Source: Pararhizobium sp. IMCC21322 (GTDB lineage Bacteria; Pseudomonadota; Alphaproteobacteria; Rhizobiales; GCA-2746425). Taken from it: a stretch of 64,000 nucleotides of DNA. The translations under genes were made by a program, and so were the position numbers. Position 1 is the stretch's first letter, and the number at the start of each line of letters is the position of its first letter. A model generated the notes under the pieces. That model ran no database searches and had not been told where the DNA came from. It saw only the letters and a program-made list of their open reading frames with translations. Shown here piece by piece: positions 1 through 64,000 of the stretch. The DNA is taken from contig NZ_CP132335.1 of NCBI RefSeq assembly GCF_030758295.1, positions 3,138,412 to 3,202,411 of the forward strand. The letters are read 5' to 3'.

Positions 1-147
1 CTGATTGACCGCATCAAGCCGCTCCTCAGACCGACCAACAATGGCAACTTTTGCGCCAGCCTTGGCAACTGCGATCGCAAGCGCGCGACCAATGCCCGAA
101 CTTGCACCTGTCACCAACGCGACTTTTCCCGACACATCCCAATTCAT
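1..147 (-). CDS. SDR family oxidoreductase, N-terminal part only
   Basis: The first 49 codons of a short-chain dehydrogenase/reductase are present; the rest lies beyond the left edge. The N-terminus shows the Rossmann cofactor motif TGASSGIG followed by an alanine-rich helix and AKVAIVGRS, as in classical NAD(P)-dependent SDRs. The ATG at 145-147 follows an AGGGAG ribosome binding site with 7-bp spacing. A perfect palindrome lies 21 bp upstream of the start. It is the leftmost gene of a catabolic cassette with a GntR-type regulator, a second dehydrogenase and a TRAP transporter, so it probably oxidises or reduces a hydroxy intermediate of the transported compound. The substrate cannot be read from the fragment. 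Confidence 0.85.
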   Translation of the reverse strand, partial: MNWDVSGKVALVTGASSGIGRALAIAVAKAGAKVAIVGRSEERLDAVNQ

Positions 148-167
148 ACAATAACTCCCTGGTTTTC

Positions 168-182
168 TGCATGTTACATGCA
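168..182. promoter_or_regulatory. Perfect palindrome upstream of the SDR gene
   Basis: TGCATGT-T-ACATGCA is a perfect inverted repeat with 7-bp arms and a 1-bp centre, between the SDR start and the end of the GntR-type regulator gene. Its GT-N-AC core fits the general GntR-family operator pattern, but it differs from the operator-like repeat at 1203-1219, so it may bind another protein. Confidence 0.45.
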
Positions 183-379
183 ACCAACCCGGTGGTACAA
201 ACCAGAAATAAGGGACGCAGTGTTGATTTGTTTGGGAAAAGTCGTCCCACTTGGGCATCTTCCCGCAAATCAACCCCGCAAATAAGTCTTCTTTTGCGGT
301 TGAGGATTTGGAGTTTCAGCTCTTCAAAGATCAGTGGGCGAGGGGAGCCACTTTATCACCTCAACCAAACTCTACGCGC

Positions 380-1120
380 CTATGCAAAGTCCTCGCGGGC
401 GACGAGCCTTTGTGCAGCTTGTTCAAATCTGTGGCGTGTGGCGCGGCGCGCAACTTCCACATCCTGGGCTTGAATGCTCTGGAGCACGGCAAAATGCTCC
501 GCCAGAATATCAGGACCAAATTCTGACGCGGCAGCATTTTTCAAAAATGCCGACCGCAGATTTGATTGAATATTGGATTCAATCATTCCCACCACGTCTT
601 CATAATAACTATTGGCAGACGCTTGTGTGATCAGTCGGTAAAACAGAAGCTCTGAATCCACCCGTTTTTCCAAGGCCTGTTCTGCACCCTGTTTGTCAGC
701 CTCGACCATTAATTGGTAAGCTTTTTCAATTGCTTCCAACTGCTCAGCTGTTCGCATTTCTGCCGCCAACGCAGATGCACCTGCCTGCACGCCGGTGCGC
801 AGTTGCAGTAACTGGACAATTTGTTTGCGAATTTCAAAACAGGCGGGGCTGATGCGAAAGGCAGAGCGATTTTCTGTTTTGGCAATAAAAGCACCGATAC
901 CACGGCGCGAATCCAACACACCGTCGTATTTCAGCAAGGAGATCGCTTCCCTGATCACAGTTCTGGCGACACCAAACCGCTCGGACAACTCGTTTTCAGA
1001 CGGTAATTTATCACCTGGCTTCAGCTGTTTGCTGTCTATCGCCTTGGAAATTGTAGCCGCCACTTCATCCGGCAGCCGACGCGGCCGTGCGATACGATCA
1101 AATTGAAGTGGACTGTTCAC
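380..1120 (-). CDS. GntR/FadR-family (FCD domain) transcriptional regulator
   Basis: A 246-residue protein with an N-terminal winged helix (residues about 10-75; LKPGDKLPSENELSERFGVA, then TVIREAISLL and a wing ending RRGIGAFI) and an alpha-helical C-terminal ligand domain of the FCD type. FCD regulators usually sense organic acids or related metabolites and repress the neighbouring catabolic genes. I chose the GTG start at 1118-1120 because AGGAG lies 10 bp upstream and because it matches the family N-terminus; the reading frame stays open to an ATG at 1216, which would add 32 atypical residues. It diverges from the dehydrogenase-TRAP operon, with a 17-bp palindrome between them, so it probably controls both sides. 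Confidence 0.9.
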   Translation of the reverse strand: MNSPLQFDRIARPRRLPDEVAATISKAIDSKQLKPGDKLPSENELSERFGVARTVIREAISLLKYDGVLDSRRGIGAFIAKTENRSAFRISPACFEIRKQIVQLLQLRTGVQAGASALAAEMRTAEQLEAIEKAYQLMVEADKQGAEQALEKRVDSELLFYRLITQASANSYYEDVVGMIESNIQSNLRSAFLKNAAASEFGPDILAEHFAVLQSIQAQDVEVARRATRHRFEQAAQRLVAREDFA

Positions 1121-1202
1121 GGGCTTGGAACTCCTAATGTGCTGCCAGATATATAGGCGGTCATAGCACGTATGAAAATATTTGTTATGAATATATGAAA
1201 AG

Positions 1203-1219
1203 CAGTTGTCAGACAACTG
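1203..1219. promoter_or_regulatory. Candidate operator of the GntR/FadR-type regulator
   Basis: CAGTTGTCAGACAACTG is a perfect palindrome (8-bp arms, 1-bp centre) between the divergent regulator (start 1120) and dehydrogenase (start 1258) genes. The TTGTC-N-GACAA core is the kind of site FadR/FCD regulators bind. Its position about 40 bp upstream of the dehydrogenase start fits repression of the operon. Confidence 0.65.
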
Positions 1220-1257
1220 ACGTTATGTTTAATGACTTACCGAACAGAGGAATGTTT

Positions 1258-2160
1258 ATGTCATCGACTCAAATTGGTTTCATCGGCCTTGGCGGCATGG
1301 GAATGGGCGTCGTAAAGAATATGGCGCAAAAGGGTCTATCCGTTACCGTGTCAGATTTGGACAGTGACAAAGTGGATCAAGCGGTCAGCCTTGGCGCCCA
1401 TAAGGGTGGCGACATTGTTGAAATCGCAGCACAAAGCGATGTGTTTGCAGTCTGTATCACAACAGCCGAGGCCGTACAGAAACTGTCCCTGGGCCCTAAT
1501 GGTGCATTGGCAAAAATGAAGCCCGGAAGCGTGTTTCTGGATCACACCACCGTATCAGCTGACCACGTCGATGCCATGTATGAAGCATGTCAGGCGCATG
1601 GAATTCTCTATGCAGAGGCGCCGATGACACGCACGCCCATTCATGCTGACCGGGGTGAAGTAAATATTCTTTTCGGAGGTGAGGAGGCTTTGCTCGAGCG
1701 TCTGCGCCCGATTTTCGACACCTATGCGGAAAACATATTCCATGTGGGCCCGGCCGGTCATGCCATCCGCCTGAAACTCATTCACAACTATATCGCATTT
1801 GCCAATGTTGCGGCCTGGTGTGAGGGCTTCGCACTCGCGGCTCATGAAGGGCTGGATATGTCCAAAGTGATCGGCATCATTTCCGCTGCAGGCGGCAAAT
1901 CAGGCATGATGGATTTGTACGGAGAGGCCACATTGAAGCGTGACTTCACCCCGCTGATGTCACTCGCAAATGCTCAAAAAGACGTGCGTTATTACGCCGA
2001 ATGGCTTGAGCGCGCAGGGCTGCCCGGTTTCATGGCTCAATCAGTCCACCAGACCTATGCGCTGGCTTCCATCATGGGGCACGCGGATGAAAGCTGCACG
2101 GCAGTGATCAAAGCCTACGAAGACCTGACGGGTGTTGAAGCCCGACTGGAAGAGGATTAA
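1258..2160 (+). CDS. NAD(P)-dependent dehydrogenase, 3-hydroxyisobutyrate dehydrogenase family
   Basis: A 300-residue beta-hydroxyacid dehydrogenase. The N-terminal Rossmann motif is GFIGLGGMG (residues 7-15), the substrate motif is DHTTVS, and the G-x3-K-type catalytic segment reads RLKLIHNYI, with the conserved Lys and Asn. The family reduces or oxidises short beta-hydroxy acids and semialdehydes (3-hydroxyisobutyrate, tartronate semialdehyde, sulfolactaldehyde and others). The ATG at 1258 is preferred over 1252 because GAGGA is 7 bp upstream of it. It is the first gene of a rightward operon with a TRAP transporter and a NIPSNAP gene, so a step in catabolism of the imported acid is likely. 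The exact substrate is not visible. Confidence 0.9.
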   Translation: MSSTQIGFIGLGGMGMGVVKNMAQKGLSVTVSDLDSDKVDQAVSLGAHKGGDIVEIAAQSDVFAVCITTAEAVQKLSLGPNGALAKMKPGSVFLDHTTVSADHVDAMYEACQAHGILYAEAPMTRTPIHADRGEVNILFGGEEALLERLRPIFDTYAENIFHVGPAGHAIRLKLIHNYIAFANVAAWCEGFALAAHEGLDMSKVIGIISAAGGKSGMMDLYGEATLKRDFTPLMSLANAQKDVRYYAEWLERAGLPGFMAQSVHQTYALASIMGHADESCTAVIKAYEDLTGVEARLEED

Positions 2161-2218
2161 GTCCCGCCACCAAATGGCGGCACTCAATTAATGCAACAAC
2201 ATCTTGGGAGGAAAACAG

Positions 2219-3190
2219 ATGTTTCTAAAAGCAATTATCAGCGGTGTAGCTCTGGCTGCGCTCACAACCGGCGCCATGGGAGCAGATGTCACACTACGAC
2301 TCGCGCATTTTGCGGCGGAAACCCATCCCGGTCACATAGCGGCACTGCAATTTGCAAAGAATGTCGATGAGCGGACAAATGGCAGCGTAACCATAGAGCT
2401 GTTTCCCGCGAACCAACTTGGCTCGCCTCCCGAGCAATTGGAACAAACCATTCTGGGGGCGGTGGATATGAACCTGCCAACCCATGGCGGTTTGGATAAA
2501 TATGAGCGTGCCTTCGGGACGGTCATGACCCCCTTCGCCTTTTCCAGCTACGAAAACGCCCACGAAATACTGGACGGCCCGTTCACAGACTGGACGGCAC
2601 CATTGCTGGAAGCTCAGGGCCTCGTCATGCTGTCCCATTGGGAATACGGCTTCCGCAACATCACCAATTCACAACGGCCTATCAACTCACCTGATGATGT
2701 GAAGGGTCTGAAACTGCGCACACCGCCTGAGCTGCAGATTGTTGCCGCCATGGAAGGGCTAGGGGCATCCACCACGCAGATTGCTTTTCCTGAATTGCCC
2801 AATGCGTTGAACCAGAGCGTCGTTGACGGACAGGAAAATCCCATTGGTGTCATCTATCATTACAAACTCAACGAGTTTCAGGAGCATCTTGCTCTGACCC
2901 GCCACGTCTACAATTCCATGATCCATGTTGTGAACAAAGACGTCTGGGACGGCCTGACCGAGGAACAACAGACCATCCTGCGCGAAGAAAGCGCCAATGC
3001 CGCAAAGACCATGCGCGAGGCCGTTCAAAAGCAGGAAGCAGAAGAACTGGCCGGGTTGAAAGAGCGCGGTATGAAAATCACCGAGCCGGATCTGGCGCCA
3101 TTTGCAGCATTGATGGAACCTGCCCGCAAACGGGTGGCGGAATATAGCGGTGCTGATAATATGGAGAAGTTTTTAGGCTTCTTGAAGTAA
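2219..3190 (+). CDS. TRAP transporter solute-binding protein (DctP family)
   Basis: A 323-residue periplasmic binding protein. The signal peptide runs from the ATG to about residue 21 (cleavage near AMGA-D), after which mature sequence starts VTLRLAHFAAETHPG, the usual DctP opening. The conserved LKLRTPP segment carries the Arg that normally grips the substrate carboxylate. GGAGG lies 7 bp before the start. A strong stem-loop follows the stop codon and the membrane genes come next. It captures a carboxylated solute and hands it to the DctM/DctQ permease; the solute is unknown. Confidence 0.93.
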   Translation: MFLKAIISGVALAALTTGAMGADVTLRLAHFAAETHPGHIAALQFAKNVDERTNGSVTIELFPANQLGSPPEQLEQTILGAVDMNLPTHGGLDKYERAFGTVMTPFAFSSYENAHEILDGPFTDWTAPLLEAQGLVMLSHWEYGFRNITNSQRPINSPDDVKGLKLRTPPELQIVAAMEGLGASTTQIAFPELPNALNQSVVDGQENPIGVIYHYKLNEFQEHLALTRHVYNSMIHVVNKDVWDGLTEEQQTILREESANAAKTMREAVQKQEAEELAGLKERGMKITEPDLAPFAALMEPARKRVAEYSGADNMEKFLGFLK

Positions 3191-3197
3191 CAATTCT

Positions 3198-3237
3198 CGG
3201 TGCCAGCAAAGTGTTTATTCAACAACAGCTGGCACCG
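3198..3237 (+). other. Stem-loop between the TRAP binding-protein and permease genes
   Basis: CGGTGCCAGC at 3198-3207 pairs perfectly with GCTGGCACCG at 3228-3237 (10-bp stem, 20-nt loop). There is no T-run, so it looks like an intercistronic stabilising or partly attenuating hairpin that would favour expression of the binding protein over the permease. Confidence 0.6.
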
Positions 3238-3311
3238 CTGTTGACGTCTCAACCACTCCTGCCTCTCTCTGGGCAAGACCCTGTTGTCCAGCATTCAGAG
3301 CCCAATCCGCC

Positions 3312-4598
3312 ATGACCACATTTCTTATTCTCGGTGTTTTGATCCTGTTGATCGTCATAGGCGTGCCGGTTTCGGCAGCCCTCGGTCTGACAGCGGTTGG
3401 ATTTTACATATTTCTGGGTGATTTCAACATTCTGGCGATGTTGCCTCAGCGAATGTATTCAGCAACGACCGGCTTCACCTTGTTAGCCATTCCGTTTTTC
3501 ATTCTGGCTGGCAATCTCATGAACACCGGCGGTATTACCCACCGCATTTTCAACTTCGCTGACGCAGTGGTGGGCCATATTCGCGGTGGCCTGGGCCAGG
3601 TCAACGTCCTTGCTTCACTGTTCTTTTCCGGCATGTCCGGCGCAGCCGTTGCCGACGCTGCAGGGCTGGGGCAGGTGGAGCTGAAAGCCATGAAAGATCG
3701 TGGCTATGACCCAGATTTTTCAGCCGCGATCACCGCTGCATCATCGACCATCGGTCCCGTGTTCCCTCCCTCCATTCCGTTTGTGCTGTACTCGTCGATA
3801 ACGGGCGTTTCGGTTTCAAAACTGTTTCTTGCTGGCGTCGTCCCGGGCCTGCTGATGGCTGTTGCCTTGATGGGCTCTGTTTATGTGGTCGCGCTGAGGC
3901 ATAAAATGCCGCGACGTGATCATATTGACTGGCCTGCAATCTGGCGCACTTTTCTGGATGCCGGACTGTCCATGGTCACGCCTTTGATCATCATTGCTGG
4001 TATTTTTGGCGGAATTTTCACCCCGACCGAAGCAGGGGTTGCGGCATCTGCCTATGCGCTTTTCCTGTCGATGGTCGTCTATCGCGAAGTAAAGCTAGGC
4101 GATCTGCCAAAAGTGCTCTGGGATACTTTGCTGCATACCATTCGGGTCATGTTTGTGATCGCCGCCGCCGGTTTCTTCGGCTGGCTTCTGGTGCATCAGC
4201 GGGTGCCAAATCAACTCGTTGAAGCCATGCTCACATTTTCGGACAATCCAGCAATCATCATGGCCATCATTGTATTGATTCTGTTGATACTGGGCATGTT
4301 TCTGGAGGGGATCGCCGTCATCGTCCTCACCGTCCCATTGTTCCTGCCGGTGGTCACACACATCGGTGTCGATCCGGTTCAGTTTGGCGTTATCATGATC
4401 ATGTGTTCTATGGTTGGCCTTCTGACACCGCCTGTCGGCATGGTGCTTTTTGCAGTATCCTCAATTGCCAATTTAACAGTCGGACGATTGTCAAAGGCAC
4501 TCATGCCATACCTTCTGGGAATTGTGCTTGTTCTGCTGGTCGTCATCGTCTTTCCGCCCGTTTCAACCTGGTTGCCGGAATTGGTGATGGGTCGATGA
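3312..4598 (+). CDS. TRAP transporter large permease (DctM family)
   Basis: A 428-residue, very hydrophobic inner-membrane protein with about 12 membrane segments, of normal length for DctM. Family sequences such as GVPVSAALGLTAVGFY near the N-terminus, FFSGMSGAAVADAAGLG near residue 100 and the MVGLLTPPVGMVLF segment near residue 370 are clear. It forms the Na+-coupled translocation subunit. The gene comes before the small-permease gene, the reverse of the usual P-Q-M order, and overlaps it by 4 bp (ATGA), so translation is coupled. Confidence 0.93.
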   Translation: MTTFLILGVLILLIVIGVPVSAALGLTAVGFYIFLGDFNILAMLPQRMYSATTGFTLLAIPFFILAGNLMNTGGITHRIFNFADAVVGHIRGGLGQVNVLASLFFSGMSGAAVADAAGLGQVELKAMKDRGYDPDFSAAITAASSTIGPVFPPSIPFVLYSSITGVSVSKLFLAGVVPGLLMAVALMGSVYVVALRHKMPRRDHIDWPAIWRTFLDAGLSMVTPLIIIAGIFGGIFTPTEAGVAASAYALFLSMVVYREVKLGDLPKVLWDTLLHTIRVMFVIAAAGFFGWLLVHQRVPNQLVEAMLTFSDNPAIIMAIIVLILLILGMFLEGIAVIVLTVPLFLPVVTHIGVDPVQFGVIMIMCSMVGLLTPPVGMVLFAVSSIANLTVGRLSKALMPYLLGIVLVLLVVIVFPPVSTWLPELVMGR

Positions 4599-5083
4599 AT
4601 TTACAGCGCTTTGATGCATTCTTAGGCAAGCTCCTACGCGGTATTTCCATAGCCTGCTTTATTGCACTGTTCTTTCTGCTGTTTATCAATGTCATTGCGC
4701 GTACATTTCAGCTGGCTGGCTTTGCTTGGTTCGACGAAATCGTGCAGGGGCTGTTTGCATGGATGGTTTTTTCGGGTGCTGCAGCACTTTGGCGCGAACG
4801 GGAACACTTCGCTGTGGACTGGCTGGAAGTCACATTGGGCCAATCTCAATACGCAATAATGCTGCGCGGACTGATCAGCCTGTTGTGCCTTTGCTTTCTG
4901 CTTGCCATGACCGTTTACGGCTATGATTTATTCCTAAGGAGCAGGGCGCTGACTCCCATTTTACAACTGCCAACGTCACTGTTTTACAGTGTCATCCCGC
5001 TCTCAGGCCTTGTAATGGTCCTCTACACTTTGCGCGATATCAACGTCGCGTTCACTGACCTGCTGTCCCACAAAAGGAAATAA
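4595..5083 (+). CDS. TRAP transporter small permease (DctQ family)
   Basis: A 162-residue protein with four predicted membrane segments. The WFDEIVQGLFAWMVFSGAAALWRER stretch (residues about 47-70) is the conserved DctQ region. The ATG overlaps the dctM stop codon (ATGA). A much longer open frame begins upstream inside dctM, but the overlap start gives the normal family length. It partners the large permease in a tripartite transporter. Confidence 0.9.
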   Translation: MNLQRFDAFLGKLLRGISIACFIALFFLLFINVIARTFQLAGFAWFDEIVQGLFAWMVFSGAAALWREREHFAVDWLEVTLGQSQYAIMLRGLISLLCLCFLLAMTVYGYDLFLRSRALTPILQLPTSLFYSVIPLSGLVMVLYTLRDINVAFTDLLSHKRK

Positions 5084-5087
5084 GACC

Positions 5088-5414
5088 ATGATCTATGATA
5101 TGCGCACCTATGTCTGTCGCCCCGGCACAATCAAAAAGCACATGAAGCTGTATGAAGATCATGGCTGGGAAGCGCAAAGTCGCCATTTGGGATATCCCGC
5201 GATCTATGGCGCTGTCGAAACCGGCGACGTCAATTCTTACGTCCATATCTGGGTTTATGAGGATGCCGCAGACCGCACCGCCAAACGCGCTGCAATGGCC
5301 ACTGATCCGGATTGGCTGAACTATCTGAAACTCAGTGCAGAGGCTGGAAATCTGGTGAGCCAGAGCAACACCATTTTGACACCCGCAGCCTTCTTCGATC
5401 CAAGCAAACGCTGA
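5088..5414 (+). CDS. NIPSNAP family protein
   Basis: A 108-residue single NIPSNAP domain (dimeric alpha/beta-barrel fold). It opens IYDMRTYVCRPGTIKKHMKLYE and contains the typical HIWVYEDAADRTAKRAAM helix. It starts 4 bp after the small-permease stop codon, so it is the last gene of the TRAP operon. Bacterial NIPSNAP proteins often lie in catabolic operons but their biochemical role is not settled. Binding or conversion of an intermediate is possible. A stem-loop follows. Confidence 0.88.
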   Translation: MIYDMRTYVCRPGTIKKHMKLYEDHGWEAQSRHLGYPAIYGAVETGDVNSYVHIWVYEDAADRTAKRAAMATDPDWLNYLKLSAEAGNLVSQSNTILTPAAFFDPSKR

Positions 5415-5432
5415 TACTGAATTTTGGTGATG

Positions 5433-5460
5433 GATGTGGGGTCTAAATACGCCCCACATC
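5433..5460 (+). terminator. Likely terminator of the TRAP/NIPSNAP operon
   Basis: GATGTGGGG at 5433-5441 pairs with CCCCACATC at 5452-5460 (9-bp perfect stem, 10-nt loop), 18 bp after the NIPSNAP stop. No T-run follows, so termination strength is uncertain. Confidence 0.55.
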
Positions 5461-5538
5461 AAATCTGAAGTCCTGTCAGAACGCACTATACAAAGCATCT
5501 GACAGCACAACGTTCCAAACAGATCAAAGAGCAGGCGC

Positions 5539-5823
5539 TGTTCTATCTGCCGCGGATGCGGAGCTCTTGGTCGTATTTCGACCCTGAAAAACTCACCATT
5601 TCCGGCTCTACCGACACATATATGCGGGGTGACAAAAATAATTGAGTTTCATCGGTGCAAGACCTGTGGTGTCCTCACACATTGGAACCACACAGGCGAG
5701 GGCCCAAGCGGGGGCACATGCGAAGGCAGAGGGAACATCGGTGTGAACATGCAGAATATGGAGCTATCCCAGCTCGCAGGCATTCCGGAACATGATGGGC
5801 ATGCAGACGCAACAGATCGTTGA
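5539..5823 (+). pseudogene. Frameshifted, N-terminally truncated GFA-family (glutathione-dependent formaldehyde-activating-like) gene
   Basis: Three successive frames together give a GFA/CENP-V domain. From 5539 one frame reads CSICRGCGAL. After a one-base loss near 5567 the next reads WSYFDPEKLTISGS, TDTYMRGDK. After a one-base gain near 5637 the third reads IIEFHRCKTCGVLTHW and continues to a stop at 5821-5823. The zinc-site cysteines (CSIC and CKTC) are recognisable. The N-terminal CHCG segment that should precede them is not found upstream. Intact members are about 120-140 residues and act on S-(hydroxymethyl)glutathione or related thiols. The gene is broken and almost certainly non-functional, unless the two shifts are sequencing errors. 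Confidence 0.8.
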
Positions 5824-5922
5824 GGAAAGATAGCATCGGACATGTCTCGAATTTCTTCAAACACAGGCCTTTTTTATGATGGCAATACGGACGCTGCTGC
5901 CGTCAGCTCCAACCCAAAATGA

Positions 5923-6432
5923 TCACGCAAAGCGGTAGGAATAAACGTTGTTCAAGTAGGCCTGATCTTCGATGCGAAAGTGGGTCTCTCCGACATGTTC
6001 AAAACCTTGCGCGAGATAAAACGCAATTGCTGGCGTGTTCTCAGCGTTGGTCGCAAGCCAAACAGACTCATCCCCGTTTGTACGGCAATGCTGGAGCGCT
6101 GCATTTAACAATCGCTTTCCAACCCCTTTGCCATGATGACGCGGCTGCACATAGAAGGTAGATATTTCGACGTTTGAACACCCCGGGACGGGCGCCGGGT
6201 TCCCGCAAGACAAGCGTATAAAGCCGTCAATACCTTCGTCATTTTCAGACACAAGAATGAACTCATTGGGATCAGATATCAGCGCCTCAGCCTTGGATGC
6301 GGTGAATTCCTCCAACACATAGTCCGCAAACAAAGCGTTGATGCCGCGCTTTAGATAGGTGCCTATCCAAACCTCAATCGACAGGGCGGCAATGCTTGAG
6401 GCATCTGATTTGTGAGCGGTTCTAAGTGTCAT
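5923..6432 (-). CDS. GNAT family N-acetyltransferase
   Basis: A 169-residue protein with the GNAT fold. The acetyl-CoA-binding motif A is visible as STFYVQPRHHGKGVGKRLLN (about residues 91-110), followed by ATNAENTPAIAFYLAQGFE, a classic motif B. The ATG at 6430-6432 gives the usual opening MTLRTAHKSDASSIAAL; the frame could begin 12 codons earlier at 6468, but neither has a strong ribosome binding site. The acceptor substrate is unknown. It stands alone between the GFA pseudogene and the dif-like site. Confidence 0.88.
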   Translation of the reverse strand: MTLRTAHKSDASSIAALSIEVWIGTYLKRGINALFADYVLEEFTASKAEALISDPNEFILVSENDEGIDGFIRLSCGNPAPVPGCSNVEISTFYVQPRHHGKGVGKRLLNAALQHCRTNGDESVWLATNAENTPAIAFYLAQGFEHVGETHFRIEDQAYLNNVYSYRFA

Positions 6433-6675
6433 AGCTGTAAGGTTTTCTTTCTCAGATGAGAGTCGCATAGCATGAGTGACGGCAAATTGGATGCGAACCA
6501 GTCACATGTCCCAGCGAAGTAGCATCACTCCGAAAATGACCAAGCCGCCGGATCATTCGATGGCTGCTTTCTGGAGGAGGGGAAAGCAGTGCACCAAGCT
6601 CCATCCGTTATGAGCAATGCATATGTAGGCGCATGTAGGGGGTGCCACCATAACACAGTGGGACACCACACCCAA

Positions 6676-6703
6676 TTATCGCATAAGATATATTATGGAA
6701 TAA
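6676..6703. other. dif: Putative XerCD dif site (chromosome dimer resolution)
   Basis: Left arm TTATCGCATAA (6676-6686), 6-bp centre GATATA (6687-6692) and right arm TTATGGAATAA (6693-6703) have the 11-6-11 layout of dif. The core CGCATAA-N2-TATATTATG matches the Escherichia coli dif core exactly at the defined positions, and the whole 28 bp agrees at 18 positions. It abuts the stop codon of the MBL gene. Genes on both flanks mostly point towards it, as expected near a replication terminus. A relict XerCD attachment site is the alternative. Confidence 0.75.
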
Positions 6704-7498
6704 TTATATGTCACAAAACCAGCCATCATAGGCGGGTTCCACGTATTCCGGGGTTTCCTGACGCACTGTCTCATAATCGAGATCGATGTGCATATGGGTC
6801 AATACAGCCTGCTTGGGGCCAATCTGTTCGATAGCCTCAAGCGCCTCGCGCAGTGAGAAATGACTGGGATGCGGATCGTAGCGCAGCGCGTCGACAATCC
6901 AGTGAGACAGTCCGGATAGCAGCGCGGCGCTCTCTGACGGCAATGCGCTGATGTCAGATGAATAAGCCAAGTCACCAATTCGAAAACCGAATGAGAGAAT
7001 GTCACCATGTATCTGTTTAAACGGTAGAATGTCGATGATGCCGCCAGGACCATCAATGGACAGCGTCTCGCCATGTGCAATTTCATGCGCCACAAGAATG
7101 GGTGGATAAGACGAGCCTGTCGGCGTATTGAAGCAATAGTCAAATCCAGCATGCAGCCGATCCAGCGTCACGCGATCAGCATAGATATGGACGCGCTGGC
7201 GTCGGTTGATTACGAATGCGCGCAAATCATCAATGCCGTGGACGTGATCGGCATGCGCGTGCGTGTACAGCACCGCATCAGCCCAATCGATATTTTGCGA
7301 CAGGCATTGTTCGCGAAAATCCGGACCCGTGTCGATGATGATGCGCGTCACGCCATCTTTGCTGCGTTTCTCCACAAGCAGACTACAGCGCCGCCGGCGG
7401 TTCTTTGGATTGTCCGGATCACATGCACCCCATTCATTTCCAATGCGTGGCACGCCGGGCGATGATCCGCTGCCCAGAATGGTAAAGCGCAGGCTCAT
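6704..7498 (-). CDS. MBL-fold metal-dependent hydrolase (PhnP-like)
   Basis: A 264-residue metallo-beta-lactamase-fold protein. The metal motif HxHxDH is seen as THAHADHVHGIDD (His80, His82, Asp84, His85). An upstream ITDTGPD-type segment (IIIDTGPDFR) and the C-terminal LTHMHID add further ligands. The N-terminal GSGSSPGVPRIG is typical of PhnP-like phosphodiesterases. The ATG overlaps the tatD stop by 4 bp, so it is translationally coupled to tatD in a metG-tatD-MBL operon. Its substrate is probably a cyclic phosphodiester but is not established here. Confidence 0.88.
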   Translation of the reverse strand: MSLRFTILGSGSSPGVPRIGNEWGACDPDNPKNRRRRCSLLVEKRSKDGVTRIIIDTGPDFREQCLSQNIDWADAVLYTHAHADHVHGIDDLRAFVINRRQRVHIYADRVTLDRLHAGFDYCFNTPTGSSYPPILVAHEIAHGETLSIDGPGGIIDILPFKQIHGDILSFGFRIGDLAYSSDISALPSESAALLSGLSHWIVDALRYDPHPSHFSLREALEAIEQIGPKQAVLTHMHIDLDYETVRQETPEYVEPAYDGWFCDI

Positions 7499-8277
7499 AA
7501 GACCTTCGGCAGTTTTTTGAACAGCCGGAATGCATTGGCTCCAGTCTGCTCAATAAATTCTGACACATCCAGATTAAGCGTCTCCGCCAGTGACGCAGCT
7601 GTATCGGCCACATAGGACGGCTCATTCGTGCGGCCACGATGCGGCACCGGCGCCAGATATGGCGCATCTGTCTCAACCAGAATGCGATCAGACGGCACAT
7701 CGCGTGCAATATCGCGGATATCCTGAGCGTTTTTGAAGGTCGCAATGCCCGAAAACGATACATAAAGACCCAGTTCAACGCCAATCTTGGCCAGGCCTGC
7801 GCCTGATGAAAAGCAATGCAGAACAGCCGGAAACGAACCGATTTCCGTCTCTTTCTTCAAAATGTCTATCATGTCGGCATCCGCTGACCGCGCGTGGATA
7901 ACCAGAGGCAATTCGGTGATACGTGCAGCGGCAATATGCGCGATAAAGCTCTGTTTTTGAGCTTCACGGGCACTCTTGTCGTAATGGTAGTCGAGCCCCG
8001 CCTCCCCGATTGCCACCACCTTTGGATGCGCGGACAATTCAACCAGACGATCTGTGGTGATATGCAATTCTTCATCCGCATTATGCGGATGGGTCCCGAC
8101 GGAACAGAACACATCGTCAAATTTCTCTGCAACAGCAAGCACTTGTTCGAATTTTTCGACACGCGTGCAGATCGTGATAATGCGCTGAACACCACGGTCC
8201 CGCGCGCGCGCGACCACATCCTCCAATTGATCTGCGAAATCGGGAAAGTCCAGGTGGCAATGACTGTCAATCAGCAT
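7495..8277 (-). CDS. TatD family metal-dependent DNase
   Basis: A 260-residue TIM-barrel hydrolase. The N-terminal metal motif is DSHCHLDFPDF (His6, His8), GEAGLDYHY carries the bridging Glu, and VETDAPYLAP near the C-terminus is the standard TatD signature. The family includes 3'-5' exonucleases for damaged DNA. It sits 8 bp downstream of metG, an association common in bacteria, and overlaps the MBL gene by 4 bp. Confidence 0.93.
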   Translation of the reverse strand: MLIDSHCHLDFPDFADQLEDVVARARDRGVQRIITICTRVEKFEQVLAVAEKFDDVFCSVGTHPHNADEELHITTDRLVELSAHPKVVAIGEAGLDYHYDKSAREAQKQSFIAHIAAARITELPLVIHARSADADMIDILKKETEIGSFPAVLHCFSSGAGLAKIGVELGLYVSFSGIATFKNAQDIRDIARDVPSDRILVETDAPYLAPVPHRGRTNEPSYVADTAASLAETLNLDVSEFIEQTGANAFRLFKKLPKVL

Positions 8278-8285
8278 TGGCTCTC

Positions 8286-9836
8286 TCAGCTCTCGGATGC
8301 CGCTTCAACAAATCGTGGAAACACACCTTCCGGCTTGTCGATCTGCGTACCGCTGGCCAGAATTTGATCCGGTGCCAAGGCTGCAAAGTCGCGTCCATCT
8401 TCGGGCACACACAAGACATCCAGCAGCTTGGCCGAGGATTCAGGCATAAAGGGCTGCGCCAGAATGGCAACGCGTCGCACAATCTCGGCAGTTACAAACA
8501 AAACCGTCGCCATACGTTGCGGATCGGTCTTTTTCAGTGCCCAGGGTTCCTGAGCCGCGAAATATCGGTTGGCCTCACTCACCACAGCCCAAATGGCATT
8601 GAGCGCATTGTGCGGCGCCTGCACGTCCATGGCATCCCGACACAGCGGCAGGAGAGCCCTCGCCTGCTCCAGAATGGCCGTGTCTTCGTCAGAGTATTGT
8701 GCTGGTGCTTCCAGCAACCCGTCCAAATTCTTGAACACCATGGACAAGGAGCGCTGAGCCAGATTGCCCAGATCATTGGCCAGATCAGCGTTCATCCGCG
8801 CAACAATTGCGTCATGGCTATAGCTGCCATCACGCCCGAATGGGACTTCACGCAGCAGAAAATAGCGCAAGGCATCAAGACCATAAGCTTCGACCAGAGA
8901 AATGGGATCAACCACATTGCCAACCGATTTCGACATTTTCTCCCCGCGATTAAACAGGAAGCCATGTGCATAAACCCGTTTCGGCAATGGCAGACCGGCA
9001 GACATCAGGAATGCTGGCCAGTACACCGCGTGAAAGCGAATGATATCTTTCCCAATCACATGCACATCGGCCGGCCAGAACCTGGCTCTTTCCGCGTTCT
9101 CATCCGGAAACCCGGTTGCTGTCAGATAATTGGTCAGCGCATCAACCCAGACATACATGACATGTTCAGGATCATCCGGAACCTTTACACCCCAGTCAAA
9201 CGTTGTCCGTGAAATCGACAAATCCCGCAGGCCCGATTTAACAAAGCTGATGATTTCGTTGCGGCGCTCATCCGGTCCGATAAAATCCGGATTGGCCTCA
9301 AAATAGGCCAGCAGGCGGTCCTGATAGGCGGATAGTTTGAAGAAATAACTGTCTTCCTCCACCCACTCCACCGGCGTGCCCTGCCCGCCCAGCTTGACGC
9401 CGTCTTCATTTGTGGTGATTTCATCTTCACCATAATAGGCTTCATCACGAACGGAGTACCAACCGGAATAGGTGTTTTTGTAGATGTCACCAGCTGCGGC
9501 CATGCGCTTCCAAATTTCAACACTGGCCGCATGGTGCCGAGGTTCAGACGTGCGCAGATAATCGTCATTGGACGCATTCAACGCCACCGCCATCTCCTGA
9601 AAACGGGCTGTATTGCGGTCGGCAAGCTCCTGTGTGGAGATGCCCAGATCTCGCGCCGTTTTCAGCATTTTCAACCCGTGCTCATCAACGCCGGTCAGAA
9701 AAAACGTGTCGTAGCCATCAAGGCGCTTGAAGCGCGCCATGGCATCGGTCGCAATCAACTCATAGGCATGCCCGATATGGGGCGCGCCATTGGGATAGGA
9801 AATTGCTGTCGTGATGTAGAACGTCTTTTGACTCAT
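8286..9836 (-). CDS. metG: Methionine--tRNA ligase
   Basis: A 516-residue class I aminoacyl-tRNA synthetase that charges tRNA-Met. The HIGH motif appears in [12 protein letters not shown] (near residue 20) and KMSKS in [11 protein letters not shown] (near residue 300). The zinc-knuckle cysteines of many MetRS are absent: the connective region reads [16 protein letters not shown], where other forms have Cys. There is no C-terminal EMAP-like dimerisation domain, so this is the short form. It lies in a holB-metG-tatD-MBL operon with short gaps. Confidence 0.97.
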
Positions 9837-9865
9837 AACTGGAACTGACCTGTCTAAGCGGGCCC

Positions 9866-10912
9866 TTAAGCTGGCAAAAGGGCCGCAGCATGTTTGGCTT
9901 TGTTTAGTAGCGCAAACAGGTTCAGGATCAACTGTTTCTTGTCCAGATTATAGGTCTCAGTCTCACGCTGTTGCCGATCCAGCACGTCCCAAACATCAAT
10001 CCACGGGTTTGCAGCGCCCTGCCCGGCCATGGCTTTGGCACGATTATGCACAAAAAGCCGGGCGCGTTCCAAAAACTCCGCGAACAACGCATCACGCCCC
10101 CGCAGGCACAGAGCATCCGCCAGCGCATGCAGATTTTTCAGATCACCCGGAGGCTCATCAAGACGCGCTTGCATGTCGTGCCGCAGATCACCATGGTCTG
10201 TTGCCATAAGATCCATCGCATAGCGCACACGTCCATCTGCCAGCCCTTCAACCAGCGCAAATTCAGCCGCGTCGAATTCCTCCATTTGCGCTTTCACGAT
10301 AGTCGCCATCTCAGTGTCGGTTGGCCGCGAGAGCATGGATTTTCGGCATCTGGACCTAATTGTTGGAAGCAGCCGTTGAATATTATCAGAAATCAATAGA
10401 AACAGACAATTAGAGGGTGGTTCCTCAAGTGATTTCAAAAGCGCATTTGCAGCAGCAGGTGCCATGTCATCCACCTTGTCGACAATGACAATGCGCCAGC
10501 CACCCTCACCTGCTGTTGACCCCAGAAACTGGGTTAACCGGCGCACATCATTCACCGGTATACCGGCTGTCATACGCTTGTTATCCGCATCCCATCGACG
10601 CGACAAAAGGAGCAGATCAGAGTGCGATCCGGCGCTGATTTTAGCCGCAGCCCGACTGTCTGGAGAAACCGATAAATCCTGAACTTTTGGCGCCGCGTCC
10701 CAGACGGCAAATTGATGGTCCAGCAAAAACTTGGCAACCTGATAGGCAAAGGTCGCCTTGCCGCAACTGTCCGGGCCGCCAATCAACCAGGCATGGTGCA
10801 ATCTGCCGTGACCGAGCGCGTCCAGAAACACGCTTTGCAGCTTTTCTGCCCCGACAAGACCCTGCGTCGCGCGTGGCTGCAATATTCGATCATAATCTTC
10901 AACAACGGACAT
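9866..10912 (-). CDS. holB: DNA polymerase III subunit delta-prime
   Basis: A clamp-loader subunit of 348 residues with an AAA+ fold; [20 protein letters not shown] (near residue 45) is the P-loop region, and [21 protein letters not shown] is the conserved sensor region of delta-prime proteins. The ATG at 10910-10912 (VVEDYDRIL) has GGA 8 bp upstream; an ATG two codons earlier is possible. In many Hyphomicrobiales this gene follows tmk, but here its upstream neighbour is gyrA across a 96-bp gap. Confidence 0.92.
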
Positions 10913-10967
10913 GTGCATTCCAGCGGAGAAAATCTGACCCTATTCCAGGATCATCATGGGATCAAAG

Positions 10968-11002
10968 TCATTCCGGGATTTTAATCGAAAACCCCGGAAT
11001 GA
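10968..11002 (-). terminator. Stem-loop after gyrA
   Basis: TCATTCCGGG (10968-10977) pairs perfectly with CCCGGAATGA (10993-11002). Four more A-T pairs can close part of the loop. It starts 6 bp past the gyrA stop codon on the minus strand. There is no clear T-run, so partial termination or transcript protection ahead of holB is plausible. Confidence 0.5.
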
Positions 11003-11008
11003 AGTAGC

Positions 11009-13903
11009 TTATGTGTCTGAAGTGTCTGTATCTGAAGAACCGGCCTCTGATGTGTCAGAATCCGCAGCCTCAGCGTCAGCGCCATCGGAAGAAGCTTGTG
11101 CATCACCTGGCTCTATCACTTCAGAACCATTGCCCTCAGCATCTTCGCCATCGTCCTCATCATCGCCTTCAATCTCGCTAATACGCTCAACAGAAACAAC
11201 AATTTCGTCCTTTGCGGTGTTGAACACCGTGACACCCTGAGTTGATCGGCCCGCGAGACGGATACCATCAATCGGGCAGCGAATGAGCTGACCGCCATTG
11301 GTGACGAGCATGATTTCATCACCCGCATCCACCCGGAAAGACGCAGCGAGTGCCCCGTTTCGGTCAGACATGCTCATCGCAGCAATGCCCTTACCACCGC
11401 GACCGGAAACCCGGTATTCAAAGGAAGAACTGCGCTTGCCATAGCCATTTTCAGATATGGCCAGAATAACCTGCTCAGCTTCAAGCATGGCTTCAAACTT
11501 GGCGTCGTCCAGAACCGTCTCGTCCGGACCTGTAACCGCTTCGGCCTCATCATCAGGCACTTCTGTCGAAGCCCCTTCCTCTTCAATCCCGCGCAACATA
11601 CGACTTTTCTTGATAAAGGCCGTGCGTTCTGCTGGTGTTGCCTCGAAATGACGCAGGATCGACATCGCGATCACAGTATCGCCAGACGCCATGTTGATAC
11701 CGCGCACCCCGACCGAGTTTCGGCCGGTAAAGACGCGCACATCTTGCACTCTAAAGCGAATACACTGCCCTTTCAGGCTGGTCAGCAGCACATCATCATC
11801 GGCAGAACAGGTTTCAACGCCGACAATGGCGTCTCCCTCATCCAGCTTCATGGCGATTTTGCCATTTCGGTTGACCTGAACAAAGTCCGACAGCTTGTTG
11901 CGACGAATTGTGCCGCGCGACGTGGCAAACATCACATCCAACTGTGCCCAGCTCTCTTCATCTTCCGGCAAAGGCATGATTGTGGTGATGGTTTCATCCT
12001 GCTGCAACGGCAGAATATTGATCAGCGCCTTACCGCGAGACTGCGGGCTGCCTATAGGCAAACGCCAGGCTTTCAGCTTGTAGACAATACCGCGTGAGGA
12101 GAAGAACAGCAGCGGTGTGTGGGTGTTGGCCACAAACAGCCGTGTCACGAAATCCTCATCTTTGGTCGACATGCCGGAACGACCCTTGCCGCCCCGTCGC
12201 TGCGCCCGATAAGTCGCCAATGGCACACGCTTGATATAGCCCGTGTGGGATACGGTGATGACCATATCCTCACGTTGGATCAGGTCTTCATCCTCAAGCT
12301 CGGCACCACCGTCCAGAATTTCTGTCCGGCGCGGCGTGGCAAACAGCTCGTGCGATTCCTGCAATTCATCCTTGATGATGGTCATGATGCGCAGGCGCGA
12401 ACCGAGAATTTCAAGATATTCCTTGATCTCGTCGCCAAGCTTGTTCAGCTCGTCAGAAATCTCTTCCTGACCGATCCCTGTCAGACGCTGCAGACGCAGC
12501 TCCAGAATGGCGCGTGCCTGTTCTTCCGACAATGTATAGGTGCCATCTTCCTGAACACGGTGTCGGGGATCATCAATCAGGCGGATCAGCGGCTCAATGT
12601 CTCGTGCAGGCCAGCTTTTCTCAAGCAATTGAGCCCGCGCAGTCGCGGGATCCGGGGCAGCACGGATAAGCGCGATGACCATATCGATATTGGCAACAGC
12701 AATGGCCAGACCCACCAGAACATGAGCCCGATCGCGCGCCTTGTTCAGCAGAAACTTGGTTCTGCGGCTAACAACGACTTCGCGGAATGCCACAAATGCG
12801 CGCAACATATCCAGAAGCGTCATCTGCTCCGGCTTGCCGCCATTCAGCGCCACCATGTTACAGCCAAATGAGCCCTGCAAAGGCGAGAAACGGTAGATCT
12901 GGTTCAACACCACATCAGCAACCGCATCACGTTTCAGTTCAACAACAACCCGCATACCGTCACGATCAGATTCATCGCGTATGTCAGAAATGCCCTCGAC
13001 ACGCTTTTCGCGCACCAGATCAGCGATCTTTTCGATCATGGTGGCTTTGTTCACCTGATAAGGAATTTCGGTGATGATCAGCGCTTCACGGTCCTTGCGC
13101 ACCATTTCGGTGGCCACCTTGCCACGCATGATGACACTGCCGCGACCGGTTTCAAATGCGGAGCGGATGCCAGCACGGCCAAGGATCATGCCGCCGGTTG
13201 GAAAATCAGGGCCCGGCATATGCTCCATAATGCCAGACAGCGTGATCTCCGGATCATCGATCAGCGCAATACAGGAATTGATCACCTCACCCAGATTATG
13301 CGGAGGGATATTGGTGGCCATGCCAACTGCAATGCCGCCGGCTCCGTTGGCCAGCAGGTTGGGGAAGCGGGACGGCATGACAACCGGTTCTCGCTCACGC
13401 CCATCATAGTTTTCCTGGAAATCAACCGTGTCTTTTTCAATGTCCGCAAGCAGATACTGGGCCGCCTTTTCCATTCGGCATTCCGTATAACGCATGGCAG
13501 CAGGTGGATCGCCATCGACAGAGCCAAAATTGCCCTGCCCGTCCACAAGTGGCAGACGCATGGAGAATTCCTGGGCCATACGCACCAGCGCGTCATAAAT
13601 CGCGCTGTCACCATGGGGGTGATACTTACCCATCACCTCACCCACAACACCGGCAGATTTACGATACGGTTTGTTGTGTTCAAGACCCATTCCATGCATG
13701 GCATACAGGATGCGCCGATGCACAGGCTTCAAACCGTCACGCACATCTGGCAAGGCGCGGCTGACGATCACGCTCATTGCGTAATCGAGATAGGACCGCT
13801 TCATTTCTTCAACAATACCGATGCGTTCAATATCGGACGGCAGATCGCCGGATGGCTCGTTTCCCTGAGGGGTATTCTCGTTATCGGACAAATCTGTACT
13901 CAC
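11009..13903 (-). CDS. gyrA: DNA gyrase subunit A
   Basis: A 964-residue type IIA topoisomerase subunit that breaks and rejoins DNA with GyrB. The catalytic Tyr is in AAMRYTE (Tyr139). The quinolone-resistance region reads [20 protein letters not shown] with Ser100 and Asp104, the positions of E. coli Ser83 and Asp87, so it carries the susceptible-type residues. The C-terminal beta-pinwheel includes a GyrA-box region ([11 protein letters not shown]), and the protein ends in a long acidic Asp/Glu/Ser tail. The start is GTG at 13901-13903 without a clear Shine-Dalgarno; a perfect palindrome lies just upstream. Confidence 0.97.
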
Positions 13904-13911
13904 GGGTTAAA

Positions 13912-13928
13912 GGCGACGAATCGTCGCC
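13912..13928. promoter_or_regulatory. Palindrome with central GANTC just upstream of gyrA
   Basis: GGCGACGA-A-TCGTCGCC is a perfect inverted repeat (8-bp arms) 8 bp before the gyrA GTG start. Its centre, GAATC at 13918-13922, is a GANTC site, the target of the alphaproteobacterial methylase CcrM; another (GATTC) is at 13941-13945. In mRNA it would form a GC-rich hairpin exactly where a ribosome binding site is expected, so it could be an operator or a translational control element. Confidence 0.55.
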
Positions 13929-14130
13929 CTGAATTGAGGTGATTCAGTATAGACTGCCAGTACCGCAAAGACCAATTTGACCATGTGAAAATGCCTGCAT
14001 TTTTTTCAAACAAAACAGATAGTTACAGTTATTCTTGCCAAATTCACGATAGGCTCTGTTTTTTCTGGCGTATCAGCGCTTTGAAATTGCGCCTTGACAC
14101 CCATAGGCCATCGCTGCACGGCTTGTTGTC

Positions 14131-14769
14131 ATGGAATTTGATACGCTCATAAATGCCACTGTCACATTGCTGGTAACCATTGATCCAATTGGGCTTGCAC
14201 CGTTGTTTCTGGCGCTCACGGCAGGCATGGACCGCGCCACGCGGACCCAGATTGCCCTGAGAGGCATCCTGATCAGCACAGGCCTTCTGGTGATGTTTGC
14301 TCTGGCAGGTATGACCATCCTTGATCTATTCGGCATCACCATGCCGGCGTTTCGCATTGCAGGCGGTCTGCTTCTCTTCTGGCTGGCTTTTGAAATGGTT
14401 TATGAAAAACGTCAGGAGCGAAAGCAGGAGACCACGGATCGCGCTGTCGTCAGCCATGAAGAGGCAAAGCACATCGCCGTGTTTCCTCTGGCCATACCGC
14501 TGATCGCGGGACCGGGTGCCATCTCGGCAACCGTCCTTTTGTCCACTGAAATGTCATCACCAATAGAGCGTAGTGCCCTGATTGGCGTCATTCTGGCGTT
14601 GATGGTTTTGTGTATGGTGGTCTTCATGCTTGCCGAAAGGCTGGATCACATCCTCGGCGATACAGGCCGCATGGTGCTCACTCGGCTGCTGGGCGTCATT
14701 CTTGCCGCCTTGTCAGTCCAATTCGTAGCAGATGGCATTTTGGCTTTTATGGCCGCACCAACGGCTTGA
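14131..14769 (+). CDS. MarC family integral membrane protein
   Basis: A 212-residue inner-membrane protein with six predicted membrane segments. VTIDPIGLAPLFLALTAG (residues about 14-31) is the MarC-family signature, and a second hydrophobic half begins FPLAIPLIAGPGAISATVLL. The name comes from the E. coli mar locus, but no transport function is firmly established. It diverges from gyrA and converges on the small secreted-protein gene with only 5 bp between stop codons. Confidence 0.9.
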   Translation: MEFDTLINATVTLLVTIDPIGLAPLFLALTAGMDRATRTQIALRGILISTGLLVMFALAGMTILDLFGITMPAFRIAGGLLLFWLAFEMVYEKRQERKQETTDRAVVSHEEAKHIAVFPLAIPLIAGPGAISATVLLSTEMSSPIERSALIGVILALMVLCMVVFMLAERLDHILGDTGRMVLTRLLGVILAALSVQFVADGILAFMAAPTA

Positions 14770-14787
14770 GCCCGCTATTGCGCGGGC
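14770..14787. terminator. Short hairpin between convergent genes
   Basis: GCCCGC (14770-14775) pairs with GCGGGC (14782-14787) around a 6-nt loop, directly after the marC stop and overlapping the end of the convergent gene. It is a weak candidate for a shared terminator. Confidence 0.35.
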
Positions 14788-15173
14788 AAGTCAATTCTAA
14801 ATTCCGCGCCACCATATTCGTGAACCGAATCCTTGGCCCTGATCATTATGAAAGCCGTTTCCGGTGGAATGGCAACACCACCTAGAGAACGCGTGAACGG
14901 CTGTTCATTCACATGCGGATGCAGCAATTCCCGAACAGCAAGCACTTTGCCCTGTGGATCAAGCACCTCAAAGGCATTGGCATAATGGTCCCAGCCCTCA
15001 TCGGCATGGCGGACGGTTGCCTCAACCCGCCATGTATCCCCGCCGGTAGGGGTTGCCGTGGCATTCACCACATCAGCTTCGCCGGCCAACGCCACCGTTG
15101 GCAACATCATGAACGACAAGACAAATGCCGATAAAGAAGCGAAAGATTTCAGGTTTCTAGAACGGAATCTCAT
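14775..15173 (-). CDS. Conserved secreted protein of unknown function
   Basis: A 132-residue protein with a signal peptide ([20 protein letters not shown] then MLPTVALAG, cleavage near ALA-G). The mature part is a small beta-rich domain with the memorable segments [19 protein letters not shown] and [16 protein letters not shown]. Similar periplasmic proteins occur in other Alphaproteobacteria, without an assigned function. The ATG at 15171-15173 (or 15176) lies inside the 3' end of ssb, so the two genes overlap by about 17 bp and are probably co-transcribed; the longer open frame upstream is only ssb in another phase. Confidence 0.75.
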
Positions 15174-15690
15174 CATCCATATCGTCGGCGAAATTGCTAC
15201 CGCCGCCCTTCTGCATCGGGTCTGATTGCCCGAAATTATTACCGCCGCCCTGATTGCCGCCAGCCTGGTTGCCACCGGACTGATTGCTCACAGCACCACG
15301 ATCATAACCGCCGCCGGCAGAATCCTGCCCGCCCTGACCGCGCGAGTCGAGCATCTGCAATTCACCGCGATAGCGTTGCAGCACGATCTCAGTCGTATAA
15401 CGCTTTTGACCGGATTGATCTTCCCACTGCCGCGTTTGAAGCTGGCCCTCAAGATAGACTTTCGCGCCCTTCTTCAGATAGTTCTCAGCAACTTTGGCCA
15501 GATTATCATTGAAAATGACGACCTGGTGCCATTCGGTTTTTTCACGACGCTCACCGGAGTTTTTATCACGCCAGCTCTCACTGGTGGCAATCCGAAGATT
15601 GACGACAGGATCGCCGGAGTTCAAACGACGGATTTCCGGGTCTGCACCCAGATTTCCCACCAAGATTACTTTGTTGACACTGCCAGCCAT
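15157..15690 (-). CDS. ssb: Single-stranded DNA-binding protein
   Basis: A 177-residue SSB. The OB fold (about residues 4-110) begins [19 protein letters not shown] Gly/Gln/Asn-rich flexible linker follows, and the protein ends with the acidic tip DDEIPF that recruits partner proteins. AGGAG is 7 bp upstream of the ATG. It diverges from uvrA, as in many Alphaproteobacteria. A LexA box in the shared upstream region suggests SOS control. Confidence 0.97.
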
Positions 15691-15921
15691 GGCATACTCC
15701 TGACGTAAAGGTCAGCCAGCAAATGCTGGCTCTGTTGGTAAATTGCTGTTTTCGAGCCGCAATTGCAGCTATCGACGAGATAATTGTCGGTTCTTTTAAC
15801 ACACATCGTCGTTTTCCACGGCCTCTTCCACCATTAATGACACACTGCTGACAGTTTTCCACACATGCTGTTGCTATCACGGTCAAAAGCTGAGGTCTGA
15901 ATTCAATTTAATCTCCCAATT

Positions 15922-15952
15922 GAGTCCAGACTCTAGGCTCATCAACGGATTC
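15922..15952. promoter_or_regulatory. Cluster of three GANTC (CcrM) sites in the ssb-uvrA intergenic region
   Basis: GAGTC (15922-15926), GACTC (15929-15933) and GATTC (15948-15952) fall within 31 bp just before the LexA box; a fourth is at 16027-16031. One GANTC per 256 bp would be expected by chance in random sequence. Methylation-dependent regulation of the divergent promoters is possible. Confidence 0.4.
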
Positions 15953-15961
15953 AGAGGTTTT

Positions 15962-15976
15962 GTTCTTTTTATGTTC
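15962..15976. promoter_or_regulatory. LexA (SOS) box between ssb and uvrA
   Basis: GTTC-TTTTTAT-GTTC matches exactly the GTTC-N7-GTTC direct repeat known as the LexA box in Alphaproteobacteria. It lies in the 521-bp gap between the divergent ssb and uvrA genes, both common SOS genes, about 236 bp from the uvrA start and 272 bp from the ssb start. Nothing else recognisable was seen in that gap apart from the GANTC cluster. Confidence 0.75.
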
Positions 15977-16211
15977 CAATTGTGGGGAACATGCATTAGC
16001 CTTAAAAAAAATGCAAGATGTCTGTTGATTCCAGTTCAACTACGCCATGAATACCGGTCTGGACCTTGATTAACGACATCAAAGTGCCAAATCGAAATTG
16101 TACCGGAATAAGAATCATATTCCGTGCAGCACTATTCAGCAGCTAACACCCGGTTTAATCAGTCTCCATTCAATCTGTTTCCATCCCTATTCAGACGGTC
16201 AGTTAAGTTCT

Positions 16212-19148
16212 ATGCCCAGCAAATCCAATTTTGGAACCAGCAGTAAATCCAAGGCTGCAAAGAATCTCACTCCGATGATTTCGGTACGCGGAGCCCGCGA
16301 ACATAATCTGAAAGGCGTGGACATTGATCTGCCCCGGGACAAGCTGATTGTCATGACCGGCTTGTCCGGATCGGGCAAATCCTCACTGGCGTTTGACACT
16401 ATTTATGCCGAAGGCCAGCGACGCTATGTCGAATCGCTGTCAGCCTATGCACGGCAGTTTCTGGAAATGATGCAGAAGCCTGATGTCGACCAGATTGATG
16501 GCCTGTCGCCCGCAATTTCAATTGAGCAGAAAACCACGTCACGCAACCCGCGCTCCACCGTGGGAACTGTCACCGAAATTTACGACTATATGCGGCTTCT
16601 GTTTGCCCGGGTCGGTATCCCCTACTCGCCGGCAACCGGATTACCAATTGAAAGCCAGACAATTTCCCAGATGGTGGATCGCATTCTGGATCTGCCAGAG
16701 GGAACACGGCTGTTTCTGCTGGCCCCCATTGTACGCGGCCGCAAGGGAGAATACCGCAAGGAACTGGCTGAGTTGCAGAAGAAGGGGTTTCTGCGCATCA
16801 AGATAGACGGCACCTATTACGAAATTGCAGATGCACCTGTCTTGGACAAGAAATTCAAACACGACATTGATGTGGTGGTAGACCGCATCGTCGTACGATC
16901 AGACATCGCCTCCCGTCTGGCGGATTCACTGGCAACTGCGTTGGGACTGGCAGATGGCATTGCGGTTGCCGAATATGCTGACACAGCAGAAGGTGCAGAC
17001 ACACCAGAACGTCTGATTTTCTCGGAGAAATTTGCCTGCCCGGTCTCCGGCTTTACCATTGCGGAAATCGAGCCACGCCTGTTTTCGTTCAACAATCCGT
17101 TTGGGGCCTGCCCGACGTGTGATGGGCTCGGGTCTGAAAAACGTGTCAGCGAAGACATGGTCATTCCCGATGCCGAACTCTCCATTGCCAAAGGCGCGGT
17201 TGCGCCTTGGTCGCGCTCAACCTCGCCCTATTACCAACAGACGCTGGCGGCAGTGGGCAAGATTTATGGCTTCGGTCTGCGAGACAAATGGTCAAAACTG
17301 TCTGCCGAGGCCCAGACTGCAGTTCTGTTTGGCACCGGGAAGAAAGAAATCACCTTCACTTATGATGATGGACTGCGCTCCTACAAAACGAAAAAACCAT
17401 TTGAGGGCGTTATTCCCAATCTGGAGCGCCGCTGGCGGGAAACGGATTCCTCATGGTCCCGTGAGGAAATCGAAAAATACATGTCTTCAGCTCCCTGCCA
17501 GACATGCGACGGCTACCGGCTGAAACCCGAAGCACTTGCGGTTAAAATCGCCAGCAAGCACATTGCTCAGATCAGCGAACTCTCAATCCGCAACGCTATG
17601 GACTGGTTCCAGACACTGCCGGAAGATCTGAGCGATAAGCAGAATGAGATTGCCGGACGTATCCTGAAGGAAATTTGCGAGCGACTGGCATTTTTGAATG
17701 ATGTCGGCCTGGAATATCTGACCCTGGCGCGGAATTCGGGAACCCTGTCCGGTGGTGAAAGCCAGCGCATCCGCCTGGCCTCGCAAATCGGTTCTGGCCT
17801 GACTGGCGTTCTCTATGTTTTGGATGAGCCCTCCATCGGCCTGCACCAAAGAGACAATGACCGGCTTTTGACGACGCTCAGACATCTGCGCGATCTTGGC
17901 AATACAGTGATCGTTGTGGAACATGATGAGGAAGCCATTTTGACCGCTGACCACGTGGTCGATGTCGGCCCGATGGCGGGCATTCATGGCGGTGAAATCG
18001 TTGTGGCCGGAACACCGCAGCAAGTCATGAAATGCAAGGAGTCTCTGACCGGGCAATATCTGTCCGGACGGCGATCCATTCCTCTGCCAAAAACGCGGCG
18101 CAAACCAACAAAGAACCGGAAAATTACGATCAAAGGCGCAACAGGTAACAATCTGAAAGACGTCACCACATCGATTCCGCTGGGTACATTTTGTTGCATC
18201 ACCGGCGTGTCAGGTGGCGGCAAGTCGACCTTGCTGCTCGATACGCTGTACCGGGCCGTTGCCAGACATCTGAATGGTGCAAAAGCCCTGCCGTCGCCAC
18301 ACAAAGCCATTACCGGACTGGAGCATCTGGACAAGGTCATTGATATCGATCAATCCCCCATTGGCCGCACACCACGTTCCAACCCCGCGACCTATACCGG
18401 TGCCTTTACACCAATTCGAGAATGGTTTTCCGGCCTTCCCGAAGCAAAAATCAGAGGCTACGCACCTGGCAGGTTCTCATTCAACGTCAAAGGCGGACGG
18501 TGCGAAGCCTGTCAGGGTGATGGTGTCATCAAAATCGAGATGCACTTCCTGCCGGATGTCTATGTCACCTGCGATGTCTGCAAGGGAAAGCGCTATAATC
18601 GAGAGACCCTGGAAGTGCAGTTCAAAGGCAAATCCATTGCTGATGTGTTGAACATGACTGTTGATGAAGGCGCTGTGTTTTTCGCCGCAGTGCCTGCCGT
18701 CCGCGACAAGATGCTGACACTGCAACGGGTTGGGCTTGGCTATATCAAGGTTGGACAGCAAGCCACAACACTCTCTGGCGGTGAAGCGCAGCGGGTAAAA
18801 CTGGCAAAGGAGCTGTCAAAACGCTCCACCGGCCGCACACTTTATATTCTGGATGAGCCCACAACCGGCCTGCATTTTCATGACGTCGCCAAATTATTGG
18901 AAGTTCTTCATGAACTTGTGGATCAGGGAAATTCAGTCGCCGTCATTGAACACAATCTGGAGGTCATCAAAACCGCAGATTGGGTGATCGACATCGGCCC
19001 GGAAGGCGGCGATGGCGGCGGAGAAATTGTGGCGGAAGGTACCCCTGAGCAAATCATAAAGGAAGAGCGGTCTTACACAGGAAAATTCCTGAAAGATTTG
19101 CTGGAGCGACGCCCGGAAAATGGCGACGTTATGATGGCTGCTGAATAG
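16212..19148 (+). CDS. uvrA: Excinuclease ABC subunit A
   Basis: The damage-recognition ATPase of nucleotide excision repair, 978 residues with two ABC modules. Walker A motifs are GLSGSGKSS (near residue 50) and GVSGGGKST (near 665). ABC signatures LSGGESQR and LSGGEAQR are present. The C-terminal zinc module (CEACQGDG ... CDVCKGKR) is complete. In the N-terminal module the first pair reads CPVSGF, so Ser replaces the second Cys found in E. coli; I believe this is common in Alphaproteobacteria. The ATG at 16212 gives the normal length, and the open frame upstream (to 16098) is unlikely to be translated. Confidence 0.96.
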
Positions 19149-19182
19149 CCCAACAAGAGCCCACTAAAGCAGCGATTCCCGG

Positions 19183-19210
19183 TTAATCTGGCAGAATTCT
19201 GCCAGATTAA
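19183..19210. repeat. Perfect 28-bp palindrome downstream of uvrA
   Basis: TTAATCTGGCAGAA (19183-19196) is followed at once by its exact reverse complement (19197-19210), centred on GAATTC. It lies 35 bp after the uvrA stop. As RNA it would form a long hairpin that could end or protect the uvrA transcript, but no T-run follows. As DNA it could be a binding site. Confidence 0.6.
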
Positions 19211-19430
19211 TGCTGTCGACCTCATTTTCTGAAGACAGCTTTGTGACCAGCTTTTGGAAAATCGGGACAAATCCTTGATTCTTAAGAAAGTTTTGCACGA
19301 GACCTGCGTTTTTTGCAGGACAGATATTCCGTTTTGTCACTCCACAAATGTTGCAACGCACCCTAAATAGCAATCATCAGAGAAACGAAACAAACTCTGA
19401 ATTTAAAACAAACCCAAACCGGAGACTAAA

Positions 19431-19586
19431 ATGCAATTCTCTTCTTTCACAGAATCCTACCGCAACTGGCGCCAGTACCGCAAAACCGTTGGCGAATTGT
19501 CCCGCCTGTCCCGTCGTGAACTCGACGATCTCGGAATTGCTCCTTACGACATCCCACACGTTGCACGTCGGTCCACACGTGGCTAA
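19431..19586 (+). CDS. DUF1127 small Arg-rich protein (YjiS-like)
   Basis: A 51-residue peptide. The segment WRQYRKTVGELSRLSRRELDDLGI is a textbook DUF1127 domain: an Arg-rich helix followed by L-x-x-L-G-I. GGAG lies 7 bp before the ATG and a strong intrinsic terminator follows 31 bp after the stop, so it is a free-standing monocistronic unit. In other Alphaproteobacteria such peptides have been linked to RNA metabolism and phosphate or stress responses; its role here is unknown. Confidence 0.9.
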   Translation: MQFSSFTESYRNWRQYRKTVGELSRLSRRELDDLGIAPYDIPHVARRSTRG

Positions 19587-19616
19587 TATGTCATATGTTC
19601 GACCATCCAAAGAAAA

Positions 19617-19648
19617 GGCCCACAACATATCAATGTGTGGGCCTTTTT
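19617..19648 (+). terminator. Intrinsic terminator after the DUF1127 gene
   Basis: GGCCCACA (19617-19624) pairs with TGTGGGCC (19636-19643), followed directly by TTTTT (19644-19648). An A-rich stretch precedes it, so it may also act on the opposite strand. Confidence 0.9.
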
Positions 19649-19654
19649 AGTATC

Positions 19655-19680
19655 AAGCGCCTGTTTGTTGGCAGGCGCTT
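19655..19680. terminator. Stem-loop downstream of the phytase-like remnant
   Basis: AAGCGCCTG (19655-19663) pairs with CAGGCGCTT (19672-19680), 9 bp with an 8-nt loop. It lies just past the 3' end of the leftward pseudogene and may be its former terminator, though the T-run is missing. Confidence 0.4.
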
Positions 19681-19696
19681 AAATGGTGCCAGACGC

Positions 19697-20222
19697 TTAC
19701 ATCGGGTTTGACCCGTTTACATTTTTTCCGGTTGAGAAGAACAATGTCTCACCGTTGCTGTCGTCAACGCCATCATTGTCGGACACAGCATAGCCAACAC
19801 CATCAACATCAATTGCAAATCCTTCAAGCTTGTCGACAACGTAGCCGCCTGTCGCTTTCAGGTCGGGCAGGAAGTCTCTTACAAGTTCCTTGCTGACAAG
19901 CGGCAATGCACTGCCCAGCTTGGCAGGTACCATGTCCGACAGGGCCACACGGTAAAGCCGCTTGACCTTTGCATTTGCACCAATCTCATTGTCACGTTCC
20001 GCGATATACGCGTTGTCACCAAAGATAGATCGGCATATTACCACCTTCTGTTGCGGAAATAATTTCGGAAGATGTTTCCGATTTTTGATCCATGTCGGAT
20101 GGAATATTCTCGTTGACCGGAAAGCTCGCGATCCGGTTAAACATCATGTCTGCCATTGCTCTGGTAGAAGACAGCGCAACCAGCAAGACGGCAAGCGATG
20201 CGAATTTAGATGTCTGATTCAT
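19697..20222 (-). pseudogene. Remnant of an esterase-like/phytase-like secreted protein with a large internal deletion
   Basis: The 5' part (from the ATG at 20222) encodes a signal peptide (NQTSKFASLAVLLVALSSTR, ending RAMAD) and then FNRIASFPVNENIPSD and ETSSEIISATEGGN, which look like the N-terminus of phytase-like secreted proteins. Near 20040 the sequence jumps, in a different frame, to GDNAYIAERDNEIGANAK and KATGGYVVDKLEGFAIDVDG, then SDNDGVDDSNGETLF, the C-terminal part of the same family (PF13449-like). Intact proteins have several hundred residues; here only about 45 plus 110 remain. The junction is best explained by an internal deletion. Confidence 0.7.
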
Positions 20223-20317
20223 GGGAGCCCCCATTTGTGTTAACAACACGGGAAGCTTGGCAGGATCACATTACAGGATAGTGACATCAACGGTCTGGAC
20301 CGGTGGACCTTACGATT

Positions 20318-20938
20318 TTAGGACTGCAGGCCTTGTGGACGTTGTTTGAACCAGACACCCAGCGGCATGATTTCAGGTGGCTCCCCATTATCGCGGGTCC
20401 AGGAATCAATTGCATAGGATTCGCTGTTGCTGATCTGAACGACAACAGCTGTTGCGTGCGGATAGCGGCCATCCAGAAAGAAGCCTCGCGCCTTTGGTCG
20501 TCCAACACGATGGTGTTTCAGGTAATTATTGTCTGCAGCCAATTTCAAAACGCTGGTTGTGTTTGTGGCTTCGTCAATGCAATCGAGTTGTCCGGGCTTG
20601 TTGACGGTTGAAAGGTCGAACCCACCGACATCATTGCCTGAGCCAACTTGCGGCGCGACGCGTTTTTCAAACCACTGCACCGCCCGTCCCATGGCACTGC
20701 GCTCTTTTTCCGGAGAGCCGGCACCTGACGCCAGAATGGATCGCAGCCGCCCCATATCAGCAGCTGAAAAGTCGACGCGCTCTTTTCTGGCGCAGCCTGT
20801 GCCATGGCAAACATAAACCGAGGTGCCTTTTGGCGCACGGCCATCCTGGCTGGCATACCAACTCATAGGGTCGCCCTCGCCGGATTGGATACAGCCGGTT
20901 AATGTCACCGCAATCAACAACACCAGAATCTGTCGCAT
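20318..20938 (-). CDS. Putative lipoprotein of unknown function
   Basis: A 206-residue protein. A lipoprotein signal peptide is clear: [15 protein letters not shown], with lipobox LTGC and acylated Cys near residue 16. GAGGGGG precedes the ATG at 20938; the open frame extends 20 codons further but without a leader-like start. The mature part has two cysteines ([12 protein letters not shown]) and a second half with [28 protein letters not shown], which hints at a transglutaminase-like Cys/His/Asp region, but I cannot assign a family. It diverges from trmFO. Confidence 0.75.
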
Positions 20939-21046
20939 AAACGCCCCCTCGTCAGAACTGTTCGGATAAAGCAAATTGACGGGAAAAGCCACATGCAATC
21001 AAGGACGGATGTGCTATATGCCCGACTACAGACAAAGGAGACGTTG

Positions 21047-22456
21047 ATGACGAAGAAGGCGGTTCATATTATTGGCGGCGGGCTGGCAGGCTCTGAAGCT
21101 GCATGGCAACTGGCACGGCGCAATGTTCCGGCAGTCATCCATGAAATGCGCCCTGTCCGTGGAACCGATGCCCATAAGACCGATCACCTGGCCGAACTGG
21201 TCTGCTCCAACTCCTTCCGGTCAGACGATGCACAGAACAATGCAGTCGGCCTTCTGCACGCGGAGTTGCGGCTGGCAGATTCTCTGATCATGTCCTGTGG
21301 CGATGCAAATCAGGTTCCCGCCGGTGGTGCACTGGCAGTGGACCGTGACGGATTTTCAGCCGCCGTAACACAGAAGCTGGAAAACGAACCGCTCATCACA
21401 ATTTACCGGGATGAAGTCGCAGGCCTTCCGCCGGAAGACTGGGACAATGTCATCATTGCCACCGGCCCCCTCACATCGCCAGCATTGTCTGAAGCAATTG
21501 CTACACTGACAGACACTTCCGCTTTGGCATTTTTCGATGCAATTGCACCTATCGCCTATTTTGAAAGCATCGACATGTCAGTGGCGTGGTTCCAGTCCCG
21601 CTACGACAAGGTCGGTCCCGGCGGCACGGGTGCGGACTATATCAATTGCCCAATGGACAAAGAACAATACTACAATTTCATCAATGCGTTGAATGAGGGC
21701 GAAAAAACCGAATTCAAGCAATGGGAAGGCACACCTTACTTCGAAGGCTGCATGCCGATTGAAGTCATGGCCGAACGCGGACCAGAGACCCCGCGACATG
21801 GTCCAATGAAGCCAATGGGCCTCACCAATGCCCATAATCCCGACGTAAAAGCCTATGCAGTTGTGCAACTCCGACAGGATAACGCTTTGGGAACGCTGTA
21901 TAATATGGTCGGCTTCCAGACAAAGCTGAAATACGGCGCTCAGAAAGACATTTTTCGGCTCATTCCGGGCCTTGAAAACGCTGAATTCGCTCGCCTCGGT
22001 GGCCTTCATCGCAATACATTTCTCAACTCGCCTGTCCTTCTGGACGGTACATTGAGATTGAAAGCCGACACACGCCTGCGGTTTGCAGGTCAGATCACCG
22101 GCTGCGAAGGCTATGTGGAATCCGCATCAATGGGTCTTTTGGCAGGTCGTTTTGCTGCTGAAGAATGGCATGGGCTGGAGAAGTCCATCCCGCCGGTCAC
22201 AACCGCATTCGGCGCCTTGTTGTCACATATTACCGGTGGACATCTGGCAACGGAAGAAGTCCCCGGCAAGCGGTCATTTCAGCCAATGAACGTCAATTTC
22301 GGCCTGTTTCCGCCTGTCCCGGCAGTCACCGAAATCGACGGTCGCAGATTGCGCGGCAAGGAAAAAACAATCGCCAAGCGTCAGTCGATCTGCAAACGTG
22401 CCCTTGTCGACTTTGAACAATGGCTCGAAGATTCCAAACCAAAAATGGCAGCTTAA
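21047..22456 (+). CDS. trmFO: Methylenetetrahydrofolate--tRNA-(uracil-5-)-methyltransferase
   Basis: A 469-residue FAD enzyme that makes 5-methyluridine at position 54 of tRNA using 5,10-methylene-THF as the carbon source. The FAD motif [14 protein letters not shown] is at residues 7-20. [18 protein letters not shown], with its Cys, and the C-terminal [16 protein letters not shown] are characteristic. AAGGAG lies just upstream of the ATG at 21047, and the additional open frame 5' is ignored. Its 3' end overlaps that of the convergent squalene-synthase-like gene by 4 bp. Confidence 0.96.
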
Positions 22457-23328
22457 AAGCAAGGCCAGCGCTTTGAGCTTCGCCAAAGCTGCCAGATAAG
22501 ACGTTCGGATCCGGCCTTTCTCAATGGCAATTCCAATTGAGAAAGCTGGCAGATCTTCGCTATCTGAGATGCCATTGGGGTCGCATGCAAGAATGCCGGT
22601 CGCAATGTTGGCGGCACGGCGTCAGCGGCAGCTCGCGCCTTTTCAAGGTAGCTTTCAGCAACAATGCAAATCTCAGACATGGCGCGCTCGATATCAACCG
22701 TTTCGGACTCCAGATAAGGATTTGCCACCAAACCTGATGGGTCCCGAAATTCTGGTGGAAGGTATCGCGAGATTTTGCTGACATATTGCGATGTTAAAGG
22801 CTGATCTGAATAAAGAATTGGCTGCAAGACACGGTCCCACAGGCAAAGCACGCAAGCCAGATAGCCGGAAACCTGTGCAGCCGATGTGGACTGTCCACGG
22901 TCAAGAATAAGACAGGCAAGCTGAAGAACCGTTCCTTCCGTCTGGCCTGCATAAGCCTCAAACGCGGCGCGATCTTCAACCGCGTCATCATATAAATCGA
23001 ATATTCGCCCATCGAGGTAATTTTTCCAGATCTGCGGACCTATGGAATGGCGTTGTGTGAGATCCAGCATGAGGTGCGCCAAAGGGCTGGCAGCAGCTTC
23101 TGCATCCCGCGCGCCCTGAAAAACCTCCCGCCACCATTGCAGGCGAATCTCACCAGCCACAGGTTCACGAATGGTACGGACGATCTTACGGATTTCCAGA
23201 TCAAACGCATGCAATGCAAAGACATCATCACGGTGCATCGCTGGAATGAACTGACTGGCAAAGTAGCGCGCCGGGTCGGCAGATCGGACAAGGTTGTAGA
23301 GATCTATCTCAGCCGAAAGCGGCTTCAT
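22453..23328 (-). CDS. Squalene/phytoene synthase-like protein, NDUFAF6-like
   Basis: A 291-residue member of the squalene/phytoene synthase fold. The segment [20 protein letters not shown], then [12 protein letters not shown], resembles the human complex I assembly factor NDUFAF6. The two Asp-rich motifs needed for prenyl-diphosphate chemistry are not seen at their usual places (the first site reads [10 protein letters not shown]), so a catalytic prenyltransferase role is unlikely. It overlaps the Mth938-domain gene by 4 bp and ends a yajC-secD-secF-Mth938 operon. I infer a role in assembly or membrane insertion of respiratory complex I. Confidence 0.82.
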
Positions 23329-23804
23329 CGAACCGTCTCAACCGGCAGCAGAGCCGCCGCAACCGGCCGCCTTTCCCCCAGAATGACATTGAAGGTTCGA
23401 ATGGCGGCCCCGGTCGACATGATTTCGAATCGAATGCCAGCATCCCGCAACGCCACACGGGTTTCCTTGGACGGAAAAGTGCCTGTATCGCCCATACCAA
23501 GGAACAGGAGTTCAATGGCATCAGCTTCCGCCACAACCCTGTCGAGGCGCTCAAAAGTTACATCTTCAGGAACGGATGCAGACCATCCATAAACACCCGA
23601 GGGCAAAGCCAGTAAGCCGCCGCGATGGGACATTTCGGCAAAGCGAAAGCCGCCATTGCCATAGGCATCAATGGGTGCGCGGCCCGGAAAATGTGATTCT
23701 GTTATTATAGTTCCGGGCGAACGGAGGAAATCATGCGCGTCATTGGCCGGGCCAGTCTCCGGTGTCCCGGGTGTCTCGGGCTTTGACGTCCGATCCTTCG
23801 TCAT
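23325..23804 (-). CDS. Mth938-like domain protein (NDUFAF3-like)
   Basis: A 159-residue protein with a flexible N-terminal 25 residues and one Mth938/DUF498 domain; GFRFAEMSHRGGLLALPSGVYGW and IELLFLGMGDTGTFPS are typical. Human NDUFAF3, a complex I assembly factor, has this domain. The gene overlaps secF by 4 bp upstream and the NDUFAF6-like gene by 4 bp downstream. This tight coupling to Sec machinery and another complex-I-factor homologue supports a role in building membrane respiratory complexes, though direct evidence in bacteria is limited. Confidence 0.85.
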   Translation of the reverse strand: MTKDRTSKPETPGTPETGPANDAHDFLRSPGTIITESHFPGRAPIDAYGNGGFRFAEMSHRGGLLALPSGVYGWSASVPEDVTFERLDRVVAEADAIELLFLGMGDTGTFPSKETRVALRDAGIRFEIMSTGAAIRTFNVILGERRPVAAALLPVETVR

Positions 23805-24742
23805 GCAGCGCTTGAGCTTTCCAGTTCCTCTTTACCCTTGGCAGCATCCGTATTGCGCAACTTCAGGAACATCAGCAAAGGAGCCGCAATGAAAATCGAC
23901 GAATAGGTACCAATCACCACCCCCCAGATCATCGCAAATGTGAACGAGGCAATCACTTCACCGCCGAAAACGTACAAAGCGCCAAGTGCCAAAAGGGTTG
24001 TGATAGACGTCAGTGCAGTTCTGGACAGGGTCTTGTTAATGGCCAGATCAAGAAGTTCGACAATTGGCAGACGCTTAAATTTGCGCAGCTTCTCGCGCAC
24101 CCTGTCATAAACAACCACCGTATCGTTCAGTGAATACCCCACAATCGTCAGCACAGCCGCAATACTCGCCAGATTGAACTCCAGCTGCAGCAGCGCAAAC
24201 ATCCCGATTGTCAAAAGCACATCGTGTAACGTGGCAACAACAGCACCAACTGCAAATTGCCACTCAAACCGTAGCCAGATGTAAATCAGAACCGCACCGA
24301 GGGATGCAACCACGGCCAGTATGCCGGTCTGTGTCAATTCACCGGAAACGGCAGGTCCGACAACTTCAACCCGTTCAAAAGATACCGTTCCAGACAAGAT
24401 GCCCCGAACAAGTTCCACGACGGCCTGTTGAGCCTGTTCTCCGCCATCCTGCTGCTGAATTCGAATGAGCACATCTTGAGGAGAGCCAAACTCCTGAACC
24501 TGCACATCGCCCAAATCCAGATCGGAGAGAACATTTCTGATTTCTCCAATATTGGCCGGGCCTTCAATAGTCTTAATCTGCATCAGCGTTCCACCCCGGA
24601 AATCGATGCCGAGATTAAGGCCGTTTACGGCAAACAGAACCATACTGAGGACAATCAGCGCCGCAGACAGCGGAAACGCCCATTTGCGGTGCCGCATGAA
24701 GGCAATTTTTGTATCGTCCGGGACAAGTTTCAAAGTGCGCAT
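23801..24742 (-). CDS. secF: Protein translocase subunit SecF
   Basis: A 313-residue inner-membrane protein with six membrane segments and a periplasmic P1 domain. NGLNLGIDFRGGT (near residue 48) is the SecF signature, and ASIAAVLTIVGYSLNDTVVV is the conserved TM4 stretch used in proton coupling. It works with SecD to pull secreted proteins through SecYEG. It starts 15 bp after the secD stop and is translationally coupled to the Mth938-domain gene. Confidence 0.97.
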   Translation of the reverse strand: MRTLKLVPDDTKIAFMRHRKWAFPLSAALIVLSMVLFAVNGLNLGIDFRGGTLMQIKTIEGPANIGEIRNVLSDLDLGDVQVQEFGSPQDVLIRIQQQDGGEQAQQAVVELVRGILSGTVSFERVEVVGPAVSGELTQTGILAVVASLGAVLIYIWLRFEWQFAVGAVVATLHDVLLTIGMFALLQLEFNLASIAAVLTIVGYSLNDTVVVYDRVREKLRKFKRLPIVELLDLAINKTLSRTALTSITTLLALGALYVFGGEVIASFTFAMIWGVVIGTYSSIFIAAPLLMFLKLRNTDAAKGKEELESSSAA

Positions 24743-24757
24743 AACGTTGCTCCAGCC

Positions 24758-26368
24758 TTAAATCGGCACAGTTGAGGGGCGTGTGCGACGCACCCAGAAT
24801 GCCACAATCAGGCGGTTTACGGTGAAGGCGGAAAAGACGGTTGTAACGATACCAATCGCCAGAGTAATGGCAAAACCACGGATTGGACCTGACCCAAGCG
24901 AGAACAGAATAATCGCTGCAATCAGGGTCGTGATGTTGGCATCCAAAATGGTTCCAAGCGCACGTTTGTAACCCGCATCAATGGCCGCAATGGCATTTCT
25001 GCCGGCACGCGCTTCTTCCCGAATTCGCTCGTAAATCAGAACGTTCGCATCAACCGCCATACCAATGGTCAGGATAATTCCGGCGATACCTGGCAAGGTC
25101 AATGTCGCCTGTAACATGGACAGAACGCCCATGATCATGATGATGTTTATGGCCAATGCAATATTGGCAAAGACGCCGAACAAACCATAAGACAGCACCA
25201 TAAAGACAAGCACTGCGATCGCAGCGATAATCCCGGCAATCTCGCCAGCTTCAATCGAATCCTGCCCCAAGCCGGGCCCAACCGTACGTTCTTCAACAAT
25301 CGTCAGATCGGCAGGTAAGGCTCCAGCGCGCAACAGGATCGCAAGATCATTGGCGCTCTCAACCGTGAAGTTACCGCTGATCTGCCCGCTACCGCCCAAA
25401 ATCGGCTCCCGAATAACAGGCGCGGAAATCACGACATCATCCAGAATAATCGCAAACGGTCGACCGACATTATCTGTAGAGGCGCGGCCAAAATCACGCG
25501 CACCTGAATTATTGAAACGGAACGTCACAAGCGGTTCATTGGTCTGTTGGTCAAAACCGGGTTGAGAATCAACCAGGTCTTCGCCGCTGACAATCTCGCG
25601 TCGTTCGATCACGTAAGGGATTGGCGGATCATCGGAGGAAAACATCACTTCAGCGCCAGATGGTGGTCGCCCTTGCAAAGCCTGCTCACCCGACATTTCC
25701 TGACTTACCAGATGAAAGCTCAAACGTGCGGTCTGCTTCAAAAGGTCTTTCAGGCGCTGTGGGTCACCCAGACCCGGCACCTGAACCAGCACACGGTCTT
25801 CGCCCTGCCGCTGAATGTTGGGCTCGGTGGTTCCCAGTTCATCGACACGACGACGAATAACTTCAATAGACTGATCGACAGCTGAGCTGACCCGGCGGGC
25901 AATGCCTTCAGGCGTGAAGGTCAACTGGATAAGACCGTCACCATCAACATCAAGCGTCACTTCCGTAACTGGCAAACCACCAGACAGGAGGCCTCCGGGA
26001 ATCGGTTCAACGATCGGCTGCAATGCGGCACTGGCCGCATCACTTTGAGAAGCGTCACGCAAACGTGCCTGAACTGTCTCACCAACCGTGGTCAGGCCCG
26101 TATAGCCAATGCGTTCATTTCGCAAAGAGGTGCGCAAACTGTCCCGAATATCATCCAGACGGGTTTGAATCAGATCATCGCGCTCCACCTGCAACAGCAA
26201 ATGCGCTCCGCCCTGCAAATCCAGCCCCAGAACCAACTGGCCGCCAGGAATCCATCCCGGCCACCTGTCTGCAACATCCTTCGGCATCAAATTGGGAAGT
26301 GCGGCGATCAGGCCGATCAAAACGGCCAGGACAATTGCAACTGTCTTGATCGGAGAAAAATAAAGCAT
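24758..26368 (-). CDS. secD: Protein translocase subunit SecD
   Basis: A 536-residue membrane protein. After an N-terminal membrane helix, GLDLQGGAHLLLQVERDD is the SecD signature (near residue 50). The large periplasmic P1 domain includes VDELGTTEPNIQRQGEDRVL. Six membrane segments follow in the last 200 residues, with GIAGIILTIGMAVDANVLIYERI as the conserved TM4 motif. It sits between yajC and secF. Confidence 0.97.
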   Translation of the reverse strand: MLYFSPIKTVAIVLAVLIGLIAALPNLMPKDVADRWPGWIPGGQLVLGLDLQGGAHLLLQVERDDLIQTRLDDIRDSLRTSLRNERIGYTGLTTVGETVQARLRDASQSDAASAALQPIVEPIPGGLLSGGLPVTEVTLDVDGDGLIQLTFTPEGIARRVSSAVDQSIEVIRRRVDELGTTEPNIQRQGEDRVLVQVPGLGDPQRLKDLLKQTARLSFHLVSQEMSGEQALQGRPPSGAEVMFSSDDPPIPYVIERREIVSGEDLVDSQPGFDQQTNEPLVTFRFNNSGARDFGRASTDNVGRPFAIILDDVVISAPVIREPILGGSGQISGNFTVESANDLAILLRAGALPADLTIVEERTVGPGLGQDSIEAGEIAGIIAAIAVLVFMVLSYGLFGVFANIALAINIIMIMGVLSMLQATLTLPGIAGIILTIGMAVDANVLIYERIREEARAGRNAIAAIDAGYKRALGTILDANITTLIAAIILFSLGSGPIRGFAITLAIGIVTTVFSAFTVNRLIVAFWVRRTRPSTVPI

Positions 26369-26437
26369 TCAGGCACCTGTGAGAGATTTGGCCAACCATT
26401 TTCTGCTTTGGGCACCGCCCAAAGCCGCATGGGACGT

Positions 26438-26770
26438 TTAGCTGTCGTCTTTGGCCGGCTCGCCCTTGGCGCGCACATCGGAAACCATTGAGCGAACGAT
26501 GCGGACACGCACGCCTTCGGCCAGCTCGACTTGTAACTCACCGCCATCTTCAATCACTTTGATGACTTTACCAATCAGACCACCACTGGTGACGATGGTA
26601 TCCCCACGACGCACGGCGCCAATCATTTCTTCGTGCTTTTTCATCCGCTGGCGCTGTGGCCGGATAATCAAAAAATACATCACCGCGAAGATCAGTACGA
26701 ATGGAAGAAGGCTGGTTATCATTCCAGCACCGCCACCGGCGGCCTGCGCATATGCGGGCGTTACGAACAT
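26438..26770 (-). CDS. yajC: Preprotein translocase accessory subunit YajC
   Basis: A 110-residue protein with one N-terminal membrane helix (ITSLLPFVLIFAVMYFLIIR), followed by PQRQRMKKHEEMIGAVRRGD and TIVTSGGLIGKVIKV, the standard YajC sequence. It belongs to the SecDF-YajC complex and is the first gene of the leftward sec operon. The promoter should lie in the 221-bp gap shared with the divergent ATPase gene. Confidence 0.95.
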   Translation of the reverse strand: MFVTPAYAQAAGGGAGMITSLLPFVLIFAVMYFLIIRPQRQRMKKHEEMIGAVRRGDTIVTSGGLIGKVIKVIEDGGELQVELAEGVRVRIVRSMVSDVRAKGEPAKDDS

Positions 26771-26991
26771 CGTTCAATCCTGTCTAGTTACACCGCCGCA
26801 CGCCATATCGGCATGGGCAGTTTTGCTGGTTTTTCTGTCGAAAAAGTCTCGCGGACTATACTCACGGCGCTTTGCTTTGCAAGCCTCATCCACGGGATCG
26901 CTTATAACAGCTTTGCAAATGGGGCATCTGCCCATAAATTGCCAGCGAAAACAAAGGCACATTGCCTCAAAAACATAAACTTGGACGCTTT

Positions 26992-27882
26992 ATGACCCAG
27001 ATTCCGGCCGAAGAACTCCAACTTGACCTGAAACCCGCCCTGACACGCATCGCGGATGCTTTGGAGCGTATGGCGCCAAATGCTGTGGAACCAGTGGACT
27101 TTAATGCGGCGGACGCCTTTGTATGGAATGCACGCAGTGGCGTTTTAAAGCCGGTTCCCAGGGTCAACAGGGTCGAGTTGAACCTGTTGAAGGGAATTGA
27201 ACAGGTCCGCGATATCCTTCTGCAGAACACGCAACAATTTGCATCAGGCTATCCTGCAAACAACGCCCTGTTGTGGGGCGCAAGGGGCATGGGCAAAAGC
27301 TCCGTCGTCAAAGCGATCCATGCTCATGTCAACGAAACGGCCGCATCCGAGACTGAAAAGCTGAAATTTGTTGAGATTCACCGCGAGGATATTGAGTCCC
27401 TCCCCGATCTCATGGTCTTATTGGCGCAACAAGAACTTCGCTTTCTGCTGTTTTGTGATGATCTGTCCTTCGACACCGATGATACATCCTACAAAGCGCT
27501 GAAAGCTGCGCTTGATGGCGGCATTGAAGGTCGCCCGTCAAATCTGCTGCTCTATGCCACGTCAAACCGCAGGCACCTCATGCCACGCGACATGATCGAA
27601 AATGAGCGCTCGACTGCCATCAATCCAAGTGAAGCCGTTGAGGAAAAAGTATCGCTGTCAGACCGATTCGGTCTGTGGTTGGGCTTCCATAAATGCAGCC
27701 AGGATGAATATCTGCGCATGGTGTCCGGCTATATGGAGCATTTTGAACTCAATATAGACGAATCGGAGTGGCGACCTGCCGCTCTGGAATGGGCCACAAC
27801 GAGGGGATACCGATCCGGCAGAACCGCATGGCAGTTCATTCAGGATATGGCGGGCAAAAAGAAAGTGGCGCTGAAGCCTTAA
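26992..27882 (+). CDS. DUF815 family AAA+ ATPase
   Basis: A 296-residue ATP-binding protein. Walker A is WGARGMGKSSVVKAI (near residue 96), Walker B RFLLFCDDLSF (near 150), and a sensor-like LLLYATSNRRHLMPRDM follows. The family is widespread in Proteobacteria and has no established function. The ATG at 26992 is the most family-like start; one 10 codons earlier exists. It stands alone, divergent from yajC and convergent with the nlpD-like gene. Confidence 0.88.
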   Translation: MTQIPAEELQLDLKPALTRIADALERMAPNAVEPVDFNAADAFVWNARSGVLKPVPRVNRVELNLLKGIEQVRDILLQNTQQFASGYPANNALLWGARGMGKSSVVKAIHAHVNETAASETEKLKFVEIHREDIESLPDLMVLLAQQELRFLLFCDDLSFDTDDTSYKALKAALDGGIEGRPSNLLLYATSNRRHLMPRDMIENERSTAINPSEAVEEKVSLSDRFGLWLGFHKCSQDEYLRMVSGYMEHFELNIDESEWRPAALEWATTRGYRSGRTAWQFIQDMAGKKKVALKP

Positions 27883-27895
27883 GCTTCAGCGCCAC
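27865..27895. terminator. Bidirectional terminator between convergent genes
   Basis: GTGGCGCTGAAGC (27865-27877) and GCTTCAGCGCCAC (27883-27895) form a 13-bp perfect stem with a 5-nt loop. It contains the stop codon of the DUF815 gene. Read leftward it is followed by TTTCTTTTTG, so it should end the nlpD-like transcript well. Confidence 0.75.
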
Positions 27896-27922
27896 AACTA
27901 TTGGGCGGTTATTGGTGTCTGG

Positions 27923-29461
27923 TCAAACGCCGCCCAAATGGTCCAAAGGATTGACCGGGGTCGATCCTTTGCGAAGTTCAAAGCGCAGTTGTGGAGAACT
28001 CACAGAGCCTGTGGCACCTGCCTGAGCAATTTCCTGACCGCGACGAACCTGATCGCCTCTGTTAACGCTCAAGGCCCGGTTGTGAGCGTAAGCCGTCACC
28101 CAACCACCCGAGTGCCGTACAAGCACAAGATTACCGTAACTTTTCAACTCGTTCCCGGAGTAAATTACAACACCGTCTTCGGCTGCTTTAACGGGTGTTC
28201 CGTCGGGTACAGCCAAGTTGATACCATCATTTCTTTCGCCATTGGTTTTGTCACCAAACGTAGAGATGACGCGCCCACGAACCGGCCAGCGAAATGACAG
28301 GCTGCCTGCACCGGCCTGTTTGGCTTGCTCCTGCTGCTCGGCCTTAGGCGGTGTGTACACAACCGGCTGAACCTGCTTCACCGGCTGAACGGCAACTGTT
28401 TTTGGCGGCTGGATTGAGCCTGTTGTCTGCACATTCCGAGGTGCCAGCTGAGCTGCTCTGTTGGGAGCAACTGTTTGCGTCGCGACCGTTGTTGTTTGGC
28501 CACGGCCAGGAATAACAAGGGTTTGGCCAATCTTGATATTGGTCGACTGACCCATATTATTCGCCGCAGAAAGCGTACCAATATTTACGTTATGGCGGCG
28601 CGCAATGCTGTAAAGCGTGTCGCCGGAAGCAACCCGATAACGGCCGCCGGCAACTGCCGCTGGTCTGGTCAAGACAGCCTGAGTTGCAGGTTTGGAAGAA
28701 GGTTGTGGCGCGCTGCCAACGGATCGAACTGCATTAACCACGGCTGCACGCGCAGCCACCCGGGGCGCAGCTTGCTGCGCAGGCCTTGAAACCTGCTGAG
28801 GGAATGCTTGCAATCGCGGTTGAGCGGTTCTGGCAGCGGCTTGTTGCGTCTGAGCCCGCACAAAGGTTGGAATTGTGAGATAACGGCCGGCGACAATATC
28901 ACGTGGGCCAGACAATCCATTTGCATTGAGAATGGCTTGCTCAGGCACATTGTGACGCCGCGAAATTGCATACAGCGTGTCGCCAGGCTTGATGGTCACG
29001 GTTGCGCCACCATTGCGCGTCCAACCGGATTCATCCTGCCCCACAGCAGCGGTCGTTATCGGATCAGCTTGCCTTAGCGCAGCTTGCTGGTACTCGCCCT
29101 TTGCCATATTGGACGGCGTGGGCCTGTACGCTGGATCGGCAGCAGGTCTGGTATAGTCAACCGTCGGCTGAACAGAAGCATATGTCTGTTGAGCGGGATA
29201 AGGCTGAACAGGCCGCAGATTTTGCCGCGCAACAACATTATTGGAAGAAGATCCAGCAATGGGAACCGCAGGCATTGGTTGCCGTGTCGGCTTACCCAAA
29301 AAGTCTCGCTGGGCAGACACAGCTGCCGTATAGTCCTGATCTGAGACTCTGGAAAAATCATTACTGCAGGCCACAAGTGTGCCCGATAGAAATGAAACAA
29401 ATAGGGCCTTGGAAATTACGCGGCCAGCCCGGCTCCGCGAAAACTCTATACTTTTACACAT
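27923..29461 (-). CDS. NlpD/DipM-like lipoprotein with two LysM domains and a degenerate M23 (LytM) domain
   Basis: A 512-residue envelope protein. Lipobox LVAC (Cys32), then a Gln/Pro-rich linker, LysM 1 (about residues 154-199), LysM 2 (about 274-318) and a C-terminal LytM domain (about 388-512). All three zinc ligands of active M23 peptidases appear replaced: Asn411 and Asn415 for the His/Asp pair, and Arg493 in PQLRFE for the final His. This is the pattern of NlpD/EnvC/DipM proteins that activate cell-wall amidases rather than cut peptidoglycan. The surE-pcm-nlpD order agrees. It probably acts in septum splitting. Confidence 0.88.
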   Translation of the reverse strand: MCKSIEFSRSRAGRVISKALFVSFLSGTLVACSNDFSRVSDQDYTAAVSAQRDFLGKPTRQPMPAVPIAGSSSNNVVARQNLRPVQPYPAQQTYASVQPTVDYTRPAADPAYRPTPSNMAKGEYQQAALRQADPITTAAVGQDESGWTRNGGATVTIKPGDTLYAISRRHNVPEQAILNANGLSGPRDIVAGRYLTIPTFVRAQTQQAAARTAQPRLQAFPQQVSRPAQQAAPRVAARAAVVNAVRSVGSAPQPSSKPATQAVLTRPAAVAGGRYRVASGDTLYSIARRHNVNIGTLSAANNMGQSTNIKIGQTLVIPGRGQTTTVATQTVAPNRAAQLAPRNVQTTGSIQPPKTVAVQPVKQVQPVVYTPPKAEQQEQAKQAGAGSLSFRWPVRGRVISTFGDKTNGERNDGINLAVPDGTPVKAAEDGVVIYSGNELKSYGNLVLVRHSGGWVTAYAHNRALSVNRGDQVRRGQEIAQAGATGSVSSPQLRFELRKGSTPVNPLDHLGGV

Positions 29462-29571
29462 CCGGCATACTCACGCCTGTACTCAAAACACAGACGAAGT
29501 ATTAACCGTGACACCCTTTATAAATGCTTAAATTGATTCAGTTTCTGCCGTAGCACACTTTGACAGTAAAC

Positions 29572-30228
29572 TTAGTCGTCACTCACCCGCCCCGGAACGA
29601 GTGGCGGAAATTCGCCCCTGCCGATGGATTTAGAGCTGATTTCTGTACCGTTTTTACTGAACAGTGTGATGGCTTCCTCACCATGCCCCTCATCCATCGG
29701 CGCAACCAGCCTGCCGCCATCTGCCAATTGATCGAACAAGACAGGCGGCACGGTCTCACAGGCTGCGGTAAGAACGATCGCATTAAATGGGGCCTGCATT
29801 GGCCAGCCTATATGACCGTCTCCACTGTAAAGAGTGGCGTTCAGAATACCGTCTTTTTCAAGATTTTTTTCAGCTTGTCGGGTTAAGGGCCGCACCCGTT
29901 CCACGCCATAGACCCGGCGAGACAGTCTGGCCAGTAAAGCAGTCTGGTAGCCGCATCCAACACCAATGTCCAAAACCTTGTCCTGTCGCTGCAATTTCAG
30001 CGCCCCCACAACAATGGCAACCAGGCTCAGAACCCCGGCGCTTTGGCCGTAACCAATGGAATGGTCACGATCTTCCCACATCTCTTCCTTGGCAAGATCA
30101 GGGATGTAAAGTCGCCGGTCTGTCTTCTCCAACGCCTTCAACAATTGAACATCGGTCACGCCCATCTCGCGAAGACGCAACAGGAAGGCTGGTAAATGAT
30201 GGCTATGCGGATCTGAAAACCCGGCCAC
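29572..30228 (-). CDS. pcm: Protein-L-isoaspartate O-methyltransferase family protein
   Basis: A 218-residue SAM-dependent methyltransferase-fold protein in the expected surE-pcm-nlpD context. The SAM loop is VLDIGVGCGYQTALLARLSRR (residues about 85-105). The usual active-site segment IGxGQTISxPxxVA is altered to IGYGQSAGVLSLVA (residues 58-71), with the Gln kept but the Ser/Gln/Pro part lost. It may still repair isoaspartyl residues, or may be a diverged paralogue. It starts 9 bp after the surE stop. Confidence 0.85.
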   Translation of the reverse strand: MAGFSDPHSHHLPAFLLRLREMGVTDVQLLKALEKTDRRLYIPDLAKEEMWEDRDHSIGYGQSAGVLSLVAIVVGALKLQRQDKVLDIGVGCGYQTALLARLSRRVYGVERVRPLTRQAEKNLEKDGILNATLYSGDGHIGWPMQAPFNAIVLTAACETVPPVLFDQLADGGRLVAPMDEGHGEEAITLFSKNGTEISSKSIGRGEFPPLVPGRVSDD

Positions 30229-30237
30229 GCGACACCT

Positions 30238-30993
30238 CTATTCCGCTAGATCTGAATAACGCTTCATTGCCTCATCGGCTGTCAGATCCAGCTTCAGCGG
30301 TGTAATCGAGATATAGTTCTGCTGCAGAGCATCCATATCTGTTCCGGCAATCACATTTTGCGGTTGCCTGCGATAGGTCAGCCAATAATAGGGGTTCATG
30401 CGCCCATCATCGCGCTTGTCGAGAAACAGTCCGTGGGTCAAGGCACCCTGACGCGTAATTTGCACGCCGGCAACATCGTCTGCAGCACAGCTGGGAAAGT
30501 TGATATTGATCAAAATGCCCGGCTCAATTCCTTTGTCAATCACTTTACGTACAAGGTCCGGCGCGTGAACACGTGCCACATTCCAGGGAATCTCGGCTCC
30601 CGAATCCCAGTCATAGCCCTGGCTGAGCGCAATGCTGGGTACACGCAGCATGGTGCCTTCCATGGCTGCGGCAATGGTACCGGAATACGTCACATCATCT
30701 GAAATATTGTGACCCGAATTGACGCCTGACAAAATAAGGTCTGGCGCTTCTTTCATAACTTCGCGCACACCCATGATCACGCAATCGGTTGGCGTGCCGC
30801 GCAAGGCAAAAACCCGCTCTTCAACCCGGCGCAGACGCAATGGATCATTGAGTGTCAGAGAATGGGACAATCCACTTTGATCCGTCTCGGGCGCCACGAC
30901 CCAAACTTCAGAGGACAAAGCCTCTGCAATTTCCCGCAACACCACAAGACCTGGTGCGTTGATCCCGTCATCATTGGTTACCAGTATGCGCAT
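30238..30993 (-). CDS. surE: 5'/3'-nucleotidase SurE
   Basis: A 251-residue metal-dependent survival phosphatase that hydrolyses nucleoside monophosphates. The N-terminal RILVTNDDGINAPGL holds the metal-binding Asp pair, VVAPETDQSGLSHSLTL the catalytic loop, and SGVNSGHNISDDVTYSGT a further ligand block, all intact. It lies 5 bp from serS and upstream of pcm, the usual order. Confidence 0.96.
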   Translation of the reverse strand: MRILVTNDDGINAPGLVVLREIAEALSSEVWVVAPETDQSGLSHSLTLNDPLRLRRVEERVFALRGTPTDCVIMGVREVMKEAPDLILSGVNSGHNISDDVTYSGTIAAAMEGTMLRVPSIALSQGYDWDSGAEIPWNVARVHAPDLVRKVIDKGIEPGILININFPSCAADDVAGVQITRQGALTHGLFLDKRDDGRMNPYYWLTYRRQPQNVIAGTDMDALQQNYISITPLKLDLTADEAMKRYSDLAE

Positions 30994-30998
30994 TCGGT

Positions 30999-32285
30999 TT
31001 ACTCCGTGGGACCCGCAATGTGACTGATCCCAGCCATATACGGTTTCAATATGTCTGGAATATCAATGCCGCCATCTTCGCGCTGATAATTTTCCATAAT
31101 TGCAATCAAGGCACGACCTGTGGCCACACCGGATCCATTCAATGTGTGAACGAAGCCAAGCGACTTGTCATCGTCCATGCGGTAGCGCGCTGACATCCGC
31201 CGCGCCTGAAATTCACCGCATACCGAACAGCTTGAAATCTCGCGATAGGCATTCTGACCGGGCAACCACACTTCGATATCGTAGGTCTTGCGTGCGCCAA
31301 AGCCCATATCGCCGCTGCTCAGGGTCATGACCCGATAGGCCAATCCCAGTTTCTTCAGCACGGCCTCGGCGCATTCAAGCATACGCTCCAGTTCCGCGAG
31401 CGATTCTTCTGGCCTGGTTACACTCACCATTTCGACTTTTGAGAACTGGTGTTGGCGCAACATGCCCCTTGTATCACGACCAGCCGACCCGGCTTCCGAG
31501 CGGAAACAAGGCGTCAGCGCTGAAAAGCGCAGAGGCAGTTGATCGCCATCAAGTATGCTTTCACGCACCAGATTGGTCAAAGGCACTTCTGCAGTTGGAA
31601 TAAGCCAGAAACCATCATCTGTGTGGAACAAATCTTCCTTGAATTTCGGCAATTGCGACGTGCCAAAGACAGCGTCATCCTTCACCAGCAAAGGAGGCAT
31701 GATTTCCTGATAGCCGTGTTCCTGCGTGTGCAAATCCAGCATGAACTGCCCTAAAGCGCGCTCCAGTCTGGCAATCTGCGCCCGTAACACAACAAAGCGC
31801 GAGCCTGATATTTTTCCGGCAATGGAAAAATCCATCATGCCCAGTGCTTCACCCAACTCGAAGTGTTCTTTCGGCTCGAAATTGATTCGCGGCTTCTCAC
31901 CCACCTCACGAAGCAGAACATTTTCCTCTTCGCCAGGCCCGATCGGAACATCTTCAAGTGGGATATTGGGGATTTCAGCAAGCCTGTCGGTCAAGGACGT
32001 GGTGAGCTTCCGCTCAACATCCTCGCCACTTTGGATAAAGGCTTTCAACTCCGAAACAGCTGCAATAGCTGCCTGAGCTGCGGCCTCATCACCGGAAGCC
32101 TTGGCTTTCCCGATTTCCTTGGATGCTGAGTTTCTGCGTTCCTGGGCTTCTTGAAGTTTCGTCACGTGAGTGCGGCGTTCATCGTCCAGCGCAATCAGAT
32201 CAGCGGCGCGGTAATCGGCAAACCGCGCTTTCATCGCTGCATCAAAAGCGGCTGAGTTCTCTCTTATCCATCGGATATCATGCAT
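30999..32285 (-). CDS. serS: Serine--tRNA ligase
   Basis: A 428-residue class II synthetase. An N-terminal coiled coil for tRNA binding (about residues 30-100) precedes the catalytic core with motif 2 in [23 protein letters not shown] and motif 3 in [21 protein letters not shown] chose the ATG at 32285 ([14 protein letters not shown]), the normal serS N-terminus, rather than one four codons upstream. It charges tRNA-Ser and, through later steps, selenocysteine tRNA where present. Confidence 0.96.
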
Positions 32286-32344
32286 GGGACAGCTCAATTA
32301 TCAGGTTGTCGTTGAGTGAGATGAGCGTGGCAGTAGCGCTAATG

Positions 32345-33148
32345 TCAGACAGTATCAACCGCATCATCTGCCTTTTCCTGCTCCGCACGACGACGCTCTA
32401 TAAACCGCACGGAGAGAATAGAGAGCTCGTAAAGCACAATAGTCGGCAAGGCCAAGCCAATTTGGCTGATGGGATCTGGCGGAGTCAGAATAGCCGCCAT
32501 CGCAAAGGCGGCAACCACCGCATAACGCCGCTTGGATTTAAGACCAACCGAACTCACAACGCCGATGCGGCCCAGAAGGGTCAGCACAACAGGGAGTTGG
32601 AACACAAGACCAAACGCAAAAATCAGCGTCATGATCAGGCCAAGATATTCGCTGACCTTCGCAACCAGTTGAATGGAAGCCTGACCGTCTCCTCCAGCCT
32701 GCTCCATGCTCAGGAAGAAGCCCATAGCGAGGGGCATAATCAGGTAGTAGACAAGCGAAGCACCGATCACGAAAAGGATTGGCGTCGCGACAAGGTATGG
32801 CACGAAGGCCGATCTCTCGTTCTTGTAAAGGCCCGGAGCCACAAACATATAGATTTGCGAGGCAATAATCGGAAATGCCAAAAACAGTGCGCCAAAGAAT
32901 GCCAGTTTCAATTGGGTGAAGAAATACTCCTGAGGCGCGGTGTAGATAAATTCGATATCCCGCAGATCCCCCGCCGCTTTTTCATACGGAACGGTCAGAA
33001 TATTAAATATATCTGTCGCGAAAATAAAACTCACGATGAACATCAGCACCAGTCCGATAACGGCTTTAAACAGCCGTTGCCGTAACTCGATAAGATGCTC
33101 GATCAGCGGAGCGCGACTGCTGTCGACTTCGTCTTCGCTCTCGCTCAC
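32345..33148 (-). CDS. tatC: Sec-independent translocase subunit TatC
   Basis: A 267-residue inner-membrane protein with six membrane helices. The cytoplasmic N-terminus holds APLIEHLIELRQRLFK (conserved E and R for twin-arginine signal recognition) and the first periplasmic loop the PQEYFFTQLK stretch. It recognises twin-arginine signal peptides with TatB. It overlaps tatB by 4 bp and is followed by serS. Confidence 0.96.
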   Translation of the reverse strand: MSESEDEVDSSRAPLIEHLIELRQRLFKAVIGLVLMFIVSFIFATDIFNILTVPYEKAAGDLRDIEFIYTAPQEYFFTQLKLAFFGALFLAFPIIASQIYMFVAPGLYKNERSAFVPYLVATPILFVIGASLVYYLIMPLAMGFFLSMEQAGGDGQASIQLVAKVSEYLGLIMTLIFAFGLVFQLPVVLTLLGRIGVVSSVGLKSKRRYAVVAAFAMAAILTPPDPISQIGLALPTIVLYELSILSVRFIERRRAEQEKADDAVDTV

Positions 33149-33876
33149 GCGTCAGTATCCTTTTTGGAAGTACCCGCATTTTTTGCGGTGGTCTTTTTAG
33201 CGGCAGGTTTTCTGGCTGCTGTGGTTTTGGCTGCTGTGGTTTTGGCTGCTGTGGTTTTGGCAGTTGTCGCTTTCGTGGCAGCGGCTTCGGCCGGTGCTGC
33301 TTTAGTAGCCGTTGCCTTGGCGGCAGATGTTTTTGCGGCAGCGGCCTTGGCTGTTGTCGCCTTTGTAGCGGCAGTTTTTACAGCAGCCGGTTTTTCCGCT
33401 GCTTTGGATTTTGCGGCGGCTCCCGGCTTTGCCGCAGTCTTGGGCTTTGCAGCAGTCTTGGGCTTTGCCGCGACCTTTGGTTTCGCAGCAGTTTTGGGTT
33501 TTGCAGCAGCAACCGCATCAGATGAGGATGTCGATTGCGTGCCCGCTTTTGACTTGGCGCCCTCGCCCGCGTTCAACAGACCCTTGTTGATATCCCTTTG
33601 GACATCCTCAGCGGCTTGCTTCACAGGATTGAGGCTGTTTTTAAGCTGCGAAACCGGATTGATGCTGTTGACGCTTTCAATGCCGGATTTGATGCCATCA
33701 AGATCGGCCTCTTTCAGCGCGTCATTCATCTGACGCTGAAAGTCACCCGCCATCCGCCGCATACTTCCAATTGTTTTGCCAATTGTGCGCAGCATTCCGG
33801 GCAGTTCCTTAGGACCCACCACAAGAATAGCCACAACAGCCACAACAATGAATTCGGTCCATCCAAGATCGAACAT
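33145..33876 (-). CDS. tatB: Sec-independent translocase subunit TatB with a long Lys/Ala tail
   Basis: A 243-residue protein. The N-terminal helix FDLGWTEFIVVAVVAILVVG, then PKELPGMLRTIGKTIGSMRR and an amphipathic helix to about residue 100, is typical TatB. Residues about 122-243 are an Ala/Lys/Thr-rich, histone-H1-like tail built from units like AAKPK and KTTAA. The tail is strongly basic and probably disordered. At DNA level it contains three exact 15-bp tandem repeats. TatB proteins of related bacteria often have low-complexity tails, but this one is long. Confidence 0.93.
   Translation of the reverse strand: MFDLGWTEFIVVAVVAILVVGPKELPGMLRTIGKTIGSMRRMAGDFQRQMNDALKEADLDGIKSGIESVNSINPVSQLKNSLNPVKQAAEDVQRDINKGLLNAGEGAKSKAGTQSTSSSDAVAAAKPKTAAKPKVAAKPKTAAKPKTAAKPGAAAKSKAAEKPAAVKTAATKATTAKAAAAKTSAAKATATKAAPAEAAATKATTAKTTAAKTTAAKTTAARKPAAKKTTAKNAGTSKKDTDA
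33214..33258. repeat. Three perfect 15-bp tandem repeats inside tatB
   Basis: The unit GGCTGCTGTGGTTTT occurs three times in a row (33214-33228, 33229-33243, 33244-33258) and encodes KTTAA units in the TatB tail. Because 15 is a multiple of 3, copy-number change would only lengthen or shorten the tail. Confidence 0.9.
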
Positions 33877-33945
33877 TCAGATCTGCCGGTTTCTCAAAAA
33901 AGGGCGCGGCACGATAAGCGTACAGCCACCATTAGAATTTATGGA

Positions 33946-34161
33946 TTAGCTGGCTTGCTTGTCTTCAGTTTTGACAGTGGCCGCAACTTCATCAGATGAC
34001 TGGTCTATCGTCTTTGTCTTGTCATCATCCTCGGCGAGCCCGGATTTGAAGCTCTTGATCCCTTTGGCGACATCGCCCATGAGATCTGAAATTTTGCCGC
34101 GACCGAACAACAGCACGACCAAAACCACAACAATGGCAATTTGCCAGAAACTTATACCCAT
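33946..34161 (-). CDS. tatA: Sec-independent translocase subunit TatA
   Basis: A 71-residue protein with an N-terminal membrane helix ([17 protein letters not shown]), the hinge [21 protein letters not shown] and a charged tail, as in TatA/E. AGGAG is 6 bp upstream of the start. It forms the variable-size pore of the Tat system and is the first gene of tatABC. Confidence 0.95.
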
Positions 34162-34289
34162 TATGTACTCCTAAAATCTTCTTGAACCGCAAAGGCAAAC
34201 CAATTGTTCGCTATCGATACAGCCCGTAAAATCGCTTGCTAATCATAGTATTACACCGCCCAACGGTGAAAAGACACCAATAATTAGTA

Positions 34290-34436
34290 CTAGGGCGCGG
34301 ACTCTTTGTGGGTGATGAAATGGCGGTTTTTTGACCGCTCGAACAGTTCGGCATCGCGAAAGATCCGCCAAACCGGCTTTTCCCTGCGTCCTTTGCCCGT
34401 CAGAACAGTCACTTCGTCACCCTTACTGAGCCACAT
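34290..34436 (-). CDS. Possible 48-residue protein, unknown
   Basis: A short open frame between the ABC ATPase gene and tatA. WLSKGDEVTVLTGKGRREKP and VWRIFRDAELFERSKNRHFI look like real protein (balanced charge, hydrophobic spacing), but there is no clear ribosome binding site and I recognise no family. A small inverted repeat (CCACAT/ATGTGG) covers its start region and might instead be the terminator of the upstream gene. Confidence 0.3.
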   Translation of the reverse strand: MWLSKGDEVTVLTGKGRREKPVWRIFRDAELFERSKNRHFITHKESAP

Positions 34437-34449
34437 GTTAGATGTGGGG

Positions 34450-35586
34450 CTATATGTGTTCTTTTTCAAACACCAAAATGTCGCGCAGATCAAAGCTGAC
34501 AAAAACTTCTGTCCCGGGTATCAGTTTATCAGCATTTCTGATGCGCGCCTGCAACGGATCGTCCAGTCCCTCCACAGCCACGTCGACCAAATCCACCTCA
34601 CCCAGAAAGCGCCGCCGCAAAACCCTGCCATGTTTCGCACCGGAGGGGATGCTGGTTTCCGTTTTAGGTGTTATTGCAACACCCTGGAAGCGGATGCAGA
34701 TATCGGCTGTTCCATTTTGTTTACCGGTCGCGGGAAATGTGCCTACAGGGGTGATGACCAGGCCGTCAACGATCTCACCCTCCATCATATTGACCTCGGA
34801 AAAGAATGTTGCAGACGCCAGATCGACCGGTTGGAAATACAGCTCGCGTGCCGTGCCATCCTGAACGATCTGGCCGTGTTTCATCAGCAAAATGCGGTCT
34901 GCCACGCGCATTGCTTCCTCAGGATCATGGGTCACCATCAGGCAGGTCGCCCGCATTTCCCGCAAAATGGTTATGGTTTCATCGCGCACACTGTCGCGCA
35001 GCCTTTGATCAAGGCCCGAAAACGGCTCATCCATCAACAGGATACCTGGACGTGGTGCAATTGAACGGGCAAGTGCCACACGTTGCTGCTCACCACCAGA
35101 AAGATGGTGAGGATACAAATTGGCATGATCTGCAAGCCCGACACGTTCCAAAGCCAGCATAGCCTCGCTGCGCGCATTGGAGCCAGACAAGGCCGTCAGG
35201 CCAAACATGACGTTTTTCAGAACTGTCAAATGTGGAAACAGCGCAAAGTCCTGAAACATCAAGCCTATGCCGCGCTTTTCCGGCGGCACCAGACCGTCTG
35301 GCCCACCAAATTCCTTGCCATCGACCAAAAAACGCCCGGCCTGAGGTGTTTCAACACCCGCAGCAATACGCAGCAGCGTTGACTTGCCGGACCCGGACTG
35401 GCCAAGCAAACACACAATTTCTCCCGAAGCGATTGTCAGATCGATATTCCGAAGGGCCTTTGTGTCACCATAACTATGAAAGACACTCTCAAACCGCATC
35501 TCTCTGGCAATCGTGGCGCCCGTCGTGCCACGACGGCCCCAGGTCAAGGCGGTTTTCAAACCGGAAGGGCGTGTTGTTTGGTTCAT
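34450..35586 (-). CDS. ABC transporter ATP-binding protein, Fe(III)/spermidine-type family
   Basis: A 378-residue ATPase of the FbpC/PotA-like group. Walker A GQSGSGKST (near residue 65), signature LSGGEQQRVALARS, Walker B ILLMDEPFSGLD and the H-loop VTHDP are intact. A C-terminal TOBE-like beta domain follows (about residues 285-378). The first ~29 residues are outside the domain, and translation may start at RFESVFHSYGDTKALR (about 35499). No permease or binding protein is nearby, so it is an orphan subunit placed between scpB and tatA, two genes often adjacent in relatives. The cargo is unknown; Fe(III) is a guess from the family. Confidence 0.88.
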   Translation of the reverse strand: MNQTTRPSGLKTALTWGRRGTTGATIAREMRFESVFHSYGDTKALRNIDLTIASGEIVCLLGQSGSGKSTLLRIAAGVETPQAGRFLVDGKEFGGPDGLVPPEKRGIGLMFQDFALFPHLTVLKNVMFGLTALSGSNARSEAMLALERVGLADHANLYPHHLSGGEQQRVALARSIAPRPGILLMDEPFSGLDQRLRDSVRDETITILREMRATCLMVTHDPEEAMRVADRILLMKHGQIVQDGTARELYFQPVDLASATFFSEVNMMEGEIVDGLVITPVGTFPATGKQNGTADICIRFQGVAITPKTETSIPSGAKHGRVLRRRFLGEVDLVDVAVEGLDDPLQARIRNADKLIPGTEVFVSFDLRDILVFEKEHI

Positions 35587-35620
35587 GAATGTGCCATCAG
35601 GAGAATGTCAGGGTCCGCTC

Positions 35621-36271
35621 TCAATCGTCTTCAAGCACCACATCGGGTGCAAACAGATCATCTTCAAGGGGGTCCTCATCATGACCAAGATCCGGATCAT
35701 CATTCGGCATCGGCATAGGTGCCCCCGGCGGCAGAGTGCTGTTTAGCAGGCCAGCACCTTTCAGTTCGTCCAATCCTGGCAGATCGACAATGGATTCCAG
35801 ATTGAAGTGCTCCAGAAACTCTGGTGTGGTTCCGTATGTCACTGGTTGTCCGGGTGTTCTGCGCCGTCCGCGCAACCGTATCCAACCTGTTTCAAGCAAG
35901 ACATCCAGAGTGCCTCTGCTCGTTGAAACGCCACGTATCTGCTCAATTTCTGCTCGCGTTGCAGGCTGATGGTAAGCCACAATCGACAGAGTTTCCAATG
36001 CCGCCCGTGACAGCCGGCGTTGCTCTGCTGTTTCTGCTTGTAGCAAAAAAGCAAGATCATCGGCGGTCCGAAAGGCCCAACCATCCGCCACTTTTTTCAA
36101 AACCACACCGCGGCCTTCATAAAGGCCTGCCAAATCCGCCAGTAACTGCTCAAAATTCGCCGTTGCCGGAAGGCGTTCTTTCAGGATTGAATCTTCCAGT
36201 GGCCGGTCAGAGGCAAACAGCATGGCTTCCAGCATTCTTAAATGCAGAGTTTCGGTATCCCTCTCACTCAT
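35621..36271 (-). CDS. scpB: Segregation and condensation protein B
   Basis: A 216-residue kleisin-associated protein with two winged helices (about residues 10-165); RRLSRAALETLSIVAYHQPA and TRAEIEQIRGVSTSRGTLDVLLE are characteristic. A Pro/Asp-rich acidic tail follows. The ATG at 36269-36271 follows GGAGGGGGC and overlaps scpA by 8 bp; the upstream open frame is scpA out of phase. It works with ScpA and SMC in chromosome condensation. Confidence 0.95.
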   Translation of the reverse strand: MSERDTETLHLRMLEAMLFASDRPLEDSILKERLPATANFEQLLADLAGLYEGRGVVLKKVADGWAFRTADDLAFLLQAETAEQRRLSRAALETLSIVAYHQPATRAEIEQIRGVSTSRGTLDVLLETGWIRLRGRRRTPGQPVTYGTTPEFLEHFNLESIVDLPGLDELKGAGLLNSTLPPGAPMPMPNDDPDLGHDEDPLEDDLFAPDVVLEDD

Positions 36272-37121
36272 GAGTGCCCCCTCCATCCTGCCTTGCCGCA
36301 CGGCGAACGAACAGTGGCGTAAATGGTCCGCTCTGACGAACTTCCAGAACACCCTCGCGCACCATCTCAAGACTTGCTGTAAAGGAACTGGCGATGACGG
36401 TCGCGCGCTGATCGGGCGTTGAGAAATATTCTACCAGAAAATCATCAATCGGCGTCCAGTCCGAAACATTCCCCAGCATTCGGACCAATAAATCCTTGGC
36501 TTCCTGGAGCGACCAAACAGTTCGCTTAAGCACCCGAACCGATGTAACAGAATTGCGCTGCCGTTGACTGGCATACGCCGTCAGCAAATCATAAAGGTTG
36601 GCCACATAGCTGCTGTGCTTGATGGTGACCACGGGCTCCGGATCGCCGCGCGCAAAGATATCCTGCCCAAGGCGTGGCCGCGCCATCAACCGCGCTGCCG
36701 CATCACGCATGGCCTCCAGACGGCGTAATCGGAACGCAAGTGCTGCGGCCAGTTCTTCGCCAGTCAATTCATCCTCATCGTCCTTGATGTCCGGCAGCAG
36801 AAGGCGCGATTTCAGATAGGCAAGCCATGCCGCCATCACAAGATAGTCCGCTGCCAACTCCAGGCGCATGCGCCGGGCTTCCTGAATGAAAGAGAGATAT
36901 TGCTCTGCCAATGCCAAAATCGAAATTTTCGCCAAATCCACCTTTTGTGACCGGGCCAGAGCCAGCAACAGATCAAGTGGACCTTCAAACCCGTCAACAT
37001 CCACAACGAGTGATGGTTCCGAGGCATCAGGTTCGCTGGCTCGCTCTTTCTGGTTTTCCCATAAAAGCGCCTGTGTCAGCGGATCATTGGCAATCTGGTC
37101 AGATTCATCGGACAATTTCAA
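36264..37121 (-). CDS. scpA: Segregation and condensation protein A
   Basis: A 285-residue kleisin subunit. FEGPLDLLLALARSQKVDLA (near residue 45) is the N-terminal SMC-binding signature, followed by the helical AADYLVMAAWLAYLKSRLLL, and the C-terminal winged helix lies near residues 200-280. It bridges the SMC heads. The ATG overlaps the nagZ stop by 4 bp, so nagZ-scpA-scpB is a coupled operon. Confidence 0.95.
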   Translation of the reverse strand: MKLSDESDQIANDPLTQALLWENQKERASEPDASEPSLVVDVDGFEGPLDLLLALARSQKVDLAKISILALAEQYLSFIQEARRMRLELAADYLVMAAWLAYLKSRLLLPDIKDDEDELTGEELAAALAFRLRRLEAMRDAAARLMARPRLGQDIFARGDPEPVVTIKHSSYVANLYDLLTAYASQRQRNSVTSVRVLKRTVWSLQEAKDLLVRMLGNVSDWTPIDDFLVEYFSTPDQRATVIASSFTASLEMVREGVLEVRQSGPFTPLFVRRAARQDGGGTHE

Positions 37122-38143
37122 GCCTCCCAGTCAACCAATGAAAGCAAGGCAGAGAACTCTTTGCGCAGCTCATCTAGATCAATACCATCAGGCTCGGGTT
37201 TAGCATTCAGTGCCTTATTCGCCCGTTCCAATGCCACGCCGTCGAGCTTTGGCACATTCGCAGCAACGCTTTGCATTTCATCCATAAGGCCGTTGCAATG
37301 CAAAACCATATCACAGCCAGCGCGAATAGCGCTTGAGGTCCGGTCTGCCATATCTGTCTGTAAAGCGCCCATGGAAATGTCGTCAGACATGAGAAGGCCG
37401 TGAAAACCGATTTCGTCCCGAATGATCGTTGAGATGACGGTTGATGACAAGGTTGCCGGATTGTCAGGATCTATCGCTTCAAACACCACATGTGCGGTCA
37501 TCCCAAGGGGAAAGTCTGCCAACGGTTTGAACGCCGCAAAATCGTGCGCCAATAGATCAACAAGCGAGCTGCTGACCCTTGGTAGCTCAAAATGGCTGTC
37601 GACAACCGCTCGACCGTGACCGGGGATGTGCTTGATAACCGGCAGCACGCCGCCAGACAGCATGCTATCTGCTACAGCCCGCCCCAGCGCTGCGACGCCA
37701 TCAGGCGTGGTACCATAGGCTCTGTCACCAATGGCCTTTGTCGTGTTCTCTACAGGCACGTCCAAGACCGGCAGGCAATCGACTGTAATGCCAAGCGCTA
37801 GCAGATCACAGGCCATAAGACGGGCACCAATACGAGCAACCTTACGCCCCTCACCTGCACTTTGCTCTTCAAGTTGTCCGTAATAAGCTGCGGCGGGATA
37901 GGACGCCCAATGGGGTGGCCTCAAGCGTTGGACCCGTCCACCTTCCTGATCAATCAGAACCGGAGCATCTTCACGCCCCACGCAATCGCGCATGGCAGAC
38001 ACCAGTGCACGCACCTGATCCGGAGAATCGATATTGCGACCAAACAGAATGAACCCCCAGGGGTCAGAATCCCTGAGGAACTGTCTTTCATTGGCAGACA
38101 GAACAAGGCCTTGGCAGCCAGTGATAAAAGCAGATTGTGTCAT
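37118..38143 (-). CDS. nagZ: Beta-N-acetylhexosaminidase NagZ
   Basis: A 341-residue glycoside hydrolase family 3 enzyme that removes N-acetylglucosamine from muropeptides during peptidoglycan recycling. The signature KHIPGHGRAVVDSHFELPRV (about residues 165-185) includes the catalytic loop His, and MSDDISMGAL carries the nucleophilic Asp. It is cytoplasmic, with no signal peptide. It leads the nagZ-scpAB overlap group and follows the SPOR gene by about 100 bp. Confidence 0.95.
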   Translation of the reverse strand: MTQSAFITGCQGLVLSANERQFLRDSDPWGFILFGRNIDSPDQVRALVSAMRDCVGREDAPVLIDQEGGRVQRLRPPHWASYPAAAYYGQLEEQSAGEGRKVARIGARLMACDLLALGITVDCLPVLDVPVENTTKAIGDRAYGTTPDGVAALGRAVADSMLSGGVLPVIKHIPGHGRAVVDSHFELPRVSSSLVDLLAHDFAAFKPLADFPLGMTAHVVFEAIDPDNPATLSSTVISTIIRDEIGFHGLLMSDDISMGALQTDMADRTSSAIRAGCDMVLHCNGLMDEMQSVAANVPKLDGVALERANKALNAKPEPDGIDLDELRKEFSALLSLVDWEA

Positions 38144-38249
38144 AGAACGTGGTTAGAGTGACGTTCCGCCTTCGTCAAGCCAACACAACGGCCTCAAAAC
38201 CAAGGCCAGGTGTGTCGGTGTGTGTGTCAGTGCGTCTAAGTTTAAGAGA

Positions 38250-40553
38250 TCAACGGCGTGCAACGATGCAATCACCGCCTGCATTTTTCAGAGATTGGCA
38301 AAAATCAGCCGCCGCTACACGGGTTTCCATCGGGCCAACCCGGACCCGATAAAACACGCCTCTGGAGCCCAAGTCAGCCCGTGCAATATCCGGAGACTGG
38401 TTGCCAAGGACCGATGGGAAGCGACGTTGCAGCCCACTAAATGCTGACCGCGCGGCATCTTCGGAGCGCTGTGAAGATACCTGCACTACAAAATCACCCA
38501 CTGCGGCGGGTGCTGCTGGCTGTGCGGCGGGTTGAGCCGCCGGTGCAGCTAGCGTAACATCGGTCGATGGAACACGTGCCGCCACCGAATTAGTCGATGG
38601 CTGTACTGTTGGTGCATTTTGATTGAACGCCGGCGCATTTGTTCCCACGGAAACACGGGGAGGAACGGGCAAGTCTGCCCGGCCACTGGTGCCAGTGTTG
38701 TTGGTTGCAGTGTTGTTGTTTGCAACAATACGCGGCTGGATACCGGTGGAACCGCCGGCATTGTTCGATGTTGAGGTGGAGACATCTGGCCGCGCGCGCG
38801 GCAGGGGTGTACCACCGTCAGATTCAGCAGGCGCCGCAACAACTTCACCATTTCCGGAAATTTGTTGCGTGGTAACCGTGCGCGGCTGAATGGCGTTTGA
38901 ATTATTGTCAACCCTGGCCGCTGGCTCAGCAACAATACTGCCATCCGGATTTACCTTGAAAGTGCGAACACTTCTGGGAGCAATTGCGTCCGTTCCGCTG
39001 TTATTGCCATTCGCGCCAATCTGCCGGACGGTTCTGTCCGGATCAATATTCGGGTTGATCCGCGCAATCGGTGTTTCAGCTCCCGGTTGAATGACACCAT
39101 TCGACAAATCGCTCTCGTTCGTCAGGGGTATATCACCTGAAGCCGCAGGATCGGCAGCCTGACCATCTGGCAGCATGCGAACAGCGTTTTTATCAGCCAG
39201 AACCAGCGGTGGAGGACTGCCATCATCACTGGAGAAAATGGCTTGATAGGCCAACAACGCCCCGCCACCAAGCAGAACAAACGCCATGACACCGGCAGCG
39301 ACCATCATTCCACGGCTTGCGAACAGGCCACCGCCTTCGTCCTCATCATACTCATCATAAAGGACATCGGCATCCTCGGCCTGAGGCGCCTCAGATCGTG
39401 TGTTATCCGCAAAGGAATCAGTCGGTTCAGCGGATTGTTCGCTCTCTGAAACCCGCGCCGGAACACGCAAATCTTCGACTTCCCGCAAATACGAAAAGTC
39501 CGGCTGAGGCGTCGGTGCACTTGCCATTTCAGACGCAGCTTGCACAGCAGCAGACGCGGCCAGAGGTGCTGCGGACGCAGTCTGTGGTGCCACAGGTGCA
39601 GGAGCCGCAGGGGGCGCAGTCTGTCGCGGCGCACTTTCGCTCAATTGCCGTGGTGCATGCGTTGGTCGCGCGTCAGCAGCATTTGATCTAACGGGCTCCC
39701 GTGCCTCATTTGCGTCTACATAACGCAGAAGTTCAGCAGCGATGGGATCAGGCTGTGGCGCAATCGGTTCACTTGGAGACGTCGCCGGATTCCGGGGCGC
39801 GTCCTGCGCCCGCTGTGCTGCCACTGGCTCAGGACGCGATTCGGGTTCCGCTTGATCAGGGCTTGCGCTTCCATGCAGTCCCCCCATCTGCGAGTGATCA
39901 ACCGACGCGGCTGGTCTAATTGCTCTGGGAATTCTGGATACGTCAAAATCTCTGTCGGGCAAGGGCTGGGAAGAGCCACCTGGCGCAAAGGGATCATATT
40001 GCTCATCATCTGCATGCTCGTCGTAAGACGGTGGCCTTGCTGGCGCAGGTGCATCTGCCACGAGAGTCCCGGATGACGCGTAAGGGTCATCTCTTGGCAC
40101 GGATGGCTCGTCGGCAGGCATATATCCCGGATCCTGTGGCGCATGTTGATAGATTGGCTCTGGAGACTGCGCAGACTCAGCAACACTTGGTTCTGGATGA
40201 TAGGCTTGGGGCGCCGGATCCTGCGACACAGAAACAGTTTCAGGTGAATAGGTATCCTGAGGGGCCGCTGCAACACTATCATTTGAGCGCTGGGCAGCAG
40301 CCTCAAAATTTCGTTCATTCTGCTCCATAAGTCGAGCAAGCTTGATCAACGGATCATCGTCATCGGAACCAGATGACGATCGCATCGACCAGTCATCGTT
40401 TTCCCATGCGCTATCAGACCCTGAACTGCGATTTTGCCCCGCAGCAGATCCTCCAGGTGAATTCATTCCGGAACCAGCGTCGCCCGAAACCGGATCGTTT
40501 CCAGCGCCGGCTCTCTGACCGGGCTTGTTTTTGTCATACTCATACTCGGACAT
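38250..40553 (-). CDS. SPOR domain membrane protein with a long disordered cytoplasmic region
   Basis: A 767-residue bitopic protein. Residues 1 to about 410 are Pro/Ala/Gln/Ser-rich and probably disordered in the cytoplasm; one membrane helix lies near residue 424 (VAAGVMAFVLLGGGALLAYQ). A periplasmic Asn/Thr/Pro-rich linker leads to a SPOR domain in the last ~80 residues (FVVQVSSQRSEDAARSAFSG and YRVRVGPM). SPOR domains bind denuded peptidoglycan at septa, so it is probably a cell-division or envelope protein. It lies between argS and nagZ as in other Hyphomicrobiales. Confidence 0.9.
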   Translation of the reverse strand: MSEYEYDKNKPGQRAGAGNDPVSGDAGSGMNSPGGSAAGQNRSSGSDSAWENDDWSMRSSSGSDDDDPLIKLARLMEQNERNFEAAAQRSNDSVAAAPQDTYSPETVSVSQDPAPQAYHPEPSVAESAQSPEPIYQHAPQDPGYMPADEPSVPRDDPYASSGTLVADAPAPARPPSYDEHADDEQYDPFAPGGSSQPLPDRDFDVSRIPRAIRPAASVDHSQMGGLHGSASPDQAEPESRPEPVAAQRAQDAPRNPATSPSEPIAPQPDPIAAELLRYVDANEAREPVRSNAADARPTHAPRQLSESAPRQTAPPAAPAPVAPQTASAAPLAASAAVQAASEMASAPTPQPDFSYLREVEDLRVPARVSESEQSAEPTDSFADNTRSEAPQAEDADVLYDEYDEDEGGGLFASRGMMVAAGVMAFVLLGGGALLAYQAIFSSDDGSPPPLVLADKNAVRMLPDGQAADPAASGDIPLTNESDLSNGVIQPGAETPIARINPNIDPDRTVRQIGANGNNSGTDAIAPRSVRTFKVNPDGSIVAEPAARVDNNSNAIQPRTVTTQQISGNGEVVAAPAESDGGTPLPRARPDVSTSTSNNAGGSTGIQPRIVANNNTATNNTGTSGRADLPVPPRVSVGTNAPAFNQNAPTVQPSTNSVAARVPSTDVTLAAPAAQPAAQPAAPAAVGDFVVQVSSQRSEDAARSAFSGLQRRFPSVLGNQSPDIARADLGSRGVFYRVRVGPMETRVAAADFCQSLKNAGGDCIVARR

Positions 40554-40627
40554 AACAAGTCGTCTCTTTCGTTAACCAAGTTTGCTAAAGCAACAATCAA
40601 AATCGCGCTTGCAAACCATCATCAATG

Positions 40628-42403
40628 CTAACGCAATTCTTCCCGCGCATCCACTCCCAGCAATCCAAGACCGGAGCGCAGAACAATTTGCACCGCCAAA
40701 ACAAGAGCTAAGCGCGCTCTAGTCAATTTTTCATTATCATCTTTAATAAATCGTAATTGGGGCAAATCTTTGCCTTTGTTCCAATGGCCGTGAAACGCAC
40801 TTGCTAAATCATTTAGATAAAATGCAATGCGATGCGGCTCGTAGAAATTTGCCGCCGCTTCGACGATGCGCGGATACTCTGCAAGCTTGCGCATGAGAGC
40901 CAGTTCGCTGGCATCGTCCAGGATCGAAATATCCACTTTTTCCAGACCGTCTACGATTTTTTCATCAAATACTTCAATTGCTTGCGCAAATGTCGAATGT
41001 GTACGCGCATGCGCATACTGCACGTAAAATACAGGATTGTCCTTCGACTGCTCGAGCACTTTTGTGAAGTCGAAATCCAACGTGGCGTCGTTCTTACGAT
41101 ACAACATAATGAACCGCGTGACGTCCCTGCCAACCTCGTCAACCACATCTGCAAGTGTGACAAGATTACCCGAACGTTTTGACATTTTAACCGGTTGACC
41201 ATCACGAAACAGGTTCACTAACTGACAAAAACGGATGTCCAGCGATGCATTTTCCGATGATATTGCCGTCACAGCAGCCGTCATTCGCTTCAGATAGCCC
41301 TGATGATCCGCTCCAAGAACATCTACCATGCGGTTGAATCCGCGCTTATATTTGTCGAAATGATAGGCGATGTCGGACGCGAAATAGGTATAGCTGCCAT
41401 CTGATTTCAATAGCGCCCGGTCCACATCGTCACCATAGCGTGTCGATCTGAAAAGTGTCTGTTCGCGGTCTTCCCAATCATCGGGAAGCTTGCCCTTTGG
41501 TGGCGGCAATGTTCCCAGATATATCAAGTCCCGTTCGCGCAGATCGGCAATCATTTCTGCAACCCGGTCATCACCATCCGCTGTCAGGGATCGTTCTGAA
41601 AAGAAAACGTCATGCACGACACCAAGCTTGTCCAGATCTGACCGGATCAGCTCGAGCATAGCCGAAATAGCAGCTTCTTTTACAATTGGAAGCCATTCGG
41701 CTTCATCCATCTCAAGCAGAGATGATCCATGCTGGTCTTTAAGTTGTGCGCCCAGTGCCATCAGGTATTCGCCCGGGTAAAGACCCTCGGGAATAGCACC
41801 GATAACCTCACCCAGCGCCTCGCGATATCTCAGATATGCGGATTGAGCTAACACATCCACCTGAGCGCCTGCATCATTGATGTAGTATTCCCGCGTCACA
41901 TCATAGCCCACATAGGACAGCAATGTTGCCAAAGCGTCTCCGAAAACCGCACCCCGGCAATGTCCTACATGCATTGGGCCGGTCGGATTGGCCGAGACGT
42001 ATTCAACGTTGATCTTCTCGCCCTGCCCCAGATCGGTCCGACCGAAGTTCATTCCATTCCGCAGAACATCCTGAACAATCGATTGCCACACAACCGGCTG
42101 CAACGTGATATTGATAAAGCCCGGCCCGGCAATGCTGACCGATTGCACTTGCAGGGCATCAGAATGCTCCGTGAGCAGTTCGGTAATGGCTTCCGCTATA
42201 TCGCGTGGTTTACGGCGCAGCCCTTTGGCAAGAAGCAGCGCGGCGTTCGTCGCCAGGTCACCATGGGTGGCATCTCTCGGCGGTTCCACAACGATACGGT
42301 CCAACGGGAGTGCTGCTTGTGCGTCAGCATCAAGGTCTGAAAGCAAATCAGAACCCTTGATCAAAGGAAGCATTTTTTCGGCAAAGTCTGCGTAAATGTT
42401 CAT
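40628..42403 (-). CDS. argS: Arginine--tRNA ligase
   Basis: A 591-residue class I synthetase. The HIGH-like motif is in [20 protein letters not shown] (near residue 125), and KMSKRSG (near 405) forms the second ATP motif. The N-terminal Add-1 domain and a C-terminal anticodon-binding domain ending in [14 protein letters not shown] are complete. It lies between dgt and the SPOR-domain gene. Confidence 0.96.
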
Positions 42404-42499
42404 AGCTATCTGTTTTGAATGAATGCAGTTGCAAGCCGGTTTTTCATCGGCAAAACGGTCGGAAATGTGCGCTGCACCTAACGGTTTTTGGCTTTGTGG

Positions 42500-43738
42500 T
42501 CAAACTCCGCGCGTCGCATGGTCACCGAAAAGACGTTCATGTTCCTGATCTGCGAACAGATCTGTCATTCCGGCAATATAGTCAGCGACCAATCTGGCTG
42601 CCTTTGGCTTATTCAGTGTCGCCACCCCTTCGGTGGCTTGTTCCCGCCACCGCAGCGGGATTTCCTCGATATTTTGCAGGTAGGTCACAAACAGGTCCTT
42701 CACAACTGCTTCCGCGCTGGTCATTCTCTCCATCAATGAGGGATGGCGGTAAAGATGTTTGAACAAAAACGCTTTGACCTCCCCTTCCTGACGGCTGAAC
42801 GGCTCTGAAAAACTCAAAACCGAAGCCCCCGCATTCCTGACATCATCTGCTGAGGCAGGCCGCAGCTTTGACAATCTTCGCTGTGTTTCGCCAATGACAT
42901 CTTCCACCATGATGGTGATCAGCCGACGCGATAACTCATGGCGCGTCCGCTCTTCATCAAGGCCGGGAAATTCATCAGCAATGTCATCCAGCAATCCGAA
43001 CAGCAAAGGCACGGTTCTCAATTGCGCCAGATTCAGCAGACCGGAGCGCAAACCGTCATCTATATCGTGTGTGTCATATGCAATGTCATCGGACAGTGCG
43101 GCAGCCTGCGCCTCAAGACTTGCATAACCATCAAGCCGCAATTGAAGTGTTGGCAACAAAGCCCGAATGCGCCCGGCTAGCGGCTCGGCAACCGGGCCAT
43201 TATGTTTTGCCAGCCCCTCCAGCGTTTCCCAACTCAGATTAAGTCCATCAAAACGCGGATAACGGCGTTCCATTTTGCTGACGATCCGAAGGCTCTGCAG
43301 ATTGTGATCGAACCCGCCGAATTCTGACATTGCTGAATCGAGCGCGCGTTCACCTGCATGACCAAACGGCGTGTGCCCGAAATCATGAGCCAGAGCCAAT
43401 GCTTCCGTCAGATCCTCATCAAGACGGAATGCCCGGGCAATGGACCGGGCAATCTGAGCCACTTCAATGGAATGGGTCAGACGTGTGCGGTAATGATCCC
43501 CTTCATCGGAAATAAACACCTGTGTCTTGTGTTTGAGACGCCGAAACGCATTGGAATGGATGATTCTGTCCCGGTCGCGCTGGAAAGCTGTCCGGGTTGG
43601 ACTTTCAGGCTCGTCGAAGACGCGACCGCGCGTGTTTTGCGGGTCTACGGCATAGGTTGCTCTATTGGTAAATCCAAATCCGATATCGGAAACGTCTAAA
43701 GCCTCGGGCAATGGTTCTGGCAAATCAACTGGGTTCAT
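42500..43738 (-). CDS. dgt: Deoxyguanosinetriphosphate triphosphohydrolase-like protein
   Basis: A 412-residue HD-domain enzyme that splits dNTPs to nucleosides and triphosphate. [19 protein letters not shown] and [16 protein letters not shown] carry the HD metal ligands, and [20 protein letters not shown] the third. I used the ATG at 43738 ([14 protein letters not shown]), since the further open frame upstream is not family-like. It diverges from the Fe-S carrier gene. Confidence 0.93.
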
Positions 43739-43853
43739 AATTTCTGCCACTGGCTCAAATCCGCTACAAAAGGGACGATGGCGTTTGACTTGCGCTGGTC
43801 GCACGCCTACCTCTTGGTTCTATAGCAGATGTGCCGCAAAAGGGTGGATCAAC

Positions 43854-44234
43854 ATGGCCAGTGCAACACAACAAACAAATTCTTCAGACGCGACGCCTCC
43901 AATCGCACAAAATTCTGTCACTGTTACAGAACGGGCTGCATTGCGAGTTGCAAAGATTCTAGCCGGTGAAGCGGATGGTAAATCACTCCGCATCAGTGTG
44001 GATGGCGGCGGATGTTCCGGCTTTTCATACAAATATGATCTGGTCGAGGACATGACCGAAGATGATCTGGTGCTCAAACGAAATGGCGCCACCATATTGA
44101 TCGATCAGGTATCTTTGCCCTTCCTGGAAGGATCAGAGATCGATTTCGTCGACGATTTGATGGGGCAGTCCTTCCAGATCAACAATCCCAATGCCACAGC
44201 ATCCTGCGGTTGCGGCACCTCCTTTTCGATCTGA
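43854..44234 (+). CDS. erpA: Iron-sulfur cluster insertion protein (A-type carrier)
   Basis: A 126-residue HesB/IscA-type carrier. The three ligand cysteines are present in GGGCSGF and the C-terminal SCGCGTSF. Its first ~25 residues are a Ser/Thr/Gln-rich extension. The ATG at 43854 follows an AGGGTGG element, and the long upstream frame is the dgt antisense. ErpA is the more likely of the A-type paralogues because of the divergence from dgt, but IscA or SufA cannot be excluded. xth begins 4 bp later. Confidence 0.88.
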   Translation: MASATQQTNSSDATPPIAQNSVTVTERAALRVAKILAGEADGKSLRISVDGGGCSGFSYKYDLVEDMTEDDLVLKRNGATILIDQVSLPFLEGSEIDFVDDLMGQSFQINNPNATASCGCGTSFSI

Positions 44235-44238
44235 TTTC

Positions 44239-45012
44239 ATGAAAATTGCGACCTGGAATATAAATGGCATCAAGGCGCGTCTTGAAACCCTACAGGCTTG
44301 GCTGAAAGAAGCTGAGCCTGATCTGGTCGCCTTGCAAGAAGTCAAATCGATCGATGAAAACTTCCCACGCGCTATTTTCGAAGACCTTGGCTACGAGGTT
44401 CATACACATGGTCAAAAGGGCTTCAATGGCGTTGCCCTGTTTTCCAAAACACCGATGGAAGATGTGCAACGTGGATTGCCAGGTGATGATGACGATGTGC
44501 AGGCCCGATTTATTTCGGCGCTGATATCCGTCGATGGGAAGATGGTCCGGGTGGCATCGCTCTATCTGCCAAATGGCAATCCGGTTGATACCGAGAAATT
44601 TCCCTACAAGCTGGGCTGGATGGATCGGCTGCATGCCTGGACCGAAGAACATCTGAAGAGCGAAGAAGATTTTATTCTCGCCGGGGACTACAATGTCATC
44701 CCGCAACCGATCGATTGTCACAACCCTGCAGCATGGGAAGGTGATGCGTTGTTTCGCCCGGAAACGCGATCAGCGTTTTTCAAATTGCAGAATTTGGGCA
44801 TGACAGATGCCTTACGCCAGACAAATCAGGATCAGGCTTATACATTCTGGGATTATCAGGCTGGTGCCTGGCAGAAGAACAACGGTATTCGCATTGACCA
44901 CTTGATGTTGTCACCGGGTGTTGCCGACAGATTGCGTCAATGCCAGGTGGACAAGCATGTCAGGGCCTGGGAAAAACCTTCAGATCACGTGCCGGTATGG
45001 GTGGAAATCTAA
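44239..45012 (+). CDS. xth: Exodeoxyribonuclease III
   Basis: A 257-residue AP endonuclease/3'-5' exonuclease of base excision repair. MKIATWNINGIKARLETLQAWL, ALQEVKSIDENFP (metal-binding Glu), AGDYNVIPQPID (Asp/Asn) and the C-terminal RIDHLMLSP and KPSDHVPVWVE (catalytic His) are all in place. It starts 4 bp after the erpA stop, so the two are co-transcribed. Confidence 0.95.
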   Translation: MKIATWNINGIKARLETLQAWLKEAEPDLVALQEVKSIDENFPRAIFEDLGYEVHTHGQKGFNGVALFSKTPMEDVQRGLPGDDDDVQARFISALISVDGKMVRVASLYLPNGNPVDTEKFPYKLGWMDRLHAWTEEHLKSEEDFILAGDYNVIPQPIDCHNPAAWEGDALFRPETRSAFFKLQNLGMTDALRQTNQDQAYTFWDYQAGAWQKNNGIRIDHLMLSPGVADRLRQCQVDKHVRAWEKPSDHVPVWVEI

Positions 45013-45019
45013 CCGAAAT

Positions 45020-47431
45020 TCATGCGGCGTGGCTGGTTTGACGATCAAAGGCACCTGCAGCAACAGCCTGACTGTGTTCACGAGACCACGCCAGAAGCTG
45101 TGAAACTGACAAACCCTTCGAGAAATAGAAGCCTTGCAGGATATCAATCTTGTGACGCGCAAGAAAATCAACCTCGCTCTGGGTTTCAACCCCTTCGGCA
45201 ACAGTTTTGCAGCCAAGCGTTTTTGCCATGAGAACAATGCAATCCATCATTGAGGCAACACGCTCATCATCATGAGCCTGAGAGATAACCGAGCGATCAA
45301 TCTTCAAAAAATCCACCCGCATCTGGCTCAGCCTGGCAATATTTGAGTAACCGGTGCCAAAGTCATCAATGGAAACCCGGAACCCTTCGGCCCGAAGACT
45401 TTCAAGCACGTCGTTGGCATGCACAAGAGAGGAGAACAATGTGTCCTCCGTGATTTCAATTTCCATATTGTTGCAGTCAAAGTTTCTCGAACGCGCCATT
45501 CGTGTAATGGAGTTCGTAAACCCCGGGCTCGAAAAGTGTCCCGCACTTATGTTCACAGCAACCGATAGATTGAGCCCTGCCCGCGTCCACTCCGCGTGAT
45601 CGTCAATCGCCCGTGCAATCAACCATTCGCCAAGCTTTTCCATGACGGGAGAATGAGAAATAATCGGTATCCAGTTATCTGGAAGCAGACGTCCCAGAAC
45701 CGGATGGTTCCATCTTACCAGTGCCTCAACGCCCCGAGGTTCTTTGGTTCTGGCACAGACTTTTGGTTGATATTCCAGGACAAGCTGATTGTCGTCGATT
45801 GCCTGGTCGACAGCCACACAAAGTTCCGCTGCTGTCATCATGCCCATCTGGGAGGAATACATTTCAAAGCGGTTCTTACCGGCCTTCTTGGCATGATACA
45901 TCGCGATGTCAGCGCATTTGAGCAACCCATCGAGATTTGTGCTGTCTTCGGGGTAACGTGCACAGCCAATGCTGGCCGCACAAAACGGAACCTCTGACAG
46001 AACAGTCGATGGCGTGGAAAGCACTTTACGAACCTGCACCAGAAACTGTCTGATGTCATCTTCCCGGCTCAACCCGGGAAATACGATAACAAATTCATCT
46101 CCGCCAACACGTGCTGCGATGGGCGGATGTTCAACAATCTCATCTCCAAAAAAAGTTTGTTCGGCTGCTTGAACCAATTCTGTCAATTTCGCTGCGCGTT
46201 CGCGCAAGAAACGGTCACCATAGCTGTGACCATGAACGTCATTTATCTGTTTGAAATCATCAAGATCGATAAAAGCAACGATGCCCCGCGCCGCCTCCGT
46301 TTCGCAGCCCGCAAGCAATCCTCTGGTGACCTCTTCAAATCGCTTCCGATTGGCCAATCCGGTAACATCATCAGAAAATGCCATAGCTGATACTTTTTCA
46401 TTTGCCTGAGCAACCCGTCCGACCATGGCATTGTAGCCCAGCTTTAACTGCCAGACCTCACGCAATGGAACCAGCCCAAGGCGGACACGCACCGGGTTGA
46501 GCTTCTTCTCTCTTGCGTTTTCCTTGATGGATTGCAGAAGCTGTTCCAACGGCCTGATCAGAGAATTGACGAACAGCAGTACAAAAACGGCCGCCATGCT
46601 CCAGCCAATTGCCAACGCCAGAACAATTGAGATGCTGTTCTCACGCACCTTCTCGTATATCTCTTCCACGGGTTGGGGAATCATGACCCCCCAGCCGGGG
46701 CCCTCCACCGACGTAAGGCCAGCAATCATATCTCCCTTAAATGCAGGAGAATAGAATTGGTCTATGCCCGTCTCTCCACTCATCATTCTGGCGACAGCGG
46801 AAATTTGAGACAGATTTCGGCGGGACTCAACCCAGTCCGGAACGGGGTGGGACAAAACGTTACCAGCATTGTCGACAATGGCTGCATGGCCATTTTTGCC
46901 AAATGAAATCTGCTCGCCAAGTTGCTTGAAATACTGCGTGGAAACAAATGCAATGGTCAAATTATCCGCATTGCTTCTGACCCCAAGCAGCACGTTTCCG
47001 TGTGTTTGTGTGCCAACAACGTGGGAGAATTTCGTCTCGCCGGGTTGAGCAATCCTCTTTGCCAATGCCAAATGCTCTTCCGTAAGCAGTTCAATGTCAG
47101 AGCCGTTTCCGGCATCCATTTGCGCGATTACTGTAACTGAGGGTTGGTCAACCAGAAACACATTGACGATATCAAGCTCCGACATCAAAGGCTGCAAGTC
47201 CGTCGTCTGGTCAGACAGCAAAGCGGAGGAAACTGTTTTCAAAGTGCCTACCAAATCAGTGTGGTAGCGCGTCAGTGCAGCACTCAAATTCTGTGCAAGC
47301 AGCAAATGACGATCTTCAACTTCCGCAAACTCCCGCTTTACAGCGTGGCTGTAGGACCACCAGCCAAAAATGGCCGTAGGGAAAATGGTAACGGTCAAAA
47401 ATGCAATCAACAGAATCGTGCGAATGCGCAT
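45020..47431 (-). CDS. Membrane GGDEF-EAL protein with a dCACHE-like sensor domain
   Basis: An 803-residue cyclic-di-GMP signalling protein. A membrane helix at residues about 5-25, a periplasmic Cache-like sensor (about 30-262), a second helix (about 266-290) and a HAMP-like linker lead to a GGDEF domain (motif GGDEF at 443-447) and an EAL domain (EAL at 569-571). Both active sites look intact (EALVRW, DDFGTGYS, KIDRSV, TVAEGVET). The RxxD inhibitory site before GGDEF is absent (HPPIAARVGGDEF). So it could make and break c-di-GMP; the net direction may depend on the ligand. Confidence 0.93.
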   Translation of the reverse strand: MRIRTILLIAFLTVTIFPTAIFGWWSYSHAVKREFAEVEDRHLLLAQNLSAALTRYHTDLVGTLKTVSSALLSDQTTDLQPLMSELDIVNVFLVDQPSVTVIAQMDAGNGSDIELLTEEHLALAKRIAQPGETKFSHVVGTQTHGNVLLGVRSNADNLTIAFVSTQYFKQLGEQISFGKNGHAAIVDNAGNVLSHPVPDWVESRRNLSQISAVARMMSGETGIDQFYSPAFKGDMIAGLTSVEGPGWGVMIPQPVEEIYEKVRENSISIVLALAIGWSMAAVFVLLFVNSLIRPLEQLLQSIKENAREKKLNPVRVRLGLVPLREVWQLKLGYNAMVGRVAQANEKVSAMAFSDDVTGLANRKRFEEVTRGLLAGCETEAARGIVAFIDLDDFKQINDVHGHSYGDRFLRERAAKLTELVQAAEQTFFGDEIVEHPPIAARVGGDEFVIVFPGLSREDDIRQFLVQVRKVLSTPSTVLSEVPFCAASIGCARYPEDSTNLDGLLKCADIAMYHAKKAGKNRFEMYSSQMGMMTAAELCVAVDQAIDDNQLVLEYQPKVCARTKEPRGVEALVRWNHPVLGRLLPDNWIPIISHSPVMEKLGEWLIARAIDDHAEWTRAGLNLSVAVNISAGHFSSPGFTNSITRMARSRNFDCNNMEIEITEDTLFSSLVHANDVLESLRAEGFRVSIDDFGTGYSNIARLSQMRVDFLKIDRSVISQAHDDERVASMMDCIVLMAKTLGCKTVAEGVETQSEVDFLARHKIDILQGFYFSKGLSVSQLLAWSREHSQAVAAGAFDRQTSHAA

Positions 47432-47618
47432 GTAAGAAACCCTTTGAGTTCAGGATTTCTAGCATGACCACACTGGCGTGAACTTAACGCTCGAAATATG
47501 TTGCACTAATGGTAAACGCAACCCTTACGAGAGTTATCAATTGCAGCTTATCCTGCCGGAAAAATTCTCGTCGCGGTAAAACAACATCTCTTTAACCGTC
47601 ACCGGCAAAGTAACAAAT

Positions 47619-48290
47619 CTATGAAATCACCAGCTTTTCGCCTGAACTGGGAGTATCCTCCGGCATCCCGAACAAGCGCGCTGATCGGCTGATCAGACAC
47701 CATAGATAGTCGGCCATTGATGAACGCACGATCAGCCGAAAAGTCTCACTCGCCCCAGGGTCTGTGTGCAATTGCCAGACATATGCATTGGCATGACCAA
47801 ATATGGAGCCCTTTATCTGACCCGCAGAAAACGAGCGTTTATGCATGTCGAGCGTGCTCAAATTCATGAGAATCTCGCGATTCTGATCACCTGCAATATC
47901 AATGCATGTGTAATAGTCCGTCACATTGGAAAGTTGAAAATGCCGTCCACTCACATCTGATTGCAGTCTGGTCTGTAAAGCCTGCTCTGTGCCCGCCTGG
48001 CTGACGATCATCCACTCATCTGGGCCAAGCCACAACACGGAAACTGTACCTGTGTCAGATACGCTGGAGTTGCAGGGCTGTGTTGGCAGAGCGGCACCTT
48101 CCAGCGCATCAAATTCCACAGTTTCTGCTTCGGTCGCGGCAAGTCGCAAAACCAGTTTCCCCAGATGGGTGGCTTCCCGCATGATGAGTCCGTCATCACC
48201 GGTCAGCGGTGATCGATGCGACAGGGCGCTCTGTCGGTCTGGTCGATCAACCTGCGTTTCCGACTTTGGATCAGATGGTGCCATCTTCAC
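47619..48290 (-). CDS. soxG: Sarcosine oxidase subunit gamma
   Basis: A 223-residue protein. WLGPDEWMIVSQAG and HFQLSNVTDYYTCIDIAGDQ are typical of SoxG, a GcvT-like, non-catalytic subunit of the heterotetrameric enzyme. It overlaps the 3' end of soxA by 20 bp and is the last gene of soxBDAG. Confidence 0.92.
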   Translation of the reverse strand: MKMAPSDPKSETQVDRPDRQSALSHRSPLTGDDGLIMREATHLGKLVLRLAATEAETVEFDALEGAALPTQPCNSSVSDTGTVSVLWLGPDEWMIVSQAGTEQALQTRLQSDVSGRHFQLSNVTDYYTCIDIAGDQNREILMNLSTLDMHKRSFSAGQIKGSIFGHANAYVWQLHTDPGASETFRLIVRSSMADYLWCLISRSARLFGMPEDTPSSGEKLVIS

Positions 48291-51200
48291 GCTCCTTCAG
48301 AAAATCCGTTCCAACCACACGGACGGCCATCGCGCTATCACCGTTGCGCGAGGCATAAAGTGTTTGGCCAACACGGCTGCGCCCGCCCTCCAGCATCGCC
48401 ATTGCGATTGAACGATCCAAATTCGGGCTTAGGTAACTGGACGTAACATGCCCCAGCATGGGGACTGGAGCGGCCCCTTCCTCCTGCGTTGCGATAATCT
48501 GCGTGCCCTCCATAAGCACCCAATCCGGCTGTTCAGTCACAAGGCCAACCAATTGTTTGCGGTCATCTCTGGACGTATCCGATCGGGTAAGTGAACGCCT
48601 TCCAACAAAATCTCCGGATTTCTTCACGATCCAGTTCATGCCCAGATCAATCGGCGTGGCCGTGCCGTCAGTTTCCTGCCCGACAATGATGAAACCTTTT
48701 TCAGCACGCAGAACATGCATGGCCTCAGTGCCGTAAGGCGTGATGTCGTATCCGCCACCTTCACTTTTGGCCTGCGCAAAAATCTTTTTCCAAAGCCACA
48801 AGCCGTATGAAGCATCAATGTTGATTTCGTAAGACAACTCACCGGTAAACGATATCCGAAAAACCCGGACGGGAATGCCCTGAATATGTGCATCCCGCCA
48901 ATCCATAAACTTGAAGGTCTCAGGATCAGGGTCCAGATCATCCAGCAATTCGGCCATCAGACTGTCACAACCCGGCCCGCAAATTGACGCAACAGCTGTC
49001 TGTTCCGTCGTGGTGGTCAGATAGACGTTCAGATCAGGCCATTCTGTCTGCAAATAATCTTCCAGATGCCCCAGGACATTGGCAGCTCCCCCGGTAGTCG
49101 TGGTCATATGAAAATGATCGTCAGCCAAGCAGGCTGTCACGCCATCATCCATCACCATGCCGTCTTCTTTCAGCATCAGCCCATAGCGGCATTTGCCCGG
49201 TGCCAGCTTGCTCCAGGCATTGGTGTAGATGCGGTTGAGAAATTCCCGGGCATCCGGGCCGCGAACGTCAATCTTGCCAAGGGTCGAGGCATCCAGCACA
49301 CCAATGCCGGTTCGTGCCGCCTTTGTTTCACGCTGTACCGCTTGATGAAAATCCTCACCCTCTCGCAGGAACGCGCGTGGTCGCAACCAGTCGCCAACCG
49401 GTTCGAAAATCACATCCTTTTGCGCTCTGTGCCAGGGATGCATTGCTGTGGTTCGCCGCGGCATGAAATGCGCGCCCACATGCTGTCCCGCCAATGCGCC
49501 CATGGTCACGGGTTTATAGGGTTGCCGGAACGTGGTCACACCAACGTCGGGAACAGACTTTCCCAAATGGTCAGCAATGAAAGCAAACGCATTCAGATTG
49601 GCGATTTTGCCCTGATCCGTTCCCATGCCGGTCGTGGTGTAGCGCTTGATATGTTCAACCGAGTGCAACCCCTCCTGAATAGCAATCTTGATGTCCTTCG
49701 TCGTGACATCATCCTGCAAGTCAATGAAAGCACGTACTTTTTTGGCCGCTTTCGGCGAAGGTATTTGCGGCAAAATCTGCAGATCGGTCTGCAACAGTAT
49801 GCTGTGAGAGGCTTTCAGCACCTTTGGAATGCGTTTTTTGAACCCTGTATCCGCCGCTGCAGCAGCACCGGCCTTTCGTCCCTCGTCAAGACAGTTCTGC
49901 AAATCATAAGATCCGTTGGCAGCCCCCACAGAACGTTCTTTTTGCCAGGAGGTACCGGGACGAAAAGCCTGCAAATCATCATCGTAATACAGTTTGCCAC
50001 GAGACTGTGAAAACAGCGCCACATTCGGGGCCCAACCACAAGAACTCGCGATCAGATCACAATCAATCCAGTTGGATTTTGACGAGATGGCGCCAGCCTC
50101 TTCAATAAGGCGAATATCCGCCGCTGCAACACGGCTGCGCCCCTTCGTGCCAACAATTGCTGAACCGGCAAAAATCGGGATGCCTCGTTCTGCCGCCATT
50201 TGCAGCAACTCGCCGGAGATTTTTCGGCGAATATCAACAATGGCTGCAATCTGTGAACCAGCCTTTTGCAGATCGAAGGCGGTCGCCCAGGCCGAATCAT
50301 TATTGGCAAAGATCAATGCCTTGTGACCACACAAGACGCCGTATCTGTTCAAAAAGGTGCGTACAGCCCCGGCCAGCATGATGCCAGGTCGGTCATTGCC
50401 ATCAAACACCATGGGCCGCTCAAGGCTGCCAGTTGCCAAAATGACCTGTTTTGCACGCACACGCCAAATCTTCTGCCTTGGCACATGTGTGATCCGGTCC
50501 GATGGTGCCAGATGATCCGTTACACGCTCCCAAAGACCAACGAAATTATCGCCATAATACCCAAATCCCGTTGTTCTGGTCAGAACGGTCACATCAGGAT
50601 TGGCTTCCAGATCAGCCGCCATCTTTTCAATGACAGCATCGCTCGGCTTTCCGCCAAGCGATACACAGCCCTCCGGTTCAGAAAGAAGCGCGCCTCCAAG
50701 AGCGTTGGTTTCTTCCGCCAGAATAACCCGTGCACCGGCATCGGCTGCAGCTTTTGCAGCGGCCAGCCCCGCTGGCCCTGCCCCGACAACCAGTACATCG
50801 GCATGCCGGTTGGTGCTGTCATACTGATCGGGGTCACGATCAGCTGGCGCAACACCAAGACCGGCAGCCTTTCGAATGATCGGTTCAAACCGCATCCAGG
50901 AGAGTGGCGGACCCATAAAGGTCTTGTAGTAGAAGCCCGCCGGAAAGAAATCCGACAAGACATCATTGGCAATACCAATATCAAAGTTCAGGCTCGGCCA
51001 GCAGTTCTGAGCCGAGGCCACAAGACCTTCATAAATTTCCTGCTCGGTAACCCGGGTGTTTGGATCAGTCTCCACAGCGTCAGGCCCAATTTGAACGATG
51101 GCCGCCGGGTCTTCAGAGCCAGCAGCAACAATCCCTCTTGGGCGATGATATTTGAAACTCCGCGCCACCATGTGCTGGCCATTTGCCAGAAGCGCTGAGG

Positions 51201-51324
51201 CAAGTGTATCGCCCTCAAAACCCTGATAAGCCTTGCCATCAAAGGTAAAATGGATCGGTTTGTCCCGATTGATGCGGCCACCCTGCTCGGTGCGCAATCC
51301 GGTCTTCTGTCGAGATGTCGCCAT
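48271..51324 (-). CDS. soxA: Sarcosine oxidase subunit alpha
   Basis: The 1017-residue large subunit. An N-terminal 2Fe-2S-like domain without its cysteines (about 20-105) is followed by the NAD-binding Rossmann region VLVVGAGPAGLAAA (178-190) and, in the last ~380 residues, a GcvT-like tetrahydrofolate-binding domain (from about GKIDVRGPDAREFLNRIYTN). It takes the imine made by SoxB and transfers its methylene to THF, giving 5,10-methylene-THF. Stop and start overlap with soxD by 1 bp. Confidence 0.96.
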   Translation of the reverse strand: MATSRQKTGLRTEQGGRINRDKPIHFTFDGKAYQGFEGDTLASALLANGQHMVARSFKYHRPRGIVAAGSEDPAAIVQIGPDAVETDPNTRVTEQEIYEGLVASAQNCWPSLNFDIGIANDVLSDFFPAGFYYKTFMGPPLSWMRFEPIIRKAAGLGVAPADRDPDQYDSTNRHADVLVVGAGPAGLAAAKAAADAGARVILAEETNALGGALLSEPEGCVSLGGKPSDAVIEKMAADLEANPDVTVLTRTTGFGYYGDNFVGLWERVTDHLAPSDRITHVPRQKIWRVRAKQVILATGSLERPMVFDGNDRPGIMLAGAVRTFLNRYGVLCGHKALIFANNDSAWATAFDLQKAGSQIAAIVDIRRKISGELLQMAAERGIPIFAGSAIVGTKGRSRVAAADIRLIEEAGAISSKSNWIDCDLIASSCGWAPNVALFSQSRGKLYYDDDLQAFRPGTSWQKERSVGAANGSYDLQNCLDEGRKAGAAAAADTGFKKRIPKVLKASHSILLQTDLQILPQIPSPKAAKKVRAFIDLQDDVTTKDIKIAIQEGLHSVEHIKRYTTTGMGTDQGKIANLNAFAFIADHLGKSVPDVGVTTFRQPYKPVTMGALAGQHVGAHFMPRRTTAMHPWHRAQKDVIFEPVGDWLRPRAFLREGEDFHQAVQRETKAARTGIGVLDASTLGKIDVRGPDAREFLNRIYTNAWSKLAPGKCRYGLMLKEDGMVMDDGVTACLADDHFHMTTTTGGAANVLGHLEDYLQTEWPDLNVYLTTTTEQTAVASICGPGCDSLMAELLDDLDPDPETFKFMDWRDAHIQGIPVRVFRISFTGELSYEINIDASYGLWLWKKIFAQAKSEGGGYDITPYGTEAMHVLRAEKGFIIVGQETDGTATPIDLGMNWIVKKSGDFVGRRSLTRSDTSRDDRKQLVGLVTEQPDWVLMEGTQIIATQEEGAAPVPMLGHVTSSYLSPNLDRSIAMAMLEGGRSRVGQTLYASRNGDSAMAVRVVGTDFLKEREDGTI

Positions 51325-51689
51325 TATAATGCCTCGCCCGGCTTCATGAGCTTAACGGCATCATTCCCGGAGCCAATCGGTGCTTCGCCACTTGGTGTCA
51401 CCGGTTCTTCTGTTGAAACATTGGGTGCTGTCTCACCCATCTTATAGACAGCCAAAATCTGATCCGTGGCCGTGTTGCGTAACATGTTAAACCAGCGTCG
51501 GCAGCCGGCAGCGTGGTTCCAGCGTTCCGCGTAGCGGCCCTTGGAATTTTTTCGAATGAACACAAACTGTGCCCATTCTTCATCAGTCATCTGTTCCGAT
51601 CCCTCCGGGCGCGCAATATGCGCTTCACCGCCACAGCTGAATTCGGACATATCCCGTTCACCGCACCAGGGACAATCGATCACAAACAT
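51324..51689 (-). CDS. soxD: Sarcosine oxidase subunit delta
   Basis: A 121-residue small subunit. FVIDCPWCGERDMSEFSCGGEAH holds zinc ligands (Cys6, Cys9 and a His), and RWNHAAGCRRWFNMLRNT holds another His/Cys pair; zinc binding is known for this family. A ~35-residue Pro/Glu-rich tail follows. It lies 9 bp after soxB. Confidence 0.94.
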   Translation of the reverse strand: MFVIDCPWCGERDMSEFSCGGEAHIARPEGSEQMTDEEWAQFVFIRKNSKGRYAERWNHAAGCRRWFNMLRNTATDQILAVYKMGETAPNVSTEEPVTPSGEAPIGSGNDAVKLMKPGEAL

Positions 51690-51698
51690 ATGGCTCTC

Positions 51699-52952
51699 CT
51701 AATGCGCGACAGCTGCTGCGCCATGCTCGGCAACAAGATTACCGGTGACAAAACGTTCCAGACCAAAGGGTGCCGCAATCGCATTCGGTGTATCATTCGC
51801 AACCAGATCGGCAAACACGTGACCGGACCCCGGCGTCGCTTTCCAGCCGCCCGTGCCCCAGCCTGCATTGATGTAAAACCCTTTGACCTTGGTCTTTGAT
51901 AAAATCGGGCTTGCGTCCGGGCTCACATCAACAATGCCGCCCCATTGCCGCATCATGCGCAATCTGGAAAAGATCGGAAACAATTCCATGAGCGACGCCA
52001 TCTGATGCTCGATAATGTCAAAGCTGCCTCGCTGCGTGTAGGAGACGTAAGGGTCAATCCCGGCCCCGATTACCAACTCACCCTTGTCAGATTGACTGAC
52101 ATAGACGTGCACTGCATTTGACATCACCACACAAGGAATAAGCGGCTTCAATGGCTCTGACACAAGCGCCTGAAGCGGATGGCTTTCAATTGGCAGGCGC
52201 ACATCCACCATATCCGCGATGATTGTCGAATGCCCGGCAGCCACTGACCCGATTTTTGGCGTCTTGATGCTGCCCTTTGTGGTCTCAAGCCCGGTAACTT
52301 CACCGGCTTTTGTGCGAATACTCGTGACTTCGCATTGCTGAATAATATCGACGCCCAGAGCATCTGCAGCGCGTGCCAGCCCCCAGACGACTGCATCATG
52401 GCGGTTGACGCCGCCCGAACGTTGCAGTGTGCCACCAATCACCGGATAACGCATATCCTCATCGATGCTGATCGGAGGACAGAATTCCTTGACTTGCTTG
52501 GCATCCAGCCATTCGGAATCCACACCGTTCAGACGGTTGGCTTCAACCCTGCGCTTCAGCGTGCGGGCCTCACCTTCATCATGTGCCAGATTGAGCACAC
52601 CACGATGGCTCATCATGATGTTGTAGTTGAGATCGCGTCCAAGTGTGGTCCACAGATTCAGCGCGTGATTATAAATCGCAGCACTGGCATCATAAAGATA
52701 GTTCGACCGAATAATGGTGGTATTCCGACCCGAATTGCCGCCGCCAATCCAGCCTTTTTCCAACACCGCAATGTTCGTCATGCCGTGGTTTTTGGCAAGA
52801 TAATAAGCCGTAGCAAGTCCGTGAGCACCACCGCCAATGATGACGGCATCATAGGCAGGTTTCAGCTCTGGTTCACGCCATTGCGCTTCCCAGCCCGTAT
52901 GCCCTTGCAAGCCCTGACGGATCAGATTGAATACATTGTATTTCGAAGACAT
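51699..52952 (-). CDS. soxB: Sarcosine oxidase subunit beta
   Basis: A 417-residue FAD enzyme of the DAO family that oxidises sarcosine with O2. The FAD motif AVIIGGGAHGLATAYYLA is near residue 37-53. SGGVNRHDAVVWGLARA contains the His (about His185) that in heterotetrameric enzymes carries covalent FMN. It is the first gene of soxBDAG; its upstream region at 53056-53067 has the 12-bp word shared with the fhs/glxA region. Confidence 0.96.
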   Translation of the reverse strand: MSSKYNVFNLIRQGLQGHTGWEAQWREPELKPAYDAVIIGGGAHGLATAYYLAKNHGMTNIAVLEKGWIGGGNSGRNTTIIRSNYLYDASAAIYNHALNLWTTLGRDLNYNIMMSHRGVLNLAHDEGEARTLKRRVEANRLNGVDSEWLDAKQVKEFCPPISIDEDMRYPVIGGTLQRSGGVNRHDAVVWGLARAADALGVDIIQQCEVTSIRTKAGEVTGLETTKGSIKTPKIGSVAAGHSTIIADMVDVRLPIESHPLQALVSEPLKPLIPCVVMSNAVHVYVSQSDKGELVIGAGIDPYVSYTQRGSFDIIEHQMASLMELFPIFSRLRMMRQWGGIVDVSPDASPILSKTKVKGFYINAGWGTGGWKATPGSGHVFADLVANDTPNAIAAPFGLERFVTGNLVAEHGAAAVAH

Positions 52953-53055
52953 CGCGCAGACATCCTCCAGTTAGAGCAGCGCCACAGAAAATTTGGCCAA
53001 GCCTATTGGTTTTCATGTCTTATGCCTATCGTCAATACGCAGGCAAATTTATCTC

Positions 53056-53067
53056 ATTGCGACATTG
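53056..53067. promoter_or_regulatory. Shared 12-bp motif, copy upstream of soxB
   Basis: ATTGCGACATTG, about 104 bp before the soxB start. An exact copy occurs at 54904-54915. The ATTG-N4-ATTG layout suggests a half-site for an AraC-type regulator; the divergent GlxA-like protein is the obvious candidate. Confidence 0.5.
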
Positions 53068-53084
53068 AAATCCGGCTGCCCCTC

Positions 53085-54764
53085 TTAGAAAAGTCCTTCA
53101 ATCTCGCCATTGTCATTCAGAAAAATCTTTTCAGATGACGGAATTCTGGGCAGGCCTGGCATGGTCATGACCGCTCCGGTAACAACCACAACGAAACCGG
53201 CACCTGCGGATAACCGAACTTCCCGAATTGGCACCACATGTCCTGTCGGCGCACCGCGCAAATTCGGATCCGTCGAAAACGAATATTGCGTCTTGGCCAT
53301 ACAGACCGGAAGATCGCCATAACCCTTTGCTTCCCAGTCCCGCAATTGATCACGAACCGATTTGTCGGCAATGACTTCTTCTGCGCGGTAAATCCGCTTG
53401 GCAATGGTTTCGATCTTGTCAAAAAGCGGCATGTCGTCGGCATAAAGAGGCGCAAATTGAGACGCTCCGGATTCAGCCAATTCGACAACAGCATGCGCCA
53501 GTTCTTCAATACCTTTGGACCCGTGCGCCCAGTGTTTGCAAAGGATGGCCTTGGCGCCAAGCGAGATCACATAATCCTGAATGGCTGCAACTTCAGCATC
53601 TTTGTCAGACACGAAATGGTTGATGGCAACCACGGCTGGTACACCGAACTGCTTCACATTCTCAATATGCCGCCCCAGATTGGCGCAACCTTTTTTGACA
53701 GACTTAACATCTTCAATGCCCAGATCATCCTTGCCCACACCACCATTCATTTTCAACGCACGTACTGTGGCAACAATAACCGCCGCTGATGGTTTCAGGC
53801 CTGCCTTGCGGCACTTGATGTTGAAAAACTTCTCTGCGCCCAGATCCGCCCCGAATCCGGCTTCGGTGACGACGTAATCGGCAATCTTCAGCGCAGTTGT
53901 GGTGGCCACAACCGAATTGCAGCCATGCGCAATATTTGCAAACGGACCACCGTGGACAAAGGCAGGATTGTTCTCAAGCGTCTGCACGATGTTTGGCTGC
54001 ATTGCATCCTTCAACAGCACAGCCATGGCCCCATCAGCTTTCAGGTCGCGGGCATATACTGCGCTTTTGTCGCGCCGATACCCGACAATGATAGCACCGA
54101 GGCGCTTTTCCAAATCCTTCAAATCCGTCGACAGGCACAAAATTGCCATCACTTCAGACGCGACTGTTATGTCAAATCCGGCTTCACGCGGAAAACCATT
54201 GGCAACACCGCCCAGCGAACAGACGATCTCCCGCAGCGCCCGGTCATTCATATCCATCACACGGCGCCATGCGACACGGCGCTGATCAATTTCCAGTGCA
54301 TTGCCCCAGTAAATATGATTGTCGATCATCGCCGACAGCAGATTATGTGCAGATGTGATGGCGTGAAAATCACCCGTGAAGTGAAGGTTCATATCCTCCA
54401 TGGGAACGACTTGGGCATATCCACCACCGGCCGCACCGCCCTTGATGCCGAAGCACGGGCCCAGTGATGCTTCCCGAATACAAATGGCGGCCTTCTTGCC
54501 GATACGATTAAGGCCGTCTCCAAGTCCCACGGTTGTGGTGGTCTTCCCTTCACCTGCTGGCGTCGGGTTGATAGCTGTTACAAGGATCAATTTACCATCT
54601 GGATTGCCCTTCACTGATTGAATGAAGTCAGCAGACACCTTTGCCTTATCGTGGCCGTAGGGCAGCAGATGCTCGGTTGGGATACCCAATTTGGCGCCGA
54701 TTTCCTGAATGGGTTGTTTGGATGCGGCCCGTGCGATTTCGATGTCGGATTTATGAGCACTCAT
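53085..54764 (-). CDS. fhs: Formate--tetrahydrofolate ligase
   Basis: A 559-residue ATP-dependent enzyme interconverting formate plus THF with 10-formyl-THF. The P-loop is [20 protein letters not shown] (near residue 70). [22 protein letters not shown] and the C-terminal [20 protein letters not shown] are characteristic. I chose the ATG at 54764 ([13 protein letters not shown]); one four codons upstream is possible. In the sarcosine module it may run in reverse, releasing formate and ATP from the C1 unit. It lies 132 bp upstream of soxB. Confidence 0.95.
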
Positions 54765-54903
54765 GCTGGATTCCATTCTGCCAGATTGGTGTGAGAAAGA
54801 CGTTTCGGACCTGGGCCCATACTTAATTAGACTTTGCGGATTGCCTGCCTATCGCAATTCCATTGACTAACCTTAGCTTTCGACTTAACTCGATAATGCA
54901 GCA

Positions 54904-54915
54904 ATTGCGACATTG
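54904..54915. promoter_or_regulatory. Shared 12-bp motif, copy between fhs and glxA-like gene
   Basis: ATTGCGACATTG, 140 bp before the fhs start and about 72 bp before the regulator start. Identical to 53056-53067 and in the same orientation relative to the leftward target genes. Candidate binding site of the GlxA-like regulator for fhs and perhaps itself. Confidence 0.5.
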
Positions 54916-54986
54916 CCTGGTCAGAAATCAGCCAAAATCAATGGTGCCAGTTTGAAAATCAGGCCACAATTGGGAGCAAGTAGTCT

Positions 54987-56021
54987 TTGAGACGGTTTGT
55001 GTTTTTAGCCCTGCCGAATTTTTCCATGATTGCCTTCACGACGGCAATTGAGCCACTTCGTCTTGCCAACCGCTTTCTGCTGGAAGACACATATTCCTGG
55101 CAAATCATTTCCACAGATGGCCAGCCGGTGCGTGCCAGCAACGGGCTGCAGATATCGGTTGATGGTTCGCTGGATGACATCACGGCGCAATCCAACATGG
55201 ATGAACGGCCGGATATGGTTGTGGTCTGTTCCGGCATAGATGTCGATCAGCTTGAAACCAAACACACCAAAGCCATGATCAGGCGCCTGTACAGGACAGG
55301 CATCGCCATTGGCGGCCTGTGCACGGCGTCCTGGATATTGGCCGACGCCGGCCTTCTGGAAGACAAGCAATGCGCCATACACTGGGAAAACATGCCCGGC
55401 TTTATGGAAAAGTTTCCCAATGCGCATGTTCATGCAGATTTGTTTGAAGTCGATGGTCGGCTTTACACCTGTGCCGGTGGCACCGCAGCACTTGATATGA
55501 TGCTTTACATCATAGCCCAGGATCATGACGAACCAATCATCAACCGGATTTGCGAGCAGTGTCTGACAGATCGGGTTCGCAGTTCGTCCGACAGGCAACG
55601 TCTGCCGCTGCGGGCAAGGCTGGGCGTCCAGAACGCGCGTCTTCTGAGCATTATCGAGATGATGGAAGCCAACATTTCCGAACCATTGCCACTGACGGAA
55701 ATTGCCGGGATTTCCAATCTTTCACGCCGTCAGATCGAACGCTTGTTCCGGCAAAATCTTGGCCGGTCGCCTGCCCGTTATTATTCTGAACTGCGCCTTG
55801 ATCGGGCACGTCATCTGTTGTTGCAGTCCAATCTGCCTATTGTCGATGTGGCAATCGCCAGTGGTTTCGTATCAGCGTCTCATTTTTCCAAATGCTATCG
55901 AGATCAGTTTGGCCGCTCGCCACAAGTGGAACGCCGCGAAAGGGAACGGGCTCAACGCGCAGCAACTATGGATTTGGCCTCAGAGTTCCACAGTGAAGAA
56001 AGTCTGGTTGAACCACTCTGA
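54987..56021 (+). CDS. GlxA family (GbdR/SouR-like) transcriptional regulator
   Basis: A 344-residue regulator. An N-terminal DJ-1/PfpI-like domain (residues 1 to about 180; GGLCTASWILADAGLL with Cys112 at the elbow) precedes an AraC-type helix-turn-helix pair (about 235-320; LTEIAGISNLSRRQIERLFR and VDVAIASGFVSASHFSKCYR). Proteins of this type activate glycine betaine, dimethylglycine and sarcosine catabolism in other Proteobacteria, and the divergent fhs-sox cluster fits. The start is TTG at 54987: an in-frame TAG at 54981 excludes any earlier start, and GGGAG lies 10 bp upstream. Confidence 0.92.
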   Translation: MRRFVFLALPNFSMIAFTTAIEPLRLANRFLLEDTYSWQIISTDGQPVRASNGLQISVDGSLDDITAQSNMDERPDMVVVCSGIDVDQLETKHTKAMIRRLYRTGIAIGGLCTASWILADAGLLEDKQCAIHWENMPGFMEKFPNAHVHADLFEVDGRLYTCAGGTAALDMMLYIIAQDHDEPIINRICEQCLTDRVRSSSDRQRLPLRARLGVQNARLLSIIEMMEANISEPLPLTEIAGISNLSRRQIERLFRQNLGRSPARYYSELRLDRARHLLLQSNLPIVDVAIASGFVSASHFSKCYRDQFGRSPQVERRERERAQRAATMDLASEFHSEESLVEPL

Positions 56022-56098
56022 ACGCTGGACAGGCAACCGGCAAATTGTCATAGTCCGGCGCACATCAAACGGTTCGCCGGTCACAGGATAATTGACGC

Positions 56099-56479
56099 AT
56101 GAAAAACTTCTTCCTCCGCTTCTTCACCTGGTGGAATGGCCATACGGTTGGAACCAATTTTTATCTTTGGCGCAAAGGTGAGCGGGTCGGTGAAGACGAG
56201 TTGGGCAATGTTTACTACAGAGCCGAAAACGACAAGCGCCGCATGGTCATGTATAATGGCGAAGCAGATGCCTCAAAAATTCCTGCTGGCTGGCATGCCT
56301 GGATGCACCACCGCACAGACACGGCCCCGGTAGATCAGAATTATGTTGCCAAAGATTGGCAATTGCCGCATCAGGCCAATATGACAGGCAGCGCTCTGGC
56401 TTATCGTCCGCCGGGCTCCATCATGACAAAAGAAACCCGTCCGCAGGTCGCAGGCGATTACGAGCCCTGGACGCCCTGA
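56099..56479 (+). CDS. NADH:ubiquinone oxidoreductase subunit NDUFA12 family
   Basis: A 126-residue complex I accessory subunit, present in Alphaproteobacteria and mitochondria. FFLRFFTWWNGHTVGTNFYL, LWRKGERVGEDELGNVYYRA and PAGWHAWMHHRTDTAP are family hallmarks. It sits in the inner-membrane complex I on the matrix-like side. DUF2155 follows 80 bp later, a common pairing. Confidence 0.93.
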   Translation: MKNFFLRFFTWWNGHTVGTNFYLWRKGERVGEDELGNVYYRAENDKRRMVMYNGEADASKIPAGWHAWMHHRTDTAPVDQNYVAKDWQLPHQANMTGSALAYRPPGSIMTKETRPQVAGDYEPWTP

Positions 56480-56559
56480 AGACACCCTGAGCTTCCAGAC
56501 TTTCGCCGCATTTACCCGCAATGGACACTTGGCCCTGTAAAAGGTGATTCCAAGAGCTG

Positions 56560-57012
56560 ATGATGAAAACCGGAATGCTAGATAAACCTAAATTCTGTCG
56601 ATTGATCGGGATCGCGTTGTGCGGCCTGATTGGCATTGGTGCTTTTTTTGCGTCGGCGCAAAACGCTGTTGCAGAACGCCTGAACAATCCTGTTGCGGTG
56701 TTTGCCGGTCTCGACAAGATCACCGGCCGCATCATCGCCTTCGACGTCTATATTGATGAAACCGTCCAATTCGGAGCGCTGCAGGTAACACCGCGCGTAT
56801 GTTACTCACGCCCTCCTACAGAGCCACCCAACACCACATCCTTTGTGGAAGTTGATGAGGTCACACTTCACAATGAGATTCGCCGTTTGTTTGGTGGCTG
56901 GATGTTTGCATCAAGTCCCGGTCTGAAAGGTGTGGAGCACGCCGTTTATGACGTGTGGCTGACCGGCTGCAAGCAGGAGACCGACGTCGCACCGCCTGCA
57001 GATGCCGGTTAA
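56560..57012 (+). CDS. DUF2155 domain secreted protein
   Basis: A 150-residue protein with a signal peptide ([20 protein letters not shown], cleavage near AVA-E). The mature part begins [20 protein letters not shown] and contains two conserved Cys (RVCYSRPP and WLTGCKQ), typical of DUF2155. The family often follows the NDUFA12 gene but has no known function. Its 3' end overlaps the convergent aat gene by 4 bp. Confidence 0.9.
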
Positions 57013-57665
57013 CCCCCAGAATCTACAGAATTTCCAGTCTCCTGATCATAGCGATAGAAGTCACTGTCGACCTGCAAGGCATCCTGCAAAAGCTCATTAT
57101 ACTCGGCGCGCGGCACTTCATGGGCACCGAATTTCCTCAGATGATCGGTCACGAACTGCGTATCCAGCAGTGTAAAGCCGCCAGAATTGAGGCGGTTTCG
57201 CAAATGAACCAGCGCGACTTTTGACGCATCCGGAATACGCGAAAACATGCTCTCGCCAAAAAAAGCGCCGCCGATGTGAATGCCATAAAGCCCCCCCATC
57301 AAAGCACCCTCTTTCCAGCATTCGACCGTGTGACAGAACCCCATATGGAACAATTCGCCATACAAATCGCGAATGGGTTGGTTTATCCAGGTTTCACGCC
57401 GCTCGGAAGTCAGTTCCGCACAGCCTGAAATGACGCCATCAAAATCCGTGTCGACACGGACCTCGAAAACACCCTTCCGAATAATTTTTGAAAGACTGCG
57501 CGGTACATGGAATGTATCAAGGGGAATGACGCCGCGCTGATCCGGTTCGATCCAATAGAGCGTCGGATCATCCGCAGATTCCGCCATCGGAAACAGACCA
57601 CAGGCATAGGCTTTCAGCAGCACCTGCGGCGTAATCTTCATTTGGTCGGCGTCATACTCACTCAT
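57009..57665 (-). CDS. aat: Leucyl/phenylalanyl-tRNA--protein transferase
   Basis: A 218-residue enzyme that adds Leu or Phe to N-terminal Arg/Lys for the N-degron (ClpS/ClpA) pathway. [36 protein letters not shown] and [20 protein letters not shown] are the known Aat blocks. It follows accC by 21 bp in a leftward accB-accC-aat run. Confidence 0.95.
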
Positions 57666-57686
57666 GTGATAAGCGGAATCCCGTTT

Positions 57687-59024
57687 CTAGAGATCCAGAT
57701 GCTTCTCCAGCCAATGAATATCATACATGCCATTGGCAATATCCGGATTGTCGACCAGTTCTTCAAACAGCGGAATGGTTGTTTTGATTCCATCCACCAC
57801 ATACTCACCAAGAGCACGGCGCAAGCGCATCATGCATTCAACGCGGCTTCTGCCATGCACAATCAGCTTGCCAATCAGACTGTCATAATGCGGCGGCACC
57901 AGATAGCCCTGATAGACAGCAGAATCGACGCGTGTTCCAAGGCCACCCGGCGGGTGATAATGAGTAATGCGACCCGGTGACGGTGCAAACGTGGCCGGGT
58001 CTTCCGCGTTGATGCGGCATTCAATGGCATGACCGGAAAATTCCACATCTTCCTGTGTCATCGTCAATTTTCCGCCAGCAGCAATGCGAATTTGTTCATG
58101 CACAAGATCAATGCCGGTAATAGCTTCCGTAACCGGGTGCTCCACCTGCAGACGTGTGTTCATTTCAATGAAGTAAAATTCGCCGTCTTCATATAGAAAT
58201 TCTATTGTTCCGACGCCGGAATATCCAAGATCAGCCATCGCCTTGGCAACAACGTTGCCAATTCGGTTACGTTGCTCGTCATTCAGTGCCGGTGAAGGGG
58301 CTTCTTCCCAAACCTTCTGATGCCGACGCTGAAGCGAACAATCGCGCTCTCCCAGATGGATGGCTTTGCCCTGCCCGTCTCCCAGCACCTGAATTTCGAT
58401 GTGGCGTGGTTTTTCCAGATATTTTTCAAGATAGACAGTATCATCACCAAATGCCGATTTGGCTTCTGAGCGCGCGCCCTGAAGCGCGCCTTTCAGGTCG
58501 CTTGCTGTCTTCGCCAGCTTCATGCCGCGACCACCACCACCGGCAGACGCTTTTACAAGAACCGGATACCCAATGTCTTCCGCAATCTTGGCCGCTTCAG
58601 CAAAATCAGTGACACCGCCATCAGAGCCGGGAACCACGGGAATTCCGAGTTTCTTGACTGTTTCCTTGGCCGCGATCTTGTCGCCCATAACCCTGATATG
58701 CTCGGACTTTGGTCCGATAAAGGTTAGATTGTGCGCTTCCAGAATCTCGGCAAACCGTGCATTTTCGGACAAGAATCCGTAGCCGGGATGAACCGCTTCA
58801 GCGCCAGTGATTTCACAGGCAGCCAGAATTTCAGGAATATTGAGATAGCTTTGTGCCGCCGGTGGCGGGCCAATGCAAACACTCTCATCTGCAAGACGCA
58901 CATGCATGGCATCCTGATCTGCTGTTGAATGAACAGCCACAGTCTGGATGCCCAATTCGCGGGCGGCGCGCAATATGCGCAGTGCAATCTCGCCGCGATT
59001 GGCGATCAGAATCTTATTGAACAT
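57687..59024 (-). CDS. accC: Acetyl-CoA carboxylase biotin carboxylase subunit
   Basis: A 445-residue ATP-grasp enzyme that carboxylates biotin on AccB in the first step of fatty acid synthesis. [20 protein letters not shown] at the N-terminus, the Gly-rich loop [14 protein letters not shown] (near residue 160), and [14 protein letters not shown] are intact. I used the ATG at 59024; an open frame continues 14 codons upstream and overlaps accB. accB ends 7 bp before it. Confidence 0.96.
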
Positions 59025-59031
59025 GTCTTGC

Positions 59032-59496
59032 CTATTCGAGGGTAAGGAGAGGTTCGCCATATTCAACAGGTTGACCGCTTTCGACGAAAATTTCGGTTAC
59101 CTTGCCAGCCCTGTCCGCTGAAATCTGATTCATATGTTTCATGGCCTCGACGATCAGGATCGTCTGGCCAGCAGTCACCGTATCGCCCACCTTGACAAAT
59201 TCGTCTGCCCCGGGCTCTGGAGCCAGATAAGCTGTACCAACCATCGGTGACTTCACGACATGACCCTTTGATTCTGCAGCTTGAGGGGCCTCTGCAACGG
59301 CGGTTGGCGCTGCCTGCATTGCTGGCGCAGCCATGGCCGGTTGAGCCACAGGAGCTGCCACTGACATGGTGATGTTGCGGGCAACCCTGATATGCAAATC
59401 GCCCTGCTCTACCTCAATTTCAGTCAGATCCGTTTCATTCAGGATGACTGCCAACTGGCGCACGAGTTCCTGATCGATTTTGTTGTCTTTAGACAT
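59032..59496 (-). CDS. accB: Acetyl-CoA carboxylase biotin carboxyl carrier protein
   Basis: A 154-residue carrier. The C-terminal biotinyl domain has the lysine motif [16 protein letters not shown] (biotinylated Lys near residue 119), and a Pro/Ala linker ([17 protein letters not shown]) joins it to the N-terminal part. aroQ, which often precedes accB in relatives, is absent; instead a 445-bp stretch without clear genes follows. Confidence 0.95.
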
Positions 59497-59941
59497 AACG
59501 CCTCATTTCAAACTACCCCGCAGGGAACAATGTGTCCCATATAACATTAATCACGCAAAGTGCGAGCAAATAGCCCTTGATAATTTCCCCGACAAGACAC
59601 CTCGCGAAACGCGCAAAGGTCACCTCTCCTGCCGACCAGCGCTATAGAGCGGAGAAACCGCTCAACACCAATTGGCATATTGATATAACCTTATAGAAAT
59701 AACCAATGGATAAGGAAAGATGGCGAGAAACAACGATCCCCAGATAATTGTCGAACCGATGCAGGGGATTTAGTGCAGACCACACAAATGCCATCTGATT
59801 GGCAACGCCATTTTTGATCCGCGTTTAAAGTGCCTATGCGGAACAGGAAATCGGCCCTCACCTGTTTCCCATTCGGACACGAATGAACCCGAAAAATTTC
59901 TTGCTGCACCGGTCTGATTCAATGACGGCCCTGGGCACACT
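59497..59941. other. Gene-free 445-bp region between accB and the LysR gene
   Basis: No convincing gene. Two overlapping leftward frames (59691-59909 and 59770-59964) show protein-like but unrecognised words (such as FPVPHRHFKRGSKMALPIRW), the second running into the lysR 3' end. Small inverted repeats are present: GAGCGG/CCGCTC at 59647-59663 and CCTTAT/ATAAGG at 59689-59715. The accB promoter should lie near 59500-59600. It may hold a decayed gene or a dispersed repeat. Confidence 0.5.
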
Positions 59942-60826
59942 CTAAAAACGCTCCCAGACTTCAAACCCGGTCTCGTCCAGCTTTGACGGTGAGCAATAGA
60001 GGGAAAGTGTCAGAACTGCCTCAAATTTGGGGGGACCTAATTGAATAAGTTCGCCCGATCTCAATTCGCTTTCGATTGAAAACTCTGGCAGCCAGGCAAC
60101 GCCACCGCCCGCCAAAGCGCGGCGTTTCAATGCTTCCACCAAACCGTCAATGTAACGAATGTCGAGTGAAAGCTTGGTGTAATTGATGGTGTGATCGACG
60201 ACAGTGCCCAAAAATGTGCTGGGATCATATGATAGATAAGGCACCGGTTGATCTTGAATACCCGTTAAAGCCCAACCGTTCCTGGCAGCCGCATCCCGCT
60301 CGGCAACAGGGATCAGGCGTTCTTTTGCAATATCCTTTCGCGCGAAAAGCTTCTCATCGATTTGCGGCTCTACATCCTTGTGCCGGTAAACCAACAGGAA
60401 CTCGCATGCCCCTTCAGACAGCAATTGGCAGCACGACCCCAGACTGTCAGAAATCGTCCGAGCCCGCAGGTTCGTCATTGTTTTCTCAAATTCGGCAATC
60501 CTGTGAACCAGGTAATTGACAGAGATGGTGTGCAAAACTGCAAAGCGTTGAAAAGACGTTCGGCTGCTCTCCTGTTGCCGGATATATTGTCGCATCTCAG
60601 TGAGCTGAGCCACATTCTCTTTTGCTGCCTGCAGAAACTGCTCCCCCGCTTCTGAAAGCCTGACTGGATAAGTCGCCCGATCAATAAGCGGAACACCCAG
60701 CCAGTTCTCCAGAGATTTTATCCTCCGGCTGAAGGCGGATTGAGTGATGTTGCGTTCCTGCGCAGCCTTTGTGAAATTCAGCGTCCTACCAAGACAAATA
60801 AAGTCGCGAAGCCAATTCAGATCCAT
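59942..60826 (-). CDS. LysR family transcriptional regulator (HypT/YjiE-like)
   Basis: A 294-residue LysR protein. The N-terminal helix-turn-helix (WLRDFICLGRTLNFTKAAQE, then ITQSAFSRRIKSLENWLGV) and the effector domain (from about residue 90) are complete. The overall sequence, including VAWLPEFSIESELRSGELI, resembles E. coli HypT/YjiE more than most LysR proteins. GGAGG lies 6 bp before the ATG. A large inverted repeat overlaps its leader, suggesting self-control and control of the divergent hydrolase-transporter genes. The effector is unknown. Confidence 0.9.
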   Translation of the reverse strand: MDLNWLRDFICLGRTLNFTKAAQERNITQSAFSRRIKSLENWLGVPLIDRATYPVRLSEAGEQFLQAAKENVAQLTEMRQYIRQQESSRTSFQRFAVLHTISVNYLVHRIAEFEKTMTNLRARTISDSLGSCCQLLSEGACEFLLVYRHKDVEPQIDEKLFARKDIAKERLIPVAERDAAARNGWALTGIQDQPVPYLSYDPSTFLGTVVDHTINYTKLSLDIRYIDGLVEALKRRALAGGGVAWLPEFSIESELRSGELIQLGPPKFEAVLTLSLYCSPSKLDETGFEVWERF

Positions 60827-60837
60827 TCCCAGCCTCC

Positions 60838-60870
60838 CATTAAACTATGCAAATTCGGAATAGTTTAATG
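60838..60870. promoter_or_regulatory. Candidate LysR operator
   Basis: CATTAAACTAT (60838-60848) and ATAGTTTAATG (60860-60870) form perfect 11-bp inverted arms around an 11-bp spacer. It lies 11 bp before the lysR start, next to its ribosome binding site, and about 200 bp before the hydrolase start. A LysR-type palindrome fits well. Confidence 0.65.
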
Positions 60871-61063
60871 CAATGTTTGCGTTGGGCAACCTGAATTTTC
60901 AGCATTACGGTTTGAAAACAGCCATTCGGGAGTTTTCAGAAATGCATCTATCGCGATTTCCAAAACTTGAAGGCCTGATCCAACCTGTAGTGTTCCTGAA
61001 TACCGTTGGATTGGCAGCGCTTAGCGCTTTTCAACCCCTGTTTTCCAGACCGCCAGGCGCACA

Positions 61064-61858
61064 ATGACCGCATTGCGCTACAAGCAGGAAGGCAAAGGTC
61101 CAAAGCTCGTACTCGTCCACGGCTACCTTGGCGGCTCGGATATGTGGCTGGACCAGATAGAATATTTCCAATCGCTTTATGAAGTTATCGCAGTTGATCT
61201 GCCTGGGTTTGGGAATAGCAACGATATTCACGCGCGCAAGTCCATCAAAGACATAGCCTCAGACGTCCTTGGTCTTTTGACCACATTGGGAATTGACCAA
61301 TTCGCTTTGCTTGGTCACTCAATGGGAGGAATGGTCGTTCAACAGATGGTGGCAATGGCCCCGACACGGATCACCAGGCTGGTCTGTTATGGCACCGGCC
61401 CTGTTGGCATACTTCCCGGCCGTTTTGAGACAATCGAGCAGTCACGCACGCGAATGCTGACTGACGGCGTGGAAAAAACTGGTCGTCAGATTGCGGCAAC
61501 CTGGTTTGTCGAAGGTGAACGACATCCAAGGTTTGAGCTCTGCAAAGATCTCATCCGGCGTGTGTCCATGGAAACCGCACTCAGCAGTTTGCAAGCATGG
61601 GAAGACTGGGACGGCCGCAAAACTCTCAGCGGCATTGCCTGTGACACTTTGATCATTTGGGGTGACAGGGATCAGTCTTACGATTGGTCGCAGCCAGAAG
61701 CGCTCTGGAAATCGATTGAGAACAGCCAATTATCGGTTTTACCTGGATGCGCGCACAATGCGCATCTTGAAAAACCCGACATATTCAATGCAGTGCTCGC
61801 TGATTTTCTAAGCGCGAAAACCGGGCAGCAGACCATCCGGCTGAAAGAAAAAGCATGA
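61064..61858 (+). CDS. Alpha/beta hydrolase
   Basis: A 264-residue hydrolase-fold protein. KLVLVHGYLGGSDMWLDQIE holds the oxyanion-hole HG motif, LLGHSMGGMVVQQMVA the nucleophilic Ser (about Ser93), IIWGDRDQSYDWSQPEAL the acid, and GCAHNAHLEKP the catalytic His. It lies 49 bp upstream of the quaternary-amine binding-protein gene in the same direction, so the two are likely co-transcribed. I suspect it frees a transported amine from an ester or amide, but the substrate is not visible. Confidence 0.88.
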   Translation: MTALRYKQEGKGPKLVLVHGYLGGSDMWLDQIEYFQSLYEVIAVDLPGFGNSNDIHARKSIKDIASDVLGLLTTLGIDQFALLGHSMGGMVVQQMVAMAPTRITRLVCYGTGPVGILPGRFETIEQSRTRMLTDGVEKTGRQIAATWFVEGERHPRFELCKDLIRRVSMETALSSLQAWEDWDGRKTLSGIACDTLIIWGDRDQSYDWSQPEALWKSIENSQLSVLPGCAHNAHLEKPDIFNAVLADFLSAKTGQQTIRLKEKA

Positions 61859-61907
61859 ATTGGAATCGATCACATCATTTTGGTGTGAGCATACAAGGAG
61901 AAGTGAA

Positions 61908-62867
61908 ATGAAAAAGATCACAGCGACAACTCTCTTCGCGCTGGCGCTAGGCGTTTCAACGTCGGCGCTCAGTGCAGAAGAAGTTAAAATTGGTGCTCCG
62001 GCGTGGACCGGTGCACAAGCCATCGCACATCTTATCCAGGAAGTTGTTGTGTCGCGTATTGGCGGTACAGCGGAATTGGTTCCAGGTGATAATGCAGCGA
62101 TTTTTGCAGCCATGGATGCCGGCAAGGGTGACATTGATGTCCATCCTGATGTGTGGTTGCCAAACCAGCAGAGTTTTACAAAAAAATACGTAGATGGCAC
62201 AGGCAATGTGGCCCTGTCTGACAAGCCCTATGAAGGCAAGCAGAGTTTTTGCGTAACCAAGCAGTTTTCAGAAGCCAATGGCGTCACATCCATCTTCGAT
62301 CTGGCGCGTCCGGAAATTGCATCGCTGATGGACGGCGATGGCAACGGCAAAGGCGAAATCTGGGTTGGTGCACCTGGCTGGGCGTCAGCGAATGTCAATC
62401 AGGTGAAAGTCCGAGACTATGGCCTGCTGCCGTTCATGGAACCGATCCGGGCAGATCAATCCGTTATGACAGCGACTGTCGGTGATTCCATCAAGAAGGA
62501 AATCGGTTACGCATTCTACTGCTATTCACCGCACGCCATCTGGTTCCAGCATGATATTGTGCGGCTGGAAGAGCCTGAGTTCGATCCTGCGAAATACAAG
62601 GCGCTTCAGCCTGATCAGGACCCCAACTGGTATGAAAACTCCAAAGTCATGACGGAAGACGCTCTGAAAAATGTTCAGGTTGCCTACTCCAAATCACTCG
62701 GAGAGCGCTCCCCTGCAATTACGGAATTCTTGAAAAACATGCAGCTTACGGGCGAAGATGTGTCAAATTTTGCGTTCCAGATCGAAGGTGGAAAACCGGC
62801 TGACCAGGTTGCAAAAGAGTGGGTTGCTGAAAATTCAGACCGCGTTGACGGATGGCTCGGTCTCTAA
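61908..62867 (+). CDS. ABC transporter substrate-binding protein, glycine betaine/quaternary amine type (OpuAC family)
   Basis: A 319-residue periplasmic binding protein. The signal peptide ends near ALSA-E (residues 1 to about 22), and EEVKIGAPAWTGAQAIAHLI opens the mature part. Several Trp/Tyr/Phe residues (such as in VWLPNQQSF, CYSPHAIW) could form the aromatic cage that holds a quaternary ammonium group. AAGGAG is 7 bp upstream of the ATG. The ATPase gene follows after a stem-loop. The ligand may be betaine, choline, carnitine or a relative. Confidence 0.9.
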   Translation: MKKITATTLFALALGVSTSALSAEEVKIGAPAWTGAQAIAHLIQEVVVSRIGGTAELVPGDNAAIFAAMDAGKGDIDVHPDVWLPNQQSFTKKYVDGTGNVALSDKPYEGKQSFCVTKQFSEANGVTSIFDLARPEIASLMDGDGNGKGEIWVGAPGWASANVNQVKVRDYGLLPFMEPIRADQSVMTATVGDSIKKEIGYAFYCYSPHAIWFQHDIVRLEEPEFDPAKYKALQPDQDPNWYENSKVMTEDALKNVQVAYSKSLGERSPAITEFLKNMQLTGEDVSNFAFQIEGGKPADQVAKEWVAENSDRVDGWLGL

Positions 62868-62883
62868 TTGGACTGAACAGAAG

Positions 62884-62916
62884 AGTGTGGTGCCCAGACT
62901 TTCAAGGCACCACACT
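62884..62916 (+). other. Stem-loop between binding-protein and ATPase genes
   Basis: AGTGTGGTGCC (62884-62894) pairs perfectly with GGCACCACACT (62906-62916) around an 11-nt loop. Its place after the binding-protein stop matches the hairpin in the TRAP operon, and it could raise the ratio of binding protein to transporter. Confidence 0.6.
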
Positions 62917-62936
62917 GATCACCTTGGAGAACCCTG

Positions 62937-64000
62937 ATGGCTGATTCAAATCCAGACCATGAATATGCGGTTGAGATTTCCGACGTATGGAAAATATTTG
63001 GCGGGCATGCAGCTGAAGCATTGGCTGATATCAAATCGACTGGATTGGGTAAAAAGGCCGCCCTTGAAAAGTACGGATGTGTTGTTGGTGTCGCAGACGC
63101 CTCCATGAAAATTCGGCCCGGCGAGATATTTTGCATAATGGGCCTTTCGGGCAGCGGAAAATCCACGCTGGTGCGCCACATCAACCGGCTGCTGGAACCG
63201 ACAGCTGGACAAATTATCGTAAACGGCGAAGACATCATGGCGATGCCGTCCGACGTGCTGCGCCGATACCGCAATGAACATATTGCGATGGTGTTTCAAA
63301 ACTTTGCGCTCATGCCTCACCGCTCTGTCGTCGATAATGTTGCCATGCCGCTTGAAATTCGCGGTGTCAGCAAGAATGAACGCATTGAGACCGCGGAACG
63401 CACAATCGATATGGTTGAGCTGACCGGATGGGGTCATAAGTTTGCGCATGAGCTTTCCGGAGGCATGCAGCAACGCGTCGGCCTGGCGCGGGCGCTTGCA
63501 GCTGATCCTGAAATTTTGCTTATGGACGAACCGTTCAGCGCATTGGACCCTTTGATCCGAAGACAATTGCAAAACGAGTTCATGAAGCTTGCCTCGCAGA
63601 TGAACAAGACAACGGTGTTCATCACACATGATCTGGATGAAGCGGTCCGAATTGGCGATCGCATTGCCATCATGCGTGATGGGCGGGTCGTGCAAATAGG
63701 CACGCCCGAAGACATCGTAATGAAGCCCGCTGACGACTATGTCGCCGACTTTGTTGCCGGTATTTCACGGTTGAAGGTGGTGCGGGCCCATGCGGTGATG
63801 GCATCAATTTCCCAGTTTGAGGAAAAGCATGGCGGGCTGACCGATTTCAGCAACACCGTGAGTGAAGATGCGGATCTGTCCAGCCTTATCGAACATGCCA
63901 TCGAACACGAAGCGCCGATCGCTGTTGCTGACGCAACGGGTAAGCGCGTTGGTGTGATCACAAGAGCGGATCTTTTGCGGACTGTCATCGAAGGAACGGA
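62937..64000 (+). CDS. ABC transporter ATP-binding protein, glycine betaine/ProV type (3' end beyond window)
   Basis: The first 354 codons are present. Walker [10 protein letters not shown] (near residue 71), signature LSGGMQQRVGLARA, Walker B ILLMDEPFSALD and the H-loop ITHDLDEA are intact. LGKKAALEKYGCVVGVADAS is the long ProV/OpuAA-specific insert before the P-loop. Near the end a CBS domain begins (AVADATGKRVGVITRADLLR), which in OpuA-type transporters senses ionic strength. GGAG lies 8 bp upstream of the ATG. A permease gene is expected just beyond the window. Confidence 0.93.
   Translation, partial: MADSNPDHEYAVEISDVWKIFGGHAAEALADIKSTGLGKKAALEKYGCVVGVADASMKIRPGEIFCIMGLSGSGKSTLVRHINRLLEPTAGQIIVNGEDIMAMPSDVLRRYRNEHIAMVFQNFALMPHRSVVDNVAMPLEIRGVSKNERIETAERTIDMVELTGWGHKFAHELSGGMQQRVGLARALAADPEILLMDEPFSALDPLIRRQLQNEFMKLASQMNKTTVFITHDLDEAVRIGDRIAIMRDGRVVQIGTPEDIVMKPADDYVADFVAGISRLKVVRAHAVMASISQFEEKHGGLTDFSNTVSEDADLSSLIEHAIEHEAPIAVADATGKRVGVITRADLLRTVIEGT

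Follow-up and report, generated by a model that had tools for sequence, protein, structure and literature searches.

Does the 28-bp element that adjoins the stop codon of an MBL-fold hydrolase gene represent the chromosome's own dif site, and do the replication forks end at the same point? The element occupies positions 3,145,087-3,145,114 of the single 5,252,332-base contig, of which the analysed stretch of 64 kb (the window) covers 3,138,412-3,202,411. Based on its sequence, uniqueness and conservation, the convergence of KOPS on it and the presence of xerC-, xerD- and ftsK-like genes, we conclude, with a probability of roughly 97%, that it is the chromosomal dif of this Rhizobiales bacterium, the site of chromosome dimer resolution. 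This identity was proposed in the first-pass annotation, and it is now supported by the uniqueness of the core, a KOPS switch in three of three chromosomes and the fit to alphaproteobacterial dif sequences.

Sequence, uniqueness and conservation of the site

It was proposed in the first-pass annotation that the element has the 11-6-11 layout of a XerCD site and carries CGCATAA-N2-TATATTATG. When the sequence was re-read both were found on the forward strand, and a recount of the identity to E. coli dif gave exactly the 18 of 28 positions claimed. The reported contact with the MBL stop codon was also confirmed, as the codon (6704-6706) directly adjoins the 28-mer with zero overlap. The G+C content of the 28-mer is 21%, and 22 of its 28 positions match its own reverse complement, making it partly palindromic. 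None of the open reading frames of at least 100 aa listed for the window overlaps it, and tRNA and Rfam scans of the 64 kb gave no match. The exact E. coli dif 28-mer, allowing up to 3 mismatches, had no match in the window, as expected from the 10 differences. The coordinates of the site and its main neighbours are given in Table 1.

Table 1. Features of the putative dif site and neighbouring genes (window positions)
Feature	Position	Strand	Basis or remark
Putative dif site, 28 bp, 11-6-11	6676..6703	+	Sequence TTATCGCATAAGATATATTATGGAATAA, core search, conservation, alignment
Left arm TTATCGCATAA	6676..6686	+	Published dif sequences compared; would be the XerC-binding half by analogy with E. 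coli
Central hexamer GATATA	6687..6692	+	Identical in 5 of 5 genus genomes and in the published Agrobacterium tumefaciens dif
Right arm TTATGGAATAA	6693..6703	+	Would be the XerD-binding half by analogy with E. coli
GNAT gene, nearest left of dif	5923-6468		Points away from dif
MBL-fold hydrolase gene, stop codon adjoining dif	6704..7498	-	ORF and profile match; a neighbour, not part of the mechanism
gyrA	11009-13903	-	Profile match
uvrA	16098-19148	+	Profile match

The core was searched for as a pattern of 16 fixed bases that spans positions 5-22 of the 28-mer. In the 5.25-Mb source genome (G000) the pattern had one perfect match, no match with 1 mismatch, one with 2 (at 249,499 on the minus strand) and 17 with 3, one of the last being dif itself on the opposite strand. 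By simple arithmetic, a random sequence of 2 x 5.25 Mb should contain the 16 fixed bases about 0.002 times. Read backwards, the same pattern gave a single match in this genome when 1 mismatch was allowed and 13 when up to 3 were allowed; since the control has comparable matches with mismatches, it is the perfect core match alone that stands out. The dif core is single-copy on the chromosome, both as a perfect match and at up to 1 mismatch, and a search for further copies or a better dif match found none better on the replicon.

A family-level search returned five genomes including the source, all of one genus (the other four are referred to as G001-G004), and each of the five had exactly one core match when up to 1 mismatch was allowed, a perfect one in every case. 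Among 297 genomes of the order, which were sampled evenly from a larger group and include the five genus genomes, the core was present at up to 1 mismatch in 231 and had no such match in 66, with at least 2 matches in 16 (read off the table); the backwards control was non-zero in 3. Thirty-five loci were aligned (the 5 from the genus and 30 from the order, a subset of the 231, with several from one genus). Beyond the searched core, positions 23-25 were G, A and A in 34, 34 and 35 of the 35, and positions 1-3 and 26-28 were variable. Compared with the window, the G001 site differs at positions 2, 3, 24 and 26-28, and that of G004 at position 26 only.

The place of the site is also conserved, as it lies at an equivalent location in four of the five genus genomes, and the 28-mer directly adjoins the MBL stop codon in G002, G003 and G004 as well. 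In G001 the MBL gene is separated from dif by an ORF, by eye a GntR-type regulator, and by an unrelated TRAP operon that is 29-36% identical to that of the window. Genes for MBL, TatD, metG and holB were present in all four genus relatives, and the TRAP operon on the left of the window is shared only with G003, as judged from up to 20 kb in each relative. The two nearest relatives of the MBL protein are 94% (an alphaproteobacterial MAG) and 91% ('Rhizobiales bacterium IMCC20636', CP018226.1) identical to it.

KOPS polarity and gene direction

KOPS, the octamer GGGNAGGG that orients FtsK, is known from E. coli, and its polarity switches sharply at the site. In the source genome the ratio of plus-strand to minus-strand copies was 25:1 to the left and 1:27 to the right of dif over 464 kb, and 76:1 and 1:27 over 864 kb, where the switch is best placed between -11.7 and +2.7 kb. 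Similar ratios were obtained over 420 kb in G002 (29:2 left, 1:24 right; switch -3.3 to +1.7 kb) and in G004 (33:2 left, 3:23 right; switch -2.7 to +4.1 kb), such that the switch interval contains dif in all three chromosomes. Fisher p values ranged from 2e-11 to 9e-23 (about 9e-23 for the source genome over 864 kb), with the sites treated as independent. In a scan that assumed no motif, GGGCAGGG was the most strand-polarised octamer across dif among those counted at least 15 times in 464 kb.

A control octamer, GGGANGGG, was counted in G000 (31:10 left, 5:10 right; best switch -30 to -13 kb) and in G002 (11:5 left, 2:16 right; tied best switches near -42 and +5 kb). As this control is polarised too, though less so, the KOPS bias is in part a general strand bias. 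Over the whole genome 268 forward and 248 reverse KOPS were counted, compared with 154 and 214 for the reversed pattern. Near the origin the copies shift from mostly minus to mostly plus around 312-356 kb, with exceptions on either side.

The direction of the genes follows the same division. The claim that genes converge on the site was upheld by the totals for 50 kb on each side (ORFs of at least 200 codons): on the right 33.8 kb of coding sequence is directed left and 7.7 kb right, and on the left 29.0 kb is directed right and 9.2 kb left. It did not extend to the GNAT gene, the first one to the left, which points away from dif. Pfam and NCBIfam profiles identified GNAT, MBL, TatD, metG, holB, gyrA and TRAP genes among the neighbouring ORFs, with no match in either set for the ORF at 5052-5510; the earlier assignment of gyrA was thereby borne out. 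Both gyrA and uvrA lie less than 13 kb from dif.

GC skew and the replication terminus

The first-pass annotation also expected the GC skew to switch within a few kb of the site, and this was found to hold only loosely. To the right of dif the raw skew of the source genome was -0.04 to -0.06 in each 50-kb bin examined. To the left, successive 50-kb bins gave +0.002, -0.005 and -0.021, and +0.01 to +0.04 was reached past 150 kb. A two-level step fit placed the switch 16.7 kb to the left (95% interval -30.7 to +1.3 kb on 864 kb; -46.7 to +21.3 kb on 464 kb), but the cumulative skew has its maximum at -167 kb and falls only slightly from there to dif, forming a flat plateau. The same fit gave +8.0 kb (-20 to +30) in G002 and 0 kb (-26 to +26) in G004, and the plateaus reach 126 kb to the right and 118 kb to the left of dif, respectively.

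Other measures of skew were less clear. Twenty spaced 20-kb samples over the whole chromosome were too noisy to locate a switch, with 8 of 9 negative from 3.25 Mb round to 0.25 Mb and just 4 of 9 positive on the left arm between 1.0 and 3.0 Mb. The skew at fourfold sites, split by gene strand, was intermediate and noisy in the stretch beside dif, with unequal arms. Published distances between dif and the skew switch span 146 bp to 199,612 bp (median 7,277 bp), the large ones being put down mainly to noisy skew (PMC2731167), and the distance in the source genome falls inside this range as given there.

On the origin side of the source genome, dnaA was located at 473 kb and parB at 348 kb, and the cumulative skew had its minimum near 394 kb (190-530 kb examined). 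On the 5.25-Mb chromosome, the point opposite dnaA is 45 kb away from dif and the one opposite parB about 170 kb. In G000, G002 and G004 the dnaA-opposite point lies at -45, +28 and +114 kb from dif and the parB-opposite point at -170, +157 and -209 kb. The skew plateau is on the parB-opposite side in all three chromosomes and on the dnaA-opposite side in two, three genomes being too few to decide. A shift of the skew maximum to one conserved side was considered and dropped, as G000 and G002 agree after correction for orientation and G004 disagrees. Besides the 321-aa parB and a weaker 740-aa match at 810 kb, the source genome has four ParB-like ORFs of 575-605 aa on the plus strand (at 1107324, 1716242, 3526167 and 4642455), which may belong to mobile elements.

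The first-pass annotation implied the stronger claim that the replication forks also end exactly at dif. The KOPS switch and the change of gene direction at the site are in line with this, as are the step fits at -17, +8 and 0 kb in the three chromosomes. Plateaus that stretch 118-167 kb from dif, always towards the parB-opposite point, speak against forks that end exactly there, although with dnaA as the origin marker the side agrees in two of three only, and we regard the claim as possible but somewhat doubtful. Another study argues that termination occurs near dif and not at it (PMC3025954). Within this genus the forks might usually meet in a zone 120-170 kb wide that lies between dif and the point opposite a parB-side origin, with KOPS and gene direction anchored at dif, a proposal that we put forward very tentatively and consider rather unlikely. 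If true, one chromosome would have two different termini, one marked by selection for segregation and the other by the mutational trace that replication leaves. The contrast between a sharp switch in KOPS and a blurred one in skew provides a natural test, on a small scale, of where replication ends, at dif or opposite the origin.

Phage-like elements, the Xer machinery and known dif sites

The identity of the 28-mer as dif can be weighed against two other readings. It might be a dif-like attachment site of a phage or integrative element and not the chromosome's own resolution site, as phage-like genes do occur at dif elsewhere in the order, between two sites in another genome (G150) and beside dif in G001. 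This is very improbable for the source genome, in which the site is single-copy and the neighbouring ORFs scanned with Pfam and NCBIfam gave no match to a phage family; the equivalent location in four of five genus genomes and the convergence of KOPS also argue for a chromosomal site, and single-copy conservation at a KOPS switch already contradicts the attachment-site reading. That the 28-mer resembles dif by chance, or is an AT-rich inverted repeat that acts at the 3' end of the MBL transcript, could be suggested by its partial palindrome beside the MBL stop codon, but can be dismissed almost entirely in view of its low G+C content, its retention in G001 where a different TRAP operon parts it from MBL, a conserved core that is the published dif core (PMC2731167) and the switch of KOPS polarity.

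The phage-like elements are a side observation. On contig C17 of G150 (locus span 780-6859) two dif cores with the same orientation lie 6,062 bp apart, and the 18-base core of the copy at 6842-6859 is identical to that of the window. ORFs between them match a phage replication initiation protein, an endolysin and a major head protein, the last being the weakest match (E 8e-9); three of the six ORFs scanned had no match, one of these lying outside the two sites. We read this element as a microvirus-like provirus. On contig C55 of G001 (locus 9986-19347) a block resembling tailless double-jelly-roll phages is situated next to dif and continues to the end of the contig. Its helix-turn-helix ORF begins 89 bases from dif, and beyond it come ORFs for a cell-wall hydrolase, a P2 (PM2-type) coat protein, a terminase/HerA-like ATPase and a Rep_1 protein. 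At 24-26% identity, the coat protein matches double-jelly-roll capsid or head proteins from three Vibrio phages, and the ATPase had no match in viral_contigs. No second dif was found at the far end of this element, where the stretch ends with the contig; among 39 matches at up to 3 mismatches in G001 only dif had fewer than 3. Integration of small phages at dif or dif-like sites has been proposed for microviruses of Bacteroidetes (PMC3091885), for tailless vibriophages (PMC9966536) and for the Rhodobacter phage Jorvik (PMC10589892). A search of open-access text for microvirus, provirus, dif and Rhizobiales together found no paper, which is no proof of absence. The phage-like cases suggest that XerCD may act on the same 18-base core in related bacteria.

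A profile search of the source genome gave nine tyrosine recombinase matches. The two best are an XerD-like gene at 254.6 kb (TIGR02225, 314 bits) and an XerC-like gene at 71.6 kb (TIGR02224, 313 bits), both slightly below the NCBIfam equivalog cut-off, and a single FtsK gamma domain, above the Pfam cut-off, is located at 73 kb. The order of strand exchange by the Xer recombinases is known from E. coli. By analogy, an odd number of crossovers between sister chromosomes would yield a dimer, and FtsK at the division septum would pump the DNA along KOPS, which on both arms are directed at dif. The two copies of dif would then meet and the FtsK gamma domain would activate XerD, with XerD and then XerC exchanging strands at the ends of GATATA to give two monomers. 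Xer binding, the order of exchange and the activation of XerD at this site are all modelled on E. coli.

The site is almost certainly a clear and ordinary example of a well-known feature. As a firm terminus landmark on a Rhizobiales chromosome, it allows the replichores, KOPS and gene direction in the window to be read correctly. Like E. coli dif, it has the 11-6-11 layout with CGCATAA and TATATTATG; the two differ in the outer arm bases and in the centre, which is TGTATA in E. coli and GATATA here. As suggested in the first-pass annotation, the site was also compared with alphaproteobacterial dif sequences, and these fit it better (21-24 of 28 identical) than that of E. coli. In the published table (Carnoy and Roten 2009, PMC2731167, Table 1) identities are 23 of 28 for Bradyrhizobium, 23 of 28 for Brucella chromosome I and 21 of 28 for Mesorhizobium. 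The closest, at 24 of 28, is the dif listed there for the circular chromosome of Agrobacterium tumefaciens C58, which shares 23 consecutive bases (positions 3-25) with the site, including the GATATA centre, and differs from it at position 2 and in the last three bases of the right arm.
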